Below, piece by piece: positions 1 to 64,000 of a stretch of DNA of 64,000 nt; positions within the stretch are counted from its first letter, which is position 1; every line of letters begins with the position of its first letter. Source of the stretch: Clostridia bacterium (GTDB lineage: Bacteria; Bacillota; Clostridia; UMGS1840); the NCBI GenBank assembly GCA_017936745.1, contig JAGBEY010000015.1, forward strand, positions 1 through 64,000, in the 5' to 3' direction. A program made the translations under genes and the position numbers. The notes below the pieces were generated by a model. The model was not told the DNA's origin. It worked only from the letters and a program-made list of their open reading frames with translations, and ran no database searches.

Positions 1-389
1 ATTACGCCGGGGAACTTCAGGAGCGGTTTGATGGTTTCCACTCCGGTCCATGCGAAAATTTTAACGATATCGGTACCAGCTACCGAAATCGTAGGAGTAG
101 TGTAAGTAACACTTGCTCCGATAGTAGAGTCCACAGGTACGATAGATTCAACTTTCAACAGCTTACCGTCTGCAGTATAATGAGCGGCAATTACGCTGGC
201 GTTGTTTTCATAGCGACCTGTGAAGGTTGTGGTTGCATAAACGCTGTCTACATTGTCAAGTGTCGTAATCTGAGAATTATTTGCCGCATTATAGAATACG
301 GTTGTATTTACTGCTGCTGAAACAGTAAATGAAGACAGCATGCTAACCAAGATGGTCAACGCTGTAAGAAGGCTTAAAAACTTCTTCAC
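1..389 (-). CDS. Secreted protein of unknown function, C-terminus cut off by the window edge
   Basis: The reading frame runs off the left edge, leaving about 129 N-terminal residues. It starts at a GTG (387-389) about 10 nt after an AAAGGAG site; no in-frame ATG has a ribosome site. Residues 1-26 form a clear Sec signal peptide (KKF, then a hydrophobic core, ending SSFTVSAA), so the product is exported. The mature part is rich in Thr, Val and Asn and contains IFAWTGVETIKPL, a type of motif I associate with repeated extracellular proteins of Clostridia. No enzymatic motif is visible. It has its own strong promoter and a 5' leader with a stem-loop. It may be a surface or carbohydrate-binding protein, but that is inference. 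Confidence 0.7.
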   Translation of the reverse strand, partial: MKKFLSLLTALTILVSMLSSFTVSAAVNTTVFYNAANNSQITTLDNVDSVYATTTFTGRYENNASVIAAHYTADGKLLKVESIVPVDSTIGASVTYTTPTISVAGTDIVKIFAWTGVETIKPLLKFPGV

Positions 390-449
390 GCTTTGACATC
401 TCCTTTCTTTTTTTTATTTATATTTTTATTTTTTTTACAAGTTAAAACC

Positions 450-472
450 CGTGATGCAGACACTGCACCACG
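450..472 (-). other. Stem-loop in the 5' leader of the secreted-protein gene
   Basis: Arms 450-459 and 463-472 pair with one mismatch around a 3-nt loop. The stem lies about 20 nt downstream of the predicted start site, inside the leader. The downstream sequence is only weakly T-rich, so an mRNA-stabilising hairpin is more likely than a terminator. Confidence 0.5.
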
Positions 473-495
473 ATATCTTATCATACTGTACCAAA

Positions 496-524
496 AGTAT
501 ATCATCTTTCCCAATCTTTGTCAA
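496..524 (-). promoter_or_regulatory. SigA promoter of the secreted-protein gene
   Basis: On the minus strand, TTGACA (519-524) and TATACT (496-501) are separated by exactly 17 bp. Confidence 0.85.
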
Positions 525-602
525 TAGTTTATCAAAGATTTTATACAATTATATATATATTTATATATAACTCACAAAAAAGAGCAAAAAAAATTCTTAG
601 AA

Positions 603-634
603 AACAAAAAACAGCGGATGAACATCCGCTGTTT
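603..634 (-). terminator. Intrinsic terminator of the ccdA-amidohydrolase operon
   Basis: Ten-bp arms 611-620 and 623-632 are followed on the minus strand by a T-run, just after the amidohydrolase stop codon. Confidence 0.8.
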
Positions 635-640
635 AAGATT

Positions 641-1402
641 CTATTTTCCAAGTGTTTTTGCAAATAATTTTTCCGCATTATATCGAAGAATTTTTGCTTT
701 ATCCTCATCGGAAATCTGAGCATATTCGATTCTGCCCCGCTGAAAGCCTGCGGCATACCCGTCGCTTCCGTACAAAATTTTGTCAGCTCCCACACGGTTA
801 ACAACATACTCGATTCCCTGATTGTAAAAGCTTGCCATCCCTGAAGTATCTGTCCATACATTGCCGTGTTTAGCCTGCTCGATAGCATCGGCATACGCTC
901 TGCCCAACCAGGAACACATGTGTGCTACAATAAAAGTGACATCCGGATATTTATCAGCGTAAGGCAAAATCCAGGTAGCACTATCCTCAGGATGAATCTG
1001 CACAATTGCACCAAAATCCGAAGCAAATGAGAAAATTTTGTCACCAAATTCCGCTAAAGTGTAGTTATGTCCCTTGGGGTGAAGCTTAATCCCCACGCAT
1101 TTTCCGTTACCCAACATTCTTTTTGCCTGGAGAAACGTGTTTTCGTTACGGGGGTCAATGACTACCCACTGATACAGATAATCCAGCTCCTGAGATAAAT
1201 TCCACAAATAATCATTTTCTGATTCTACTACTTCCGTGTTTTCTACCGCCTCTAAGACAGAAATAAATAGTTTATCCACATTTGCTGCACGTGCAACCTT
1301 CCAGATGGTTTCCTGGTCGCTCACCTGCATTTCATTGTCGTATTTTGGAAAATGTTCAAAATGAAGATGACTGTCAATTGCCTTAATTTCTCGGATATCC
1401 AT
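641..1402 (-). CDS. Amidohydrolase family protein (TIM-barrel metal-dependent hydrolase)
   Basis: A 253-residue protein of the amidohydrolase-2 type. The N-terminus has the metal-binding HxH in IDSHLHFEH (residues 10-18), followed by GIKLHPKGH (strand 4), IVQIHPE, FIVAHMCS, and the late Asp in LYGSDGYAAG, the usual order of metal ligands in the barrel. The start ATG has an AAGGAG site. It lies 30 nt after ccdA on the same strand and ends in a terminator, so the two form an operon. The substrate cannot be read from sequence. Members of this family hydrolyse or decarboxylate small carboxylates and lactones. Confidence 0.85.
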   Translation of the reverse strand: MDIREIKAIDSHLHFEHFPKYDNEMQVSDQETIWKVARAANVDKLFISVLEAVENTEVVESENDYLWNLSQELDYLYQWVVIDPRNENTFLQAKRMLGNGKCVGIKLHPKGHNYTLAEFGDKIFSFASDFGAIVQIHPEDSATWILPYADKYPDVTFIVAHMCSWLGRAYADAIEQAKHGNVWTDTSGMASFYNQGIEYVVNRVGADKILYGSDGYAAGFQRGRIEYAQISDEDKAKILRYNAEKLFAKTLGK

Positions 1403-1432
1403 AGTTTGTTCTCCTTATCATAAAATAATAAA

Positions 1433-2074
1433 CTAAATATGAAGCAATTTATGCAACCATCCGGTTGTCATAAAAACGCCCAGTAAAATGAGCAATATTC
1501 CACAAACCAGATGGATACAGCCATAATTTTGCTTAATTTTTTGAATGAAAGGCCCGAGCTGTTTTACAATAAAGGCACAAGCTAAAAACGGAAGCCCCAT
1601 CCCAACGGAATAGCTCAGCAGCATCAGAACAGATTTCCATACGGAGCCTACCACCCCGGCAGTTGCCAGAGCCGTTCCCAAAAAAGCCGCTACACAGGGA
1701 ATATGCCCTACCGAAAACACAACTCCAAACAAAAATGCAGATACAAAGCCTGTTACATTTGGGGATTTGTGTCCTCCCTTTCCGTGAGGAAAATGAAACA
1801 CCCCGAGAGTATTTAGCCCCAACAGCACAATGATAACTCCGCCTATTTTTTCCACTGTTTCGTGAAATCCGGACAACAATGCACCCAAGCCTCCGATAAA
1901 AAGCCCTAAAGTGCAAAACACAACCGAAAAGCCCGAAACAAAGCCAAGCGACATCCAAAATGTTTTGCCGGATTGTTCATTGGAAAAATAAGATAGATAA
2001 ATTGGCAGCATAGGAAGCATACACGGAGATAAAAAGCTGACCAAACCCCAAAAAAATGTGCTGAAATATTCCAA
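1433..2074 (-). CDS. ccdA: CcdA-type membrane thiol-disulfide electron carrier
   Basis: A 213-residue membrane protein with about six hydrophobic segments. The two signature motifs are LSPCMLPMLP (Cys18) and GHIPCVAAFLGTA (Cys127), the Cys pair that carries reducing power across the membrane in the DsbD/CcdA family. The length is typical of stand-alone CcdA. Translation starts at a TTG (2072-2074) behind AAGGGGA. No thioredoxin-like partner or cytochrome c gene is in view, so the electron acceptor (extracytoplasmic thioredoxin, methionine sulfoxide reductase or other) is unknown. It is first in an operon with the amidohydrolase. Confidence 0.9.
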   Translation of the reverse strand: MEYFSTFFWGLVSFLSPCMLPMLPIYLSYFSNEQSGKTFWMSLGFVSGFSVVFCTLGLFIGGLGALLSGFHETVEKIGGVIIVLLGLNTLGVFHFPHGKGGHKSPNVTGFVSAFLFGVVFSVGHIPCVAAFLGTALATAGVVGSVWKSVLMLLSYSVGMGLPFLACAFIVKQLGPFIQKIKQNYGCIHLVCGILLILLGVFMTTGWLHKLLHI

Positions 2075-2106
2075 CAGCGTCCCCTTCTTTTCTTTTTGTT
2101 TTCCTT

Positions 2107-2135
2107 AGTATAGCACACAATAAAAAAATTTGCAA
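2107..2135 (-). promoter_or_regulatory. SigA promoter of ccdA
   Basis: TTGCAA (2130-2135), 17 bp, TATACT (2107-2112) on the minus strand. It lies back-to-back with the promoter of the divergent ferredoxin/ASKHA gene, their -35 boxes only 15 bp apart. Confidence 0.8.
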
Positions 2136-2150
2136 CCCGTTAGAAAAATA

Positions 2151-2179
2151 TTTACAATTTTATTTTTGTGTGTTATACT
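2151..2179 (+). promoter_or_regulatory. SigA promoter of the ferredoxin/ASKHA gene
   Basis: TTTACA (2151-2156), 17 bp, TATACT (2174-2179), 34 nt before the start codon. Confidence 0.8.
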
Positions 2180-2212
2180 GAAAAAAAGGCTAAAAAAAGG
2201 CGGTGATAACAG

Positions 2213-3673
2213 ATGTATCAGGTAACGGTAAACAACAAAATCTCTCTTTCCTATACAGAGGAGCTTTGTCTATCGGAAATACTGTCCCGATGCGGATTGC
2301 TGATTTCCGTTCCCTGCGGTGGGCAAGGCGTATGCGGAAAATGCAAGGTAATCGCACAGGGAAGTCTCTCCCCTCTTACCGAAACAGAACGAAACCATCT
2401 GACGCAGCAAGAAATCGCTCAAGGCTTCCGTCTTGCTTGTGTTGCCAGAGCTACAGGCGATGTCTCCATTACCGCAGAAGAAATCCCTCAGGTTGTTGAA
2501 ATTGATTTTTCGATGGAACACTGCAATATTAGCCACGATTTTACCGACGGATTGGTAATTGATATCGGCACAACCACCATCGCAGCAGTGCTGTATCGGA
2601 ATAAAAAGCCGAGTAAAATAATAACCGAGGTCAACTATCAAACCAGCTACGGTGCAGACGTTATCACAAGAATTGCTGCTGAAAGAGACCATTCCGGTGT
2701 ACTATATTCCCTTTTACAGCATCAGATAGAGAATATGATTGCTGCTTGTAATTATCCGAAAAACACAGTGATTGTAGCAAATACCGTGATGCTTCATTTT
2801 CTGACCGGGCAAAACGTGCTTCCCTTGGGAGAAGCCCCCTATCAAACTGCAGACTTATTTGGAAAGACTTATCCGCTGTTCGGCACAACGTGCTATCTCG
2901 CTCCTTGTATTTCTGCATTTGTCGGAGGAGACATTACTGCAGGCATCCTCGCCTCCCGTATGACAGAAAAAGAGGAAAGCGCAATGCTGGTGGATTTAGG
3001 AACAAACGGTGAAATTGCTTACTATAATAAAAACAAGCTGTTCACCGCCTCCACTGCGGCAGGGCCGGCATTTGAGGGAGCAGGAATCTTTATGGGAATG
3101 CCCGCAAAGGCAGGGGCAATCAACTCCGTTTCTCTTACAAACGGCACCATCACCTACACCACAGTGGGCAACACCAAGCCAAAAGGTATTTGCGGCAGCG
3201 GTATTATTGATGCCCTTGCTGTTATGAAACAGACGGGAATTTTGGAGGAAAGCGGTGCTTTCTTAGAGGAGCATCCTCTTTGTTCTTTAGATTTTCACGG
3301 TCGTCCCTGTTTTCGGATTCCGGGAACAGAGGTGATTCTCACACGGGAGGATATCCGTGCATTACAGCTGGCAAAGGGAGCAATTCATGCCGGAATGTTA
3401 ACCTTGGCAAAACAGGTAGATACCTTGTATCTTTCCGGTGGTTTCGGCTCAAAAATCAAAATAGAAAATGCAGAATATATCGGATTATTGCCGAAACATT
3501 TTGCAAAGACCACGGTTGCCTTGGGAAACACCGCACTCTGCGGCGGTGTGCTGGCACTGTTTTCCAAAGAGGAACGACGGAAATTATCGGAAATTGCTGC
3601 TATGAGCCAATCAGTGTTATTTCACCAAAATCCCGATTTTACCGACCGATATATAGAAGCGATGTTATTTTAA
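2213..3673 (+). CDS. [2Fe-2S] ferredoxin-ASKHA protein (DUF4445, corrinoid-protein reductive activase type)
   Basis: A 486-residue protein. Residues 1-85 are a plant-type [2Fe-2S] ferredoxin domain with Cys35, Cys41, Cys44 (PCGGQGVCGKC) and Cys76. From about residue 115 there is an ASKHA ATPase fold: VIDIGTTTIAA (phosphate 1) and VDLGTNGEIA. Known members reactivate corrinoid proteins by ATP-driven reduction of Co(II). Here no methyltransferase or corrinoid protein is nearby, so the client is unknown. The start ATG follows AAGGCGGTGATAAC. It is monocistronic, with its own promoter and a bidirectional terminator. Confidence 0.85.
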   Translation: MYQVTVNNKISLSYTEELCLSEILSRCGLLISVPCGGQGVCGKCKVIAQGSLSPLTETERNHLTQQEIAQGFRLACVARATGDVSITAEEIPQVVEIDFSMEHCNISHDFTDGLVIDIGTTTIAAVLYRNKKPSKIITEVNYQTSYGADVITRIAAERDHSGVLYSLLQHQIENMIAACNYPKNTVIVANTVMLHFLTGQNVLPLGEAPYQTADLFGKTYPLFGTTCYLAPCISAFVGGDITAGILASRMTEKEESAMLVDLGTNGEIAYYNKNKLFTASTAAGPAFEGAGIFMGMPAKAGAINSVSLTNGTITYTTVGNTKPKGICGSGIIDALAVMKQTGILEESGAFLEEHPLCSLDFHGRPCFRIPGTEVILTREDIRALQLAKGAIHAGMLTLAKQVDTLYLSGGFGSKIKIENAEYIGLLPKHFAKTTVALGNTALCGGVLALFSKEERRKLSEIAAMSQSVLFHQNPDFTDRYIEAMLF

Positions 3674-3680
3674 TGCAACA

Positions 3681-3716
3681 AAAAAATACGGAGTGAATGA
3701 TTCACTCCGTATTTTT
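3681..3716. terminator. Bidirectional terminator between convergent genes
   Basis: An A-tract, a 10-bp stem (tacggagtga/tcactccgta) and a T-tract serve both the ASKHA gene and the 3D-domain gene. Confidence 0.85.
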
Positions 3717-3717
3717 A

Positions 3718-4779
3718 TTAGTCTAAAATATAAACATTTACCGTTCTTCTGCCAAATGCCATACATTCGGAATAAGAATTCATAAACAAATCAATCTTAT
3801 TGCCCTTGATAGCACCACCGGTATCTCCTGCTACAGCAGTTCCGTAAACGTAGGAACCATCTGCGGATTCAATATACAGCTTAGTTCCCAGAGGAATCAC
3901 TCTCGGGTCAACCGCCACTACGCCGCGTTGCGCTCTCATTCCGGAAGCGGTGATACCGTATCCCCGGTCTCCCGGACGTTTTCCACAGCTCTGGTAGCTT
4001 AAATCATAAGCAGTTGCCATCATCTGAATCACGCGGGAATAGGTAATGCTTTCCCGGTTTACGCTGCCGCCACGGTAATTGATTGACGCCATCGCAGTAC
4101 CGTATTCCACAACCTTATTCACCGGCTCCTTCACTACAGTTTCCTCGGTGGGAGTTTCGTGAATGACCTCCCCGTTTCGCCAGATACGCATATACGAGGT
4201 TTCTTTGATTCCGTTTTCCCCTTCGGTTTTTACCGTAGAGCTTCCTGCATCTGCCTGATAATTGGGGACAGAAACGGTTTTAAAGGGAATTTCCTCTGTT
4301 TTGGTGACTATTTCCACTTCAGACTTTGCCAGCACAACACGGGTGTCTTTTTCTAAAACAGTATCCAAAGCAGGCGAAATTTCATCATACTCGGAAAGTG
4401 CAATGTTGTTTTCTCCCAAGAAATCAAGCACAGTGTGTGCGGTGGTTAAAAACTGTGTGTTCTTGCCATTGATTTCAAACTCAACAGGGATTGCCTTTTT
4501 GACATACAGCACCTCTCCGTTTTCCACTTCATCATACAAATTGTGAGAAAGCTTATCGGCAGGTTCTACTGTGATGTCTGTATAAGACAACACACCTTCC
4601 ACATCTTTTGCAAACACAAATAATTCTTTTTGTTCTCCGTCAATATCAATCAACACGGTTTTTCCAAAACAAGTAGCGGAAAACAAAATCGACAATACTG
4701 CTATCGTTAAACAAACGATACACATCAAGAATGGTGACTTGGCAGTATAGGCCCGATATTGGGCTATAGCTGTTTTCAT
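3718..4779 (-). CDS. G5- and 3D-domain cell-wall protein (YabE/YocH-like)
   Basis: About 353 residues. One N-terminal membrane segment (residues ~18-37) is followed by DUF348-type repeats (VLIDIDGEQKE..., VEFEINGKN...), a G5-like domain around residues 170-225, and a C-terminal 3D domain with its three aspartates: AVDPRVIPLGT, AGDTGGAIKG and KIDLFM. 3D domains are lytic transglycosylase-like folds that act on peptidoglycan outside the cell; in Bacillus such proteins act in growth or spore outgrowth. An ATG (4777-4779) is preferred to the TTG one codon upstream; GGGGG precedes both. It is transcribed alone from a consensus promoter with a leader of about 155 nt. Confidence 0.9.
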   Translation of the reverse strand: MKTAIAQYRAYTAKSPFLMCIVCLTIAVLSILFSATCFGKTVLIDIDGEQKELFVFAKDVEGVLSYTDITVEPADKLSHNLYDEVENGEVLYVKKAIPVEFEINGKNTQFLTTAHTVLDFLGENNIALSEYDEISPALDTVLEKDTRVVLAKSEVEIVTKTEEIPFKTVSVPNYQADAGSSTVKTEGENGIKETSYMRIWRNGEVIHETPTEETVVKEPVNKVVEYGTAMASINYRGGSVNRESITYSRVIQMMATAYDLSYQSCGKRPGDRGYGITASGMRAQRGVVAVDPRVIPLGTKLYIESADGSYVYGTAVAGDTGGAIKGNKIDLFMNSYSECMAFGRRTVNVYILD

Positions 4780-4944
4780 CAAAATAATTTTCCCCCTATT
4801 TTTTTATTAGCCGTTCTCTTTCCGGATGGTTTTTCCGCTCCGAAAAGGGTGCACAAATGTTACAAAACAGTTACACTCTTATCGCAAAGTTTAAGATGGA
4901 TTTTTGCGTTCAAAACAGCCTTTTATTTTTTTCGGATTGTTCCC

Positions 4945-4973
4945 ATTATATCACCGAAATGCCCATTTGTCAA
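4945..4973 (-). promoter_or_regulatory. Perfect-consensus SigA promoter of the 3D-domain gene
   Basis: TTGACA (4968-4973), 17 bp, TATAAT (4945-4950) on the minus strand. It predicts a 5' leader of about 155 nt with no riboswitch I recognise. Confidence 0.9.
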
Positions 4974-5162
4974 GCTTTTTCGGACTTTTGCACAGTTTCC
5001 GACAAAATCCGGCACAAGAAAAAAAGCTCAAAATCCGCTGATACAAAGGGTTTTCACTTTGTAAAAAAAATGTAATATTTTTTGTGATTTTTGTTATTTT
5101 TTACTATTATTTATATACAAATTGGACAAATTTTATACCCATATCCGGAATTTTATTCCAAC

Positions 5163-5207
5163 AAAAAACTGCGGTAAAACAATTTCTGTTTTCACGCAGT
5201 TTTTTTC
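5163..5207 (-). terminator. Terminator after nifU
   Basis: The arms aaaaactgcg and cgcagttttt flank a second inner pairing (aaaaca/tgtttt). It lies about 25 nt past the nifU stop on the minus strand. The rest of the 4980-5230 gap is AT-rich with no feature I can support. Confidence 0.7.
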
Positions 5208-5231
5208 GTTTTTATCTCATGTTTTCGACTC

Positions 5232-5678
5232 TTAGTCTTCTTCTGTATCGCAACCGTGGTCATGACCGCAGCTTCCGCAGCAACCGGTGCAACCGCCACC
5301 GGGAATTTCACGTCCGGTTTTTACATAATAATCCTGAATGGCTGCCTTGATTGCTTCTTCTGCCAACACAGAACAGTGAATTTTTGCCGGTGGTAACCCC
5401 TCCAGAGCTTCCACCACTGCTTTATTGGTAATTGCAAGAGCCTCTGAGAGAGTTTTTCCAATAATCATTTCGGTTGCCATACTGCTGGTTGCCACCGCTG
5501 CACCGCACCCGAAGGTTTTGAATTTTGCATCCAAAATCACATCATTTTCAATTTTTAAGGAGATTTTCATAATATCTCCGCATTTGGCGTTTCCAACCTG
5601 TCCAACGCCGTCTGCACCTTCTAATTCACCCACATTGCGGGGGTTCTGGAAATGGTCCATTACTTTTTCTGTATACAT
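5232..5678 (-). CDS. nifU: NifU/IscU-type Fe-S cluster assembly scaffold with Cys/His-rich tail
   Basis: A 148-residue scaffold on which Fe-S clusters are built from sulfur supplied by the cysteine desulfurase. The core (1-125) has the three ligand cysteines Cys33 (AKCGD, with Asp35), Cys58 (FGCGAA) and Cys102 (HCS). A C-terminal tail of about 20 residues adds Cys130, 133, 134, 137 and 143 plus His139 and His141, beyond ordinary IscU. It starts 15 nt after nifS on the same strand with an AAAGGAG site, so the two are co-expressed. Confidence 0.92.
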   Translation of the reverse strand: MYTEKVMDHFQNPRNVGELEGADGVGQVGNAKCGDIMKISLKIENDVILDAKFKTFGCGAAVATSSMATEMIIGKTLSEALAITNKAVVEALEGLPPAKIHCSVLAEEAIKAAIQDYYVKTGREIPGGGCTGCCGSCGHDHGCDTEED

Positions 5679-5693
5679 AAGGAAACTCCTTTC

Positions 5694-6881
5694 TTATTGT
5701 TCTTCCAGCGACATATCATAAATCGGCGACATCAATCGGAGACGATGCACAATTTCTTTCAACCTGGAAACGGTATAGTCAATTTCTTCCTTGGTGGTAT
5801 TGGAAGATAAGGTCAGTCTGAGAGAGCCGTGTGCAATCTCATGCGGTAAACCAAGTGCTAAAAGCACGTGAGACGGGTCCAACGAGCCGGAGGTACAAGC
5901 CGAACCGCTGGAGGCGCAAATTCCGTTTAAATCCAGCATCAGAAGCAAAGATTCTCCCTCAATATACCGGAAGCAGAAATTTACATTATTCGCCAATCTT
6001 CTGGTAGGATGTCCGTTGAATTTAATATGAGGAATGTTTGTTTGGATTTCGGAAATGAGATAATCTCTCATTTCTCTGATTTTTGTCTGCTTTTCAGGAA
6101 GATTGTCCACCGCAAGCTCCAACGCCTTGGCAAGACCTGTAATCCCTGCCAGGTTTTCCGTGCCTGCACGTTTGGAGCGTTCCTGAGCACCACCGTGCAT
6201 AAACGGCTCAATTTTCAATCCTTTTCTGACAATCAGAGCACCAACCCCCTTGGGGCCGTTGAATTTGTGTGCAGAAAGAGACAGCATATCCACACCCAAA
6301 TCCTGAAAATCAATGGGTTCTGCCCCCACTGCCTGCACGGCGTCGGTATGCATACAAACACCCTTTTCTTTTGCAATCCGTGCAATTTCACGAATGGGTT
6401 CAATCGTGCCCACTTCATTATTGGCATACATCACGGAAATGAGAATGGTAGTGTCTTTGATAGCATTTTTTACATCTTCCAACGAAACCAAGCCGGTTTC
6501 ATCTACAGGAAGATAGGTAACCTCAAACCCGTTTTTTTCTAAATATTCACACGGATGGAGCACCGCATGATGCTCAATCTGTGTGGTAATAATATGATTG
6601 CCTTTGGCTTTGTTTGCCATAGCATATCCTTTGATTGCCCAGTTATCTGCTTCCGAACCGCAACCGGTAAAAAACACCTCACGCGGCAGACAGTTTAAAC
6701 ATTTCGCAACAGATTCTCTGGCTTCTTCCAGTTTAGCCTTGGCAATTCTTCCCACACTGTAAACAGAAGATGCATTGCCGTAGACTGAAGTCATCACCTC
6801 TGTCATCGCAGAAATCACCTGAGGATGCATGGGAGTGGTGGCTGCGTTATCTAAATAAATTGTTGGTTTGGAGTGATTCAT
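5694..6881 (-). CDS. nifS: Cysteine desulfurase (NifS/IscS)
   Basis: A 395-residue PLP enzyme that takes sulfur from L-cysteine for Fe-S clusters and thio-modifications. The PLP lysine is K206 in SAHKFNGPKGVG, and the catalytic cysteine is C329 in SSGSACTSG. The N-terminal IYLDNAATTP, EHHAV and HTDAVQ motifs are all present, and length is normal. The ATG has AAAGGAG 12 nt upstream. It is the first gene of a nifS-nifU pair. No iscR-type regulator lies beside it, and no strong promoter is visible in the 114 nt before it, so read-through from the glycosyltransferase gene is possible. Confidence 0.95.
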   Translation of the reverse strand: MNHSKPTIYLDNAATTPMHPQVISAMTEVMTSVYGNASSVYSVGRIAKAKLEEARESVAKCLNCLPREVFFTGCGSEADNWAIKGYAMANKAKGNHIITTQIEHHAVLHPCEYLEKNGFEVTYLPVDETGLVSLEDVKNAIKDTTILISVMYANNEVGTIEPIREIARIAKEKGVCMHTDAVQAVGAEPIDFQDLGVDMLSLSAHKFNGPKGVGALIVRKGLKIEPFMHGGAQERSKRAGTENLAGITGLAKALELAVDNLPEKQTKIREMRDYLISEIQTNIPHIKFNGHPTRRLANNVNFCFRYIEGESLLLMLDLNGICASSGSACTSGSLDPSHVLLALGLPHEIAHGSLRLTLSSNTTKEEIDYTVSRLKEIVHRLRLMSPIYDMSLEEQ

Positions 6882-6995
6882 AATATGTGAGAAACTCCTT
6901 TCTTCTAAAAAACATTAGGATAGGAAAAACGGAACCACCGGCAATTCCCCGTGATTCCGAAAATCTTTTCCTTGAAATCAATACCCGAATCTTAC

Positions 6996-8234
6996 CTATT
7001 CTACCTCTTCAATGCCAATGGTTCTGGTATGCTGCGTATGGAACCATTCCTTTTTGTTCTTTTTGGCAACACCGATAAATGCAATCGGCATCCAGGTGTA
7101 AGTAAAAATAAGATAGGGAATGTAATAAATCACCGTCTTGATGTTCAATTTCTTTTCTAACCATAAAACGGCAGGAATATAACAAAGCTGTGCAAAATAA
7201 AACACATTCCAGATAATGGGAGAAACAATGTCCACCGGCATCCACCAGATTTTGGTTTCAGGATAAATTCCCTGAATCATTCCCATCACCAGAGTGACTG
7301 CCAACACCATCATAAGGAGCGGCTGAACCAGATATACGATACAGTCAAAACATCCGATTTTGCCCTCTTTGAACATTTTTTTCGCAAGCTTGGGAATAAA
7401 ACGGGAGGCAACATCTGCATGCCCTTGTGTCCATCTGGTTCTCTGTTTCCAGGACTGAGACAAGGTCAAAGGCTTTTCATCATATACAATCGCTTTTTCT
7501 GCCCAACCAACCTGAACGTTATTCAGCAAAAGCTTCATAGTAAATTCCATATCCTCTGCCAGACAGGTAGCACCCCAGCCGTTTTCCTTGATAATGTTGG
7601 TACGCAGTGCAAAACCGGTACCATTTAACTGATTGGGAAGCCCCACATTATGACGTGCCGTCTGATACAGCTTATTCATGCAGCTGAAGGTAATGGCATA
7701 AGAAGCAGTAATCCAGGTATCATAGGGGTTTTTGGTTTCAATATAACCCTGCACTGCATCATAACCCTGACACAAGCGCTTGTTGATTTCATTTAAAAAC
7801 TCGCTGTGTGCGATATTATCGGCATCGAAAATACAAATCGCATCGTATTCCCGTTCTCCTTCAAAAATCTGCTGAAATGCCCAATCCATAGCATAGCCTT
7901 TTCCACGCTTGGTTTTATGAAAACGCTCCAGGGCAATTGCACCTTTTTCTCTTGCGATTTCTGCAGTTTTATCAGTGCAGTTGTCTGCAATTACATAAAT
8001 GTCGTACAATTCCTTATCGTAATTGAGTGCATTCAGGCTGTCTACCATATTGCCGATTACACATTGCTCGTCGTGTGCGGCAACCACCAGTGCGAAGGAA
8101 TGCTTTTTATCTGTAAGAAGTTCTTTTTCTTTCCGTGGAAACCACGCAAACAAAGATACCACAAAATGATATCCTGCCGCAATATATGCCAGAATCTGAA
8201 TCAGAAAACTGAGTGCATAAACAACCGCTTGCAT
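6996..8234 (-). CDS. Membrane family 2 glycosyltransferase
   Basis: A 412-residue inverting glycosyltransferase of the processive GT2 type. One N-terminal membrane helix (residues 1-25) is followed by a GT-A domain with VVAAHDEQ, IFDADN (DxD-like), the acidic LAEDMEF and the acceptor motif QRTRWTQG, then two to three C-terminal membrane helices. This arrangement matches synthases of extracellular beta-linked polysaccharide. The ATG at 8232-8234 has AAAGGAG. The longer frame to 8309 is rejected because it begins upstream of the predicted transcription start. Substrate and product are unknown. Confidence 0.88.
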   Translation of the reverse strand: MQAVVYALSFLIQILAYIAAGYHFVVSLFAWFPRKEKELLTDKKHSFALVVAAHDEQCVIGNMVDSLNALNYDKELYDIYVIADNCTDKTAEIAREKGAIALERFHKTKRGKGYAMDWAFQQIFEGEREYDAICIFDADNIAHSEFLNEINKRLCQGYDAVQGYIETKNPYDTWITASYAITFSCMNKLYQTARHNVGLPNQLNGTGFALRTNIIKENGWGATCLAEDMEFTMKLLLNNVQVGWAEKAIVYDEKPLTLSQSWKQRTRWTQGHADVASRFIPKLAKKMFKEGKIGCFDCIVYLVQPLLMMVLAVTLVMGMIQGIYPETKIWWMPVDIVSPIIWNVFYFAQLCYIPAVLWLEKKLNIKTVIYYIPYLIFTYTWMPIAFIGVAKKNKKEWFHTQHTRTIGIEEVE

Positions 8235-8299
8235 AAAAATCCTGCTCCTTTTCCAAATAACAATGTATTTTTTATTCATCTGCTTCATTGCCACATTAA

Positions 8300-8328
8300 A
8301 ATATACCATACACTTGTGAAAATTGCAA
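8300..8328 (-). promoter_or_regulatory. SigA promoter of the glycosyltransferase gene
   Basis: TTGCAA (8323-8328), 17 bp, TATATT (8300-8305). It places the start site near 8293 and so fixes the gene start at 8234. Confidence 0.8.
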
Positions 8329-8408
8329 GATATTTTTGAAAAAAATTTAGTGATATTGCAAAGTTTTTTTGATTTTGTAAAAACTAATAGAAATTTTTAA
8401 AAAAACTA

Positions 8409-8437
8409 TAGACAAATTGTGCATTTTTTTATATAAT
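8409..8437 (+). promoter_or_regulatory. SigA promoter of radA
   Basis: TAGACA (8409-8414), 17 bp, TATAAT (8432-8437), about 70 nt before radA. Confidence 0.75.
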
Positions 8438-8505
8438 TAAATAGTATTGTTTTTTATTGTTAAATATAGCATTTTTTCTTAATTTCTATAAAAAAGGATT
8501 CTTCT

Positions 8506-9867
8506 ATGGCAAACAAAATCTGTTATGTGTGCAACGAATGCGGCTATGAAAGCTCCAAATGGCTTGGAAAATGCCCCATCTGCAATCAGTGGAACACATT
8601 TTTTGAACAAAAATTGACAAAATCAAAATCCGTCTCCCGTACGGCACCGCAAAAAAGCGAGCTGATTTCTCAGGTTGATTTACAAGCCGTTCCGCGGATG
8701 GATTCCGGCTTTTCTGAGCTAAACCGTGTACTCGGCGGCGGCATTGTCCCCGGCTCCGTCTGCCTTTTGGGCGGCGACCCCGGCATCGGAAAATCGACTC
8801 TCTTGCTTCAGGTATGCAAAAATCTGGCACAAAAAGGGTTTCGTGTGCTGTACGCCTCCGGAGAAGAATCCAAAACGCAAATTAAAATGCGTGCCATCCG
8901 TCTGGATGCCCACACAGAAGAAATCTATCTTCATGCAGAAAATGAGCTGAATGCTATCTTAAACGAAGCTGAAAACACTACCCCTCAAATTCTGGTGATA
9001 GACTCCATTCAAACGGTATACACCGAGGATTCTCCCTCCACTCCCGGCACGGTGTCTCAGGTGCGGGAATGTACCATGAAGCTCATGCGCTACGCAAAAA
9101 TGAAAAACGTCTGCGTGCTGATTATCGGACACATGACCAAAGACGGTGTGATTGCAGGGCCAAAGGTGCTGGAGCATATGGTAGACTGTGTGCTTTATTT
9201 CGAGGGGGAAAAAGAATCTGCCTACCGGATTATCCGAAGCAATAAAAACCGGTTCGGTTCCTCCAATGAAATTGCCGTTTTTGATATGACCGAAAGCGGA
9301 CTTTTGGAAATCACAAATCCCTCTGAGCTGTTTATCGGCGGCAGAGTCAACGGAATCCCCGGCAGTGCGGTTGCCTGCACCTTAGAAGGCAGCCGTCCTA
9401 TCTTAGCTGAGGTACAAGCTCTGGTCTCCAAAACCGCATATCATAACCCCCGGCGGTCTGCCACGGGAGTGGATGCCGGACGGCTATATCTCATTTTAGC
9501 TGTTCTGGAAAAACGGGCAGGACTTACCTTTCTGCCACAGGCAGATGTGTATGTCAACTTAACCGGCGGTCTCTCCATTTCCGAGCCTGCCTGCGATTTG
9601 GCAATTGCTATGGCAATTGCATCGGGAACAAAAAATTTACCTCTGCTGTCCGATTGTGCCATTTTCGGGGAAATCGGCTTACTGGGTGAAATCCGCTCAG
9701 TAGGCGGAATTGAAAAACGGATTTCAGAGGCGGAAAAGCTGGGCTTTTCCCGTTGTATTCTTCCCGAAAGAAACCTACAAACCTTAAATCAAAAAGATTA
9801 CACCATTGAGCTGATTGGCGTAAAAAGTGTGATTGATGCATTCACCAAAGGCTTCAGCTCTCAGTAA
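8506..9867 (+). CDS. radA: DNA repair protein RadA (Sms)
   Basis: A 453-residue branch-migration ATPase that processes recombination intermediates. It has an N-terminal zinc finger (Cys9, 12, 23, 26), a RecA-like core with Walker A GGDPGIGKST (89-98), the RadA-specific SNKNRFGSSNE motif and a C-terminal Lon-like domain. Length is normal. The ATG follows AAAAAAGGA. Unlike the Bacillus order (clpC-radA-disA), here radA is followed 24 nt later by an ECF sigma/anti-sigma pair, with no terminator between them. Confidence 0.96.
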   Translation: MANKICYVCNECGYESSKWLGKCPICNQWNTFFEQKLTKSKSVSRTAPQKSELISQVDLQAVPRMDSGFSELNRVLGGGIVPGSVCLLGGDPGIGKSTLLLQVCKNLAQKGFRVLYASGEESKTQIKMRAIRLDAHTEEIYLHAENELNAILNEAENTTPQILVIDSIQTVYTEDSPSTPGTVSQVRECTMKLMRYAKMKNVCVLIIGHMTKDGVIAGPKVLEHMVDCVLYFEGEKESAYRIIRSNKNRFGSSNEIAVFDMTESGLLEITNPSELFIGGRVNGIPGSAVACTLEGSRPILAEVQALVSKTAYHNPRRSATGVDAGRLYLILAVLEKRAGLTFLPQADVYVNLTGGLSISEPACDLAIAMAIASGTKNLPLLSDCAIFGEIGLLGEIRSVGGIEKRISEAEKLGFSRCILPERNLQTLNQKDYTIELIGVKSVIDAFTKGFSSQ

Positions 9868-9891
9868 AACAAGAAAGGAGCATACCCGGAT

Positions 9892-10464
9892 ATGGATGAA
9901 AAAGAATTTGTCAAACGCTTAAAAAGCGGCGACGAACAAGCTTTTAACGAAATGGTGGAACGCAATTCCAAAAAGATTTATTACCTGTGCCTGAAAATGC
10001 TCCAGAATGAAAAAGATGCGGAGGATGCCGCTCAGACCACGTTTCTCAAGGCCTACACCAATCTGTCTAAATTTGAAGAAAAATCCAGCATTTCCACATG
10101 GCTGCATCGCATTGCCGTCAATGTATGTACCGATATTCTCCGGAAGAAAAAGAAAACAACAAACAACTCCCTGTATGTTACCAATCAGGATGAGGAGGAA
10201 TACACGGTAGAAATCCCGGATGAAACCGAAAGTGTGGAGGATTCTGTCATCAGGAAAGAGCAGAAAGAAGCTCTTTACCGAGCAATCAGCGAATTGAAGC
10301 CAAAGCAAAAGAAATTTATCATACTTCGGGACATTGAAAATCTCTCTTACGAAGAAATTGCAACCATATTAAAGCTGAATGTGGGTACTGTAAAATCAGG
10401 CATCAACCGTGCAAGAAAGGCACTTTTTGAAAAATTGAAAAAAAATTCGGAACTTTTTTCGTAA
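9892..10464 (+). CDS. ECF-type RNA polymerase sigma factor
   Basis: A 190-residue two-domain sigma factor. Region 2 spans about residues 20-85 (DAEDAAQTTFLKAY, then STWLHRIAVNVCTDILRKKKK). An acidic linker leads to region 4 at 120-185 (LSYEEIATILKLNVGTVKSGINRARKAL is the helix-turn-helix). It resembles SigW-like envelope-stress factors. The AGGAG site is 12 nt before the ATG. The next gene encodes its probable zinc anti-sigma factor. Its target promoters cannot be deduced; no bipartite ECF promoter was recognised in front of radA. Confidence 0.92.
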   Translation: MDEKEFVKRLKSGDEQAFNEMVERNSKKIYYLCLKMLQNEKDAEDAAQTTFLKAYTNLSKFEEKSSISTWLHRIAVNVCTDILRKKKKTTNNSLYVTNQDEEEYTVEIPDETESVEDSVIRKEQKEALYRAISELKPKQKKFIILRDIENLSYEEIATILKLNVGTVKSGINRARKALFEKLKKNSELFS

Positions 10465-10533
10465 TGCATCGTCAAAGCAATCGAAACGAGCATTACATAC
10501 CATATAAATTTTATGAAAAAGGAGGGATAACAT

Positions 10534-11361
10534 TTGAAATGCAAGCAAGCGGAAGCTCTGATAGACGAATATAACAGGAACGATCTTTCTCTGGAAAAGA
10601 AACAAGCATTTGAAGATCATATACAAAGTTGTGCATCCTGTAAAAAGCTGTTGGAAACCTATCGTCTCCTTCTGTCTGACACAAAAATAGAAGACGATTT
10701 TCCTATACCGCCTCAACTAAATGCAAAAATACTATATGCGTTGCAACAAGTGCGCGAAGAAAAGAAAGTTCCCTTTTATCGAAATAAGCGGGTGATTTCT
10801 TTTGTAACAGCCTGCTGTTTTCTATTAGCAGCAGGAATATTCGGTGCAAATAATTACGAACAATTCAAGGCATTGTTCCGCCCATCTATGCTGACAAGTG
10901 AAATCCAAACCGTAACAACGCAAAAAACACCAACAAAAACCAATAGTCCAAGCGAAACGGAAACAAAAAATGCACAGGTCACCCCTCAGACGGAGCCGGT
11001 AACAGAACAAACTCCTGCGCCCAAAATACGAGCGCAGTCTGCCTCCACCCTGTCGGAACCTGACAATGCAATCGCTCCCGTTTCAGATAGCTCCTACACG
11101 ACACAACCCAGCGAAATGTCTGAGCCAATTGTTGCCGTACAGCGCAACCAGGAACAGCTTCCCATTTCAGAACATCCTGCCGACTTTACTGTCAGCGGAG
11201 AGCTAAAAGATGAGATATTGGAAAATTATCCGCACACCGAGCTTGCGGAAAATATATTCTCGGTACAAATTCCGGAAGAAAAATTAGAAGAGATTTTAAA
11301 TATTATGTTAGATTTTGAAGAACCAAAATCCGAATTTGTTCTCGAATTTTTAGCAGAATAA
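10534..11361 (+). CDS. Membrane anti-sigma factor with zinc-binding ZAS domain
   Basis: 275 residues. The N-terminal cytoplasmic zinc anti-sigma domain has Cys3, His29, Cys33 and Cys36 (the HxxxCxxC signature). One transmembrane helix lies at about 87-107. A long Thr/Pro/Ser/Glu-rich extracellular linker (about 115-190) leads to a short conserved-looking C-terminal segment (215-275). This is the classic layout for a sensor that holds its ECF sigma factor at the membrane until cleaved. Translation starts at TTG 10534-10536, 8 nt after GGAGGG; Cys3 supports this start. The extracellular part matches no domain I recognise. Confidence 0.88.
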   Translation: MKCKQAEALIDEYNRNDLSLEKKQAFEDHIQSCASCKKLLETYRLLLSDTKIEDDFPIPPQLNAKILYALQQVREEKKVPFYRNKRVISFVTACCFLLAAGIFGANNYEQFKALFRPSMLTSEIQTVTTQKTPTKTNSPSETETKNAQVTPQTEPVTEQTPAPKIRAQSASTLSEPDNAIAPVSDSSYTTQPSEMSEPIVAVQRNQEQLPISEHPADFTVSGELKDEILENYPHTELAENIFSVQIPEEKLEEILNIMLDFEEPKSEFVLEFLAE

Positions 11362-11405
11362 AAAAATAACAATCGGTTATGAAGTATAGTCCAGAAAAAT
11401 ATTAG

Positions 11406-11447
11406 AAAAAAAGAAGGTGAAGTTTTATTACTTCACCTTCTTTTTTT
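11406..11447. terminator. Bidirectional terminator between the anti-sigma gene and noc
   Basis: The stem aaaaaaagaaggtgaag/cttcaccttcttttttt (arms 11406-11422 and 11431-11447) has an 8-nt loop. Confidence 0.9.
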
Positions 11448-12261
11448 AAACTGTCTGCGGCTTGTCTATCCGAATGACATATTCAATGTAATCCTCCGTT
11501 TCGCTCTTTTTGGAATTTGCGCTTACCCCTGCCTTATTCATCATTTCCACCGCTTGTTTCACCGTGTTGGAAAAAATCCGGATATCCTTGAACAGAGGCA
11601 CCATCCGCTTTTCCTTTTTCTGGCGGGACACCGTTTCGTGAAGCATACGGTCAATAAATTGCTCCGTCTCCGCAACATTCAGATTTCGTTGCAGTATAAC
11701 GTTAAGCACTTTCAGCCGTTGTTCCTCCTGTTCTAACCGAAGTAAGGCTCTGCAATGCCGTTCCGACAAACCAAACTCCACTGCCCTTGCCTTGGTTTCA
11801 TCACTCAATTTTAACAGACGGAGCTTGTTTGCAATGGTAGATTGCTTTTTTCCCAGCTTAAAAGCAAGCTCGTCCTGCGTGTATGCAAACTCCCGCATCA
11901 GCTTATCGTAAGAAACCGCTTCCTCAAAAAATGTCAAATCCTTTCGTTGCAGATTTTCTATCAGGGCAATCAGTGCCGAAGCATCCTCATTCACATTCAT
12001 CACTAAAACAGGAACTTCTTTCATACCAATCAGCTTAGCTGCCTTTAACCGTCGTTCTCCTGCAATCAACTCAAAGGTATTGTCATTTAATTTCCGAACC
12101 GTAAGCGGTTGAATAATCCCGCAGGAACGAATCGATTCCGCCAATTCCAGCAATGCCGCTTCCTCAAAAATTTTTCTGGGTTGATTGGGATTTCTGAGAA
12201 TGGCGTCCACGCCCACATTCATCACCTTGTTTTTCCCCGCAAGATTTTCTATCAAGCCCAT
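11446..12261 (-). CDS. noc: ParB-family nucleoid occlusion protein (Noc type)
   Basis: 271 residues. It contains the ParB N-terminal CTPase domain with NPNQPRK and GERRLKAAK. The helix-turn-helix (YTQDELAFKLGKKQSTIANK, then LRLLKL) reads QSTIANKLRLLKL, typical of Noc, rather than the PHIANHLRLL of Spo0J. A LSERHCRALLRL segment follows. Noc binds scattered sites, spreads with CTP and blocks division over the nucleoid. It stands alone here, without parA or the rsmG-gidA neighbours of the origin region. The ATG has AAAAGGAG upstream. Assignment to Noc over ParB rests on the HTH wording. Confidence 0.87.
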   Translation of the reverse strand: MGLIENLAGKNKVMNVGVDAILRNPNQPRKIFEEAALLELAESIRSCGIIQPLTVRKLNDNTFELIAGERRLKAAKLIGMKEVPVLVMNVNEDASALIALIENLQRKDLTFFEEAVSYDKLMREFAYTQDELAFKLGKKQSTIANKLRLLKLSDETKARAVEFGLSERHCRALLRLEQEEQRLKVLNVILQRNLNVAETEQFIDRMLHETVSRQKKEKRMVPLFKDIRIFSNTVKQAVEMMNKAGVSANSKKSETEDYIEYVIRIDKPQTV

Positions 12262-12308
12262 ATCGTTACACTCCTTTTCAAGAATTGGGAATTTTTTCCA
12301 TTTATTGT

Positions 12309-12337
12309 ATTATACTATATTCCAAAAAGATTGTAAA
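12309..12337 (-). promoter_or_regulatory. SigA promoter of noc
   Basis: TTTACA (12332-12337), 17 bp, TATAAT (12309-12314) on the minus strand. Confidence 0.8.
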
Positions 12338-12544
12338 GAAAAATCGTTCGACAGGATTCAACAGCACAACGCCTGCACCTTATATAGACCTCTTGCATAT
12401 AAGGATAGTGAGGCGTTTTCCACTCCTCCCATCCCCCTCCCAATAAAAGATTGTGTCACACAATCCGTCGCATCACATATATTGGCAGTGTAGGGATTTT
12501 CTTTGGAAAATGCCAAAAAATAAAAAGAAAAAGAGGTATTTGTT

Positions 12545-12685
12545 ATGCAATTATTCAGAGGTTGTAAAGACGATGGCTGTAAAGATGATACCATTTTATG
12601 GTTCATCATCCTGTTTGTACTGTTATTCTTCTGCGGCGGCTGCGGAACCGAATCCAGAAACACCAACAACTGCTGCTGCGACTAA
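12545..12685 (+). CDS. Cys-rich single-pass membrane micropeptide (46 aa), first of a pair
   Basis: A short frame behind AAGAGG. The N-terminus has two CKDD motifs (RGCKDDGCKDD), then one hydrophobic helix (residues ~17-30, ILWFIILFVLLFF), then a Cys-rich tail: CGGCG and a terminal CCCD. It has seven cysteines in 46 residues. It resembles small Gly/Cys-rich proteins annotated near sporulation or envelope genes in Clostridia, but I know of no function. It is followed by a perfect intercistronic hairpin and a second such gene. Metal binding or disulfide cross-linking at the envelope is inference. Confidence 0.7.
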   Translation: MQLFRGCKDDGCKDDTILWFIILFVLLFFCGGCGTESRNTNNCCCD

Positions 12686-12699
12686 TTACATGAATATTC

Positions 12700-12729
12700 C
12701 ATTGCTGAGAGAGGCCTTTCTCAGCAATG
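12700..12729 (+). other. Perfect 11-bp intercistronic hairpin between the Cys-rich peptide genes
   Basis: Arms 12700-12710 and 12719-12729 pair exactly around an 8-nt loop. No strong T-run follows directly, so it may be an RNA stability or processing element, or a weak terminator setting the ratio of the two peptides. Confidence 0.65.
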
Positions 12730-12768
12730 GGACTCATTTTCACAATATTTGAAAAAGGAGAATGCACC

Positions 12769-12912
12769 GTGAACGGATTATTCCAGAACGATAACTGCTG
12801 CTGCCAGAATCCTTGCGAAACCAGAAACAACTGCTGCAACGATCAGGGAGACAGCTGGATTATCGTAATTATCATTATCGCAGTGGTACTGCTGCTTTGC
12901 TTTAATAACTAA
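12769..12912 (+). CDS. Cys-rich single-pass membrane micropeptide (47 aa), second of a pair
   Basis: It starts at GTG 12769-12771, 8 nt after AAGGAG; the ATG further upstream has no ribosome site and would add an unrelated sequence. The N-terminal half has DNCCCQNPC and RNNCCND. The C-terminal half is one hydrophobic helix (WIIVIIIIAVVLLLCF) ending in NN. The cysteines lie before the helix, whereas in its partner most lie after it. Function is unknown. A strong terminator follows, so the two peptides form a small transcription unit. Confidence 0.7.
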   Translation: MNGLFQNDNCCCQNPCETRNNCCNDQGDSWIIVIIIIAVVLLLCFNN

Positions 12913-12913
12913 C

Positions 12914-12949
12914 AAAAAAGGCTATGCAAACCATGCATAGCCTTTTTTC
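12914..12949. terminator. Bidirectional terminator between the micropeptide unit and rnpB
   Basis: The stem aaaaaaggctatgca/tgcatagcctttttt (15 bp) has a 5-nt loop. It serves the plus-strand peptides and the minus-strand RNase P RNA. Confidence 0.92.
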
Positions 12950-12960
12950 ATTGCAAAGGA

Positions 12961-13301
12961 TTTGAGCAAAACTATAAGCCGGGTTCTGTATCTGACAGCC
13001 ATCTATCTAGGATAACCATTGCTGATTACCTCAAGCCACAATTCGCACAGCCGAGCAAGCTATCGTGCAGTCTTGTGTTGCTTCGGGTGGGGTTTACACG
13101 GCCAACCCGTCTCCGGATTGCCGGTGAGCTCTTACCTCGCCTTTTCATCCTTACCGAAAATCTCGGCGGTTCTTTTCTGTTGCACTATCCTTAGAGTTGC
13201 CTCCACCGGTCGTTAACCGGCACCCTTGCTCTGTGAAGCCCGGACTTTCCTCATGAAAAGTAAAAAATTACTTTCCCCGCGACTGTCTGTTTTGCTCAAA
13301 C
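12961..13301 (-). ncRNA. rnpB: RNase P RNA (bacterial type A-like)
   Basis: On the minus strand the sequence carries the universal core GAGGAAAGTCCGGGCTTCAC near the 5' end, the internal GAGGTAAGAGCTCACCGG region and the 3' ACAGAACCCGGCTTATAG. The two ends pair as P1 (TTTGAGCAAAAC with GTTTTGCTCAAA), which defines the limits. It is about 341 nt. It is the ribozyme subunit that matures tRNA 5' ends. It has its own consensus promoter and a terminator. The GGGTTGGCCG...AACCC section suggests the ancestral A type rather than the Bacillus B type, which I infer from the conserved blocks only. Confidence 0.95.
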
Positions 13302-13308
13302 AGCTATA

Positions 13309-13337
13309 ATCATATCACACGCTAAAAATTTTGTCAA
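13309..13337 (-). promoter_or_regulatory. SigA promoter of rnpB
   Basis: TTGACA (13332-13337), 17 bp, TATGAT (13309-13314). The start site falls at the P1 helix. Confidence 0.9.
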
Positions 13338-13349
13338 GAATTTTCAGAT

Positions 13350-13805
13350 TTAGAGCTTAACCTTCATCACGACCTTCTGAACTGCTTCGCTTGTTCCCTC
13401 AAATGCCACACAAGGTCTGTGGGCATCATTGGGCAAAAGCACCACAAAATCACCGGGCGTGAGACAAAGCTTAGAACAGGTTTCGTCCACCTTATAAAAA
13501 GCGGCATCCCAATCCTCACGATAGGCATCGGTCAGCTCTGCCTTGGTGATATCCTTCACATACATCGTTTCCTTTCCGGAAACCACAAGCTGAATGTCAA
13601 TATAGTTTTCGTGAGCCTCCATTTTGCCATCCTCAGTCAGGGTATCATACGCCTGCACCGAGGCAAAGAGCCTGTCACCGTCAATTTCGTGCTTTCCCGT
13701 TGCGGGGAAATTTTCAGACGCTTCTTTTAAAAAAGCAAATGCTTTTTTATACAGAGGATGCAGCCCGAAATACTGTTCACAATTTTTTAAATTATCAAAA
13801 ATCAT
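13350..13805 (-). CDS. YhcH/YjgK/YiaL family cupin protein
   Basis: 151 residues. It shows the family features AHENYIDIQLVVSGKE (metal-binding His and Glu on a beta barrel), and later PGDFVVLLPNDAHRPC with a third His. Characterised relatives act as sugar anomerases or isomerases in sialic acid use. Here the neighbours are an SDR oxidoreductase and membrane proteins, with no sialate genes, so the sugar is unknown. The ATG has AGGAG. It is the last gene of the PsiE-YitT-SDR-YhcH run, though the 100-nt gap before it could hold its own promoter. Confidence 0.88.
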   Translation of the reverse strand: MIFDNLKNCEQYFGLHPLYKKAFAFLKEASENFPATGKHEIDGDRLFASVQAYDTLTEDGKMEAHENYIDIQLVVSGKETMYVKDITKAELTDAYREDWDAAFYKVDETCSKLCLTPGDFVVLLPNDAHRPCVAFEGTSEAVQKVVMKVKL

Positions 13806-13907
13806 TGTTATTTCTCCTAAAAGCTGAAGGGGGATTCCCCTACAAAAGCCTTCATTTCATTTTTTATCCTTGCGTTTTTTTAAAACGTACATTCCGCCTG
13901 CACTTTA

Positions 13908-14708
13908 TTACGGACGCAGTCCCATACCGCCCTCTAAGGTGAGAGTTTCCCCGTTCAGATATTTAAAATCGGGATTTGCCAGCTGCACACACACTCTGCC
14001 GATTTCAGTTTCCGGGTCTCCGAAGTGACCTGCCGGCGGCATTTTTACATTGGCTTTAAAAGCATCAGGATAGGCTTTTTCAAAGTTCTCCAGCTGTGCT
14101 GTCCAGGCAAGAGGACAAACCACATTGGTATTGATGCCGTCTTTCGCCCATTCGGTAGCAGCAACACGGCTCAAGCCACGGATACCTTCCTTTGCTGCTG
14201 CATAAGAGCATTGTCCGTAGTTACCAAACAAGCCGGCACCGGAAGCAAAGTTCACGATAGAGCCTTTTGTTTCCTTTAAATACGGATAACACGCTTTCAT
14301 ATAGTAAAAGGTTGCATACAGCCCGGAATACATCGCCAAATCAAACTGCTCGGTGGTGTGGTCCTGAATGGCAACACCGGAAGCAGATGCCTGTGCATTG
14401 TTGATTAACACATCAATTCTGCCAAAGGCTTTCATCGTTTCTTCTGCCACCATGTTTGCAGTGGCTTCATTATCACTGCCGGCGGAAATATCTGCCTGCA
14501 GTGCCAGCACCTTAATGCCGTAATTTTTCTCCAGTTCTTCCTTTGCTTTTTCCAGTTTTGCAACATTTCTACCGGTAATCACCAGGTTTGCACCCTCTTT
14601 TGCATAAGCGGTCGCAATCCCGTAACCGATAGAGCCACATCTGCCGTCAGAAAGCACGGCATATCCTGCGCCGGTAATAATCGCGGTTTTTCCAGTTAAG
14701 AATCCCAT
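13908..14708 (-). CDS. Short-chain dehydrogenase/reductase (SDR)
   Basis: A 266-residue NAD(P)-dependent oxidoreductase with a Rossmann fold. The nucleotide-binding glycine motif is stretched (TGAGYAVLSDGRCGSIGYGIA), an insertion between the first Gly and the SIGYGIA helix. The LINNAQAS segment replaces the usual NNAG. The catalytic Ser is in IVNFASGAG, and YAAAKEG carries the Tyr and Lys. A C-terminal LEGGMGLRP closes the fold. The substrate is unknown. The ATG has AAAGGAG. It lies 24 nt after the YitT gene, in the same transcription unit. Confidence 0.9.
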   Translation of the reverse strand: MGFLTGKTAIITGAGYAVLSDGRCGSIGYGIATAYAKEGANLVITGRNVAKLEKAKEELEKNYGIKVLALQADISAGSDNEATANMVAEETMKAFGRIDVLINNAQASASGVAIQDHTTEQFDLAMYSGLYATFYYMKACYPYLKETKGSIVNFASGAGLFGNYGQCSYAAAKEGIRGLSRVAATEWAKDGINTNVVCPLAWTAQLENFEKAYPDAFKANVKMPPAGHFGDPETEIGRVCVQLANPDFKYLNGETLTLEGGMGLRP

Positions 14709-14732
14709 AGTAAAGTCTCCTTTTTTTTATAT

Positions 14733-15593
14733 TTACATATTTGCTTTATAAACATCTGCTACTTCTGTAATGGTAATAAAGGCAAATTCGTCTATCTGAT
14801 GTACCAGTTCTCTCATTTTGGAAATCTGGAATCGGTCTACAATAAAGTAAATTACAGTTTTGTCCTGATTGGAGTAGCCACCTTTTGCAGATATCCGGGT
14901 TGCACCACTTTCAAAGGAACGCATCAATGCTTCACATACTTCGTCCGGCTTCTCGGTGATAATCATTGCCGCTTTGGAACGGTCAATCCCCTCTACAATA
15001 AAGTCTATCGTCTTTAAAGCTGCATAATACGTTACAATAGAATAAAGAGGCAAAATCCAGCTACTCAGCATCACACCGCAGATAATATATAAGATTACGT
15101 TATAAACCATAACAAACGTGCCAACGGTAACTCCCAGTTTTTTCGCAAAGGTCACCGCCATAACCTCAATACCGTCAATCGCCCCGCCAAACCGAATGGT
15201 CAAGCCACTGCCAATCCCTGAAATCACGCCGCCAAACAAGGCACAAAGCAGCAAATCGTCTCCGGCAAGCGGAGAAGTAAACGAAACATCCAGAGGGAGC
15301 ACATCGGTAATCAGCCATGCACCCAACGAGTAAACAGCTACCGCGTACAAGGAATAAACGGTAAAGGCAATTCCTTGTTTTTTGCATCCGAAAATAAAAA
15401 GGGGAATATTCAAAATCAAAAGAAACAGCGACAAAGACAAATACTCCGGCGTAATCTGCGACAACAGCATGGAGGTTCCGGAAATTCCGCTATCGTACAG
15501 CTTTACCGGTGCTAAAAACACAGTTACCCCAAAAGCATTGATAAGTCCTGCAACCGTCAGCAAAAATATATTTTTCAGTTTAATTTCTTTCAA
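14733..15593 (-). CDS. YitT family membrane protein (DUF161 and DUF2179)
   Basis: A 286-residue protein with five or six membrane helices (residues 1-200) and a soluble C-terminal DUF2179 domain (about 205-285: GATRISAKGGYSNQDKTVIY, then VHQIDEFAFITITEV). This family is common in Firmicutes, with a role still unclear (proposed transporter with a ligand-binding tail). Translation starts at TTG 15591-15593, 9 nt after AAAAGGAG. It sits between the PsiE-like gene and the SDR gene with gaps of about 24 nt, so they are co-transcribed. Confidence 0.9.
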   Translation of the reverse strand: MKEIKLKNIFLLTVAGLINAFGVTVFLAPVKLYDSGISGTSMLLSQITPEYLSLSLFLLILNIPLFIFGCKKQGIAFTVYSLYAVAVYSLGAWLITDVLPLDVSFTSPLAGDDLLLCALFGGVISGIGSGLTIRFGGAIDGIEVMAVTFAKKLGVTVGTFVMVYNVILYIICGVMLSSWILPLYSIVTYYAALKTIDFIVEGIDRSKAAMIITEKPDEVCEALMRSFESGATRISAKGGYSNQDKTVIYFIVDRFQISKMRELVHQIDEFAFITITEVADVYKANM

Positions 15594-15617
15594 TCAAACA
15601 GTCTCCTTTTTCCTTTT

Positions 15618-16040
15618 TTACGTCTCACTATTGTTAATTTCAATCAGCCCGTCGGGAGTTTCTACCATATCGTGACGGTTGAGTAAAAACCGTCTCACAG
15701 CAAAAAGGATGGCAATGGCAATTACCGTTATAAGATTAGAAAGCGGGTCTGCATGCCCTACAATGAGCTGACGGGCAAGTGCAAATGCCAGCACCTCGAT
15801 AATCGTTTCAGGAGTATGCTTACAGAGCATTTTAATAAGCTCAGCACCGATCGCAAGGGTGATTGCTTTATCTAACACCACAACAAGGGAGTCAACCCCC
15901 TGTTCCAGAAAGGAAATGTGAAACAAATCAATCACAGTCCATACACTGAGAACCAAAACGGCAATCCCCACAAGAAGGGAAATAAAAAGCTCAATGAGGT
16001 AACTTGCCTCAAACATTTTATCCTGCAGTTTTTTTCTCAT
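15618..16040 (-). CDS. PsiE-like membrane protein (phosphate-starvation-inducible family)
   Basis: A 140-residue protein with four hydrophobic segments: LIELFISLLVGIAVLVLSVW near the N-terminus, the LGKAITLAIGAELIKML-like segment (here LDKAITLAIGAELIKML), a third (IEVLAFALARQLIV) and a fourth (LITVIAIAILFAVRRFLL). It ends in a charged tail. The family was named from E. coli psiE; its molecular role is unknown. The ATG has GGAGG. It is the first gene of a four-gene minus-strand run. I see no clear promoter in the 68 nt upstream, so co-transcription with apgM is possible. Confidence 0.8.
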   Translation of the reverse strand: MRKKLQDKMFEASYLIELFISLLVGIAVLVLSVWTVIDLFHISFLEQGVDSLVVVLDKAITLAIGAELIKMLCKHTPETIIEVLAFALARQLIVGHADPLSNLITVIAIAILFAVRRFLLNRHDMVETPDGLIEINNSET

Positions 16041-16108
16041 ATAATTCCTCCATAGTCATCATTTTTTACTTGTTTCCAAACGGAGCGGACTGATATTCAC
16101 ATGTGATG

Positions 16109-17317
16109 CTATTTCCACAAATCCAGCTTCAAAAATTTCTCCATGAGCTCATAACCTTTTTCAAGATATAATCCGGACTTTTTGGCAGTATCTTCGGAAT
16201 AAAGGTCACCCTTTCGTTCCCTCTGATTGCAGTATGCAAAAAACGGAACCGGTTCTCTGGAGTGAGTTCCCGTAGAAACGGGCGTGGGATGGTCAGGCGC
16301 TACCAAAATGGCAAAATCCTCTCCGCTTTCCTCTAAATAACGGCAAACAGGGCCAATGACCTTTTCATCAATCAGCTCAATTGCCAGTTTTTTATTCTCC
16401 GCTTCAAACCGATGTCCGCACTCGTCGGGCGCTTCTATATGCAAATAAACAAAATCGTCACCCTCACGGAGTGCATCAATGCAAGCCAGTGCTTTCCCAT
16501 CAAAATTGGTATCAATATTCCCCGTCACACCCTCCACATCAATGGAGCGCATTCCTGTTAAAATTCCGATTCCCTTAATCAAATCCACAGCACTGATTAC
16601 AGAGCCTTTTACTCCGAATTTTTGGAGGAAGCTGTCCATTTCGGGACGTTTCCCTTCCCCCCACACCCAAATGGAGGAGGCAGGCTTTTTGCCCTCCTTG
16701 ACCCGTTGGATATTATACGGATGGTCTTTTAAAAATTCGTAGCTTTGTTTCATCAGTGAAAGAATCTGTTCATCCTTGGGCAGATAATCCTTCACCGGAC
16801 GTTTGGAAATATCGTGCGGGGGGATAAGCTTTCCCTCCACCGTTTTATCCGACAGCACCAAAAGATGCCGGTAAGAAACGCCCGGATAAATTTTCGTTGC
16901 TTCATCATTTAAAACGGGCATTAAATCTTCAATAATTCTCTTCGCATCCGCGGTTTTAATTTCCCCTGCACTGTAATCCTCCATCACCAATTCTTCATAT
17001 TCTCCTTCTCCCGAAAGAGTAACCAAATTGGCACGGAACGCGGTTTCATTGTCCGAAAGGGTCACCCCGATGCTTGCAGCTTCCAAGGGAGAGCGACCGG
17101 TGTAATAACGGTCGGAATCATACCCCATTACCGACAAATTGGCAACATCGCTGCCCGGTGATAAATGGTTGGGAACAGTTTTCACCAATCCCAGGATTGC
17201 TTTTTTAGAATAATAATCCATATTCGGGGTCTGTGCTGCCTCGAGAGGTGTTTTGTTGTCAAATTCACGTATCTTAAGGTCTGCCATCCCGTCACACAAA
17301 AAAACGACATATTTCAT
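16109..17317 (-). CDS. apgM: ApgM-type cofactor-independent phosphoglycerate mutase / proposed homoserine kinase
   Basis: 402 residues of the alkaline-phosphatase superfamily. The N-terminal metal and nucleophile region is YVVFLCDGMAD and GLVKTVPNHLSPGSDVANLSVMGYD, where Ser of GSDVANLS is the expected nucleophile. Late metal ligands are LHIEAPDECGHR, LVAPDHPTP and TGTHSREPVPF. This clade (archaeal ApgM-like) interconverts 2- and 3-phosphoglycerate, but its bacterial branch has also been proposed to act as homoserine kinase; the neighbours do not decide between these. The ATG follows GGGG. The 5' leader is about 360 nt and contains a repeat element. Confidence 0.88.
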   Translation of the reverse strand: MKYVVFLCDGMADLKIREFDNKTPLEAAQTPNMDYYSKKAILGLVKTVPNHLSPGSDVANLSVMGYDSDRYYTGRSPLEAASIGVTLSDNETAFRANLVTLSGEGEYEELVMEDYSAGEIKTADAKRIIEDLMPVLNDEATKIYPGVSYRHLLVLSDKTVEGKLIPPHDISKRPVKDYLPKDEQILSLMKQSYEFLKDHPYNIQRVKEGKKPASSIWVWGEGKRPEMDSFLQKFGVKGSVISAVDLIKGIGILTGMRSIDVEGVTGNIDTNFDGKALACIDALREGDDFVYLHIEAPDECGHRFEAENKKLAIELIDEKVIGPVCRYLEESGEDFAILVAPDHPTPVSTGTHSREPVPFFAYCNQRERKGDLYSEDTAKKSGLYLEKGYELMEKFLKLDLWK

Positions 17318-17421
17318 TTTATTTTCCCCGTTTCCATTCTGTCAAAATTCATATTCTGTAATTTTTGGGCTATTTTTCTTCCTCATTGATGAAATCAGTG
17401 AATGATTCAGATGCCGCTTAT

Positions 17422-17545
17422 CAAAGGCTCCACTGTGTAAGGGGAGCTGTCAGCGAAGCTGATTGAGGGGTTGTTTCATTTTTTTACAATCCTCCCGTCA
17501 CGCTTTGCGTGCCACCCTCCTTTACACAAGGAGGGCTATGAATTG
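17422..17545 (-). repeat. Inverted-arm intergenic repeat element, copy 1
   Basis: About 124 bp with two related arms in opposite orientation. Each has a (C)TCC-GTGTAAGG-AG core followed by a small hairpin (cagcgaagctg; cacgctttgcgtg) and a run of G or C. A second copy is at 20218-20345, with the same order of blocks. It lies in the 5' leader of apgM. There is no coding potential; it is MITE-like or REP-like. The rest of the 17318-17750 gap holds small hairpins and the terminator/promoter element. Confidence 0.75.
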
Positions 17546-17683
17546 ACAACTCCGTTGTCATGAATCGGCGTTCCGACATGATTTCTCGCTACCGCTCCAT
17601 GAATGGAATTGCCTTTTCATGCACTTTAGTACAATTCATGAAACTGCAAGTTTCAATTCGTTGATTTCATCTTTGATGAAATC

Positions 17684-17712
17684 ATTTTACCACAAAAAAA
17701 CAAAAATGACAA
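17684..17712 (-). promoter_or_regulatory. Promoter embedded in terminator palindrome, copy 1 (upstream of apgM)
   Basis: TTGTCA (17707-17712), 17 bp, TAAAAT (17684-17689). The -35 box is the arm of the TGACAATA palindrome that also ends the DUF1294 gene. Confidence 0.65.
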
Positions 17713-17743
17713 TACCTCTGACCGAAATATTGTCATTTTTTTT
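17703..17743 (-). terminator. TGACAATA palindromic terminator, copy 1
   Basis: Arms aaaaatgacaata and tattgtcattttt around a 12-13 nt loop, 8 nt past the DUF1294 stop, followed by a T-run on the minus strand. Confidence 0.75.
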
Positions 17744-17750
17744 ACGGAAA

Positions 17751-18023
17751 TTACATCCAAAGCTGCACAGCAACGAGCCACAGGAGTGCAAAATTCAAAA
17801 AGAAACACAGCGGCACAGTCAAACGGAATTTCAGCTTTGCGGTTTTATGATTCCAGATTACCATACCAAACAAGCCTCCTGCCGCTCCCATACACAATGC
17901 GGTAACGAGCAGAGTAGCTTCACTGATTCTTCTTTTTTTGCCTTTTGCAAGGAGTTTATCAATCCCGTACAGAGAAAATACCAGTAAATTCCATACCAAT
18001 AGCACAAGAATTGTAATTTTCAT
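17751..18023 (-). CDS. DUF1294 small membrane protein
   Basis: A 90-residue membrane protein with the family pattern YGIDKLLAKGKKRRISE, then a glycine-rich second helix (MGAAGGLFGMVIW), then NHKTAKLKF and a last hydrophobic segment. Function is unknown. It is the last gene of the PHP-DUF3048-DUF1294 unit (14-nt gap) and ends at the TGACAATA terminator. Confidence 0.9.
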   Translation of the reverse strand: MKITILVLLVWNLLVFSLYGIDKLLAKGKKRRISEATLLVTALCMGAAGGLFGMVIWNHKTAKLKFRLTVPLCFFLNFALLWLVAVQLWM

Positions 18024-18037
18024 TTCCTACACCCCAA

Positions 18038-19063
18038 TCACTCAAACTGCACACCATTAGCCGGACTAATAATATTCACAATGGTCTTGCCCGGATTGAT
18101 TTTCAAAGGAGTTCCGTCTGCTTTTTTATAGACAGTATCCTCTCTTCTTCCTGCTTTGGACCAGGTGATTTCCTCGCAAACACCGTTGGTAATGTAATAC
18201 CCTTTGCCGGAACCGGTGGTGTTTAAGTTTCTGCGGTCGGTGCCGTCTCCCAAAGAGGTATCAGCAATCAGCTCAACTAAAATATTTTTCACGGTCATTA
18301 CTTCCCCGTTTTGCATCACATGAGGAGCTCCCATAATGCTCTTGTGATACAGCTGGGTTTCGGGATTATAGGTATAGCCTGTTTTATAGCGGTAGGAGTA
18401 ATTTAAGTACACCTCGTTTGCCACGGTTTCGGAGTCAGGAGTATAGAATGCTTCGGCATACTCGATGCCGTTTTTCCGCTTGGTTTCAGAAGAAAATCCC
18501 TTTTTCTCCGCCTTTGCCTTGATTTTTGCGATAGAAGTATAGGCACTGTGCCAGTCCCCTTTAAACTTTTCTTCTCTCCAGAAAATATCGCCGTCCTCCC
18601 CTAACACACCGTTAATTTTCTGAATGTTATAAGCAGAAATATCCTGCGCCGCCTTGGGACTCCATCCAAAATGAGTATAAATGGCATCGTTTTCCATAAC
18701 ATAATCCAAAAAGTAATGTCTGGAGGAACGAACCGGTCCGATTTTTTCGGTATCCATTCCTTTAAACAGTGCTAAAAAGCGGGTAGAACCGCCCTCTACC
18801 ACCATTTCATATACCAGATATGCTTCATTGAGGCCGGCGTGGGGACGGGCATTCTTATCATCATTGTCAATCATAACAGCAATGGGGCGCTCAGTTGTGT
18901 TGATATAAGTCTCCATAAAGATTTCTTCCGGAGACGGAGTCGGTTCAGGCGTTGCAGTCGGAGTGGGTGTAGGAGTGGGAACGGGTTCTTTTCCCGAATC
19001 TGAGCCACAGCCGGTAAGAAGCATCAAAAGCGCAACCAATAACACTGCAATTCGTCTTTTCAT
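18038..19063 (-). CDS. DUF3048 lipoprotein (YerB-like)
   Basis: 341 residues. A lipoprotein signal peptide ends in the lipobox LLTGC (lipidated Cys19), followed by a Pro/Thr spacer (PTPTPTPTATPEPTPSPEE) and the two-part DUF3048 domain: RPIAVMIDNDDKNARPHAGL and TRFLALFKGMDTEKIGPVRSSR. It is anchored on the outer face of the membrane. The Bacillus relative YerB is of uncertain function. The start at 19061-19063 has GGGAGG; a longer frame to 19213 lacks a ribosome site and would destroy the signal peptide. It is 32 nt after the PHP gene, in the same operon. Confidence 0.92.
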   Translation of the reverse strand: MKRRIAVLLVALLMLLTGCGSDSGKEPVPTPTPTPTATPEPTPSPEEIFMETYINTTERPIAVMIDNDDKNARPHAGLNEAYLVYEMVVEGGSTRFLALFKGMDTEKIGPVRSSRHYFLDYVMENDAIYTHFGWSPKAAQDISAYNIQKINGVLGEDGDIFWREEKFKGDWHSAYTSIAKIKAKAEKKGFSSETKRKNGIEYAEAFYTPDSETVANEVYLNYSYRYKTGYTYNPETQLYHKSIMGAPHVMQNGEVMTVKNILVELIADTSLGDGTDRRNLNTTGSGKGYYITNGVCEEITWSKAGRREDTVYKKADGTPLKINPGKTIVNIISPANGVQFE

Positions 19064-19095
19064 AAGAAATCCTCCCTTTTTTATGAAGATAAAAA

Positions 19096-20082
19096 TTAGA
19101 ACCAATAGGGCTTTGCCCAGGCTTTTTTTCCTTTGGTGTCCCGAAGCTGCACCCAGATATAAGGAGAAATAGCACGAAGCCCCGAAATATCTATGGCAAC
19201 TTTGGTGAGGCAATCTGTCTGTTCCAGTTCTGCCGCTTTATATGCCAGATATTTTCCGTGAACAAACACACCGCAAACCGGCGAACATTCCACATGGAGC
19301 ATATCTCCCTCCAGCCAAATATTATGAAACATCGGTCCGGTAGAAGCATAGAGTGCTCCCTCATCCATCCCAGTAATCAGGCTTTCGTAAGTCAGCTCTT
19401 TTGCTTTTACCACAGTGAAGCCCTGAAAATATTCCACAAAGGGACTGCCGTTTTCAAATCGCAGGTGGCAATCATCCCCACCAACGGGAAAGGCTTTGCC
19501 CCCTGCCCGTAAAAAATATTCATAAAAGGCAGAGTCATCGGAATAATTATTGAACATCGTGCCGATAGAATTATACACCTCAACCCCGTCCATCCCTTTG
19601 ATTTTCAGCAAATCTTCACAGCTCATATCCGAAAACACGGGATGATTCACCGTAACAATACAGTTTTTTTGTTTCAGGGTTTCCACCGTCTCATTAATCA
19701 CATCATAGTCGAGGGGCATTGAGGGCAAGGAAAATGCTGTATCCGCCTCTCTTGCAATGGCGTTAATATGCACCGTTTTCCTGGTATAACCGCTTTCATC
19801 ACGAAGATTAAAATCCGCCTCCATACCCGAAAGTGCCACGAAGGTATTATCGGTTAATTCCAAATGGGGAACACACTCTCTGTGGTCGGTAAACGCCACG
19901 CCGTGATACCCCTCTTTTTGGTAAATTTCCTTTAATTCCCGGGGAGTAAAATGCCCGTCTGTCAGAGTGGAATGGCTATGTAAATTCAATTTGTAAAGAT
20001 TCCCCTCTTGGGGCAAAAGATAAATGACCTCATTGGATGCAGGCTTGACGGGTGCATCCTTCGGTACGATAATCCGTTGCAT
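19096..20082 (-). CDS. PHP-domain metal-dependent phosphoesterase
   Basis: 328 residues. The PHP fold is marked by NLHSHSTLTDG (HxH), FTDHREC, the Glu of SGMEADF, IVTVNHPVFS and VGGDDCH, which together give the usual metal ligands. The first 30 residues and the last 80 are an extra beta-rich part (VECSPVCGVFVHGKY...), resembling the C-terminal domain of stand-alone PHP proteins. The substrate is unknown. Start 20080-20082 has AAAGGAG 8 nt upstream; the longer frame to 20178 is not supported. It is the first gene of the PHP-DUF3048-DUF1294 operon, with a leader of about 280 nt. Confidence 0.9.
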   Translation of the reverse strand: MQRIIVPKDAPVKPASNEVIYLLPQEGNLYKLNLHSHSTLTDGHFTPRELKEIYQKEGYHGVAFTDHRECVPHLELTDNTFVALSGMEADFNLRDESGYTRKTVHINAIAREADTAFSLPSMPLDYDVINETVETLKQKNCIVTVNHPVFSDMSCEDLLKIKGMDGVEVYNSIGTMFNNYSDDSAFYEYFLRAGGKAFPVGGDDCHLRFENGSPFVEYFQGFTVVKAKELTYESLITGMDEGALYASTGPMFHNIWLEGDMLHVECSPVCGVFVHGKYLAYKAAELEQTDCLTKVAIDISGLRAISPYIWVQLRDTKGKKAWAKPYWF

Positions 20083-20217
20083 CTCTTGTTCTCCTTTCTT
20101 ACTGCATTTTGCAAACTGTCTGCATATACCGAAACTCTCCTCCGTCTTTCCGTTGGAGTTAGCCGGCTTTCTCTGCAAATATTATAAAATCAATATGAAT
20201 TTCAGGTTTCATTTGGT

Positions 20218-20345
20218 CCAAGGCTCCGCTGCGTATGGGGAGCTGTCAGCAAAGCTGACTGTGGGGGTGTTTCATTGTCTTCTTTTACAATCCTCCCGTC
20301 TCGCTATGCGTGCCTCGCCTCCTTTACACAAGGAGGGCTATGTAT
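20218..20345 (-). repeat. Inverted-arm intergenic repeat element, copy 2
   Basis: It has the same block order as copy 1 (17422-17545). The arm ending in ctttacacaaggagggctatg is nearly identical in both. It lies in the 5' leader of the PHP gene, again just downstream of a TGACAATA terminator/promoter. The remaining part of the 20083-20448 gap holds nothing else I can support. Confidence 0.75.
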
Positions 20346-20365
20346 TGAGTGGGGGTTACGAATTC

Positions 20366-20394
20366 AGTATAACACACAAAATAAAAAATGACAA
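20366..20394 (-). promoter_or_regulatory. Promoter embedded in terminator palindrome, copy 2 (upstream of the PHP operon)
   Basis: TTGTCA (20389-20394), 17 bp, TATACT (20366-20371) on the minus strand. Confidence 0.7.
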
Positions 20395-20420
20395 TACTTG
20401 TTACAGTATTGTCATTTTTT
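20383..20420 (-). terminator. TGACAATAC palindromic terminator, copy 2
   Basis: The 15-bp arms aaaaaatgacaatac/gtattgtcatttttt surround an 8-nt loop, downstream of the MFS gene. Confidence 0.8.
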
Positions 20421-20448
20421 CGTTACAATGTAATGATTTTCCGCTCTT

Positions 20449-21672
20449 TTACGGTTTTCGGATAAAAAGGTTTAACATAAGTGCCACAAAAGTGAGCATA
20501 AGAAGCATGAAAAAGGTTGCGATATACCCTCCGGTTACCTCCAACACCCGATTGGAGGCAGTGGCAATCAACGAGCCAACCATAACAGTAAAGGTCATCA
20601 GTGCCATATTATCGGAAAAATGCTTCATTCCGAAGAAAGAGGAGGTAAACGCGGCAGTAATGGTGGGACAAGCACCATAGGACATTCCGGTAAGACATAA
20701 GCCTACGATACAAAGCCACAGGGAATTGACCCACACAGCAAACAGGGTAACGCCTGCCGCTAAGATGGTCAGAATGTTGGCACACAGCATAGTGTTACGG
20801 CGACCGATTCCGTCAAATACTGCTCCCATAAGAATCCGCCCGAAGCCGTTGCACACCGACAACACTCCCACCAAAGATACCGCTAATGCTTCCGGTGCAT
20901 TCACCGAAAGCGCCAGGTCCTTGGCAAAGCTGATAACCGAGCTGCCAACGGCAGCAAGAAATGAAATGCACAAAAACGCCATCCAGAATGACGGTCTTAA
21001 TAACATCTCTATCGAAGTGTAATCTTTTCGTTCAAACACCTCGGCATTTGTAGTCTTAGAAGCCTTTGGCTGAGGAAGCACAACATCCTCACCGGGTTTT
21101 TTCAGTAAAAATCCCGCCAGCACTAAAACTATAAAAATAGCCACGCCCAAAACGATATAAGTAACACGCCATCCCAGCATACTTTTGAACATGGCATCCG
21201 CCATATTCCCCAAAACCAGTGCAGAAGCACCAAATCCCATCATCAGGCATCCGGAGCATAGCCCCTTTTTATCAGGAAACCATGCACTAACCGTTGCAAT
21301 TACCACATTATAGGCAATTCCGATTCCAAGCCCGGCAAGCACGCCGTACGTCAGATACAATACCACAACAGAAGCATGCTTAAGAGCAGCAGTCAGCAAA
21401 AAACCGGCAGCCGACAGAACCCCTGCCGTAATCAGTGCCCCCCGATGCCCTGCCCGACCAGACAAACGAGCCCCAAGCAAACCGCCAATGCAAAAGAAGG
21501 TCATCGCCAAAGTAAAATTGAGGGCAAGCTCCGATGTCCCCCAGCCAAATTCAGCCGACAAGGGGGATTTCAGAATAGACCAGGCATACAAAACGCCGGC
21601 AAATAACATTGCAACAACCCCAACAGCCATATAACCCCAACGACAAGAAAGCTTCTGATTGATTTGATTCAT
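20449..21672 (-). CDS. MFS transporter, oxalate/formate antiporter-like (OFA) family
   Basis: A 407-residue permease with 12 predicted membrane helices. The first helix motif GVLYAWSILKSPLSAEFGW, followed by FTLAMTFFCIGGLLGARLSG, is typical of the OFA family, which exchanges carboxylates such as oxalate, formate or lactate. A central hydrophilic loop (VVLPQPKASKTTNAEVFERKD) separates the halves. The start ATG 21670-21672 is 7 nt after GGAGG; the in-frame TTG two codons earlier overlaps the ribosome site. The substrate cannot be deduced. It is a single-gene unit. Confidence 0.88.
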   Translation of the reverse strand: MNQINQKLSCRWGYMAVGVVAMLFAGVLYAWSILKSPLSAEFGWGTSELALNFTLAMTFFCIGGLLGARLSGRAGHRGALITAGVLSAAGFLLTAALKHASVVVLYLTYGVLAGLGIGIAYNVVIATVSAWFPDKKGLCSGCLMMGFGASALVLGNMADAMFKSMLGWRVTYIVLGVAIFIVLVLAGFLLKKPGEDVVLPQPKASKTTNAEVFERKDYTSIEMLLRPSFWMAFLCISFLAAVGSSVISFAKDLALSVNAPEALAVSLVGVLSVCNGFGRILMGAVFDGIGRRNTMLCANILTILAAGVTLFAVWVNSLWLCIVGLCLTGMSYGACPTITAAFTSSFFGMKHFSDNMALMTFTVMVGSLIATASNRVLEVTGGYIATFFMLLMLTFVALMLNLFIRKP

Positions 21673-21704
21673 AGGCAAACCTCCACCGTATATTAAACTT
21701 CACA

Positions 21705-21731
21705 TTTATATAGTATAGCATAATTTGTCAA
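21705..21731 (-). promoter_or_regulatory. Probable promoter region of the MFS gene
   Basis: TTGACA (21726-21731) lies over TATACT (21712-21717) and TATAAA (21705-21710). The spacing to either is not ideal (8 and 15 bp), so TTGCTT 18 bp before TATACT is an alternative. The rest of 21733-21947 shows nothing I can support. Confidence 0.4.
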
Positions 21732-21947
21732 AAAAAAGCAAGTCCCGCAAATAGAAAATCGTTGATTTTCAAAAAAAGATAAAATCTCTGTTTCGAGTCT
21801 TAGACACTCTCATTCCCCTGTCTGGATAAGAAACCTGTTTTCCTCTTAACAGCCGGGTGCATCAAAAATTCTTTCGCATGTTTCCGGACACCGTCCATAA
21901 TTTTTCTCACGAATATTCTATTCTACAACCAAAGGAAGCAAAGTGTA

Positions 21948-23093
21948 TCACAAGGTAATAAACATACGCTGCTGTGCTGATTCTTTTGCCTTTAAGCATA
22001 GATAAGCACTTTGCAAGCCATCCCGCAGGCTGGAACGGGAAGTGTCACCATTTAAAATCGCAACAAAATCACGAATTAAACGATTATCACCGCCACCATG
22101 TCCTTCCCCGGATGTGGGACGAACCAAAATATGCTCCACTGTGTTTTTATCGTGAGAAAACAGTTTGATTTCATTGGTAGTCCAGTCAAATTCTATTGTC
22201 GCTTGCTGCCCAATCATTCGCATTCCCCGTCTGCCTGCTTCTTTTCTTGCTACAAAATTCTGGGTATACACTGCGTGCATTCCGTTGGCATAGCGCATCA
22301 GAATCGTGGCACTGTCGTGGTTACCCACATCCTCGCCGTAGGAACAATATTCGCCGTTTGGCTCTTCCTGTGCCTGCTCACGAATTACCTTGGTGCTTTC
22401 GTAGCAGGTATCATACTCGGGACAGTTTTCACATTTCAAATCCGCAGGCATGTCACCTTTGTATACCATTTTGGATTCCATCGCACAGAGTTCCACGGGT
22501 TGCATTCCCAACACATAGTTGATATAGTCCAAATCGTGGGTTGCTTTTTGTAAAAACAAGCCTCCCGTGATGCTTTCGTCACGATACCAGTATTTATAAT
22601 AGACTCTGCCGTAAGGTACATTGTTGTATGCCTGAACCTGAGACAATGTTCCCAAAACACCGCTATCATAAATTTCTTTTACCTTTTCAAGAATTTCAGT
22701 CAATCGCAGAGGAAAAGAGGTCATTCCGACTCCTTCATATGATTCCACCGCTTCTTTCAGCTCATTATATTCTTCCAGGCTGATCACTACCGGCTTTTCC
22801 AAAAACAAGGGAAGCTTTCTTTTTAAAACTTCAACTGCATAATTTTTATGTAAGTTACAACGGGTGCCCACAAATACACCGTCCAACTGTTCATTGTCCA
22901 GCATATCCTCCCCTTTTTCATAAAAAGTAACTGCTTTGGCGTTCAAATTTTTCGTATTGTTGGCACGCTCTTTGGCTCCCTCTGTATCCGCATCCGCAAT
23001 CGCCACAATCTGAAGCTCCGGAAAACATCCAAACTCGTTCATCACCAAAGACTGCATCCGACCGCCAAAACCAATAATCCCAATTTTTTTCAC
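21948..23093 (-). CDS. Gfo/Idh/MocA family oxidoreductase
   Basis: A 381-residue NAD(P)-dependent sugar or polyol dehydrogenase. The N-terminal Rossmann motif is GIIGFGGRMQS, with VAIADAD after strand 2. The EKP motif of the family is in PLFLEKPVV. The C-terminal domain has the catalytic-type TGGLFLQKATHDLDY. An uncommon Cys cluster (KCENCPEYDTCYES, about residues 215-228) could bind a metal. It starts at GTG 23091-23093, 6 nt after GAGGTGA. The substrate is unknown. Confidence 0.9.
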   Translation of the reverse strand: MKKIGIIGFGGRMQSLVMNEFGCFPELQIVAIADADTEGAKERANNTKNLNAKAVTFYEKGEDMLDNEQLDGVFVGTRCNLHKNYAVEVLKRKLPLFLEKPVVISLEEYNELKEAVESYEGVGMTSFPLRLTEILEKVKEIYDSGVLGTLSQVQAYNNVPYGRVYYKYWYRDESITGGLFLQKATHDLDYINYVLGMQPVELCAMESKMVYKGDMPADLKCENCPEYDTCYESTKVIREQAQEEPNGEYCSYGEDVGNHDSATILMRYANGMHAVYTQNFVARKEAGRRGMRMIGQQATIEFDWTTNEIKLFSHDKNTVEHILVRPTSGEGHGGGDNRLIRDFVAILNGDTSRSSLRDGLQSAYLCLKAKESAQQRMFITL

Positions 23094-23124
23094 TGTAACT
23101 CACCTCATAACATATTGTAGTTTT

Positions 23125-23153
23125 ATTTTACCACACAAAACAAAAAATGACAA
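23125..23153 (-). promoter_or_regulatory. Promoter embedded in terminator palindrome, copy 3 (upstream of the Gfo/Idh/MocA gene)
   Basis: TTGTCA (23148-23153), 17 bp, TAAAAT (23125-23130) on the minus strand, about 30 nt before the start codon. Confidence 0.7.
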
Positions 23154-23177
23154 TACCTGTTACAGTATTGTCATTTC
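23142..23177 (-). terminator. TGACAATAC palindromic terminator, copy 3
   Basis: Arms aaatgacaatac/gtattgtcattt, 8 nt past the CofE-like gene stop, with a T-run on the minus strand. Confidence 0.8.
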
Positions 23178-23184
23178 TTAAAAA

Positions 23185-24375
23185 TTAGTCTGTCAGATTA
23201 TCGAAGTAACCCTGAACCAGAACGATAGGAGTTCCTTTATCTCCTGAACCGCTGGTTAAGTCACAAAGAGAACCGATTAAGTCGGTCAGGCGACGGGGAG
23301 TTGTTCCCTGAGACGCCATATTCCCAACCAAATCACTGTCTTTTTCACGGATGGCATTTTCGATTGCCTCTTTCAGTGCATCCCCTTTTAAATCAGCAAA
23401 ATCGTTGTCTGCCAGATACTTCAGCTTCAGCTCGTTGGGAGTTCCCTCCAAGCCTTTGGTATAAGCAGGAGACACAACCGGGTCTGCCAGCTCCCAGATT
23501 TTTCCTACCGGGTCTTTGAATGCACCGTCACCATACACCATAACCTCGATGTTTTTGCCGGTACGTTCTTTCAGCTGTTTTTGCACATTATCTACCATAT
23601 CAAAGCATTCATGGGGGAACAGCTTGATAGTGGTTTCCGTAGACTTATTGGAGCCTAAGAGACCATATTTTTCATTGTAGCCGCTGCCGTCTACACTCTG
23701 GTTTAAAATTTCATCCAAACCAACCACACATTTTGCACCTGCCGCCTTTAAAATACGTTTGGTACGGGCACGGCTGTGAATGTCGCAGTTCAGAACACAA
23801 TCTGCAAAGTTTAAGATAGCACGGCAATCATTTGCTAAAACGATTTCTGCTTCTGCACCGCAGGAACGGATTAAATCCCCGTAATACTGCACATAATCCA
23901 CACCGGTAAAGGGGTGTTTGTTTTCGCCGAACAATTCTCTGTATTTTGCTTCAGTCAGCACATCGGTATAGGGGTTAATGCCCGCTTCATCCAGCTGGTC
24001 TAACGATACCAATGCATTCCCTACTTCGTCACTGGGATAGTTGAGCATTAACACAACTTTTTTAGCTCCCATTGCAATCCCTTTTAAGCAAATGGCAAAA
24101 CGGTTACGGCTTAAAATGGGAAAAATCACGCCAATGGTTTCACCGCCCAGTTTATTCTTTACGTCTTTCGCAATGGCTTCTACCGATGCATAGTTCCCCT
24201 GAGAACGGGCAACAACAGATTCGGTTACCGCCACAACATCACGGTCACGAAGCCCGAAGCCTTCAGATTCTGCCGCTTCCAATACGCTGTTTACCACGAT
24301 GGTTGCAATATCGTCTCCCTCGCGGATAATAGGGCAACGAACCCCACGGGATACAGTACCGATTTTTCTTTCCAT
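23185..24375 (-). CDS. CofE-like coenzyme F420-0:L-glutamate ligase family protein
   Basis: 396 residues. The N-terminal half carries the F420 ligase family pattern: RDVVAVTESVVARSQGNYAS, then IGVIFPILSRNRFA. CofE adds gamma-linked glutamates to F420-0 in archaea and actinobacteria. Firmicutes of this kind are not known to make F420, and no other cof or fbi gene is in the window, so the acceptor is probably another gamma-carboxylate or lactyl-phosphate compound. The extra C-terminal part (NEYGLLGS-like NEKYGLLGS, then MVYGDGAFKDPVG) is longer than in archaeal CofE. It is divergent from a LysR regulator. Confidence 0.82.
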   Translation of the reverse strand: MERKIGTVSRGVRCPIIREGDDIATIVVNSVLEAAESEGFGLRDRDVVAVTESVVARSQGNYASVEAIAKDVKNKLGGETIGVIFPILSRNRFAICLKGIAMGAKKVVLMLNYPSDEVGNALVSLDQLDEAGINPYTDVLTEAKYRELFGENKHPFTGVDYVQYYGDLIRSCGAEAEIVLANDCRAILNFADCVLNCDIHSRARTKRILKAAGAKCVVGLDEILNQSVDGSGYNEKYGLLGSNKSTETTIKLFPHECFDMVDNVQKQLKERTGKNIEVMVYGDGAFKDPVGKIWELADPVVSPAYTKGLEGTPNELKLKYLADNDFADLKGDALKEAIENAIREKDSDLVGNMASQGTTPRRLTDLIGSLCDLTSGSGDKGTPIVLVQGYFDNLTD

Positions 24376-24415
24376 AAAAAAACCTCACAATTCTAAAATT
24401 TATGATAAATGAATC

Positions 24416-24444
24416 TTGACATTTTCTCTAATCCTTATTATAAT
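24416..24444 (+). promoter_or_regulatory. Perfect-consensus SigA promoter of the LysR gene
   Basis: TTGACA (24416-24421), 17 bp, TATAAT (24439-24444). It rules out the ATG at 24409 as the gene start. Confidence 0.9.
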
Positions 24445-24504
24445 ACAAATAATTCTATTAGTAAAGCAGATAATTCTTACATCAGTAATAAGGAGTGCTT
24501 ATAT

Positions 24505-25389
24505 TTGAAAACAAAATTAGACTATTACCGGGTCTTTTACGAAACCGCCCGATACGGCTCATTTTCTCTTGCAGCAGATAAGCTTTTTATCTCCCAGTCT
24601 GCGATTTCCCAATGTATCCATCAATTGGAAAAGGATTTGGATACCAAGCTGTTCCACCGTTCCCGCCGAGGTGTCACCCTGACACAAGAGGGGAAAATGC
24701 TGCTTCCCAAAATAGAAAATGCACTTTCCTCCATCAATCAGGGAGAAACCCTTTTGGCTCAATTTCGCCACTTACATGCCGGCTCGTTAAAAATTGCCGC
24801 CGGCGACACAGTTACCGCTCATTATCTTTTACCCTATCTGGAGGAATTTCATACCCGATATCCCCACATTCGTATTGAAATGGCAAATTCCTATTCCTCC
24901 AATCTGTTAAGCTACGTAAAAGAGGGAAAATCTGAACTGGCTTTTGTAAATCTGCCCATTGTGGATGAGGAACTGACCGTAACGCCCTGCCTCACCATTC
25001 ACGATATTTTTGTGGCAGGAGCTTCCCGTAAGCTGAAGCAGTCTTACACAAGAGAAGAAATTGCTGCAGAGCCTCTCATTCTGTTAGAGAAAAATTCCAC
25101 CTCACGGCGATATGTGGAAGCCCAGTTTCAAAAAAACCGTATCAGTCTTTCCCCCATTATCGAGCTTGCAGTACACGATTTACTGCTGCAGTTTGCCTCC
25201 ATTGATTTGGGAGTCTCCTGTGTGGTGGAAGAATTTTCAAAGGAAAGCATCAGTAAAGGAACTGTAAAACCGCTGAATCTGACAGAACCACTGCCTGCTC
25301 GTGCCATCGGCTGTGCATATCTTAAGCACAATCCTTTATCCCTGGCTGCACAAGCCTTTTTAGAAATTATTACAAAAAAAGGAACCTGA
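24505..25389 (+). CDS. LysR family transcriptional regulator
   Basis: 294 residues starting at TTG 24505-24507 behind AAGGAG. The N-terminal winged helix-turn-helix is GSFSLAADKLFISQSAISQC, followed by LEKDLDTKLFHRSRRGVTLT. The C-terminal periplasmic-binding-like effector domain runs from about residue 90. The gene is divergent from the CofE-like gene, the usual arrangement of a LysR regulator and its target, so it may control that gene in response to a small ligand. This is inference from position. Confidence 0.92.
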   Translation: MKTKLDYYRVFYETARYGSFSLAADKLFISQSAISQCIHQLEKDLDTKLFHRSRRGVTLTQEGKMLLPKIENALSSINQGETLLAQFRHLHAGSLKIAAGDTVTAHYLLPYLEEFHTRYPHIRIEMANSYSSNLLSYVKEGKSELAFVNLPIVDEELTVTPCLTIHDIFVAGASRKLKQSYTREEIAAEPLILLEKNSTSRRYVEAQFQKNRISLSPIIELAVHDLLLQFASIDLGVSCVVEEFSKESISKGTVKPLNLTEPLPARAIGCAYLKHNPLSLAAQAFLEIITKKGT

Positions 25390-25403
25390 TAGGTTCCTTT
25401 TTT
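25374..25403. terminator. Bidirectional terminator overlapping the LysR stop codon
   Basis: The stem aaaaaaaggaacc/ggttccttttttt has the TGA stop of the LysR gene in its loop. It also lies just past the stop of the convergent acyltransferase gene. Confidence 0.88.
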
Positions 25404-25407
25404 GTGA

Positions 25408-26229
25408 TCACAGTTGAAGCTGTTCGCCTCGTTCGCGGCGTCCCATCACAGCATAGAAGGTGCCGCCGTTTAACACATGGTCTTTTACCTTTTGAGCAAA
25501 AGAAGAGGTTGCAACCTTCTCCGCTAAATTCTCTTCCGTGGTATCCTTGGTAAAAATACAATGTATAATTTCATTTTCCGGTCGTTTTCGGATTGGTGTA
25601 AACAAAGACTGAAATTTTATAATATTGGAATCCGGTCTTAAATAGTTCTTTAGGGTATCATCCAACAGCCAGGAATCACAAAGATATACACGGTAAGGAA
25701 TCTCGGGGAAAAATTTTGGAAAAAACTCGTCTGCCATCCGGAAAGATTCCACACACTGCTCATAATCCAGCGGACCGCCTTCGGGAATATGCACATCCAC
25801 AAAGCCCTCCCCGTCTTGAATACCAAGCTCTTCCATTCCACCGGGTATCATTACAATAAAAAAGTGAAGTCTGCCCAGAGCAAACAACCGCATCCCGAAA
25901 TGCAGCCGAAGCCAGTGTGTTTCCTCCAGCCATAATTCCCCACGGACATTGCTCCAGGTTTTGGTCCAGGTGACAATATCCTTCAAGGTATCAATCAAAA
26001 CCGATTCCGGAATCCCTTTTTCCTTATATTTTTCTCCCAGCTGCTCCGCAAAATATAAATGCCGAAGCAAATTCTCCTTCCCGTACGGACTCCATGGGTC
26101 AGTATCCTCAATGCGAAGATCCTCCGGCACAGGAATTTCTTCTAAAATCTGATAAAACTCCTCATCATATTCCTTGGGGAATTTCAGCAGCTTATACCAT
26201 TTTTCAATAATTTTCTGTGTTTTTGTCAT
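25408..26229 (-). CDS. GNAT-like acyltransferase domain protein (NAT_N/GNAT_C, DUF5596 type)
   Basis: 273 residues. The first 125 residues are helical (LLRHLYFAEQLGEKYKEKGI, LWLEETHWLRLHFGMRLF) and resemble the N-acyltransferase N-terminal domain. The second half reads like a degenerate GNAT fold: FVDVHIPEGGPLDYEQC, SFRMADEFFPKFFP, YLCDSWLLDD. This two-part architecture is seen in uncharacterised Clostridia proteins annotated as acyltransferases. Neither acceptor nor acyl donor is known. The small membrane protein and malQ precede it on the same strand. The family call is from recollection of the pattern. Confidence 0.65.
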   Translation of the reverse strand: MTKTQKIIEKWYKLLKFPKEYDEEFYQILEEIPVPEDLRIEDTDPWSPYGKENLLRHLYFAEQLGEKYKEKGIPESVLIDTLKDIVTWTKTWSNVRGELWLEETHWLRLHFGMRLFALGRLHFFIVMIPGGMEELGIQDGEGFVDVHIPEGGPLDYEQCVESFRMADEFFPKFFPEIPYRVYLCDSWLLDDTLKNYLRPDSNIIKFQSLFTPIRKRPENEIIHCIFTKDTTEENLAEKVATSSFAQKVKDHVLNGGTFYAVMGRRERGEQLQL

Positions 26230-26296
26230 ACCTTTTACCTCTGATGCTTCTGTAATGTAACCTCTGTCATAATTTCACACATTGAAAAACGTTTAT

Positions 26297-26455
26297 TTAT
26301 CTTTTTTCCTGAAAGTAGATAATGAAAGCTCCCATCACGGCAACGGCAACCACCGCTCCAACCTCAGAAAAGCCATTCATTTCATCGTATCCGAATGCGG
26401 TAGCCAATAACCCTAAAATCAATGTAACAATCAATGCCAATAACGCTTTTCCCAT
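26297..26455 (-). CDS. Small two-helix membrane protein (52 aa)
   Basis: The frame from ATG 26453-26455 has an AAAAGGAG site. The 52-residue product has two hydrophobic helices (ALLALIVTLILGLLATAFG and VGAVVAVAVMGAFIIYF), a short acidic turn (DEMNGFSE) and a KR end. It lies 33 nt after malQ and about 67 nt before the acyltransferase on the minus strand. I recognise no family. The plus-strand frame over the same bases is its low-complexity shadow. Confidence 0.65.
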   Translation of the reverse strand: MGKALLALIVTLILGLLATAFGYDEMNGFSEVGAVVAVAVMGAFIIYFQEKR

Positions 26456-26488
26456 CTGTTTCGCTCTCCTTTTATCAAAACTGCTTAT

Positions 26489-27919
26489 CTACTCCCTCGC
26501 ATACCGACGATTTAACTCCTTGAAATAAGCCTTATCCACTGAATCAAGCTGTTCTTTCGTGATACGGAACTGCCAGTTTCCCTCCGCTTTTCCGGGAGTA
26601 TTCAGGCGGGTGTCCGACCCGTAAAAAAGTAAATCCTGAATGGGAAGAATCACCCAATCAGAATGACTTGCCATCACCGTTCGGATGATGCTCCGGCAAC
26701 CGTTTCCCCAATCTCCCTCGTGTCCGCAGTAAGCAAGCATTTCACTTCGGAGATGGTCGGGCAATTCCCAAAGATAGCCAAGCAGGGTATTATTATCGTG
26801 AGTCCCCGTATAGGCAACGGAATGTTTGGGATAATGATGGGGCTTGTGCAGGCTGTCTCCATGGGATAAAAAGCCAAATTGAAACACCCGCATCCCCGGA
26901 AAACCGCTGTCTTTTACCAGCTGATGGACTTCGGGGGTGATATCCCCCAAATCCTCTGCAATAATTTGAGATTCTCCTGCCGCCTTGGTAATTGCCTGAA
27001 TAAATTCCAGCCCAGGCCCTTGTTTCCAGCTTCCCTCTTTTGCTGTTTTTGCATCAGACGGCACAGCCCAGTAGGACTCAAAGGCACGAAAATGGTCAAT
27101 CCGCACTGCATCAAACAAGGTAGCGATATGAGAAATCCGCTCACACCACCATCGGTAGCCATCCTCTTTCATTTTATCCCATGCATATAAGGGATTCCCC
27201 CAAAGCTGACCGTCCTCGGAAAAATAATCCGGCGGAACACCTGCCACCAGAGTGGGTCTGCCATCTTCACTTAACTGAAACTGGTCTTGATTTGCCCACA
27301 CATCACAACTGTCGTAGGACACATAAATGGGCATATCTCCAATCAGCTTGATTCCCTTTTCATTGGCATAGCCTTTTATCTCCTGCCACTGGGTAAAAAA
27401 TTCATACTGAATCATCGCCCAGGCGTGATAAATTGCTTCGTCATATTCCTTGATATCCCACTCGTTCCAGGGCAAATGATGATTGGCATCTTTGAACGCC
27501 ATAAACTCACAAAAATCCTTGATATGAGGATTGCTTTCTAAAAATGCAGCAATCTTACTGCGGTCGGTAATTCGCATAGAGGCAGTTTTCAAAAGGGAAA
27601 ACCGTTCCTCCCATAACCGCTCATATTCTGCAACATAGGGAGTCTTTTGCTTGGCAGAATTCAGTTCTTCTAAGGTTAAAAGACCTTTTTTATGTAACAC
27701 GTTCAAATCCACAAAATAAGGATTTCCGCCAAATGCCGAATAGGACTGATAGGGGGAATTATATTGATCCGCCATACAAAACGGAAGCACCTGCCAATAG
27801 GTAAATCCGCACTCCTTTAAAAAATCAATAAACACTTTCGCCTCTTCGCCAAAGCTGCCGATGGAATAGTCGCCAAACAGAGACGAAATATGCATTAAAA
27901 CACCGCTTTTTCTATCCAT
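26489..27919 (-). CDS. malQ: 4-alpha-glucanotransferase (amylomaltase, GH77)
   Basis: A 476-residue GH77 enzyme that transfers alpha-1,4-glucan segments between maltodextrins. Family landmarks are GVLMHISSLFGDYSIG, the donor-site PYQSYSAFGGNPYF, KLIGDMPIYVSYDSCD, the nucleophile Asp in DAVRIDHFRAFESYW, the acid/base Glu in IIAEDLGD and the stabiliser in AYTGTHDNNT. Length is normal for the short bacterial type. It has its own promoter and a start ATG behind AAAAGGA. No other glycogen or maltose gene is in view. Confidence 0.96.
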   Translation of the reverse strand: MDRKSGVLMHISSLFGDYSIGSFGEEAKVFIDFLKECGFTYWQVLPFCMADQYNSPYQSYSAFGGNPYFVDLNVLHKKGLLTLEELNSAKQKTPYVAEYERLWEERFSLLKTASMRITDRSKIAAFLESNPHIKDFCEFMAFKDANHHLPWNEWDIKEYDEAIYHAWAMIQYEFFTQWQEIKGYANEKGIKLIGDMPIYVSYDSCDVWANQDQFQLSEDGRPTLVAGVPPDYFSEDGQLWGNPLYAWDKMKEDGYRWWCERISHIATLFDAVRIDHFRAFESYWAVPSDAKTAKEGSWKQGPGLEFIQAITKAAGESQIIAEDLGDITPEVHQLVKDSGFPGMRVFQFGFLSHGDSLHKPHHYPKHSVAYTGTHDNNTLLGYLWELPDHLRSEMLAYCGHEGDWGNGCRSIIRTVMASHSDWVILPIQDLLFYGSDTRLNTPGKAEGNWQFRITKEQLDSVDKAYFKELNRRYARE

Positions 27920-27949
27920 AATCAGTATCCTTTTACATTAATATAAAAT

Positions 27950-27978
27950 ATTGTAGCACAATTTTTAATGAGATGCAA
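27950..27978 (-). promoter_or_regulatory. SigA promoter of malQ
   Basis: TTGCAT (27973-27978), 17 bp, TACAAT (27950-27955), giving a short leader. Confidence 0.78.
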
Positions 27979-28035
27979 GATTTTCCCACCATTTTTATCA
28001 GGGAAAAATATTGGGTAAAACCTTCTCCATAATAA

Positions 28036-28069
28036 AAGGAGCTGTAAAAAATGTTTGTTACAGCTCCTT
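28036..28069. terminator. Perfect 12-bp hairpin, possible terminator
   Basis: The arms aaggagctgtaa and ttacagctcctt surround a 10-nt loop. It lies 260 nt past the Rieske oxidoreductase stop, upstream of malQ; which transcript it ends is unclear. Confidence 0.55.
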
Positions 28070-28108
28070 CTTTGTTTGAATGGGAAAATAGAAAAAAATG
28101 CTTCTCTA

Positions 28109-28179
28109 ATGGACAAACCGCCCCCACAGGGTTTACCCGAAGTCGTGCGATGGCACGACGAGAGGTGAGGTTTGTTCAT
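28109..28179. repeat. Palindromic structured element with three stems
   Basis: Outer arms 28109-28119 and 28169-28179 match in 10 of 11 positions. Inside are a perfect 7-bp hairpin (gtcgtgc/gcacgac, 28142-28159) and a gggtttaccc palindrome. It is non-coding and sits between malQ and the Rieske gene. It is probably a MITE/REP-like repeat; a structured RNA is the alternative. The rest of the 28180-28331 gap shows nothing I can support. Confidence 0.55.
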
Positions 28180-28331
28180 AGCAAAAAGGCTTTCTTTCAA
28201 GAAAAAATTTTGGACATTGATATTTTTCAACAATTTCATCATGATTTTTCCCAACACTGCTGATTTTATCAGTGTTTTATCGTCTTTTTGCGGTCAGAAC
28301 TTTTTTACATCCCCTTTTTTCACAATAGAAA

Positions 28332-29633
28332 TTAAATCTGTTTTTTTTCTTTGTTGGCAGGATTATCAATAAGATTCCCGTCTTCTTCAAATCGGGAACC
28401 GTGGCAGGGACAGTCCCAGGAATGCTCCTGCTTATTATATTTGAGTGCACATCCCAGATGAGAGCATCTTGGAGCAGTAGGAGTAAGCAAGCCTTTTACC
28501 GACTCCCATACGTTCACAGCCAGCTGTGGATGAAGCATCGTTCTTTGGGGAGAATAAAGGGTCTCATATTCACTTTTTCCCCGACAAATCATATCGGTCA
28601 GCATCATGGCAGAAACCATAGAAGATGTCATCCCCCACTTATTGAACCCTGTTGCTGCATACCAGTCGGGAGTCAGCTTGGAATATTGCCCGATATAAGG
28701 AATCGAATCCAGCGTCATACAATCCTGTGTCGCCCATCTGCCCAACTCGGTTGCCTCGGGATAATACTGCTGTTTCACCCGTTCCAGCTCGTGCCAACCG
28801 CCTCCCCTCTGTCCCGTACGATGACCTCCGCCACCCAACAGCAAGACATCCTGATAGCTGCGAAAGGATAATCCGTCCATCGCGTGATCCACATACATAT
28901 TTTGGATATTTCCTGCATTTTTTAACGCCAGAACATACGACCGGTGCTGATACATCTTCAAAAAATATCCTCCGTATCTGTTCAGAAACGGGAAGTGAGT
29001 TGCCACGATAATTTTCTTAGCAGAAATTGCTCCATGGTGGGTAACAGCAACATTGGAAGTCAGCCGGGTCACCCTTGTATGCTCATATATGTTTAAATCC
29101 TTTGCTATTTTGTAAGCAAATTTCAGCGGATGAAACCTTGCCTGATTCGGGATTTTCACCGCCCCAAAAACAGAAAAAGGCAACTCGGTTTTCTCGCAAA
29201 ATTCAGCCTGACAACCCATTTTTTGAAGTGCAACCATCTCTTTCTCCAATGCAGTTCGATCATGAAGAGAATATACAAAAGAATCGCAGCTGCAAAGGTC
29301 ACACTCAATATCGGTTGCTATTTCTTTCATTTTTTTCAAAGCCTCACTCTGACTATGATAATAAAGAAACGCCATCTCATGTCCGTATTTTTGAATGATA
29401 GTATCGTATATCAAACCATGCTGAACGGTCAGCTTTGCTGTGGTTTGGTCGGTGATGCCTCCGCAAATTTCCTCAGCTTCTGTCACCGTACAATCCGCCC
29501 CTGCTTTCTTAAGCATATATGCACACAAAAGACCGCACAAGCCTCCTCCGATAATCAGAACATCTGTTTTGATATCCCCACGCAGTGTGTCAAACATTGG
29601 CTTTTTAATATCCTCATTCCAGATTGATTTCAT
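28332..29633 (-). CDS. FAD-dependent oxidoreductase with C-terminal Rieske domain
   Basis: 433 residues. The N-terminal dinucleotide-binding motif is DVLIIGGGLCGLLCAYML, followed by a DAO-type FAD domain with IPYIGQYSKLTPDWYAATGF near residue 330. The last 60 residues are a Rieske [2Fe-2S] domain with CSHLGCALKYN and WDCPCHGSRFEEDG (Cys-x-His and Cys-x-x-His ligands). Similar fusions (YhfW-like) occur in Firmicutes; the substrate is unknown. The start ATG 29631-29633 is 8 nt after AAGAGG, preferred to the GTG three codons upstream that overlaps that site. It is transcribed alone. Confidence 0.88.
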   Translation of the reverse strand: MKSIWNEDIKKPMFDTLRGDIKTDVLIIGGGLCGLLCAYMLKKAGADCTVTEAEEICGGITDQTTAKLTVQHGLIYDTIIQKYGHEMAFLYYHSQSEALKKMKEIATDIECDLCSCDSFVYSLHDRTALEKEMVALQKMGCQAEFCEKTELPFSVFGAVKIPNQARFHPLKFAYKIAKDLNIYEHTRVTRLTSNVAVTHHGAISAKKIIVATHFPFLNRYGGYFLKMYQHRSYVLALKNAGNIQNMYVDHAMDGLSFRSYQDVLLLGGGGHRTGQRGGGWHELERVKQQYYPEATELGRWATQDCMTLDSIPYIGQYSKLTPDWYAATGFNKWGMTSSMVSAMMLTDMICRGKSEYETLYSPQRTMLHPQLAVNVWESVKGLLTPTAPRCSHLGCALKYNKQEHSWDCPCHGSRFEEDGNLIDNPANKEKKQI

Positions 29634-29940
29634 CTGTGTCACCTCTTGTGTTAGTATTTCAGATTTCAGTAAAAAAGATACGAATCATACCTTAGAAATC
29701 CCTCTGAAAAAAATTTTTCTTCACCAAAAAACTGATAACACTAAAAAAGATGGGAGACGCTTCCCCAAAGCATAAAAAATAAACACATAACCAAAAGGGC
29801 TAATTCCGATACCTTACAAAAATAAAAATCACATCTTGATTTCATTCAAAATGTGATTGGAATGCTATCTCTATCAAATCCTGCGCATTGATTTTCTTTC
29901 AATTGCGAATTCTACATATTTCAAATCGCTTTGCCTTGCA

Positions 29941-30128
29941 GGAAGAACCAAACGGTTTGGATGCAAATATTAAAACAATCTTTGCGTAAGCAAAGCAACC
30001 TTAACTTCTTCCCTATTCACTATTACTTATTACTTTCCAAAAATCGACAAGTCCTTTTAGGGAATAGTGAAGAGTGAATAGGTAATAAGTAAAATCGACA
30101 AGACTCTAATGAATCTTGTCGATTTTTG
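29941..30128 (-). repeat. tRNA-terminator-associated repeat, copy A (long form, no tRNA attached)
   Basis: About 188 bp. It starts with a CAAACGGTTT-GATGCA-ATAT block and a small hairpin (ctttgcgtaagcaaag), then a CTATTCACTATTACTTATTAC block, a ccaaaaatcgacaag box, an inverted AATAGTGAAGAGTGAATAGG-TAATAAGTAA block, and ends with a terminator hairpin cttgtcgattttt and gg. Copies B and C end exactly at a tRNA CCA; this one has no tRNA next to it. The other parts of the 29643-30377 gap hold no gene. Confidence 0.75.
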
Positions 30129-30185
30129 GCTTTCACGTTCATAATAGATGCAACAGATTTTTGCTGTTTCTATTAAGTTTCAACG

Positions 30186-30223
30186 GTGACATTTATCAGT
30201 GACATTATCAGTGACATTTATAC
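30186..30223. repeat. Three tandem GTGACATTTATCA units
   Basis: Units start at 30186, 30199 and 30211 (13- and 12-bp steps). They are short and AT-rich, with no known role. Confidence 0.7.
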
Positions 30224-30226
30224 AAA

Positions 30227-30248
30227 CAAACTCGCCAAAGCGAGTTTG
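30227..30248. other. Perfect 9-bp hairpin caaactcgc/gcgagtttg
   Basis: Arms 30227-30235 and 30240-30248 surround a 4-nt loop. It sits between the tandem repeats and copy B of the tRNA-associated repeat. No T-run follows on either side. Confidence 0.6.
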
Positions 30249-30258
30249 CACCATACCT

Positions 30259-30378
30259 CTTCCCTTTTCACTATTACTTATTACTTTCCAAAAATCGACA
30301 AGTGTTTTTAGGGAATAGTGAAGAGTGAATAGGTAATAAGTAAAATCGACATTCCTCTGTCGAAGAATGTCGATTTTT
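30259..30378 (-). repeat. tRNA-terminator-associated repeat, copy B (short form)
   Basis: It has the 3' two-thirds of the element in copies A and C, ending at the CCA of the CAU tRNA. The terminator stem differs from A and C in both arms together (gacATTC/GAATgtc in place of gacAAG/CTTgtc). Confidence 0.75.
30341..30377 (-). terminator. Terminator of the CAU tRNA
   Basis: The stem aaaatcgacattc/gaatgtcgatttt begins right after the tRNA CCA on the minus strand and ends in a T-run. Confidence 0.85.
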
Positions 30379-30454
30379 GGTGGGCCTTCAGGGACTCGAA
30401 CCCCGGACCAACCGGTTATGAGCCGGTCGCTCTAACCAACTGAGCTAAAAGCCC
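30378..30454 (-). tRNA. tRNA with CAU anticodon (Met elongator or Ile2)
   Basis: 77 nt with encoded CCA. The acceptor stem GGGCTTT/AAGGCCC has one G-U pair; the D-arm is TAGCTCAGTTGGTTAGAGCG, the anticodon loop CTCATAA and the T-loop GGTTCGAGTCC. CAU can be elongator Met or, after lysidine modification, Ile2. The C4-G69 pair and the CTCATAA loop lean toward Ile2, but this is not decisive. It is not the initiator, because it lacks the GGG/CCC anticodon stem pairs. Confidence 0.93.
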
Positions 30455-30490
30455 CTATCTTTTCATTTTTTTCGGGAAATATCCTTAAAA

Positions 30491-30519
30491 AGTATATCAA
30501 AAAAACGTTTTCTTGTCAA
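30491..30519 (-). promoter_or_regulatory. SigA promoter of the CAU tRNA
   Basis: TTGACA (30514-30519), 17 bp, TATACT (30491-30496). Confidence 0.88.
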
Positions 30520-30626
30520 TAGTTTTTGAAAAATTCACCCAAAAGAATCGGTTAATGAATATTTTCCCCTTTCTTTTCCAACAATAGAAAAAAACAAATC
30601 AATCTATCAGAAAAAGGAGTTTATTT

Positions 30627-31688
30627 ATGAAAGGATACGCCATGTTAAAAATCGGGGAAACCGGCTGGATTGAAAAAGAAAAGCCTGCCTGCGGTCCCTT
30701 GGATGCCATCGTAAAGCCCTTATGTATTGCTCCCTGCACCTCAGACATTCACACAGTATGGGCAGGAGCAATCGGTGACCGCCACAATATGATTTTAGGT
30801 CACGAAGCAGTGGGAATTGTAGATACTGTGGGAGAACTGGTAAAAGATTTCAAGCCGGGCGACAAGGTCATCGTTCCCGCGATTACACCTGACTGGGGAA
30901 CACTCTATTCTCAGGCAGGATATCCCATGCATTCTGCCGGAATGCTCTCCGGCTGGAAATTTTCCAACTTTAAAGACGGTGTATTTGCAGAATTCTTCCA
31001 CGTAAACGAAGCGGATGCCAACCTGGCACATCTGCCTGAAAACGTAGACCCCGTTGCTGCTTGTATGCTGCCTGATATGGTGGTAACCGGCTTTCACGGT
31101 GCAGAGCTTTGTGACATTGAATTTGGTGACACTGTTTGTGTCATCGGCATTGGCCCGGTTGGGCTGATGAGCGTGGCAGGCGCCAACAAAAAAGGAGCCG
31201 GCCGTCTCTTTGCCGTAGGCTCTCGTCCCAACTGTGTAGAGGCGGCAAAGTACTATGGTGCAACTGACATCATCAACTACCGTGAAGGCGATATCGTGGA
31301 ACAGATACTAAATAAAACCGATGGAAAAGGAGTTGACCGTGTGATTATCGCCGGCGGCAATAACGACACCTTCGACCAGGCAATCCGGATGCTTCGTCCC
31401 GGAGGTGCAATCGGAAATGTAAACTATCTCGGTGAGGGCGACACCATAAAAATTCCCCGTGTGGAATGGGGCGTAGGAATGGGACACAAAAAAATCAATG
31501 GCGGTTTGACCCCGGGCGGCAGACTGAAAATGGAAAAAATGGCATCTCTTTTGGCAACCGGAAAATTAGATACCTCCCGTCTGGTCACCCATGTTTTCGA
31601 GGGCTTTGACAAAATTGAAGAAGCACTTCTTCTCATGAAAAACAAACCTACCGACCTGATTAAACCCGTAGTAAAAATAGGAGGTTAG
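30627..31688 (+). CDS. adh: Zinc-dependent secondary alcohol dehydrogenase (NADP, brockii type)
   Basis: A 353-residue medium-chain dehydrogenase that reads closely like the Thermoanaerobacter brockii and Clostridium beijerinckii isopropanol dehydrogenases throughout (MKGYAMLKIGETGWIEKEKP, APCTSDIHTVWAGAIG). Catalytic zinc ligands are Cys37, His59 with Glu60 (LGHE) and the Asp of MLPDMVVTGFHGAE. The NADP-binding loop is GIGPVGLMSVAG, with VGSRP selecting NADP. It reduces ketones and aldehydes to alcohols in fermentation. The ATG has AAAAAGGAG. A 70-residue protein follows, its ribosome site inside this stop region. Confidence 0.95.
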   Translation: MKGYAMLKIGETGWIEKEKPACGPLDAIVKPLCIAPCTSDIHTVWAGAIGDRHNMILGHEAVGIVDTVGELVKDFKPGDKVIVPAITPDWGTLYSQAGYPMHSAGMLSGWKFSNFKDGVFAEFFHVNEADANLAHLPENVDPVAACMLPDMVVTGFHGAELCDIEFGDTVCVIGIGPVGLMSVAGANKKGAGRLFAVGSRPNCVEAAKYYGATDIINYREGDIVEQILNKTDGKGVDRVIIAGGNNDTFDQAIRMLRPGGAIGNVNYLGEGDTIKIPRVEWGVGMGHKKINGGLTPGGRLKMEKMASLLATGKLDTSRLVTHVFEGFDKIEEALLLMKNKPTDLIKPVVKIGG

Positions 31689-31691
31689 AGT

Positions 31692-31904
31692 ATGAAACAT
31701 CCGCAAAAAATCAACATCACTCCCCGCGACCGATTACTTCGTGCCTGGGAAAACTCTATGGAGCTGGTACGTGACTTTGAATGTTATGCAGCCGAAATTG
31801 AAAACAATCCCAAGCTTTGTGAAACCTTTTCTGAATTTGCAAAAGATGAAGGATTTCATGCGGCACGATTCCGGGAGCTGCTTCTGGAAATGGAAAAACA
31901 ATAA
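31692..31904 (+). CDS. Small ferritin-like helical protein (70 aa), unknown function
   Basis: It starts 4 nt after the alcohol dehydrogenase stop; its GGAGG site overlaps the end of that gene, so translation is coupled. The product is all-helical, with two amphipathic segments: RLLRAWENSMELVRDFECYA and FAKDEGFHAARFRELLLEME. The E-x-x-H pattern in KDEGFHAARF resembles half of a ferritin/rubrerythrin four-helix bundle, so a dimer could form a metal site. No family is recognised. Whether it helps the zinc dehydrogenase is speculation. Confidence 0.6.
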   Translation: MKHPQKINITPRDRLLRAWENSMELVRDFECYAAEIENNPKLCETFSEFAKDEGFHAARFRELLLEMEKQ

Positions 31905-31940
31905 AAAGCTCCGTTTTATGTGAAAAGTATATGAACTTTC

Positions 31941-31969
31941 TTGACATTTTTTTCCTTTCGTGACATAAT
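31941..31969 (+). promoter_or_regulatory. SigA promoter of the uronate isomerase-like gene
   Basis: TTGACA (31941-31946), 17 bp, CATAAT (31964-31969). Confidence 0.82.
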
Positions 31970-32015
31970 ATCTACAAGAAATTCAATTCACATAAGAAAG
32001 GGGAAATCTTCCAAA

Positions 32016-33326
32016 ATGAAACCTTTTTTTGAGCACGATTGCTTGCTCTCCACGCCAACAGCAAAAAGTCTGTTTCAAGAGGTTGTCAATCTCCCGGTTA
32101 CAGATGCCTTTACCAAGCTTACCGCAAAAGAAATTGCAGAAAACTCTCAATTCGAAAATATTACAGAGCTGCTCATTGACCGAGACCCGAAAAAGCTTGA
32201 GGCAATGCGGTTTTTCGGAATAGACGAATATTATATCACAGGAGAGGCAGGTGCTTTTGAACGCTTCCAGAAATGGTCAGAAACCTTACCTTGCCTCATT
32301 GGAAATCCGCTCTATTACCGCTCTCATTTTGAATTACAGAAATTCTTTTCCGTTCAAGAGCCTTTATCTCCTGCCACAGCAGAGAAAATCTGGACGGCTG
32401 CCAATCAAAAAATACAAACGGAAAAGCTTTCCATCTGGAATTTATTCAAGCAGTTTGGAGTAACTGCGTTGCACACACCCCAGGACCCGACTGCTTCTCT
32501 CGTGTGGCATCAGAAGATAGCAGAGGATGGGTTATGCCCCGCAAAGGTATATCCCTCCTTCTGTGCAGACAAGGCGCTGTCACCCACCTCATCCACCTTC
32601 AAAAAATGGGTGGAAGCACTGGCTGAAAGCTGTTCCGCCTCTATCGCTACGTTGGCAGATTTACAAGCTCGTTTAGTGGAACGATTGCTCTTTTTCAAGT
32701 CCTTAGGAGCAAAATCCGCAATTCAGATGATATCACTCTCAAAATTACCCGAATGCTCCTACGAAACGGCAGATGCCGCATTTCAAAAAGCAAAAAATCA
32801 GTTACCTCTTACTCAGTCGGAGCTTTCAGAATATCAGGGAGTTATGCTTCAGTTCTTAGCAAAAAAATATCAGGATTACGGCTTTACAATGGCAATTCAA
32901 ACCACCACAGAAGCTGCCTCCCATACAGTAATCACATTGCTGGAGCAGCTGAGCCGGGAACATAAACTTCCCAAAATTTTACTTGCAACAACCGAGCCGT
33001 CACACTATCCGTCATTGGCAAAAGCAGCAGTTTCTTCAAAAATTTCCGGTTCACTCCGGCTGTTTTTTAAGGGAATGCCGTATCAGAAAGACGATTTGCA
33101 GTTTATTTTGAAAGCCGTTTCCAAAAACGGAATTCTTCCCTGTTTTGCAGGAATTTGTGCCGGTGGAAACAGCCTATTGTCTTATCCGTTTTACGAATAT
33201 TTCCGACAAAATCTTTGCGATTTCCTTGGCAATTTGGTGGAATCGGGAGAATATCCCAACTATGCAGATTTACTGAAAAAATTTGTAAAGGATATCACAT
33301 TTGAAACACTCAATTCCTACCTGTAA
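32016..33326 (+). CDS. Uronate isomerase (UxaC) homologue lacking the active site
   Basis: 436 residues that follow UxaC from end to end: MKPFFEHDCLLSTPTAKSL, FENITELLIDRDPKKLEAMR, IGNPLYYRSHFELQ, LSPATAEKIWTAAN, LADLQARLVERL, LSYPFYEYFRQNLCDFLG. Yet the catalytic residues are gone. The family FDYHCHL is TDAFTKL (residues 29-35), so both Zn histidines are Phe and Lys. PSWRPDKA is PSFCADKA, VSDHA is SAIQM, and the late DSRSF is AGGNSL. An isomerase reaction is very unlikely. The start ATG 32016 follows AAAGGGG; the frame to 31941 begins inside the promoter. Confidence 0.85.
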   Translation: MKPFFEHDCLLSTPTAKSLFQEVVNLPVTDAFTKLTAKEIAENSQFENITELLIDRDPKKLEAMRFFGIDEYYITGEAGAFERFQKWSETLPCLIGNPLYYRSHFELQKFFSVQEPLSPATAEKIWTAANQKIQTEKLSIWNLFKQFGVTALHTPQDPTASLVWHQKIAEDGLCPAKVYPSFCADKALSPTSSTFKKWVEALAESCSASIATLADLQARLVERLLFFKSLGAKSAIQMISLSKLPECSYETADAAFQKAKNQLPLTQSELSEYQGVMLQFLAKKYQDYGFTMAIQTTTEAASHTVITLLEQLSREHKLPKILLATTEPSHYPSLAKAAVSSKISGSLRLFFKGMPYQKDDLQFILKAVSKNGILPCFAGICAGGNSLLSYPFYEYFRQNLCDFLGNLVESGEYPNYADLLKKFVKDITFETLNSYL

Positions 33327-33360
33327 AAAAAACAGACTCGCTCAGGCGAGTCTGTTTTTT
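33324..33360. terminator. Bidirectional terminator between the UxaC-like gene and the helicase
   Basis: The stem aaaaaacagactcgc/gcgagtctgtttttt (15 bp) has a 4-nt loop. Confidence 0.9.
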
Positions 33361-35020
33361 ATTTCCGAAAGCCTTTTTTATGGACTGCATTTTTCCCTTT
33401 GGTTTTCTCTTTTTTGGGTGTTTTTTGCGTTGCCTGAGCGATTTCTGCAAAAATCTGCCGTCCCCGATAGGTTATATCTCGCAAGGATTCCAGTACAGCA
33501 TCCGCCTTTTCTGCGGGGACTTCAAAGAATGAATACTTATCAAAAACATCTATAGCGCCCACTTCGTTCCCTGCTGCCGTTGTGTTGGAGGAAACAAGCT
33601 CCACAATATGACGGGGGCGGATTTTATCCAACGAGCCAAGCCCGATAAAGATACGAGCCATTCCCTGCTCAGCTCCGGTTTTTTTGCTTAAATCTTTTGA
33701 TTCTTTTGGTTTCTTCTCCGGCTTTTTGGGTTCTCTTTGCATCATCAGCAATGCCGCTGACAATTCCAGGGCAGTGAGTTTTCCCTCACTCACGAACTGC
33801 TCTGCCTGCTTCAGATACTTGGAAAACGCTTCCTCTTTCCTCGCTAAAACGGCTTTGTCCAGCAGTTTCTTCATTCGCACCTCAAACACATCTGCCTCGG
33901 TAGGTGTTTTATATGGTTCAATGTTGGCTTTGGTATATGCCATAATCTCTTTGAGCTTAAACATTTCTTTCCCTGCAACAAAGGTATAGGAAACACCGGT
34001 TTTATTCGCTCTCCCCGTTCTTCCGATTCGGTGGACATAATATTCCTCAAACTGGGGCACATCAAAATTGAACACTGCCTCCACGTTTTCCACATCAATC
34101 CCACGGGCAGCAATATCGGTTGCCACCAGAATCTCGGTTTTTCCGTTTTTAAAGCGGTTCATAACCCGTTCCCGTTCCGGCTGCTTCATATCCCCATGAA
34201 GCATTTCTGCAGAATATCCCAACTCACAAAGTGCCTCGGTTACCTCCGAGGTTTTCTTTTTGGTATTACAAAAAACCAGACTTAACCGATACCCTTGCAA
34301 ATCAAGCAGACGAGTCAGGGCATCCAGTTTTTTCGGTCCCTTTACCTCCAGATAATACTGAAGAATATTGGAAACCGTCAGTTCCTCTGCACTGATTCTC
34401 ACATTAAGGCGGTTTTTCCTCTGATACCGTTTGGAAATTTCTTTAATTTCTGCCGGAATAGTTGCAGAAAACAACACGGTCTGCCGTTCTTTCGGGGCAG
34501 TTTCCAAAATGGTTTCAATATCCTCCCGAAACCCCATATTCAGCATTTCATCCGCCTCATCCAATACCAGATATAACAGATTGGTCAAGCGGACACTTCT
34601 TCTTCGCAGATGGTCCATCAGTCTGCCCGGAGTTGCCACTACAATCTGAGGACGTTTTTTCAAGTCACTAAGCTGCCGTTCAATGGGCTGCCCTCCGTAT
34701 AGGGTGGAAATACGAATGCCTTTTTTGTATAGGCTTACTTTGGAAAGCTCCTCTGCCGTCTGCATTGCCAGCTCCCGCGTAGGGCAAAGCACCAAACACT
34801 GCACGGTTTCCTCCTCCGGATTGATTTTTTCACAAAGAGGAATCCCAAAGGCACAGGTTTTCCCCGTTCCCGTGGGAGATTGCACCATCATGTCCTGCCC
34901 CTCTAAAATAGGAAGCAAGCATTCCGATTGCACCGGCGTTGCCTCCGAGAAGCCCATTTTGGCAATGCCTTGCTTCAATTCCGGCGAAAGATTCAACTGT
35001 TCAAATATCAAAGATTCCAT
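33359..35020 (-). CDS. DEAD-box RNA helicase with DbpA-type RNA-binding domain
   Basis: 553 residues. The helicase core (1-370) has the Q-motif region FSEATPVQSECL, Walker A SPTGTGKT (usual first residue A), DEADEML, SATIP, and HRIGRTGRANKTG. After a basic linker (PKKPEKKPKESKDLSKK), residues ~455-530 form the DbpA C-terminal RRM-like domain (RIFIGLGSLDKIRPRHIVEL). A lysine-rich tail follows. DbpA-family helicases remodel 23S rRNA during 50S assembly; the longer linker and tail also fit CshA-like general roles. The ATG has GAGGAAA. Single gene. Confidence 0.93.
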   Translation of the reverse strand: MESLIFEQLNLSPELKQGIAKMGFSEATPVQSECLLPILEGQDMMVQSPTGTGKTCAFGIPLCEKINPEEETVQCLVLCPTRELAMQTAEELSKVSLYKKGIRISTLYGGQPIERQLSDLKKRPQIVVATPGRLMDHLRRRSVRLTNLLYLVLDEADEMLNMGFREDIETILETAPKERQTVLFSATIPAEIKEISKRYQRKNRLNVRISAEELTVSNILQYYLEVKGPKKLDALTRLLDLQGYRLSLVFCNTKKKTSEVTEALCELGYSAEMLHGDMKQPERERVMNRFKNGKTEILVATDIAARGIDVENVEAVFNFDVPQFEEYYVHRIGRTGRANKTGVSYTFVAGKEMFKLKEIMAYTKANIEPYKTPTEADVFEVRMKKLLDKAVLARKEEAFSKYLKQAEQFVSEGKLTALELSAALLMMQREPKKPEKKPKESKDLSKKTGAEQGMARIFIGLGSLDKIRPRHIVELVSSNTTAAGNEVGAIDVFDKYSFFEVPAEKADAVLESLRDITYRGRQIFAEIAQATQKTPKKEKTKGKNAVHKKGFRK

Positions 35021-35135
35021 AATTTTTTCCTCAAAATTTTACCGATTTATCTGAATTATTATACAAGACTTTCTGCATTCTGTCAAGAAAAATAAATATC
35101 CCCCCGTTTTCACGGAGGCAATTTATTCTATAACG

Positions 35136-35171
35136 AAAAAACGCCAACCTTTTATCAGGATTGGCGTTTTT
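35136..35171 (-). terminator. Hairpin terminator between the tRNA-Val repeat and the helicase
   Basis: The arms aaaaaacgccaacct and aggattggcgttttt pair with one bulge. It lies just past the long repeat (copy C) on the minus strand. Confidence 0.65.
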
Positions 35172-35173
35172 CT

Positions 35174-35360
35174 TGAAGATCCAAACGGTTTAGATGCACA
35201 TATAAAAATAAGCTTTGCGTTAACAAAGCATCCTTAACTTCTTCCCTTTTCACTGTTACTTATTCCTTTCCAAAAATCGACAGGGCTTTTTAGGGAATAG
35301 TGAAGAGTGAATAGGCAATAAGTAAAATCGACAAGATTCTTAAGAACCTTGTCGATTTTT
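35174..35360 (-). repeat. tRNA-terminator-associated repeat, copy C (long form)
   Basis: The same block order as copy A over about 187 bp, ending at the CCA of tRNA-Val. Its terminator stem is aaaatcgacaag/cttgtcgatttt. Confidence 0.78.
35325..35359 (-). terminator. Terminator of tRNA-Val
   Basis: The hairpin starts at the tRNA CCA on the minus strand; it is part of repeat copy C. Confidence 0.85.
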
Positions 35361-35435
35361 GGTGGGAACAATAGGGCTCGAACCTATGACCCTCTGCTTG
35401 TAAGGCAGATGCTCTCCCAGCTGAGCTATGCTCCC
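35360..35435 (-). tRNA. tRNA-Val (UAC)
   Basis: 76 nt with encoded CCA. The acceptor stem GGGAGCA/TGTTCCC has one G-U pair; the D-arm is TAGCTCAGCTGGGAGAGCA, the anticodon stem-loop CTGCCTTACAAGCAG has anticodon TAC, and the T-arm is GGTTCGAGCCC. It stands alone, not in a tRNA array. Confidence 0.95.
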
Positions 35436-35476
35436 ATAGTATTACTTCACGGGCTTTCCCGTGTCAAGCAAGAGCA

Positions 35477-35505
35477 ATTATAGCAGATTTTACTTCGTTT
35501 GTCAA
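35477..35505 (-). promoter_or_regulatory. Perfect-consensus SigA promoter of tRNA-Val
   Basis: TTGACA (35500-35505), 17 bp, TATAAT (35477-35482). Confidence 0.92.
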
Positions 35506-35714
35506 TACCTTTTTTTCATTTTTCAAAAAAATTTTTCTGTTCGACTTTTCTCCCCTGATTTATCCGTAATTTGCCCGAACAATCCCCGCGGTCAATATGC
35601 TCACAGCTTTCTTCGGAAATGGCGTATGTTTTCCACTTTTTTTCTGAAAATCCCCTGTGATGGTTTGGAATGAAAAAATTTTTAGAAAAAATATAATAAA
35701 TTTGATAAAAGTAC

Positions 35715-35742
35715 TTGATTTTTTCCTGAAATGTGTTAAAAT
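35715..35742 (+). promoter_or_regulatory. Promoter of the dcw cluster (mraZ promoter)
   Basis: TTGATT (35715-35720), 16 bp, TAAAAT (35737-35742). The start site is expected near 35749, at the first MraZ box. Confidence 0.75.
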
Positions 35743-35750
35743 GTATGTAT

Positions 35751-35786
35751 AAGTGGAACGAAGTGGAGTCTAATTCCACAAAGTGG
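35751..35786 (+). promoter_or_regulatory. MraZ operator: phased AAGTGG boxes
   Basis: AAGTGG occurs at 35751, 35761 and 35781, exactly 10 and 20 bp apart on one face of the helix, with a degenerate position at 35771. MraZ is known to bind short direct repeats at 10-bp spacing near its own promoter and to repress the dcw cluster. The site overlaps the predicted transcription start. The remaining 35787-35896 leader is AT-rich with no other feature seen. Confidence 0.8.
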
Positions 35787-35896
35787 CGGAAAACGTGTTG
35801 AATTTTTCATTTTTCTGTGGAAAACTGCATCAAAAAATTCACAAAACCCATTTTTTTAGAAAAATCCGCACAAAAATACACAAAAAGAGGTAGGAT

Positions 35897-36322
35897 ATGT
35901 TTTACGGCAAAGCCAAACATTCCATAGATGCCAAGGGCAGAATTATACTTCCATCGAAATATCGTGAGAATTTGGGTGAAAGTTTTTTTGTGATGCGTGG
36001 ATTGGCTAACTGTCTGTTTGTGTATCCCGAAGCAGGCTTCCGTGAGTTTGAAGCAAAAATCAAAGCACTCCCCATTTCCGATGCAGGTGATGTGCAACGT
36101 TACATTTTCCACTCCACCGAGCAGGTTTCGATGGACAAGCAGGGCCGTTTCGTAATACCGCCCGACCTGCGGGATTTTGCCAAGCTGGATAAGGATGTTG
36201 TAATCGCAGGGGCTTCCAGCCGTATTGAAATCTGGAGTGACAAAGAATACGAAAAATATGAACAAAGAGTGGAAGCAGATCCTCAGAAGATTTCTGAAAT
36301 TCTGAGTCTGTTTGGAATTTAA
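35897..36322 (+). CDS. mraZ: Transcriptional regulator MraZ
   Basis: A 141-residue DNA-binding protein with two SpoVT/AbrB-like half domains, each with the DxxGR signature: IDAKGRIILPSKYR near residue 11 and MDKQGRFVIPPDLR near residue 81. It forms ring-shaped oligomers that bind repeated boxes and control the dcw cluster. Such boxes are present in front of this gene. The ATG has AGAGG. It is the first gene of the cluster; the rsmH start overlaps its end region. Confidence 0.97.
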   Translation: MFYGKAKHSIDAKGRIILPSKYRENLGESFFVMRGLANCLFVYPEAGFREFEAKIKALPISDAGDVQRYIFHSTEQVSMDKQGRFVIPPDLRDFAKLDKDVVIAGASSRIEIWSDKEYEKYEQRVEADPQKISEILSLFGI

Positions 36323-36323
36323 G

Positions 36324-37247
36324 ATGATGGAATTCAAGCATATCAGTGTCTTGTTGGAAGAATGTATCGATGGGCTTTGCCTGAAGCCGGACGGTGTTTA
36401 TGCCGATGCTACGATGGGCGGAGCCGGTCACTCGCTGGAAATTTGTAAGCGTTTGAACGAAAACGGAATATTCATTGGAGTGGACCGTGATCAGGATGCC
36501 TTTTCGGTTGCTACCAAGCGTCTGGAAAACACCAAATGCCAAAAACAGTTCATCCGTTCTGACTTTTCCCAAATTGCAGACCATGTTACCATTCCTGTAG
36601 ACGGTATTCTGGCAGACTTGGGGGTTTCCTCCTATCAGCTGGATAACAAAGACCGCGGCTTTTCCTACCGCGAGGACGCAGCGCTGGATATGCGGATGGA
36701 CCAAACCTCTCCCATCAGTGCAAAAACAGTTGTAAACACTTATTCCCAAAGGGATTTAGCTTATATCATCTCCACTTACGGAGAAGAAAAATATGCAAAA
36801 AGCATTGCCTCCAATATTGTGAAATACCGGGAGCAAAAAGAGATTGAAACCACCGGAGAGCTGATTGATATTATCCGCTCCTCTATGCCGGCAAAAAGCC
36901 TTCGGGAAAAGCATCCGGCAAAGAGAACCTTTCAGGCAATCCGCATTGAAGTAAACACCGAGTTGGATTCCCTGAAAAAAGGACTGGAAAGCTTCTTTTC
37001 TCTGTTGAAGCCCGGAGGAAGAATGTGCATTATCACATTTCACTCGCTGGAGGACCGCATTGTAAAAGAATATTTCAAAAGTCTGGTGAATGTCTGCACC
37101 TGCCCGCCGGAATTTCCGGTTTGTGTGTGCAACAAAAAGCCTTTGGCAAAAATCATCACAAAAAAACCCATTCTTCCCTCACCGGAAGAACTGGAGCAAA
37201 ATCCAAGAAGCAAATCGGCAAAATTAAGAATTCTTGAAAAATTGTAA
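36324..37247 (+). CDS. rsmH: 16S rRNA (cytosine-1402-N4) methyltransferase RsmH
   Basis: About 307 residues. It methylates C1402 of 16S rRNA in the decoding site. Family landmarks are MEFKHISVLLEECIDGL, the SAM motif YADATMGGAGHSLEI, FIGVDRDQDA-type motif 2 (FIGVDRDQDAF), DGILADLGVSSYQLD and ITFHSLEDRIVK. ATG 36324 or 36327 is preferred to TTG 36312, which lies inside mraZ. The ribosome site is weak (GGA), suggesting coupling with mraZ, whose stop is 2 nt away. Confidence 0.96.
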   Translation: MMEFKHISVLLEECIDGLCLKPDGVYADATMGGAGHSLEICKRLNENGIFIGVDRDQDAFSVATKRLENTKCQKQFIRSDFSQIADHVTIPVDGILADLGVSSYQLDNKDRGFSYREDAALDMRMDQTSPISAKTVVNTYSQRDLAYIISTYGEEKYAKSIASNIVKYREQKEIETTGELIDIIRSSMPAKSLREKHPAKRTFQAIRIEVNTELDSLKKGLESFFSLLKPGGRMCIITFHSLEDRIVKEYFKSLVNVCTCPPEFPVCVCNKKPLAKIITKKPILPSPEELEQNPRSKSAKLRILEKL

Positions 37248-37285
37248 GTTTCTATACCATTATATATAAGGAGGGAAAACCACCA

Positions 37286-37753
37286 ATGGCAAATCAGAGC
37301 CTTGCTTACCAGAGCAAACGAAGCCGAGAGGCATACATACACGATATCCGCCCCGTTATCCAGAAAAAGCAAGTCAAAGAAAAACAGCAGGCACACTGGA
37401 AAATTGCTGTTGTCATTGCATTTTTTATCATTGGCGGCATTTCATTGATTTTGCAAAATGTGCAAATTACAGAACAAAGCAATAAAAATGCAGAACTGAA
37501 AGCTCATTATGCTCAACTTTATTCCTCCAATAAGAAAAAAGAAATCGAAATCAATCAGAAAATCGACTTAAAAACGGTTGAAGAACTGGCAGTTGCCAGC
37601 TACAATATGAATCGTGCAAGAAAAGAACAAATTGTATATATTGATGTCAAAGGGCAGGACTACGGTGTTATGGCAAAACAGATTCAACCCGACGAAGCAC
37701 CCGAAGAAAACTTCAACGTACTCACCGGCTTGATGACATATTTGGAAGAATAG
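37286..37753 (+). CDS. ftsL: FtsL-like cell division protein
   Basis: 155 residues of low conservation, identified by position and layout. A basic cytoplasmic N-terminus (SKRSREAYIHDIRPVIQKK) is followed by one membrane helix at about 48-66 (IAVVIAFFIIGGISLIL) and an extracellular coiled coil (NAELKAHYAQLYSSNKKKEIEINQK), with a MNRARKEQIVYID segment near the end. FtsL forms a complex with FtsB/DivIC and FtsQ/DivIB at the septum. AGGAGGG precedes the ATG. A strong hairpin follows the gene. Confidence 0.85.
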   Translation: MANQSLAYQSKRSREAYIHDIRPVIQKKQVKEKQQAHWKIAVVIAFFIIGGISLILQNVQITEQSNKNAELKAHYAQLYSSNKKKEIEINQKIDLKTVEELAVASYNMNRARKEQIVYIDVKGQDYGVMAKQIQPDEAPEENFNVLTGLMTYLEE

Positions 37754-37764
37754 ACTAATATGAT

Positions 37765-37796
37765 AAATTGAGGAATGAGCATCATTCCTCAATTTT
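37765..37796 (+). terminator. Perfect 14-bp hairpin between ftsL and the PBP gene (possible attenuator)
   Basis: Arms 37765-37778 and 37782-37795 pair without mismatch around a GCA loop, and the 3' side ends in AATTTT. It could stop part of the transcripts inside the dcw cluster or block decay. Confidence 0.7.
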
Positions 37797-37842
37797 CCAT
37801 ATATTCCCCCGAAAATCTCCAAAAAAAGGATGGAAATTTTCT

Positions 37843-40047
37843 ATGAAAAAAAATAATACTTTAAAAACTCAAAAACGGATTTTAATTCTTTCCGGAATTT
37901 TAATCTTCTTATTCTCACTGTTAATCGGAAGAATTGCTTATATCCAGTTTATTGACGGTAATCGACTTTCCAAAGAAGCCATCGAGCAACAAACCAGAGA
38001 CCGTATGATCAATGCAAAACGAGGCACTATTTACGACCGTAACGGAAAGCAGCTGGCAGTCAGTGCCGATGTGGAAACCGTCAATCTCTCCCCTGCTACC
38101 GTAAGGGAAGACGGAGACCCTCAGAAGTGTGCCGATGTGCTTTCCCAGGTATTGAAAATGGAACGGGAAACCATCCTGGAAAAAATCAATTCCAACGTTT
38201 CTTACGTAATGGTGAAACGAAAAGTTGAAAAAGAACAGGCAGATGCCATCCGTGAAGCCGGACTGACCGGTGTATATATGGATGCAGATACCAAGCGTTA
38301 CTATCCATACAACAATATCGCCTCTCACATTATCGGTTTCACCGGAACAGATAATCAAGGGCTTTTAGGAATTGAACAAAAATACGATAACATATTAAAA
38401 GGACAGTATGGCAGAATTGTTACCGCCAGAAATGCAGACGGAACAGAAATGCCCTACAAATACGACCGTTATTATACTCCCGAGGATGGCAGCGATATCA
38501 CACTGACCATTGATGTTTCCATCCAGCACTTTTTAGAAAAGCATTTAGATCAGGCATTAACCGACCTACAGCTGGCAAACGGTGCGGCAGGGATTATTAT
38601 GGATGTAAAAACCGGAGAAATCCTGGCAATGGCAACCAAGCCGGACTTCGACCTAAACGAGCCTCTTTTGGTAACTGACCCGGCAGAAAAGCAAAGAATC
38701 GAAGCAATTTCCGACAGCACCGAGCGTGGCAATGCCACTCAGGAATACTTAAACAAACTGTGGCGAAACAAAGCAGTGGTTGACAGCTACGAGCCAGGTT
38801 CCACCTTTAAAATCATCACCTCCGCTATGGCTTTGGAGGAAAATGTGGTATCTCTGCAGGATTCCTTTAACTGTACCGGAAGCTACAAGGTGGCAAAAGA
38901 AACCATCGGTTGCTGGAAGCATGCCGGTCACGGTGTGTTAAACTTAACCGGTGCACTGATGAACTCCTGCAATCCGGCATTTATGCAAATCGGAGCAAGA
39001 ATTGGTCAGGACACCTTTTACAAATACTACAAAGGCTTCGGATTTACCGAAAAAACCGGCATTGAGCTGTATGGGGAAACCAGTGGTATCTTCTACCCCG
39101 CAGGCAGCTTTAACGAAGTGGAGCTGGCAACTGCCTCCTTTGGGCAAGGGCCTGTGGTAACTCCCCTTCAGATGATTTCTGCTATCAGTGCCGTTGCCAA
39201 TGACGGTAAGTTGATGAAGCCCCATCTTCTGAAAAACATCACCGATGCCGGCGGAACCATTCTCCAGTCCTTTGACCCGGTAGAAATCCGTCAGGTTATT
39301 TCTCCCCAAACTTCTCAGATTATGAGAGGGCTGATGGAAGCAGTTGTTTCCGAGGGAACAGGAAACAAAGCCTACTTAGAGGGCTTCCGTATCGGCGGAA
39401 AAACCGGTACCAGTGAAAAAATTCCTCGCGGCAACAGTAAATATGTAGCTTCCTTTGCAGGGATTGCACCGGCAAATGACCCGCAGGTTGCCATTCTTTT
39501 GTTGCTGGATGAACCTCCGGTGGGCAATCACATGGGTGGTACTATCGCCTCCCCGCTTGCCGCAAAAATTTTAGACGACGTTCTTCGTTATATGGACATC
39601 GAACCTGAGCTTCCCGACGGAGAAGCTGTGGAGGGCGATGCCGAAGTGCCGAGCGTTTCCGGCATGAATCTGACCGAAGCACGGCAAATTATCTCTCAGA
39701 GCGGACTTCGTTGCGTGGTTGAGGGGAACGGCAGTGTAGTCAATGCCCAGGTTCCCAATCCGGGTGTTGTCATTGCCAGAAACGGCACTGTTATTGTCTA
39801 CACCGGAGATGCCCGTCCGTCAAACAGTGTGCAGGTTCCCTCTGTCATCGAAAAAAGCTTTGAAGAAGCAAAATCCATCTTAGAAAAAGCAAAATTCCAG
39901 TTCAATCCCACGGGGATTGAGAACACAACTCAAAACGCTGTGGCTCAAAGCCAGAGCATTACACCCGGAGAATATGCCACCATTGGCAGTGAAATCACCG
40001 TAGAATTTTCTTATCAAACCGCCACACCACCCCAAACGGAAAGTTGA
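37843..40047 (+). CDS. Class B penicillin-binding protein with two PASTA domains (SpoVD/FtsI type)
   Basis: 734 residues. One N-terminal membrane anchor (LILSGILIFLFSLLIGRIAY), a PBP dimerisation domain (MINAKRGTIYDRNGKQLA), and a transpeptidase domain with the active-site Ser in YEPGSTFKIIT, the SxN motif in MNSCNPAF and KTG in IGGKTGTSEK. Two PASTA domains end the protein (EVPSVSGMNLTEARQII and VQVPSVIEKSFEEAKSIL). It cross-links septal peptidoglycan; PASTA copies fit either the vegetative PBP2B or the sporulation SpoVD branch. ATG 37843 lies behind AAAAGGA; the longer frame from 37768 starts inside the hairpin. Confidence 0.95.
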   Translation: MKKNNTLKTQKRILILSGILIFLFSLLIGRIAYIQFIDGNRLSKEAIEQQTRDRMINAKRGTIYDRNGKQLAVSADVETVNLSPATVREDGDPQKCADVLSQVLKMERETILEKINSNVSYVMVKRKVEKEQADAIREAGLTGVYMDADTKRYYPYNNIASHIIGFTGTDNQGLLGIEQKYDNILKGQYGRIVTARNADGTEMPYKYDRYYTPEDGSDITLTIDVSIQHFLEKHLDQALTDLQLANGAAGIIMDVKTGEILAMATKPDFDLNEPLLVTDPAEKQRIEAISDSTERGNATQEYLNKLWRNKAVVDSYEPGSTFKIITSAMALEENVVSLQDSFNCTGSYKVAKETIGCWKHAGHGVLNLTGALMNSCNPAFMQIGARIGQDTFYKYYKGFGFTEKTGIELYGETSGIFYPAGSFNEVELATASFGQGPVVTPLQMISAISAVANDGKLMKPHLLKNITDAGGTILQSFDPVEIRQVISPQTSQIMRGLMEAVVSEGTGNKAYLEGFRIGGKTGTSEKIPRGNSKYVASFAGIAPANDPQVAILLLLDEPPVGNHMGGTIASPLAAKILDDVLRYMDIEPELPDGEAVEGDAEVPSVSGMNLTEARQIISQSGLRCVVEGNGSVVNAQVPNPGVVIARNGTVIVYTGDARPSNSVQVPSVIEKSFEEAKSILEKAKFQFNPTGIENTTQNAVAQSQSITPGEYATIGSEITVEFSYQTATPPQTES

Positions 40048-40055
40048 GGTAGCCT

Positions 40056-41489
40056 ATGCTGTTACATGAATTATTGCAAAACACCGACCTGAATATTGAA
40101 CTTCCCAAGGAAAATCCTGAAATCAAAAGCATTTCCTTTGATACCCGTACCGTAACAAATGGAAGCTTATTTGTGTGCATCAAAGGCATCAAAACCGACC
40201 GTCACACATTTGCGGCAGCCGCAGTGAAAAACGGCGCCAGTGTGGTCGTTTCCGAATATCCTATGGAAACTGCTCCGGCAGTGAATCTGGTGGTAGAAAA
40301 CACCAATGCTGCACTCTCCTTTCTTTCTGCTGCTTTTTACGGAAATCCCCAGAAAAAGCTCCGTATGATTGGAGTAACCGGCACCAACGGAAAAACCACA
40401 GTAACCAATTTAATCAAAAATACACTGGAGGTTTGCGGTTATCAGGTTGGCTTAATCGGCACCAATGAAATTCTGATTGGAGACAAAGCCATTCCTGCCA
40501 ACGCAACCACTCCTGAAGCACCGGAGCTGTTTTCTTACCTTGCGGAAATGGCGGCGGCAAACTGCGACTTTGCGGTAATGGAGGTATCCTCGCATTCCCT
40601 CAGCTTAGACCGCGTGGCTGCCATTCGCTACGAAATCGGATTATTTACCAATTTAACTCAGGACCATCTGGATTATCACATTACAATGGATCGCTATGCC
40701 AAGGCAAAATCCATACTTTTTTCCAAGTGTGACTATGCGATCATCAACGCCGACAGTCCTTACGCCTCTGTTATGACAAAGGAGGCAACCGGCAAGGTTA
40801 TCACTTACGGCATTGAATCCGAAGCAGACTATATTGCAACCGACATTGAAAACAAGGCTTCCGGCATTTCTTATACTGTGCATCACGCAAAAGACCCCTT
40901 CGCTGTGAAGCTCCCGATTCCGGGCAAATTTTCTGTCTATAATTCTCTGGCAGTGTGTGCAATGTCCGGCGTGTTATCTGTTCCCGATGGCTTTGTAAGA
41001 AGAGCCCTCCGGGAAACAAAAACCGTAAAAGGCAGATGCGAGCTTGTGGATATTCAGAAGCCCTATCAGGTGATGATTGACTTTGCTCACACTCCGGATG
41101 GTGTGAAAAATATTTTAACTGCGGTAAATGAGTTTAAAACCGGCAGAGTTATCACTGTATTTGGCTGCGGTGGTGACCGTGATAAAACCAAACGCCCGCA
41201 GATGGGTGAACTTGCAAAGCGCTTGTCTGACATTGTAGTTGTAACCAGCGACAACCCTCGTACCGAGGATATGCAAGCTATTATTGACGATATTATGGCA
41301 GGAATTGCCGATAAAACCAATGTATACACCAACCCTGACCGAAAAGAGGCAATCCGTATGGCAATGGAGCTGGCAAAACCGGGCGACATTGTGCTTCTCT
41401 TAGGAAAAGGGCACGAAATGGTGCAGAAATTTAATGGATACGAAATTGAATTTGACGAAAGAGAAGTTGTGAAATCCTTATGCAATTAA
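40056..41489 (+). CDS. murE: UDP-MurNAc-tripeptide synthetase MurE
   Basis: A 477-residue Mur ligase that adds the third amino acid of the peptidoglycan stem. The ATP loop is GVTGTNGKTTVTNLI; ATTPEAPELF and MEVSSHSLSLDR follow. The specificity motif TSDNPRTED (DNPR) is the one found in meso-diaminopimelate-adding enzymes, so the wall is predicted to be of the meso-DAP type. It lies 8 nt after the PBP gene and its end overlaps murF by 10 nt, so the pair is translationally coupled. Confidence 0.96.
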   Translation: MLLHELLQNTDLNIELPKENPEIKSISFDTRTVTNGSLFVCIKGIKTDRHTFAAAAVKNGASVVVSEYPMETAPAVNLVVENTNAALSFLSAAFYGNPQKKLRMIGVTGTNGKTTVTNLIKNTLEVCGYQVGLIGTNEILIGDKAIPANATTPEAPELFSYLAEMAAANCDFAVMEVSSHSLSLDRVAAIRYEIGLFTNLTQDHLDYHITMDRYAKAKSILFSKCDYAIINADSPYASVMTKEATGKVITYGIESEADYIATDIENKASGISYTVHHAKDPFAVKLPIPGKFSVYNSLAVCAMSGVLSVPDGFVRRALRETKTVKGRCELVDIQKPYQVMIDFAHTPDGVKNILTAVNEFKTGRVITVFGCGGDRDKTKRPQMGELAKRLSDIVVVTSDNPRTEDMQAIIDDIMAGIADKTNVYTNPDRKEAIRMAMELAKPGDIVLLLGKGHEMVQKFNGYEIEFDEREVVKSLCN

Positions 41490-42841
41490 CAGTTTTAGAA
41501 TTATTGGATGCAGTCGGAGGAACACTCCTCTACGGCAATAAAACCGATACATTTCGCTATGTTTCCACCGACAGCCGGGAACAAATGACAACCCAGCTAT
41601 TTATCCCTTTAGTGGGAGAAAACCAGGACGGACATCGCTATATCGCCTCTGCCGTTGAAAACGGAGCTGTCGGTTTTCTGACACAAAACGAAACCGCACC
41701 CCAGGGCGCTGTCTTTGCCGTAAATGTGAAAGACACCACAAAGGCATTGGGCGATTTGGCCGCTTATGTTCTGGGAAAATCCGGTGCAACCGTAATCGGA
41801 ATTACCGGCAGTGTGGGAAAAACCACAACCCGTCAGTTTGTGGCAGCGGTGGTATCCACCTTAGGCAAAACAGTTGCCACCTCTGGAAATTTCAACAATC
41901 ATATTGGGTTACCCCTTACCATTTTAAAAATGGAGGGTGACGAACAGTATGCTGTGTTGGAAATGGGAATGAACCACCCGGGTGAAATCTCCTATTTGTC
42001 CAAAATTGCAAAGCCGGACTATGGTATTATCACAATGGTTGGCACCTCTCACATTGAATATCTGGGAAGCCGGGAGAATATCTTACTGGCAAAAATGGAA
42101 ATTGAGGACGGAATGAAGCAAGACGGCGTTCTCCTGTTAAATGGTGACAACGACCTGCTTTCTCAGGTTACCGCCCATCACAAAACCGTTTATTTCGGCA
42201 AAGAAAAAGCCGAGTACCCCTATGAAATTCTGTCAGAGCAGGAACCGGCAAGCTTCACCTTAGACAGCGCTTGCTATCAAATTCCCACCAGCGGAGCGCA
42301 CAATATTCAAAATGCTTCAGCGGCAGTTCTGTTAGGGAAGCTGTTAGGCGCATCTGCAGAACAAATCCAAGCCGGACTTTCCGACTTTGAAACCGTAGGC
42401 TTCCGTCAAAAAACGGAACAATGCGGAAGCATCACCCTGATTGCCGATTGCTATAACGCCTCCCTGGATTCCGACCGTGCTGCTCTCAGAGTGCTGAAAC
42501 AAACCAACTGCTCCAGAACAGTTGCTGTGCTTGGTCCTATTGGAGAATTGGGAGACCACCTCCCTGCCATTTTACAAGAGGTTGGCAGCTCTGTAGTTGA
42601 AAATCAGATTGACCTTTTAATCTGTGTAGAACAAGATGCTCACTGGATTAAAAAAGGGGCAATGCGTGCCGGTATGCCGGAGGATGCCATCTGCTATTAT
42701 GAAACCAAGGAACAATTTATAAACGATATCCCACGCCTGTTTCAACCGGGAGATGCTGTGTTGTTGAAAGCCTCCCGTATGTACCGCTTTGAGGAGCTGT
42801 TTGAGCAGGTGAAACAATATCAATTACAAAATAAGGAGTGA
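41480..42841 (+). CDS. murF: UDP-MurNAc-tripeptide:D-Ala-D-Ala ligase MurF
   Basis: A 453-residue Mur ligase that adds D-Ala-D-Ala. N-terminal substrate domain VSTDSREQMTTQLFIPLVGE; ATP loop VIGITGSVGKTTTRQFV; LEMGMNHPGEI and DCYNASLDSDRAALRVL are family signatures. The start ATG lies within the end of murE; the stop is within the ribosome-site region of mraY. Length is normal. Confidence 0.96.
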   Translation: MQLTVLELLDAVGGTLLYGNKTDTFRYVSTDSREQMTTQLFIPLVGENQDGHRYIASAVENGAVGFLTQNETAPQGAVFAVNVKDTTKALGDLAAYVLGKSGATVIGITGSVGKTTTRQFVAAVVSTLGKTVATSGNFNNHIGLPLTILKMEGDEQYAVLEMGMNHPGEISYLSKIAKPDYGIITMVGTSHIEYLGSRENILLAKMEIEDGMKQDGVLLLNGDNDLLSQVTAHHKTVYFGKEKAEYPYEILSEQEPASFTLDSACYQIPTSGAHNIQNASAAVLLGKLLGASAEQIQAGLSDFETVGFRQKTEQCGSITLIADCYNASLDSDRAALRVLKQTNCSRTVAVLGPIGELGDHLPAILQEVGSSVVENQIDLLICVEQDAHWIKKGAMRAGMPEDAICYYETKEQFINDIPRLFQPGDAVLLKASRMYRFEELFEQVKQYQLQNKE

Positions 42842-42849
42842 ATATCAGT

Positions 42850-43812
42850 ATGAATCTTCCGTTACAAGCCGCACTGTGTGCGATTATCGGGTTTGTAATC
42901 AGTGCCGCATTGGGGCCGATTATCATTCCCTTTCTGAGAAAGCTGAAAATCGGGCAGACAATCTTGGAAATCGGGCCAAACTGGCATCAATCCAAGCAAG
43001 GGACCCCCACCATGGGCGGTTTTATGTTCATTGCAGCAATGCTGGTAGTCAGCCTTATTTTCGTGCGGGATTTAAAAGGATTATTTGTGGTGTTATACGC
43101 CATTTCCTGCGGTATTATCGGCTTTTTGGATGATTATATTAAGGTCATCAAAAAGCGGAATATGGGGCTGTCAGCCACCTGGAAAATGATTCTTCTTCTG
43201 ATTGCCTCCACCACCTTTTCCGTAGTGGGAATTGAGCTGGGAATTGTAAAAACCACGCTTTGGATTCCCTTTACAAACATTCATCTGGAGCTTTCCTACT
43301 TTATCAGTATTCTTTTAGTGTTTATTATGGTAGGGTTTGTCAATGCCGTGAATTTAACAGACGGAATTGACGGTCTGGCAGGCTCTGTTACCTTTGTGGT
43401 AAGCTTGTTTTTCACCCTTGCCTCTATGGTATTCTTAAGAAACGGCATGACCTTGTTTTCTGCCGGTTTATGTGGCAGCTTGTGCGGATTTTTAATCTAC
43501 AATCTCCACAAAGCCAAGGTATTTATGGGTGATACCGGTTCTTTGTTTTTGGGCGGTACCGTGGTTGCGCTTGCCATTTTGAACGATATGCCTCTGATTT
43601 TAATTCCCGTTGGAATTATCTACCTGACAGAAGCCTTTTCCGTTATTCTGCAGGTAACGTATTTCAAACTCACCAAAGGAAAACGAATTTTCAAAATGAC
43701 TCCCATTCACCATCATTTTGAAAAAAGCGGTTACTCCGAAAATAAAATCGTACTGTTGTTTACAGGAGTCACCATCCTGGGTTCTGTTTTAGCATTCTTA
43801 TCCTTAGTATAA
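42850..43812 (+). CDS. mraY: Phospho-MurNAc-pentapeptide transferase MraY
   Basis: A 320-residue integral membrane enzyme that makes lipid I from UDP-MurNAc-pentapeptide and undecaprenyl phosphate. The motifs GTPTMGGFMFI, FLDDYIKVIKKRN, NLTDGIDGLAG, VFMGDTGSLFLGG and TPIHHHFEKSGYSE are all present. The start at ATG 42850 leaves 11 nt to AAGGAG; the GTG at 42838 is too close to it. The gene follows murF by 8 nt. The next gene is ftsW; murD, commonly found here, is missing. Confidence 0.96.
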   Translation: MNLPLQAALCAIIGFVISAALGPIIIPFLRKLKIGQTILEIGPNWHQSKQGTPTMGGFMFIAAMLVVSLIFVRDLKGLFVVLYAISCGIIGFLDDYIKVIKKRNMGLSATWKMILLLIASTTFSVVGIELGIVKTTLWIPFTNIHLELSYFISILLVFIMVGFVNAVNLTDGIDGLAGSVTFVVSLFFTLASMVFLRNGMTLFSAGLCGSLCGFLIYNLHKAKVFMGDTGSLFLGGTVVALAILNDMPLILIPVGIIYLTEAFSVILQVTYFKLTKGKRIFKMTPIHHHFEKSGYSENKIVLLFTGVTILGSVLAFLSLV

Positions 43813-43876
43813 CATCCATTCTGTAAGAAAGGAGCAGTTGCATCCGTGTCCTACGGCGGCAACGACCGATGCGGCT

Positions 43877-45013
43877 ATGAAAGAAAGATTCGAAAAAATC
43901 AAAGCGTGCTGGCGCAATATGGACCATATTTTTCTGTTGACACTGTTAGCACTGACCGCGTACGGTCTGATTATGGTGTTTTCCTCCTCTGCACCCAGCG
44001 CCTTTTACATCCATAATGACAGTATGTTTTTCTTTAAAAACCAGGCAATCTGGGCGGTGGTAGGAATCGGCACCATGCTTGTCTTTGCCCTCATTGACTA
44101 TAAGTTTTTAAAACGATTTATTATCCCTCTCTATGCCATCGGCATCTGTCTGCTCCTGGGGGTTGCCATTTTCGGAAAAACCATTAACGGTGCGAAACGT
44201 TGGCTGGATTTTAAAATTTCAACCGTTCAACCCTCAGAATTTGTAAAGATTACCATTGTAATGTTTTGCGCTATGATTCTTGCGGAAATCAAAACCATTT
44301 CCGTTAAGAAAACACTGGTTCACCTGATTGGCTGCGGCCTGGTTATTCTCATTCCCGGCTTGTTTTTGCTGTTTCAGCCTCATTTTTCCGCAGTTTTAAT
44401 CATCTGCTTAGCCGTCGGAATTATGATGCTCGCAGGTGGAATCCCCGTTCGTATTTTCTCTGCGCTGGCAGCGTTAGGAGCCGGTGCAGGCGTACTTTTG
44501 GTCATTTCCGAGCCATATCGATTGCAAAGAATTATCTCCTTCTGGGATCCTTTTAAAGATAAAAGCGGTTCGGGCTGGCAGGCAGTGCAATCCCTTTATG
44601 CCATTGGCAGCGGCGGATTTTCCGGCTTGGGCTTAGGCAGAAGCCGTCAGAAATTTTTATACATTCCCGAACCCCAAAACGACTTCATATTCTCTATCAC
44701 CTGTGAGGAGCTTGGCTTTTTGGGAGCACTACTGGTTATTTTTCTGTTCATCGTGCTGTTGTACCGTGCTGTCCGCATTGCAACAAAAGCACCCGACCGT
44801 TATTCCATGCTTTTAACCTTTGGTTTAATTTCTCTTACGATTGTTCAGGTGCTGCTCAATCTGGGGGTTGCTACCTCCTCCATTCCGCCCACGGGAATTC
44901 CGCTTCCCTTCTTCTCTGCAGGGGGCAGCTCCTTTGTATTTCAGATGATGTCTATGGGCATGATACTGAATATATCTACCCAACGTGAAGTAAAGGAGCA
45001 CACCCATATATAA
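43877..45013 (+). CDS. ftsW: Septal peptidoglycan polymerase FtsW (SEDS family)
   Basis: About 378 residues, ten membrane helices. Landmarks are YGLIMVFSSSAPSA in helix 1, NGAKRWLDFKISTVQPSEFVKI-type SEDS signature (AKRWLDF and VQPSEFVKI seen), GLGLGRSRQKFLYIPEPQND, and FSAGGSSFVFQMMSMG. It polymerises lipid II together with the PBP of this cluster. The start is uncertain. ATG 43877 has no good ribosome site, while TTG 43838 is only 3 nt after AAAGGAG and adds 13 odd residues. Spacing to mraY is 25-64 nt. Confidence 0.93.
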   Translation: MKERFEKIKACWRNMDHIFLLTLLALTAYGLIMVFSSSAPSAFYIHNDSMFFFKNQAIWAVVGIGTMLVFALIDYKFLKRFIIPLYAIGICLLLGVAIFGKTINGAKRWLDFKISTVQPSEFVKITIVMFCAMILAEIKTISVKKTLVHLIGCGLVILIPGLFLLFQPHFSAVLIICLAVGIMMLAGGIPVRIFSALAALGAGAGVLLVISEPYRLQRIISFWDPFKDKSGSGWQAVQSLYAIGSGGFSGLGLGRSRQKFLYIPEPQNDFIFSITCEELGFLGALLVIFLFIVLLYRAVRIATKAPDRYSMLLTFGLISLTIVQVLLNLGVATSSIPPTGIPLPFFSAGGSSFVFQMMSMGMILNISTQREVKEHTHI

Positions 45014-45035
45014 TCCGATTTTCAAGGAGGCTTTT

Positions 45036-46133
45036 ATGAAAGTTCTGATTTCCGGCGGCGGCACTGCCGGACACATCAATCCTGCCATTGCCATTGGTAC
45101 CCGACTGAAAGCCATGGGCGCTGAGGTTATGTATATTGGCTCAGACGGCAGCCTGGAGCAAAAGCTTTACTCCAAAACCGGTTGTCCCTACCTGCAAGTT
45201 GCATCCAAGGGGTTGGATCGGAAGCATCTCTTGAAAAACTTTGAAATTTTAGCCACAGACTGCAAGGCTTTCTTCAGGATTCGTAAAGCAGTCAGGGAAT
45301 TTCGCCCTGATGTGGGCGTTTCGACCGGAGGCTATATCAGCGCACTGGCTATGTATGCCCTGAATTGTAAAGGCATTCCCTTTTTAATTCACGAACAAAA
45401 TGCCTATCCCGGTCTCACAACACGTCTTCTGAGCCGATGGGCAAAAAAATATGCGGTTGCATTCGGAGATGCCATTCCCTACCTCAAGCACCCCAATCGT
45501 GCAAGCATCACCGGGAATCCAATCCGAAGCGACTTTTCCTCTATCACCCAAGAAGAAGCAAGAGCGCTTCTTGGTATTTCCCCCGAGGAAAAGGTGGTCT
45601 TATCCTTTGGCGGAAGCCTGGGAGCTTTAAAGCTGAACGAAGCAGTAGCCGGCATCATTGCATCGGCACAAAAAGACGACATCACCCTGCTCATCGGAAC
45701 AGGCAGCCGTTATTATGAACAGTTTTGTTCGCAGATACATACACACAACACACAAAACAATAACATAAAAATTCTACAATATATTGATAATATGCCCGCA
45801 TACCTTGCCGCTTGTGATGTTGCCATCACCCGGGCAGGTGCAATGACCGTCTCCGAGCTATGTGCCGCAGGCACACCCGGAATCCTCATTCCCTCCCCGA
45901 ATGTAACAGCAAATCATCAGGATAAAAATGCTCAGGCAATGGTGTCGGCAGGTGCAGCAATCAAAATTCCCGAATCGGAGTTAACGGCACAGCGGTTATA
46001 TCAGACTCTTTCAGACTTGATAAACCATCCGGATACCCTCCGCAAAATGAAGCAGAACGCACAGAAAATTGCCATCACTGATGCCGACGAGAGAATCGCG
46101 GCTATGGTGACAGAAATCGCCGGCAAACAGTAA
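45036..46133 (+). CDS. murG: UDP-GlcNAc:undecaprenyl-PP-MurNAc-pentapeptide transferase MurG
   Basis: A 365-residue peripheral membrane glycosyltransferase (GT28) that makes lipid II. N-terminal SGGGTAGHINPAIAIG loop, STGGYISALAMYALN and HEQNAYPG; C-terminal GGSLGALKLNE, with the UDP-binding TRAGAMTVSEL. Ribosome site AAGGAGG. It lies 22 nt after ftsW. Confidence 0.97.
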   Translation: MKVLISGGGTAGHINPAIAIGTRLKAMGAEVMYIGSDGSLEQKLYSKTGCPYLQVASKGLDRKHLLKNFEILATDCKAFFRIRKAVREFRPDVGVSTGGYISALAMYALNCKGIPFLIHEQNAYPGLTTRLLSRWAKKYAVAFGDAIPYLKHPNRASITGNPIRSDFSSITQEEARALLGISPEEKVVLSFGGSLGALKLNEAVAGIIASAQKDDITLLIGTGSRYYEQFCSQIHTHNTQNNNIKILQYIDNMPAYLAACDVAITRAGAMTVSELCAAGTPGILIPSPNVTANHQDKNAQAMVSAGAAIKIPESELTAQRLYQTLSDLINHPDTLRKMKQNAQKIAITDADERIAAMVTEIAGKQ

Positions 46134-46186
46134 CAATCCAAAGCACCTTTCATATAATATGACTATAGAAGAAAGGTGTGAACTCT

Positions 46187-47488
46187 ATGAAATACCTGAT
46201 TGAGGGCGGACGAAAGCTTTCCGGTACAGTAAAAATCTCCGGCTCAAAAAATGCAGTGCTGCCCATTTTGGCAGCCACTATCATTACCGGAAAAAAAACC
46301 GTTTTACATAATTGTCCCCGCATTTCGGATGTTGATTGCACAATCGACATTCTGCGTCATCTGGGCTACGAAATTACAGTGGACGGCACAACCGTCACAG
46401 TGGATTCCTCCAAGGAAAGCACACCAGAAGTACCGCGGGAGCTGATGGAACGACTTCGTTCCTCCATTATATTTTTAGGAGCATTCATTAACCGGTTCGG
46501 TTATGCAAAGCTCTATCCCCCCGGTGGCTGTGAATTAGGCAAACGTCCGATTGACATCCACCTTTGCGTATTGTCGGAAATGGGAGTCAACATCACTGAG
46601 GAAAACTGTCGGATTTGTTGCCATACGCCAAAGCTGTCCGGCGGCGAATATCGTTTTTCTTTCCCCAGTGTGGGAGCAACAGAAAATGTGATGATTGCTG
46701 CATTAAGAGCAGACGGTCCGGTCATCTTAAAAAACCCGGCAAAAGAACCGGAAATCGTAGATTTACAGAATTTTCTGCGAGCTGCCGGAGCAGACATCAG
46801 CGGTGCCGGAACAGATACCATCCGCATTATTCCCACACAGGAATTTCACGACTGCGAATACACGGTCTGCTCTGACCGGATTGAAACTGCAACCTATATG
46901 GCGGTTGCCGCTGCAACAGGCAGCACCCTGACACTGACCAATGCTCCGCTGAGGGATATTACGAAAATGACCGAGGCATTGGAGCAGATGGGTGTGTATG
47001 TTATCCCCAAGCTTCCCGATATGGTTACCGTCATTGCACCAAGACAATTAAAGCCGCTGAATATGATAACCACAATGCCCCATCCCGGCTTCCCTACCGA
47101 TGCACAGGCACTTCTGATGGCGACACTGCTCAAGGCACAGGGAAGCAGCATGATTGTGGAAAACATTTTTGAAAACCGCTACAACCACGTGGAAGAACTG
47201 AAAAAAATGGGAGCCGCCATTTTTGTAAACGGAAACACTGCAACCATTAACGGTGTCCCTGTTCTTCATGGTGCAGAGGTTTATGCAAAAGACCTGCGTG
47301 CAGGAGCCTCTCTTGTAATTGCAGCTCTTTGCGCAGAGGGAAGGTCTTTGATTCACAACGTGCATCACATTGAGCGAGGCTACGAAAACATGATAGAAAA
47401 GCTTCAAAAAATCGGTGCAAATGTTCAAATGCTGACAGAATCGGAACAAAACAGTGAATCCGTCTGTCTATTAAAAGATGAAAAATAA
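46187..47488 (+). CDS. murA: UDP-GlcNAc 1-carboxyvinyltransferase MurA (copy 1)
   Basis: A 433-residue enzyme of the first committed step of peptidoglycan synthesis. N-terminal LSGTVKISGSKNAVLPILAA; the catalytic loop PPGGCELGKRPID contains the Cys that fosfomycin attacks; PHPGFPTDAQ and ENRYNHVEELKKMGA follow. ATG 46187 is 10 nt after AGAAAGG, preferred to GTG 46178 which overlaps it. A second murA begins at 63923. Confidence 0.97.
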   Translation: MKYLIEGGRKLSGTVKISGSKNAVLPILAATIITGKKTVLHNCPRISDVDCTIDILRHLGYEITVDGTTVTVDSSKESTPEVPRELMERLRSSIIFLGAFINRFGYAKLYPPGGCELGKRPIDIHLCVLSEMGVNITEENCRICCHTPKLSGGEYRFSFPSVGATENVMIAALRADGPVILKNPAKEPEIVDLQNFLRAAGADISGAGTDTIRIIPTQEFHDCEYTVCSDRIETATYMAVAAATGSTLTLTNAPLRDITKMTEALEQMGVYVIPKLPDMVTVIAPRQLKPLNMITTMPHPGFPTDAQALLMATLLKAQGSSMIVENIFENRYNHVEELKKMGAAIFVNGNTATINGVPVLHGAEVYAKDLRAGASLVIAALCAEGRSLIHNVHHIERGYENMIEKLQKIGANVQMLTESEQNSESVCLLKDEK

Positions 47489-47521
47489 GAAAGAAATAAA
47501 ACTCCAACACCCGGAGAAAAA

Positions 47522-48319
47522 ATGGGGATTACAATGAATCATACTGCTGGGTTGGGCAAGTCCCTTGCCCAACCACGATCCAAACGAAAAAAAAATAAGA
47601 AAAACAAGGTGTTCAAAAACGTGATGCTGGTCAATGTATTTTTAATCTTATTGATTGTTGCCATCGCACTTTTAACACCTGCTTTCTATGTTCACGAAAT
47701 CACCGTAACAGGAACAGCACAATTGACTCCCGACAAGGTGATTGACGCCTCCGGACTGGAGGTCGGCAAAAACATTTTCACCTTCCGGACAAGCACAGTG
47801 GAAGAAAATATTAAGGAGCTTTCGTTTGTAAAGGAAGCAAAGGTACACCGGCAGTTCCCCGACAAGCTATCAGTCATCATCACCGAATGTAAACCTATGG
47901 CACAGGTTGTATGCGGAGAATCGTTGTATATTGTGGTGGATGACCAGGGCAAAATTTTAGATACCACCAGCGAAAGTGCAAAATACGGTGTCCCTGTAAT
48001 TGAAGGACTTTTTGTAGAGCAGTTTGAAGTGGGAACTCTCATCACCACCTCCGAGGCAGAAAAATTTGACCAGCTTCTTTCTCTTTCCAAGGAGCTATCG
48101 GAAAACAACCTGATAGACCGGATTACAAAAATCGCACTGCAGAAAAGCAACATTTATCTCACTTTCCAACAAGGTGTGGTGTGCGATATCGGCAACGGAA
48201 AAAATTCTTCCTACAAAATTCGCTTTTTAAAGGAAGTCATAGAACAAATCCCGCAAGGGAAAACAGGCACAGTAGAATTTATAGATGAATATAAGGCGGT
48301 GTTTAAAGAAGATGAATAA
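47522..48319 (+). CDS. ftsQ: Cell division protein FtsQ/DivIB
   Basis: 265 residues. A lysine-rich cytoplasmic N-terminus (RSKRKKNKKNKVFK), one membrane helix (VNVFLILLIVAIALLTPAF), then a POTRA domain (VHEITVTGTAQLTPDKVI) and a beta domain (CGESLYIVVDDQGKIL). It bridges cytoplasmic and outer parts of the divisome. The DNA for residues ~10-18 (GLGKSLAQP) is a perfect 11-bp inverted repeat. ATG 47522 has a GGAG site. The DUF881 gene overlaps its end by 8 nt. Confidence 0.92.
   Translation: MGITMNHTAGLGKSLAQPRSKRKKNKKNKVFKNVMLVNVFLILLIVAIALLTPAFYVHEITVTGTAQLTPDKVIDASGLEVGKNIFTFRTSTVEENIKELSFVKEAKVHRQFPDKLSVIITECKPMAQVVCGESLYIVVDDQGKILDTTSESAKYGVPVIEGLFVEQFEVGTLITTSEAEKFDQLLSLSKELSENNLIDRITKIALQKSNIYLTFQQGVVCDIGNGKNSSYKIRFLKEVIEQIPQGKTGTVEFIDEYKAVFKEDE
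47550..47574 (+). other. Perfect GC-rich hairpin inside the start of ftsQ
   Basis: Arms 47550-47560 and 47564-47574 (ggttgggcaag/cttgcccaacc) surround a 3-nt loop, about 28 nt after the start codon. It may slow translation or be a trapped mini-repeat. Confidence 0.7.
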
Positions 48320-49040
48320 CAAATGGAAAATGCAATTATCGGTTGGTTTAATCTGTCTGATTTTGGGGTTTGCTATCACCATACAGTTCCGCAGCGTGCA
48401 AAAAAACAACGGTGCCGGAACCATCAGCGGACTTCGTGCAGCGGAAATTCAGAGTATGTACCAGAAAGAAAAGGAAAAAAACGAAGCTCTGTATATTGAC
48501 TATGAACGCATCAAAAACGATTTGGACCAGTATAAAGATGCGATCAATGATACCAACGCTACTACCAAGCTGATGAAAGAACAGCTGGACAATGCCGAAA
48601 TTCTGGCTGGAATGAAAGAAGTAGAAGGTCCGGGTGTAGTGGTGAAAATGAGCGACGGCACAAAAACTCCCCTCCCCGGTGAATCGGAAAGTCTGTATTG
48701 GCTTCACGATTCTGATTTACTCTTGGTTATTAACGAGCTTAAGGATGCAGGAGCGGAAGCAATTTCTGTAAACGGCGAGCGATTGATTTCCACCTCTGAG
48801 GTGCGCTGTGTCGGCTCCGTCTTAAGTGTAAACAATGTGCGAACCGGTGCCCCCTTTATTATCAACGCCATCGGGGATTCCAAAACACTGGAATCTGCCT
48901 TATTGTTTAAAGGCGGCGTGGTCGCTGATATTGCCTCCTACTGCGAGGTAGATGTAAAAACTGCAGAGAAAGTGGTGGTTCCTGCCTATAAAGGTGCAGT
49001 TAACTTTAAATATGCCACTCCCACCTCGGCAAAAAAATAA
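48312..49040 (+). CDS. DUF881 family protein
   Basis: 242 residues. One N-terminal membrane helix (LSVGLICLILGFAITIQF), a coiled-coil stretch (IQSMYQKEKEKNEALYIDYE), then the DUF881 domain with VEGPGVVVKMSDG, LLLVINELKDAGAEAISVN and VRTGAPFIINAIGD. It is a standard member of Firmicutes and Actinobacteria dcw regions. Function is unclear, possibly linked to septum or sporulation. ATG 48312 overlaps the ftsQ stop. It is followed by sbp. Confidence 0.92.
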   Translation: MNNKWKMQLSVGLICLILGFAITIQFRSVQKNNGAGTISGLRAAEIQSMYQKEKEKNEALYIDYERIKNDLDQYKDAINDTNATTKLMKEQLDNAEILAGMKEVEGPGVVVKMSDGTKTPLPGESESLYWLHDSDLLLVINELKDAGAEAISVNGERLISTSEVRCVGSVLSVNNVRTGAPFIINAIGDSKTLESALLFKGGVVADIASYCEVDVKTAEKVVVPAYKGAVNFKYATPTSAKK

Positions 49041-49058
49041 TGAAAGGCGGTTTCTGCT

Positions 49059-49415
49059 ATGCTTATCCCCATTTTAGGACTTATCATCGGTTGCCTTGCA
49101 GCCTATTTTTTCCCGTGGAATGTTAATCCCGCCTATTCGGTTTATGTTGCTATCGCTATTTTGGCAGCGCTGGATTCCGTTCTGGGGGGAATTTCAGCCA
49201 ATATCAACAAAAAATTCTCTATGGTGGTTTTTTTAACCGGGTTTTTCGGCAATGCGCTTCTTGCCGCATTCATCATCTTTTTGGGTGAAAAACTGGGGCT
49301 GGATTTATACATTGCAGTTGTGGTAGTATTCGGCACACGTCTGTTTCAGAATTTTGCGGTAATCCGCCGAACCTATATTGCCCAGCTTTCAAAGAAAAAT
49401 GCTGCCGAAAAATAG
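49059..49415 (+). CDS. sbp: Small basic protein Sbp (DUF1290)
   Basis: A 118-residue membrane protein with three hydrophobic segments and a basic tail (RRTYIAQLSKKNAAEK). The family core is VAIAILAALDSVLGGISANI and FFGNALLAAFIIFLGEKLG. It is conserved directly before ftsA-ftsZ or ftsZ in Firmicutes; the function is unknown. Ribosome site AAAGGCGG. It is 18 nt after the DUF881 gene. Confidence 0.92.
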   Translation: MLIPILGLIIGCLAAYFFPWNVNPAYSVYVAIAILAALDSVLGGISANINKKFSMVVFLTGFFGNALLAAFIIFLGEKLGLDLYIAVVVVFGTRLFQNFAVIRRTYIAQLSKKNAAEK

Positions 49416-49472
49416 ATTGTAAATTCATTCTCTCTTTTTCTTTAGAAAATTTCATTTTTTTTCAGTTTACCC

Positions 49473-49501
49473 TTGCATTTTTCTAAAAACAATGTTATAA
49501 T
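49473..49501 (+). promoter_or_regulatory. SigA promoter of ftsZ
   Basis: TTGCAT (49473-49478), 17 bp, TATAAT (49496-49501), 88 nt before ftsZ. It gives ftsZ expression independent of the cluster. Confidence 0.8.
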
Positions 49502-49588
49502 ACAAGAATAGAATGAGTCAGTGTAGTTATTTTTCGTTTTTATACTAAATTTTCTACGACACAGTGAAATATAGGAGGTATTTTCAAA

Positions 49589-50704
49589 ATGGCATACCGT
49601 AACGAACAGGAAACTTTCGCAAGAATTAAAGTAGTTGGAGTAGGCGGTGCCGGCAACAACGCGGTTAACAACATGGTTGACCACAATATGGATAAGGTGG
49701 AGTTTGTTGCAATCAACACCGATAACCAGGCATTACATAACTCCAAAGCACAGTCCACCCTTCGCATTGGCGAAAAGGTAACCAAAGGCTTGGGCGCAGG
49801 GGCAAACCCCGAAATCGGTCAAAAAGCCGCAGAAGAAAACAGAGAAGAAATTGCTACCCATCTGCAGGGTGCTGATATGGTGTTCATTGCTGCCGGTATG
49901 GGCGGCGGAACCGGAACCGGTGCTGCTCCCGTGGTTGCTTCCATCGCAAAGGAAATGGGCATCTTAACCGTTGGTGTTGTAACCAAACCCTTTGCTTTTG
50001 AAGGAATGAAGCGTGGAAATGCTGCAAAAAAAGGTGTTGAAAATTTGAAAGAATATGTCGATGCCTTAATCGTTATCCCCAACGATAAACTCTTAAGCAT
50101 TGTGGACAAGGCTACCACCTTCCAGGAATCTTTCCGCATTGCAGACGATGTGCTTCGTCAGGGCGTGCAGGGGATTTCCGACGTTATCGTAGTTCCCGGT
50201 TTAATCAACTGTGACTTTGCCGATGTAAAAACCATTATGAAAAACACCGGTTATGCTCATATGGGTACCGGTTGTGCAAGCGGTGAAAACCGTGCTGAAG
50301 AAGCGGCTAAGGCTGCAATCTCCAGTCCCCTTTTGGAAACCACCATCGACGGTGCAAAAGGCGTTTTAGTAAACATTACCGGTGGTCCGAATATGTCCTT
50401 AATCGAAGCAAGCCAGGCAGCTACCCTGGTTCAGGAGCATGTTGACCCCGATGCAAACTTAATCTTCGGTGCCGTAATTGATGAAAGCTTAAAAGACGAA
50501 ATTAAAGTTACTGTCATTGCAACCGGTTTTGCAACCAGAGAAGTATTTAAAGATACCTTCTTCACCTCTTCTGTAAACAAACCGAAAACCGAAGAAAAAC
50601 CCGCATCCCAGCTGGATACTCCCTCATTTATGCAGTCCTCTGCTCCTCAGGAAAAGAAAACTGCAGATCTGGATGTTCCCGACTGGATGAACGGCTTAAA
50701 CTAA
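49589..50704 (+). CDS. ftsZ: Cell division protein FtsZ
   Basis: A 371-residue tubulin-like GTPase that forms the Z ring. GTP-binding [15 protein letters not shown], the tubulin signature [15 protein letters not shown], and the T7-loop region [13 protein letters not shown] are intact. After residue ~320 there is a short variable linker. The C-terminal peptide is [12 protein letters not shown], unlike the usual LDIPTFLR-type basic end. ftsA is not next to it. Strong AGGAGG site; strong terminator after the stop. Confidence 0.97.
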
Positions 50705-50721
50705 TTGATTTGTCATAACGT

Positions 50722-50763
50722 AAAAAAAGCTGAGGCAACCTCTTGTTGCCTCAGCTTTTTTTG
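50722..50763. terminator. Bidirectional terminator after ftsZ
   Basis: The stem aaaaaaagctgaggcaac/gttgcctcagcttttttt (18 bp) has a 5-nt loop. Confidence 0.93.
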
Positions 50764-50770
50764 TTGCACC

Positions 50771-51028
50771 TTACGAAAGATAGCTAGAAAGCGTTTCTCT
50801 CAGTGCAATTGGGAACACAGTTTCCTGAGCAAACAGTCTGACAATTTTGTAAGCCCGGCTTCGTGTTGTGTCCAGAAACACACAGTCTTGTTCCACTTCG
50901 TTTCCGCATTTGCAAAGAATTTCAATTCCGTAACGGGTGTTTTCCTCGGTTACCAGAAGATACGTGAGACGATAACATTTGTCCCGAAAGAGTACCTTTT
51001 TCCTTGCAACGATGGTTTTACTCACCAT
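50771..51028 (-). CDS. Small conserved-looking protein of unknown function (possibly DUF6514-like)
   Basis: 85 residues. It reads like a beta-rich domain: KCYRLTYLLVTEENTRYGIEI, then LCKCGNEVEQDCVFLDTTRS and a C-terminal helix (SRAYKIVRLFAQETVFPIAL). No membrane segment. The start ATG has AAGGGATG. It has its own promoter and shares the ftsZ terminator. The DUF name is from memory of the RYGIEI pattern and is not firm. Confidence 0.65.
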   Translation of the reverse strand: MVSKTIVARKKVLFRDKCYRLTYLLVTEENTRYGIEILCKCGNEVEQDCVFLDTTRSRAYKIVRLFAQETVFPIALRETLSSYLS

Positions 51029-51130
51029 AGCGACATCCCTTCCTAATTTTTTAAAATCTTACAAAAAATTTTGATCTCTCTGCCCTCTCAATTTTTTAAA
51101 CTTCGTTCAAAAACGAAATTGCTTTTCTAC

Positions 51131-51159
51131 ATTGTAGCATAAATGTTCCACGGATTCAA
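51131..51159 (-). promoter_or_regulatory. SigA promoter of the 85-residue protein gene
   Basis: TTGAAT (51154-51159), 17 bp, TACAAT (51131-51136). Confidence 0.75.
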
Positions 51160-51296
51160 CACAAAAAAAGCACCGTTTTTGCCCCAAAAATCGCCCTAAA
51201 CCACCAAAAAACAACAAAATCGGCAAATTTCTCTCCCCAAGGTGGGAAAAGACGGGTTTCTTCCTTAAGAATCAAAAGGATTTTCTCAAAAAAAAC

Positions 51297-51325
51297 TTGA
51301 ATTTGGTGTAAAAATCGTGTATAAT
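51297..51325 (+). promoter_or_regulatory. SigA promoter of the HAD-hflX operon
   Basis: TTGAAT (51297-51302), 17 bp, TATAAT (51320-51325). It lies over the upstream end of the longer HAD frame, so the gene starts at 51371. Confidence 0.85.
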
Positions 51326-51370
51326 AAATCTGTATGTGCAAATTTTAAAAACCGAAAGGACCGACACGAT

Positions 51371-52189
51371 ATGAAATTCAGCGGAATGACAATTGTTTCT
51401 GATATGGACGGAACCCTACTCACCGAAGAAAAAACAATTTCCCAAAAAAATTTAGATGCCATCCGCTATTTTCGGGAAAACGGCGGCAGCTTCACCATTG
51501 CCTCCGGACGAGTGTATCAGTCGGTTGCTTCCTATTATCATGAGCTATGCCCCAACCTTCCGGTGATATCTCACAATGGCGGTGTTATTACCGACCCAAA
51601 AACTCATACCCCTCTATACTGTAAGCTTCTGGAGGGCAATTACCGCAGCATTGCAAAGGAAATTCACAAACGGTTTCCCTGGCTTGGGATTGAGGGCTTT
51701 ACGCCGTCTCGAATTTTGTTTTTCACCGATAATCCCTATGTCAGAAAGCACATCAATGACGAGCGGATTTTCCCAGATAACCAAATCGAATGGCATTCCT
51801 TAGAGGAAGAAACGGAAAGCTGGTGCAAAATTCTCTTTGCCTGCGAAAAAGACAAGGCAGACGAACTGGAGCAGGCGTTACCTCCCTTATATCCCGAATA
51901 CTTTTTTGTAAGAAGCGACCCTCACTATTTTGAAATGCTTCCGCCCGGTGTCAATAAAGGTACGGCACTGTGTGAGCTTTTGAAGATTTGCAAGCTGTCT
52001 CCTGATAAATGTTATGCACTTGGAGATAATATGAATGACAAGGAGCTTCTCTCCTATGCCAAAACCGGCATAGCCGTGAAGAATGCCTCCGAGGCTTTAA
52101 AGCAGGAAGCGGATTTTGTGCTCCCCTACACCAATCAGGAGGATGCCATTTTCCATCTTGTGGAACTGATTGAAAAAGGAACGATATAA
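51371..52189 (+). CDS. Cof-type HAD-IIB phosphatase
   Basis: A 272-residue HAD hydrolase. Motif 1 is IVSDMDGTLL (nucleophile and acid Asp), motif 2 is FTIASGR, a large type IIB cap lies between, and motifs 3/4 are VNKGTALCELLK and YALGDNMNDKELL. Members dephosphorylate sugar phosphates or flavin precursors; the substrate here is not known. ATG 51371 has AAAGGA. The stop codon touches the hflX ATG with no gap. Confidence 0.92.
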   Translation: MKFSGMTIVSDMDGTLLTEEKTISQKNLDAIRYFRENGGSFTIASGRVYQSVASYYHELCPNLPVISHNGGVITDPKTHTPLYCKLLEGNYRSIAKEIHKRFPWLGIEGFTPSRILFFTDNPYVRKHINDERIFPDNQIEWHSLEEETESWCKILFACEKDKADELEQALPPLYPEYFFVRSDPHYFEMLPPGVNKGTALCELLKICKLSPDKCYALGDNMNDKELLSYAKTGIAVKNASEALKQEADFVLPYTNQEDAIFHLVELIEKGTI

Positions 52190-53422
52190 ATGGAACAAAA
52201 GTTAGAAAAATGTATTGTTTGCGGTGTGTTTTACGGCACAGGAAAATTAGATGATTCTGACCCTGAATCCCTGGAGGAATTAAAAGCACTTTGTGAAGCC
52301 TCCGGTGCGGAGGTGGTCGGAGAAATCACCCAGAACCGGGAAGCCCCGGACTCCCGTACCGTAATCGGAAAAGGAAAAATTGAAGAATTGAGAAATGCCA
52401 TTTTGGAGCTGGATGCCAATCTGGTAGTGTTTGACTGCGAGCTTTCCGGCTCTAACACCCGAAATTTAGAAGAAGAACTGAATGTAAGAGTCATCGACCG
52501 TTCCCGTTTGATTTTGGATATTTTCGCTCTCCGTGCTACCACCCGTGAGGGAAAATGTCAGGTAGAGCTGGCACAGCTGTTGTATCATTTGCCCAGACTT
52601 TCGGGGATTGGAACTTCTCTGTCCCGTCTGGGAGGCGGAATCGGCACAAGAGGCCCCGGAGAAACCCAGCTGGAAACAGACAAACGACATATCCGGGAAC
52701 GAATTTCCAATCTGCGGCAAGAGCTGAAAGAAATTGAAAAAAACCGGCAAACCCAGCGGAAGCAGCGCACCAAAAACGAAGTGGTAAACATTGCACTGGT
52801 AGGCTACACCAATGCCGGAAAATCCTCTTTGTTAAATGCTTTGACCGGTTCAGAACAATTTGTGGAAAATATGCTGTTTGCCACCTTGGACCCCCTGTCC
52901 AAAAAGCTGACTCTCGCCGATGACCGTCCTGCAGTATTGACCGATACGGTGGGCTTCATCCGTAAGCTCCCCCATCATCTGGTGGAAGCATTCAAATCCA
53001 CTTTAGAGGTTTGTACCACTGCAGACTTATTGCTCCACGTAATGGATGCTACCGACCCCAATCTGCCCAACCATAAAAAGACAGTGGAAAATCTTTTGAA
53101 GGATTTGGGGGCAGAATCCAAGCCGTTGCTTTCGGTTTACAACAAGGCAGATGCCTTGTCCGAGGAATTTGTTTCGGAAAAAGACAGTGTGCTGATTTCT
53201 GCAAAAACAGGTTGGAATTTAGACATCCTGATGCAGAAAATCACCGATATGACCCGCACCACCGAGGTGGAAAGGGTACTGAAAATCCCTTACGATAAAT
53301 CCCATCTTGTTGCAAGAATCCACGAAAATCTCAAGGTTCTTGACATTGCCTATGAAAACGAATACCAAGTATTAACCGTATACGGAAAAGAGGAGCTGAT
53401 TGCCCCCTATGAGCAGTTATAA
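52190..53422 (+). CDS. hflX: Ribosome-associated GTPase HflX
   Basis: 410 residues. N-terminal HflX domain (SRTVIGKGKIEELRNAIL, RVIDRSRLILDIFALRA), the coiled GGGIGTRGPGETQLETDKR loop, and a G domain with GYTNAGKSSLLNAL (G1), DTVGFIRKLP (G3) and YNKADAL (G4). HflX splits stalled ribosomes after heat or stress. It is co-translated with the HAD gene in front and overlaps the next gene. Confidence 0.96.
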   Translation: MEQKLEKCIVCGVFYGTGKLDDSDPESLEELKALCEASGAEVVGEITQNREAPDSRTVIGKGKIEELRNAILELDANLVVFDCELSGSNTRNLEEELNVRVIDRSRLILDIFALRATTREGKCQVELAQLLYHLPRLSGIGTSLSRLGGGIGTRGPGETQLETDKRHIRERISNLRQELKEIEKNRQTQRKQRTKNEVVNIALVGYTNAGKSSLLNALTGSEQFVENMLFATLDPLSKKLTLADDRPAVLTDTVGFIRKLPHHLVEAFKSTLEVCTTADLLLHVMDATDPNLPNHKKTVENLLKDLGAESKPLLSVYNKADALSEEFVSEKDSVLISAKTGWNLDILMQKITDMTRTTEVERVLKIPYDKSHLVARIHENLKVLDIAYENEYQVLTVYGKEELIAPYEQL

Positions 53423-54029
53423 AACCGTCAAACACCAAAGCGAATGTGAAATAATCGAAAAAAAATCCCGCTTTATTGCCTTAACCTATCCCGTTACCAC
53501 TGAGGAGGAGGCACTCACCTATCTGGAGGCGGCACGAAAAAAATATTACGATGCCACCCACGTGGTGTTTGCCTACCGCATCCGAAACAACCAGATTCAG
53601 CGGTTTTCTGATGACGGAGAACCGCAGGGCACGGCAGGCGTTCCCGTTTTGGAGGTCTTATCCAAGGGGGAAATTACCGATACCTTATCCATTGTGGTGC
53701 GATATTTTGGCGGTACACTTCTGGGTGCAGGCGGTTTGATTCGCGCCTACTCCAAATCGGCTCACGAGGGAGTAACGGCATCCAACGTGATTACCATGGC
53801 AGAATGCGTGGAATTTTCCATTGAGTGTCCCTATCACTTGTTGGGAAAGGTAGAACACATTTTAATGGAGCAGGATTGCAGGAAACTAAACGTGGAATAT
53901 GCAGACCAGATTACCATGAAATACTATATTGAAGAGTCTGCTTTTCCAAAATTAGAGGCAGAGCTTCGGGAAGCAACCAACGCCACCTTATCTGCCACCG
54001 TTTTAAATCAGAATTTTTACGAACTCTAA
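53409..54029 (+). CDS. YigZ/IMPACT family protein
   Basis: About 206 residues. Family pattern KKSRFIALTYPVTTEEEALT, DATHVVFAYRI, the conserved FSDDGEPQGTAGVPVLEVL, VVRYFGGTLLGAGGLIRAYSK, and a C-terminal DUF1949-type ferredoxin-like domain. Bacterial members are of unclear function; the eukaryotic homologue modulates translation control through GCN1. ATG 53409 and TTG 53400 are both possible. It overlaps the hflX end by 14 nt. Confidence 0.92.
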   Translation: MSSYKTVKHQSECEIIEKKSRFIALTYPVTTEEEALTYLEAARKKYYDATHVVFAYRIRNNQIQRFSDDGEPQGTAGVPVLEVLSKGEITDTLSIVVRYFGGTLLGAGGLIRAYSKSAHEGVTASNVITMAECVEFSIECPYHLLGKVEHILMEQDCRKLNVEYADQITMKYYIEESAFPKLEAELREATNATLSATVLNQNFYEL

Positions 54030-54044
54030 ACAAGGAGTGTTATT

Positions 54045-55322
54045 ATGTTATTTGAAGATATCACCATTTTAGATGAAAATTTAGAGGTAAAAGAACATCA
54101 GTATGTGCTGACCGAAAACGAACGGATTACATATGTTGGAGGCACCTGTCCTGATGCAGAGGGACACCAACGATACAATGGGAAAAACAAGCTTCTGATG
54201 ACCGCTTTTACCAATCTTCACAGTCATACTCCCATGACACTGATGCGGGGTTACGGAGAAAACCTCTCTCTAAACGACTGGCTTACCAAAAAAATCTTCC
54301 CCTATGAGGACAAGCTGACAAGTGAGGATGTGTATTACGGTACCTTATTGGGCATTGCAGAAATGCTTCGTTTCGGTATTGTATCCACCTCAGATATGTA
54401 TTATTTCTGCGAGGATATGTTAAAAGCATTCTTAGAAACCGGTGCAAAATGTAACTTAAGCCGTGGCATCACCTGCTTTTCCGATGCTTCTTATCACGAG
54501 CTTCCGGCTTATGAGGAAAACAAGCTGTTAATTCGTGATTATCACAATATAAATAACGGACAAATCAAAATTGATATGTCAATTCACGGAGAATACACCA
54601 ATACGGAACGAACCATCCGTGAAATCTCTGAACACGCTAAATCGGAGGGACTCCCGTTACACATCCACGTTTCGGAAACCGAAAGCGAGCATAAAGAATG
54701 CATGGCTCGTCACAACGGTATGACACCAATCCAGTATTTCAACCACTTAGGGGTGCTGGATTCCAAAGTATTGGCGGCACACTGTGTGCATCTTTCCGGA
54801 GACGACTTTTCCATTATGAAAGAACGGAGCGTATCCGTAGCAAGCTGCCCTGCCTCTAATCTCAAACTGGCAAGCGGAATCTGCGATGTAAAAAGGTTAA
54901 TGGACTTCGGCATCAACGTGGGCATCGGCACCGACAGCGTAGCAAGCAATAACAGCCTCAATATGATAGAAGAAATTAAGCTGTTTGCCCTTTTACAAAA
55001 GGTTCGCCAGAACGATCCGGCAGTGATTACCCCGAGAGATGCCCTTTACGCCGCTACTAAAGCAGGTGCTATCGCACAGGGCAGACCCGACTGCGGTGCT
55101 CTGAAGATTGGAAACCGTGCAGATTTGATTGTTCTGGATTTGTCGAATCCTTATTGGATTCCGGTGCATAATCTCACCAACAATTTAGTATACTCCGCCT
55201 CCGGTACCGACGTATGCCTTACCATGGCAGACGGCAAGATTCTGTACCGTGACGGTGAATACACCACGATTGATATAGAAAAGCTCCGCTATGTGCAGAC
55301 CCTTTCTCAAAAAGAATTGTAA
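54045..55322 (+). CDS. Amidohydrolase of the MTA/SAH deaminase (TRZ/ATZ) family
   Basis: A 425-residue metal-dependent deaminase. Zn ligands are in TNLHSHTPMTLMRGYG (HxH), IHVSETESEHKE, LAAHCVHLSG and GTDSVASNNSLNM. The LNDWLTKKIFPYEDKL segment is typical of the 5'-methylthioadenosine / S-adenosylhomocysteine deaminase group, close also to guanine and chlorohydrolase enzymes. It would serve purine and methionine-cycle salvage. The ribosome site is AAGGAG. It is 15 nt after the IMPACT gene. Confidence 0.9.
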   Translation: MLFEDITILDENLEVKEHQYVLTENERITYVGGTCPDAEGHQRYNGKNKLLMTAFTNLHSHTPMTLMRGYGENLSLNDWLTKKIFPYEDKLTSEDVYYGTLLGIAEMLRFGIVSTSDMYYFCEDMLKAFLETGAKCNLSRGITCFSDASYHELPAYEENKLLIRDYHNINNGQIKIDMSIHGEYTNTERTIREISEHAKSEGLPLHIHVSETESEHKECMARHNGMTPIQYFNHLGVLDSKVLAAHCVHLSGDDFSIMKERSVSVASCPASNLKLASGICDVKRLMDFGINVGIGTDSVASNNSLNMIEEIKLFALLQKVRQNDPAVITPRDALYAATKAGAIAQGRPDCGALKIGNRADLIVLDLSNPYWIPVHNLTNNLVYSASGTDVCLTMADGKILYRDGEYTTIDIEKLRYVQTLSQKEL

Positions 55323-55336
55323 AAAGGAGCGATTTT

Positions 55337-55849
55337 ATGGTAACCTTTCAATCGGTTTTCTTACCGAAAACCATTTCTACCTTATGCAACCTTGCCAGAG
55401 AAATTCAGATTCCCTACTTCACCCCTATGATTGGGAAAGAACAAATCGTCTATATGCTGGATTTGTTTTTGTCGGAGGCGGCTGTAAAAAAATCTCTGGA
55501 GCAAGGGTATCAGTATCGTCTGGTGAAATATCACGATGAGATTTGCGGGTATTTTGCCGTTTGCCCCGAAAAAGACAAGCTTTTCCTGAGCAAATTCTAC
55601 CTGAAAGAAGAATTTCGCGGAAAAGGAATCGGCAGAAAAATGATGGAAGAGGTCTGCCGCCTGGGAAACGGACTGCAATCCGTCTATCTCACGGTAAACA
55701 AACAAAACCACGCCCCCATCGCCGCTTACAAAGCACTGGGATTTTCCGTGATTGACAGTGTAGAAACTGATATCGGAAACGGCTACATTATGGACGATTA
55801 TATTATGGAAAAACCACTGATTTCAAGAACCCTTATGGAGAATGTATGA
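55337..55849 (+). CDS. GNAT family N-acetyltransferase
   Basis: A 170-residue acetyltransferase. The acetyl-CoA loop is FRGKGIGRKMMEEVC, preceded by LSKFYLKEEF and followed by VNKQNHAPIAAYKALGF, the standard motif A-B order. The acceptor is unknown. The stop overlaps the azlC start (ATGA), so expression is coupled. Confidence 0.92.
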   Translation: MVTFQSVFLPKTISTLCNLAREIQIPYFTPMIGKEQIVYMLDLFLSEAAVKKSLEQGYQYRLVKYHDEICGYFAVCPEKDKLFLSKFYLKEEFRGKGIGRKMMEEVCRLGNGLQSVYLTVNKQNHAPIAAYKALGFSVIDSVETDIGNGYIMDDYIMEKPLISRTLMENV

Positions 55850-56535
55850 AACGAAATGCACTAAAAGTCGCCTGGATTCACACGGTTCCCGTTATGATGG
55901 GATATCTGTTTTTGGGAATGGCATTCGGTATTCTTTTGAGTACCAAAGGCTACGGCGTGTTCTGGGCTTTTATTATGAGTCTTTTTATTTATGCCGGAAG
56001 CGGTCAGTTTGTGGCAATCACACTGTTGACCTCCCCTTTTGATATTGTAGGAGCAGTGTTCATCACCCTAATGGTGAATTTAAGACATCTGTTCTACGGC
56101 TTATCCTTGCTGGAACCATTCAAACGGGCAGGCAAGAAAAAATATTATATGATGTTTACCCTGACAGACGAAACCTACTCTCTCCTTTGCTCCGCAAAAC
56201 CGCCTAAAGGAGTAGACGAGGGCTGGTTTTACTTTTTTATCGGCTTTTTGGATCATCTGTACTGGATTGGAAGCTGTGCACTGGGAAATCTTTTACGAAC
56301 AGCAGTTCCCTTTAATTCCAAAGGCATTGACTTTGTGATGACTGCCTTATTCCTGGTTATTTTTATTGACCAGTGGAAAGATTCCAAAACCCATATTCCT
56401 CAGTTTATCGGGGTGGGTGCATCGGTTTTGTGCCTGATTGTATTCGGTGCAAGCCGGTTTTTACTGCCTGCAATGGTGCTGATTTTACTGCTATCTGCCA
56501 CCTTCCGTAACAGACTGGAGGCGAAATTCCAATGA
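55846..56535 (+). CDS. azlC: AzlC family branched-chain amino acid exporter, large subunit
   Basis: A 229-residue membrane protein. Family marks are PVMMGYLFLGMAFGILL, FIYAGSGQFVAITLL, VNLRHLFYGLSLLEPF and the TDETYSLL motif. With AzlD it forms an efflux system for branched-chain amino acids or their analogues. It overlaps both neighbours by 4 nt (ATGA), so the subunits are made together. Confidence 0.94.
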   Translation: MKRNALKVAWIHTVPVMMGYLFLGMAFGILLSTKGYGVFWAFIMSLFIYAGSGQFVAITLLTSPFDIVGAVFITLMVNLRHLFYGLSLLEPFKRAGKKKYYMMFTLTDETYSLLCSAKPPKGVDEGWFYFFIGFLDHLYWIGSCALGNLLRTAVPFNSKGIDFVMTALFLVIFIDQWKDSKTHIPQFIGVGASVLCLIVFGASRFLLPAMVLILLLSATFRNRLEAKFQ

Positions 56536-56864
56536 TACTTACCACAAAAGAAGCCTTAATTTTACTGGCATTTATTGCACTTACCACCTTTGCTACCCGT
56601 GCAACACCCTTTTTCTTGTTCCCTCCCCACAAGAAAACCCCTGCCTTTGTGGAATATTTAGGAAAAATGCTTCCCTATGCCACCATTGGAATGTTAGTGG
56701 TCTATTGCCTAAAGGATGTGTCCTTGTTTTCCGGAAGCCACGGCATCCCGGAAGCCATCGCTATGATTGCCATTTCTTTGGTCCATATCTGGAAACACAA
56801 TATCCTGCTGAGTGTGGGTGGCGGCACGCTCTTTTATATGTTTCTGGTGCAATATGTATTTTAA
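56532..56864 (+). CDS. azlD: AzlD small subunit of the branched-chain amino acid exporter
   Basis: A 110-residue protein with four membrane helices. TFATRATPFFLF is the conserved first motif; LPYATIGMLVVYCLKDV and HNILLSVGGGTLFYM follow. It is the usual partner of AzlC. The terminator follows directly. Confidence 0.93.
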   Translation: MILTTKEALILLAFIALTTFATRATPFFLFPPHKKTPAFVEYLGKMLPYATIGMLVVYCLKDVSLFSGSHGIPEAIAMIAISLVHIWKHNILLSVGGGTLFYMFLVQYVF

Positions 56865-56902
56865 AAAAGAGCTTTGAACGACAAGCGTTCAAAGCTCTTT
56901 TT
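56863..56902 (+). terminator. Terminator of the HAD-to-azlD operon
   Basis: The stem aaaaagagctttgaacg/cgttcaaagctcttttt (17 bp) has a 5-nt loop. Confidence 0.92.
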
Positions 56903-56920
56903 AGTTTTTCTTTAAACTTT

Positions 56921-57094
56921 GGATAGCAAAGCGGTCCGGACAATTTTTACCACAAACCCATCGGAAGCAGGAAAAATTCGTTCAGAATTCAAAAAATCAA
57001 ACCAAAACGAAAGTTTTGGCAAAGCCCGACCGCGTACCGAGTGTACGCAGAGGGTTTGTTTTTTGGATAGCGTAGCGGTCTGGACAATTTTTAC
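56921..57094. repeat. Pair of 30-bp direct repeats around a palindrome-rich spacer
   Basis: Units 56921-56950 and 57065-57094 match in 27 of 30 positions (ggatagc..agcggtc.ggac). The spacer holds accgcgtaccgagtgtacgc-like short palindromes. It is non-coding and sits between azlD and ldh. Confidence 0.65.
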
Positions 57095-57101
57095 ATTCCG
57101 A

Positions 57102-58049
57102 TTATGCTAAAAATTCTTTGGTAATGTTATACACATTTTCCACAGATTTCTTCATCAGCTCTTCTTCTTCGGGAGAGAGAACTACGGGGATGTCCATTTC
57201 TACACCTTCGGAGCTTACGATTCTGGGCATACTTACGGCAACATTGGTGAAACCGTATAATTCTTCTTTATTGATGCTGACAGGAAGAACACGGTCTTTT
57301 CTGTGTAAGATTGCATCGGTGATATCGCTGACTGCGCTGGCAACACCAAAGTAAGTTGCACCCTTGTTTTTAATAATTTCCGCACCACCGGTTTTTACTT
57401 CTTCTTTAATCTGTGCTTTTTCTTCTTCTGTTAACGGATGACCATGAATGGTGTTCAGATTTAAGATTGATTCTCCGGCAATTGTAGCGTGGCTCCAGTA
57501 CGGGAACTGGGTTTCACCATGCTCACCAATCATCATTGCGTGAATATTTTTCACGTTCATATCGAATAAATCATACAGCTTCTGCTGTAAACGGATGGTA
57601 TCCAGATAAGTACCGGAACCAATTACCTTGCCAGCAGGCAGACCGGTCCATTTCTGAACCATAGTGGTCAATACATCAACGGGGTTGGAAACAATTACAA
57701 AAATACCGCCGTTGTAGTGTTTCATAACTTCGCCTACAATGGATTTCATAATGCCGACATTTTTGCTTGCCAGGTCCATTCTGGTTTCGCCGGGTTTTCT
57801 GTTTACCCCTGCAGTGATGATGATAACATTACTGTCTTTTACATCCTGATAGTCTCCTGCGGTGATTTTCATAGAACCAAACACAGGGCAGGAATGTGCA
57901 ATATCCAATGCTTCGCCATATGCTTTTTCTTTATTTACATCAATCAATACCATTTCGTGTGCCAGGTTTCTTGCAGCGATGGTATACGCGATGGAAGCAC
58001 CTACAAAACCGGTGCCGATAACTGTTACTTTTTTCTTGTTAGTACCCAT
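57102..58049 (-). CDS. ldh: L-lactate dehydrogenase
   Basis: A 315-residue NAD enzyme that reduces pyruvate to L-lactate. VIGTGFVGASIAYTIA (NAD loop), GVNRKPGETRMDLASKN (substrate loop with the Arg), SNPVDVLTTM, and the catalytic His in MIGEHGETQFPYWS. The substrate-loop Gln-equivalent (NRKPGETR) favours LDH over malate dehydrogenase, though a few relatives overlap. The ATG has GAGGT. It has its own promoter. Confidence 0.93.
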   Translation of the reverse strand: MGTNKKKVTVIGTGFVGASIAYTIAARNLAHEMVLIDVNKEKAYGEALDIAHSCPVFGSMKITAGDYQDVKDSNVIIITAGVNRKPGETRMDLASKNVGIMKSIVGEVMKHYNGGIFVIVSNPVDVLTTMVQKWTGLPAGKVIGSGTYLDTIRLQQKLYDLFDMNVKNIHAMMIGEHGETQFPYWSHATIAGESILNLNTIHGHPLTEEEKAQIKEEVKTGGAEIIKNKGATYFGVASAVSDITDAILHRKDRVLPVSINKEELYGFTNVAVSMPRIVSSEGVEMDIPVVLSPEEEELMKKSVENVYNITKEFLA

Positions 58050-58120
58050 GATACAACCTCATTTTCCCTATTTTTATATTTTTGGTAAATTTCAAACTTT
58101 ACCCATTATACTATGCCATC

Positions 58121-58149
58121 ATTGTAACAAAAAAAGCATATTTTGTCAA
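58121..58149 (-). promoter_or_regulatory. SigA promoter of ldh
   Basis: TTGACA (58144-58149), 17 bp, TACAAT (58121-58126). A nearer TATAAT (58104-58109) is an alternative -10. Confidence 0.72.
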
Positions 58150-58241
58150 TGCCTTTTCCCCATTTTTTCAAAGAATATTCTTTTTTAGAGACAACCCTCA
58201 TACAATATAACAAACCATCAGCATATCGGGAGGAATTTCAT

Positions 58242-58853
58242 TTGTTTCCATTTACAAAATTAAAACATCATTTATTTCAGTATAAATTTCACTATCTTAC
58301 TGTATTCGCATTATTTCTCGTGGGGTTCTTCATCGGAGGTTTCTATTCCAACGCCCTCTCCGCTTTGGATTTTTCTTCTGCTAAGGAAACAGCAGAGGCC
58401 TTTATTTCATCAGCCAAAGCACACACCCTTGACTATCGTCTGATGCTTTGGGAGGACGTATCTTGTTATCTTTGGATATTCTTGTCGGGAATTGTGTTGT
58501 TCGGATTTCCCGGAACGTTATTTTTCAACTTCAAATGCGGATTTTCAGCCGGATTTTTTCTTTGCTTTTTAATCAAAGCCTATGCACTGAAGGGCTTTAT
58601 TCTCAGTATCTTTTTTCTGTTTTGTCAGCTGTTGTTTGTTCTTCCGGCGCTGCTTCTTATCACCGCAAAGGCACTTCACATCAGCTTATTCATCACCTCC
58701 TGTACTCTACGCACACATATTTCAAAAACGAGCATAAAATCTGAGCTTTTTCTGTATGTCTGTCATTTTCTTATCAGTGTAATCATTGCCGGAACCGGAA
58801 CAATGATAAAATTTTTCCTGCTCCCTGCTCTTTGCAATTATCTGTTTGTATAA
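58242..58853 (+). CDS. spoIIM: SpoIIM-like stage II sporulation membrane protein
   Basis: 203 residues starting at TTG 58242-58244 behind GGGAGG; the frame further upstream has no ribosome site. Five hydrophobic helices: LTVFALFLVGFFIGGFYSN, then YLWIFLSGIVLFGFPGTLFF, GFSAGFFLCFLI and later segments. The F-x-x-G-x-x-x-G pattern of helix 1 and CGFSAGF match SpoIIM, which works in the DMP machine that thins septal peptidoglycan during engulfment. spoIID and spoIIP are not in the window. A DUF95-type protein of other role is possible. Confidence 0.75.
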   Translation: MFPFTKLKHHLFQYKFHYLTVFALFLVGFFIGGFYSNALSALDFSSAKETAEAFISSAKAHTLDYRLMLWEDVSCYLWIFLSGIVLFGFPGTLFFNFKCGFSAGFFLCFLIKAYALKGFILSIFFLFCQLLFVLPALLLITAKALHISLFITSCTLRTHISKTSIKSELFLYVCHFLISVIIAGTGTMIKFFLLPALCNYLFV

Positions 58854-58858
58854 ACAAA

Positions 58859-58887
58859 TTGACAAAACTAAGGATTGGGTATATAAT
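58859..58887 (+). promoter_or_regulatory. Perfect-consensus SigA promoter of the Nif3-like gene
   Basis: TTGACA (58859-58864), 17 bp, TATAAT (58882-58887). Confidence 0.9.
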
Positions 58888-58924
58888 AAAAAAAAGAAAT
58901 CAGTTCGGATAAGGAGTACCTGTT

Positions 58925-59677
58925 ATGAAGCTGAATGAAATTATAACCTATCTGGAAGCATTTGCCCCTCCGCAGTTTTGTGAAAGCTGGGACAATGTAG
59001 GCTTAATGCTTGGCAGCCGTGAGCAGCAAATCAATCGTTGTTTTGTGGCATTGGATATTACTGATTCTGTGATAGACTGTGCCATCCGCAATGAGTGTGA
59101 TTTAATTGTCACCCATCACCCTTTTATCATGGATGGCTTAAAATCCATTGATTTAGATACTTTAAAAGGAAAACAAGTCCACCGTCTCCTCCTTAACAAT
59201 ATTGCGGTATACTCCATGCATACCAATTTTGACAGCTGTGCCGGAGGTGTCAATGATATTTTATGTGAAAAGCTGGGACTCACCGATTATCAGGTGGACG
59301 AGCAAGCACTGTGCCGTAAGGGAAGCTTTCCCGAGGCAATGAAATTCCGCGATGTGATTTCCTTGGTGAAGGATGTGCTGCAGGTTACCTATGTCAATTA
59401 CACGGGAGATTTGAATCGCTCCATTAAAACAGCTGCGGTATTAGGCGGCAGCGGCGGCAGTCTGGTAAACTTGATGACCGATTGCGATGTCTACCTCACC
59501 GGTGAAGCAAAATATCACGAATTTCAAACCGCACAAAACGAAGGCTTATGTATGATTACTGCAGGTCATTTTGAAACAGAAGCACCCGCTCTGGACAAGT
59601 TAAGAGAGCTGCTCGAACAGCTGAATTTAGAGGTAATCCGACAGGAAACCTACCGCGGTTTCTATCAAATTATATAA
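58925..59677 (+). CDS. Nif3-like dinuclear metal centre protein (YqfO short form)
   Basis: A 250-residue family member. Metal ligands are in VTHHPFIMDGLKSI (two His), VYSMHTNFDSCAGGVND and the C-terminal MITAGHFETEAPAL. Residues FCESWDNVGLMLGS mark the N-terminus. Proposed as a GTP cyclohydrolase-like or metal-handling hexamer; the function is unsettled. The PII-like insert of long YqfO is absent. It is followed 16 nt later by the phosphoesterase gene. Confidence 0.93.
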   Translation: MKLNEIITYLEAFAPPQFCESWDNVGLMLGSREQQINRCFVALDITDSVIDCAIRNECDLIVTHHPFIMDGLKSIDLDTLKGKQVHRLLLNNIAVYSMHTNFDSCAGGVNDILCEKLGLTDYQVDEQALCRKGSFPEAMKFRDVISLVKDVLQVTYVNYTGDLNRSIKTAAVLGGSGGSLVNLMTDCDVYLTGEAKYHEFQTAQNEGLCMITAGHFETEAPALDKLRELLEQLNLEVIRQETYRGFYQII

Positions 59678-59693
59678 CAGAAAGGAACAAACT

Positions 59694-60182
59694 ATGGAAC
59701 GAATCCCGGTGTTTTCTGATTCTCACGGTGAAATCAGAAAAACAATACAAATCATCAAAAATATGCAGGGTGTCACTGCGGTTCTTCACTTAGGAGACTT
59801 GAATCGGGACATTCAGGCATTGGAGGATGAATTTCCGGATATCCCGGTGTATGGTGTGCAGGGAAACAATGATTTTACCGGTGCTTACCCCAACGAAAAA
59901 ACCATTACCATTAGGGACAAGAAAATTTTTATAACTCACGGTCATTATTACATCGTAAACGGTGACCCGTCAAAATTAAAAGCCATTCCGGCAACCGAAT
60001 CTGCAGATATCATTCTGTACGGTCACACTCACATTGCCTATACTGAAAAATTTGATAACAAAATTCTTGCCAACCCGGGCAGCATCACAAAACCCCTGCA
60101 AGGAGAACCCTCCTATGGTGTGATTGAAATTGAGAACGGTAAGCTCTCCTACTGCACCATCCCGGTTCACACTTTATTCTAA
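59694..60182 (+). CDS. Metallophosphoesterase of the YfcE/MJ0936 family
   Basis: A 162-residue binuclear phosphodiesterase. Metal motifs are FSDSHGE, LHLGDLNRD, VQGNNDF, ITHGHYY and YGHTHIAYTE, in the standard order, with NPGSIT near the end. Members cleave phosphodiesters of small molecules in vitro. Ribosome site AAAGGA. It is second in the operon with the Nif3-like gene and ends in a bidirectional terminator. Confidence 0.94.
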   Translation: MERIPVFSDSHGEIRKTIQIIKNMQGVTAVLHLGDLNRDIQALEDEFPDIPVYGVQGNNDFTGAYPNEKTITIRDKKIFITHGHYYIVNGDPSKLKAIPATESADIILYGHTHIAYTEKFDNKILANPGSITKPLQGEPSYGVIEIENGKLSYCTIPVHTLF

Positions 60183-60185
60183 TAT

Positions 60186-60227
60186 AAAAATCGGTAACCA
60201 AACAACGAATGGTTACCGATTTTTTTA
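60186..60227. terminator. Bidirectional terminator between the phosphoesterase and TVP38 genes
   Basis: The stem aaaaatcggtaacca/tggttaccgattttt (15 bp) has a 9-nt loop. Confidence 0.92.
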
Positions 60228-60890
60228 TTCTGATTTATTTCTGACTTTGTAAAAAATCAGCGACCCTGTCATCATCACAAGAGCGATGAGAAACGGAAGG
60301 ATAAATTCCTTGGATAAGGGGTCTTTCAGTGCTTCTCCCATCACCGAAAAGGGAATCAGCGTAGGTACCATCGCCAGAAGCGAAAGTCCCAGAAAACTCC
60401 AGTATCCGTAGCCTGTGCAGCCACATACCAAGGATATCAGCTCCACCGGAAAAATCCCCGATGCCCGCAGGGCAAACAAGGTTGCATTACTTTTATCTGT
60501 GTTCTCCATAAATTTCTTTGCTTTCTCAGAGCGGCGAATGATTTTCTCCACAAAATCCCTGCCCAGCCCCTTTCCGATATAAAAGGTAAGCGTGAGGGTT
60601 AAAGAAACGCCGACAACATTTAAAAGAATGCTGTAAATTGGCGGAAATAAATTCCCCGTAAGAATGTAGCAAAATGCAATGGGGATAAAAAACAGAACCG
60701 ATTTTACTGCATAAATCAAGAGCACAATCACCATTTCAAACCAAATATTTCCGTGGGTAAATACGGAAATATCATCAGGAGTGAGTCCTGTTATTTTTTT
60801 TGTCAGTGTATACAACAACACTACCAACACCGGCAGAACAATCACGCCAAGACCTATCCAAAGGAATGTTCTTTTTTTGGTTCGCCTCAT
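60225..60890 (-). CDS. TVP38/TMEM64 family (VTT domain) membrane protein
   Basis: A 221-residue membrane protein with about six segments. The VTT core is visible as AFCYILTGNLFPPIYSILLN, then TFYIGKGLGRDFVEKII, FALRASGIFPVELISLVCG and FLGLSLLAMVPTLIPFSVMG. DedA/VTT relatives are now known or proposed to move lipids or lipid carriers across membranes. The start follows AGGGAGCC-like sequence. It is the last gene of a minus-strand run with the ECF S component and coaX. Confidence 0.9.
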   Translation of the reverse strand: MRRTKKRTFLWIGLGVIVLPVLVVLLYTLTKKITGLTPDDISVFTHGNIWFEMVIVLLIYAVKSVLFFIPIAFCYILTGNLFPPIYSILLNVVGVSLTLTLTFYIGKGLGRDFVEKIIRRSEKAKKFMENTDKSNATLFALRASGIFPVELISLVCGCTGYGYWSFLGLSLLAMVPTLIPFSVMGEALKDPLSKEFILPFLIALVMMTGSLIFYKVRNKSE

Positions 60891-60910
60891 ACGGCTCCCT
60901 GCCCTTCCGC

Positions 60911-61504
60911 TTATATTTCTTCCGATTTTCTCAAATTTAATAACCGTACAATCACCGGACTCAACACGATATTAAACCCAAGCTCTGCTACAAAGTTGAT
61001 CCCAACCAATCCAAACATCGCATACCGTGCCACATCTGCACCATAGCCGGCTGCCTGCGCCCAGGAGGTGATGGTTTCCATAAAGAACAGCCGGCATCCA
61101 ATCAGAAAAATGCCTGTATTCACAAGGGGACACACCACCGCTGCAATCACAACTGCCAGAATAGAGCTGTATTTTTCAAACAGTTTATAGAAAAAAGCAG
61201 CTGCCACACCGCAACCAATCCCTTTTGCCAGCACAGTCAGGATCGTTCCTCCTACATTCACTGCCATAAAGGGAGCGGCATCTCCGCTTAAAAGCACCAC
61301 TGCGCCAAACACGAACCCCAGCCAGCCACCAACACCCACACCACAAGTGGCTGCACCGATGACAATGGGAATCAGCACCAGAGACACCGAAAACGGACCG
61401 AACCGAACAAAGCTTCCCATCAGCTGAAGCACTGCGACCAATGCAGTCAGTACTGCACCTAACACGAGTTTTTTTGTATTTGTTATTTGATGTTTCGTTT
61501 GCAT
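60911..61504 (-). CDS. ECF transporter S component, probably for pantothenate
   Basis: A 197-residue substrate-binding membrane protein with six helices. The N-terminal NTKKLVLGAVLTALVAVLQL and the FVRFGPFSVSLVLIPIVIGA stretch are typical of ECF S components. It ends in NLRKSEEI. The gene lies 14 nt after coaX (pantothenate kinase), so vitamin B5 is the likely cargo. The energising module (EcfA/A'/T) is not in the window and must be shared. Substrate is inferred from position only. Confidence 0.85.
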   Translation of the reverse strand: MQTKHQITNTKKLVLGAVLTALVAVLQLMGSFVRFGPFSVSLVLIPIVIGAATCGVGVGGWLGFVFGAVVLLSGDAAPFMAVNVGGTILTVLAKGIGCGVAAAFFYKLFEKYSSILAVVIAAVVCPLVNTGIFLIGCRLFFMETITSWAQAAGYGADVARYAMFGLVGINFVAELGFNIVLSPVIVRLLNLRKSEEI

Positions 61505-61518
61505 TTTTTTATTCCTCC

Positions 61519-62289
61519 TTATCCTTTCTGATTCATCCGATACACCAGATTCAGCCCGGTAAGCATCAGATTTTCGTTGTAAATAATGTTACTTTTGCAA
61601 TGAGGAATAATGTACTTTGCATGGCCGCCCGTTGCTACAACAGTAAGAGGCGTTCCCAGTTCTTTCTGAAACCGTTCTATCATACCATCCAGCATGGATG
61701 CCCAACCGTAAACCATGCCCGATTTCATAGAATCCACCGTGTTGGTACCAATCACTTTTTTTGGATTTTCCATACTGATACCTTGCAGCTGGGCTGTATT
61801 CTGAGACAGTGCATTTAAAGAGATACCAACACCGGGTGCAATGGCACCACCACGGATATTCCCTTTTTCGTCTGTTACCGACATAGTGGTTGCCGTTCCC
61901 ATATCAATCACCATCACGGCACCGGGATAGAGACTCCGTGCCGCCACGTTGTCCACCACAATGTCCGACCCCAGCTGAGAGGGATTGTCGATGGTAATGT
62001 TCAGCCCGGTTTTAATTCCGGGGCCTACAACCAGAGGTTCTTTTCCGATAATTTTAGAAACCGCCTTTGCAATAATGCCGGTAACCGGCGGCACAACACT
62101 GGAAATAATTCCACCCTCAAAGGACTCTCCGTCCACTTGATACAAGCTGAAAATTTCCCTAAAATAAATAGCATACTGATCCTCGGTACGGCTCCCTTCG
62201 GTTGCCATCCTGGAAACAAAGCACACCTTGTTTTCGTGGATTGCTCCAATCACAATATTGGAGTTCCCCACATCAATTGCCAAAATCAT
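61519..62289 (-). CDS. coaX: Type III pantothenate kinase
   Basis: A 256-residue ASKHA kinase for the first step of coenzyme A synthesis. MILAIDVGNSNIVIGA (phosphate 1), ISSVVPPVTG, GPGIKTGLNI, GSDIVVDNVAA and VIDMGTATTMSV (phosphate 2) are standard; GGAIAPGVGISLNAL follows. Start ATG 62287-62289 with AAAGGAA; the frame to 62364 is longer than the family and has no ribosome site. Operon with the ECF S component. Confidence 0.96.
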   Translation of the reverse strand: MILAIDVGNSNIVIGAIHENKVCFVSRMATEGSRTEDQYAIYFREIFSLYQVDGESFEGGIISSVVPPVTGIIAKAVSKIIGKEPLVVGPGIKTGLNITIDNPSQLGSDIVVDNVAARSLYPGAVMVIDMGTATTMSVTDEKGNIRGGAIAPGVGISLNALSQNTAQLQGISMENPKKVIGTNTVDSMKSGMVYGWASMLDGMIERFQKELGTPLTVVATGGHAKYIIPHCKSNIIYNENLMLTGLNLVYRMNQKG

Positions 62290-62405
62290 AGCTTTTTTCC
62301 TTTCACTACTGCTCCGGCTTCGCCGGATGCAATGTATTTTAATTTTTTTAAACAAATTATGCACTCTGAAATAGTGTTTCGTTTTTCAGAGATTTTATGA
62401 TTTTT

Positions 62406-63668
62406 TTACAAATCTTTTTTAATGCGGAGGGTACGGCGCACTCTGTCCTTTCTTCGCTTCTTCTTTTTTCGTTCCGCATCAATGATATAATACGCCACAA
62501 CGGCTGCCAGGAATAAAACAACTAAAAATATGATGAGCAGAATTGTTTTTATCACATTATAAAAGGTGATTTTTTTTGTAGCTACTCCCTTCAGCGGAAT
62601 CTGAAACAGCTCCCCGCCATCCTTAAACACGGTAACATTTGCCAAATATTCCTCTGCTTTTTTGTAGCTCTTTCGGATATCGTAGGAATACGTAAGCTGA
62701 TCGGTTCCTGTTCCGTTTGGAAGCATCACCTCGATATCCTCCTGCAGAGAGAAATCAATCTGACCGATTGTACCAAACCATCCGGAAAGCTTAGCCACAG
62801 GCGGCTGAATTACAGTATTATCTATTTTGGTTTTATAAAAATTGTCATAACAAAAATCAAGCAGCTTAATGGCATCAGAATATTTTTGATTCAACCCTGT
62901 GCAGTTCATCACCACGCAAATCAAATCCAGACTACCTCGTTTTGCCTCCACAACCATTGTATTATTTGCCTGAGAGGTATATCCGTTTTTCCCGAATTTT
63001 GCATATTCGTAGCCATATTCTCCGCTTTTGAGCATATCATTCTGGTTGGCGAGAGTGCGAGGCTCCGTTTGCAGATTGGTGGGAGACATGTGGTAAAGCA
63101 CTGTTCCCGAAATCCACACAAAATCAGAATTTTTCATTGCTTCCCGGGTAATCAGCGCCATATCGTAGGCTGTGGTGAAATGGTCCTCTGCATGCAATCC
63201 ATGAGGATTGGCAAAATGAGTTTTCAGAGCACCCAGCTCCTTCGCCTTATCATTCATCAGCTTCACAAATGCTTCTTCAGAGCCCCCGATGTACTCTGCA
63301 ATGGCAACTGCACAATCGTTTGCCGATGCCAGCATCAACCCGTAAAGTGCCTCCTCCAGGGTAAGCACCTCTCCGGGAACTAAAGCAATGTGGCTGGAGC
63401 CGGAAACCGAATATACTGCATGGTCGCTCACTGTAACAACATCAGTGAGCTTTCCCTTCTCCAGCGCAACAAGCGCCGTCATTACCTTGGTAATGCTGGC
63501 AGGATACTGCTTGGTTTCCATATTTTTCTGATACAAAACCTGACCGGTCGATGCTTCCATCACCACTCCGCTGTGAGAAGCGATATCAAAGTCGGGAACG
63601 GGATTGGCTCCCGCCACCGTCATCGTAAAACTAATGAAACATAGCAATAAACAAATAATTCTCTTCAC
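62406..63668 (-). CDS. D-alanyl-D-alanine carboxypeptidase (PBP5/DacF family)
   Basis: 420 residues. Signal peptide 1-20 (MKRIICLLLCFISFTMTVAG). The penicillin-binding motifs are S58-I-T-K61 (PASITK), S115-A-N117 (ASANDC) and K227-N-G229 (GKNGYTS), the last deviating from the usual KTG. A PBP5 C-terminal beta domain follows at ~285-375, then a hydrophobic anchor (TILLIIFLVVLFLAAVVAYY) and a very basic tail (KKKKRRKDRVRRTLRIKK), so it is membrane-bound by its C-terminus. It trims D-Ala from peptidoglycan stems. Confidence 0.93.
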   Translation of the reverse strand: MKRIICLLLCFISFTMTVAGANPVPDFDIASHSGVVMEASTGQVLYQKNMETKQYPASITKVMTALVALEKGKLTDVVTVSDHAVYSVSGSSHIALVPGEVLTLEEALYGLMLASANDCAVAIAEYIGGSEEAFVKLMNDKAKELGALKTHFANPHGLHAEDHFTTAYDMALITREAMKNSDFVWISGTVLYHMSPTNLQTEPRTLANQNDMLKSGEYGYEYAKFGKNGYTSQANNTMVVEAKRGSLDLICVVMNCTGLNQKYSDAIKLLDFCYDNFYKTKIDNTVIQPPVAKLSGWFGTIGQIDFSLQEDIEVMLPNGTGTDQLTYSYDIRKSYKKAEEYLANVTVFKDGGELFQIPLKGVATKKITFYNVIKTILLIIFLVVLFLAAVVAYYIIDAERKKKKRRKDRVRRTLRIKKDL

Positions 63669-63720
63669 AATTTTTCTCCATCTATCTCAATTTATCAAAG
63701 TTGCAATACACCTATACAGT

Positions 63721-63749
63721 ATGATAACACATTTTTCCTTATTTTGCAA
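63721..63749 (-). promoter_or_regulatory. SigA promoter of the carboxypeptidase gene
   Basis: TTGCAA (63744-63749), 17 bp, TATCAT (63721-63726). Confidence 0.72.
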
Positions 63750-63922
63750 GAAAGAAATGTCATTTTTTTGATTTTTCTTATCAAGAGAAAAATTTGTAAA
63801 AAAATTGTAAAAAAAGACTTTATTTTTCAGACAGCTTATGCTATAATAAAATTAGATTTTTCTTACCGGTTAAAAACCAGTTGTAATTCGATATAAAATT
63901 CAAAAAAAGGAAGGGCATTTTT

Positions 63923-64000
63923 ATGAAAAAATATATTATCAACGGCGGAAAACCGTTGAAAGGCGAAGTTACCATCAGCGGTGCAAAAAATGCAGTCGTC
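63923..64000 (+). CDS. MurA (UDP-GlcNAc 1-carboxyvinyltransferase), copy 2, 3' end outside the window
   Basis: Only the first 26 codons are visible: MKKYIINGG, then [15 protein letters not shown], the conserved N-terminus of the MurA/EPSP family. The ATG has an AGGAAGGG site, and TATAAT (63841-63846) upstream marks a promoter with a weak -35. Clostridia often carry two MurA paralogues; copy 1 is in the dcw cluster (46187-47488). Confidence 0.88.

Follow-up and report, generated by a model that had tools for sequence, protein, structure and literature searches.

The window, the whole 64,000-nucleotide stretch of DNA analyzed here, carries at 32016-33326 on the plus strand an open reading frame of 436 codons, with an ATG start preceded by AAAGGGG, a ribosome binding site read directly from the sequence (31997-32003, plus strand). 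The 436-residue product, designated pseudo-UxaC, follows the uronate isomerase fold over its full length and lacks the active site. Homology to UxaC over the whole length, proposed in an earlier note on this DNA, is confirmed by a match to Pfam model PF02614 (E-value 5.3e-94; 316 bits against a cutoff of 25), covering residues 1-294 and the C-terminal part, and by matches to the solved UxaC structures 3iac (2.1e-53) and 1j5s (2.8e-34). The NCBIfam equivalog model for glucuronate isomerase, with a cutoff of 387 bits, gives the window protein only 284; the other two members of the clade described below score 298 and 324, also under the cutoff, while two canonical relatives used as controls score 579 and 691. 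Judged by its sequence, the window protein belongs to the UxaC family by descent, yet it shows none of the tested functional hallmarks of a uronate isomerase.

The gene lies third in a series consisting of a zinc alcohol dehydrogenase, a 70-residue half-rubrerythrin (ferritin-like) protein encoded 3 bp downstream of the dehydrogenase (31692-31904, plus strand), pseudo-UxaC itself, and a convergent DEAD-box helicase. An intact promoter of the sigma-70 type, TTGACA-17-CATAAT with an extended -10 element, occupies 31941-31969 (plus strand) and is conserved in the orthologs from two related genomes, G002 and G004. Immediately 5' of the promoter is a conserved box, TTTTATGTGAAAAGTATATGAACTTT (31914-31939, plus strand); no other good copy of it occurs in the genomes, and no regulon can be read through it. 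The gene ends in an intrinsic terminator at 33332-33360 (plus strand), with a perfect 10-bp stem, ACAGACTCGC/GCGAGTCTGT, a TCAG loop and a run of T, which abuts the helicase gene. This terminator was read straight from the sequence and did not appear in the computed scan. The open frame, the conserved promoter and the hairpin with its T-run thus bear out the description of a gene with signals of its own. Among the three upstream regions compared, each of 100 bp, that of pseudo-UxaC is 71-80% identical, versus 46-59% for the alcohol dehydrogenase and 62-67% for the helicase. Inverted arms TTATGTGAA/TTCACATAA, 62 nt apart, flank the promoter (31916-31995) and have the same spacing in G002; they are not claimed as an operator, as 7% of shuffled sequences yield an equally good repeat.

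Two other genes of the window are recorded in passing. An ordinary enzyme of the Amidohydro_1 family, which belongs to another branch of the amidohydrolase superfamily, is encoded at 54045-55319 (plus strand). The product of 2213-3670 (plus strand) resembles RACo, a corrinoid reductive activator, in its middle and C-terminal domains, but Pfam matched no ferredoxin domain at its N terminus.

Active site residues and predicted fold

The window protein was aligned with 34 canonical relatives. All replacements quoted in the earlier note are present, as VTDAFTKL, PSFCADKA, KSAIQM and CAGGNSLLSY, and the alignment adds the Tyr of DHYKW, the strand-end His of MQLH, both Trp of WWF, and a deletion of 23 residues that removes the active-site loop G-x-x-RNNN...GxDxGFDSI. 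On the plus strand, the altered sites run as follows. The beta-1 motif DAFTKL (residues 30-35, 32103-32120) replaces DYHCHL, so that both His of HCH are gone, the second having become Lys34 in all three species of the clade. DPKKLE (residues 57-62, 32184-32201) replaces DHYKWR, with the loss of His and Tyr, the Tyr being absent from all three species. Cys183 (32562-32564) stands for the invariant Arg of RPDK, and AIQ (residues 235-237, 32718-32726) for SDH, whose Asp and His are both replaced. Gln295 takes the place of the strand-end His and is followed by the junction of the loop deletion, common to the three species (32898-32904). KGMPY (residues 352-356, 33069-33083) replaces WWFND, with Tyr356 fixed in all three species, and AGGNSL (residues 382-387, 33159-33176) replaces TDSRSF, removing Asp and Arg.

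The canonical residues listed here are near-invariant among the 34 relatives. Both His of HxH and the late Asp are kept in 34 of 34, where the window protein has AFTK and GGN, and the metal site that marks a functional uronate isomerase (EC 5.3.1.12) is therefore missing. The Tyr of DHYKW, the Arg of RPDK, SDH, the strand-end His and the RNNN...GxD loop are lost from every species of the clade, with the single exception of the SDH His in G002. The assignment of individual lost residues as metal ligands or catalysts follows the characterized uronate isomerases. Because the deleted 23-residue segment comes after a strand with an active-site residue at its end, the geometry of TIM barrels places this segment on the active-site face.

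Predicted structures agree with retention of the barrel. AlphaFold predicts the window protein and its G004 ortholog with pLDDT of 90.8 and 91.4, respectively, and the former model superimposes on UxaC structure 3iac with a TM-score of 0.92. The alignments behind both models contained canonical homologs, which favors the canonical fold, so these models indicate compatibility rather than proof. The earlier note had looked for a structural model with an occupied but altered pocket; what the predictions bear out of this is the confident full barrel. Catalytic motifs lost while the fold, as predicted, is kept are a hallmark of pseudoenzymes.

Of 98 alignable positions conserved in at least 97% of the canonical relatives, 30 are lost in all three clade members. 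At six of these the three species share a new residue: Lys34, Pro155, Ile321, Tyr331, Arg348 and Tyr356. Such residues might suggest that the old barrel houses a new enzyme, with metal-free chemistry that relies on Lys34 (where beta-1 ends), Arg348, Tyr331, Tyr356 and Pro155. A related proposal is an orphan enzyme rebuilt after the loss of uronate catabolism, with a new site formed by Lys34, Arg348, Tyr331 and Tyr356, with regulation of its own, and with a metal-free activity of the amidohydrolase fold or a role as a sensor. We regard the rebuilt orphan as rather unlikely, and a new enzyme on the former set of residues as unlikely. Identity in three of three species at positions so strongly conserved in canonical proteins speaks for new chemistry, as do the position of Lys34, at the site of the second metal-binding His, and the confidently predicted barrel. 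However, six of 30 is a lower rate than the invariance across the clade as a whole (161 of 431 columns, about 37%), two of the six, Pro155 and Ile321, are apolar, the three species differ from one another at most positions of the pocket, and the loop over the site is deleted. That so few of the lost positions share a new residue makes a new, conserved catalytic center in the old pocket less likely, although the six that do lend a new pocket some weight.

Orthologs and selection

The gene was found in three of five genomes of the genus, namely that of the window, G002 (53% identity) and G004 (49% identity), and the order of the four genes at the locus is the same in all three. In G002, in L075 (5448-9791, minus strand), an open reading frame of 1447 residues lies between the helicase gene and mraZ, where the genome of the window has a short gap with a tRNA. 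Both orthologs share the 23-residue deletion and the Lys for the second His. The first His is retained in G004 (DCHSKL) and the SDH His in G002; erosion has therefore gone furthest in the lineage of the window. The counter-argument that close homologs keep the histidines, raised in the earlier note, is thus correct for the first His in G004 but is refuted by the shared deletion and the shared change of the second His to Lys, and two syntenic orthologs with the same deletion rule out a unique decayed copy.

The trio is monophyletic with support of 100/100, and its long stem measures 1.34 substitutions per site. Searches with a profile of the trio, whose members score 825-845 bits, returned nothing else above 353 bits in a non-exhaustive set of 391 genomes of the class and 398 of the phylum. 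A scan of genome contigs for additional members yielded canonical UxaC and nothing else, the majority from Lachnospiraceae, and a scan of viral contigs gave no match. Loss of the active site would be a single event in the common ancestor of the trio.

The other two genomes of the genus, G001 and G003, have both the alcohol dehydrogenase and the helicase, while pseudo-UxaC and the 70-residue protein were undetected genome-wide (G003 is 77% complete). Pseudo-UxaC, not found in these two of five genomes, is therefore dispensable at the level of the genus. The half-rubrerythrin occurs in the same three genomes only, with four relatives from the order also negative; a shared insertion or loss explains this co-occurrence as well as a functional link does.

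A codon model on a star tree estimates omega for the trio at 0.133, with 2ΔlnL of 224.5 against omega fixed at 1; this omega is approximate, with three sequences and saturated dS. Under the same model, omega is 0.081 for the helicase and 0.021 for the alcohol dehydrogenase. Pairwise dN/dS by NG86 within the trio is 0.17-0.19, and differences at codon positions 1, 2 and 3 amount to 0.36, 0.26 and 0.55, a contrast that can be read directly despite the saturation. No internal stop occurs in the trio, while neutral simulation at 0.4 changes per site produces at least six. The three branches measured post-date the shared deletion, provided that the deletion happened once. These values, together with the conserved promoter, sustain the earlier view that the gene is unlikely to be dying; they are far from the dN/dS near 1 that the earlier note named as a refutation, and the clade shows the common replacements under purifying selection that had been anticipated. 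Purifying selection after site loss, seen here in only three sequences with saturated dS, is a further hallmark of pseudoenzymes.

Pseudo-UxaC nevertheless evolves much faster than its neighbors (53% identity, versus 96% for the alcohol dehydrogenase and 85% for the helicase). This rate, an omega above those of both neighbors, two species of the genus in which the gene was undetected, and the apparent absence of the pathway, discussed below, would all fit a relic of uronate catabolism that is slowly decaying in a small-genome lineage where selection has relaxed. Such a relic is improbable, as omega stays well under 1 along the branches after the shared deletion, three lineages with saturated synonymous sites have accumulated no stops, structural residues are kept, and the upstream region is better conserved than those of the two neighbors. 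The best-kept regions of the protein include residues 1-20, 61-80 and 401-420, and the pocket positions mostly drift.

Uronate pathway and interpretation

The isomerase pathway requires the downstream enzymes UxuA and KDPG aldolase (PMC6353982). Neither was detected in any of the five genomes of the genus, three of which are at least 95% complete, that of the window being 92% complete. Both are present in four of four relatives from the order, although the UxuA match in G008 is a fragment only. With these required enzymes undetected, the hosts are probably unable to grow on uronates by the isomerase pathway. Altronate dehydratase is uninformative for the genus, since most of the order relatives lack it as well. 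Among those relatives, the trio profile detected UxaC in G007 only. On these gene contents the genus appears to have no uronate pathway, and we infer that the pathway was lost, as against never having been present. The earlier note had expected a separate intact uxaC; none was found, as PF02614 has no second match in the genome of the window, in G002 or in G004, and pseudo-UxaC is the only UxaC detected in its genome. The lack of an intact UxaC, of UxuA and of KDPG aldolase counts against a role as helper to an active paralog in the same cell, and a sole UxaC in a genome without the two downstream enzymes argues for refunctionalization after pathway loss.

That the protein is still a uronate isomerase, working through residues that have migrated, would accord with the overall fold and the many peripheral motifs retained, but is very improbable from the sequence: none of the metal ligands, the Tyr, the Arg, WW or the loop survives, and the search of the genomes for downstream enzymes detected none. 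The genomes are multi-contig drafts, but an assembly or sequencing artifact is excluded for practical purposes by the same gene, deletion, neighbors and promoter in three separately assembled genomes, at protein identities of 49-53%.

The probable explanation, in our judgment, is a uronate isomerase homolog that has been refunctionalized as a non-catalytic pseudoenzyme, its TIM barrel now serving as a scaffold, regulator or ligand binder. Once the hosts no longer used uronates by the isomerase pathway, the protein would have been freed from catalysis. A folded, probably oligomeric barrel would have been kept for a non-catalytic role, and the old pocket would no longer perform metal-dependent isomerization. 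The role may be to bind another protein or a small molecule, making the protein a scaffold, a regulator or a sensor. Its helical surface is a likelier working part than the pocket, because the three segments named above are among the best kept while the pocket drifts; a kept N-terminal region, a kept segment 61-80 and kept C-terminal helices, with a drifting pocket, favor a role for the folded surface over a new catalytic center. Counting against refunctionalization are the size of the clade, three sequences, its fast evolution and the two genomes of the genus in which the gene was not detected.

Pseudo-UxaC resembles UxaC (PF02614, amidohydrolase superfamily; PDB 3iac, 1j5s and 2q01) in its full-length homology and in the same predicted barrel with a helical insertion (TM-score 0.87-0.92), and differs from it in the replaced metal and substrate residues, the deleted loop and the score below the isomerase equivalog cutoff. 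Like pseudoenzymes generally, reviewed in PMC10211241, it keeps a fold without the conserved catalytic motifs and is retained by selection. Unlike them, it is the sole member of its family detected in the genome, and its pathway appears to be missing; it is therefore unable to regulate an active paralog in the same cell. A sole copy with neither an active paralog nor a pathway is unusual for a pseudoenzyme, and no description of a pseudo-UxaC was found in the open-access literature searched. The Pfam match, taken alone, is an annotation trap, reading as an active glucuronate isomerase and crediting the organism with a use of uronates that it probably lacks. In these bacteria a single-copy catabolic enzyme appears to have survived the loss of its pathway, remaining under selection with its active site gone, and it offers a clean natural case in which to ask how a metabolic barrel can be reused.
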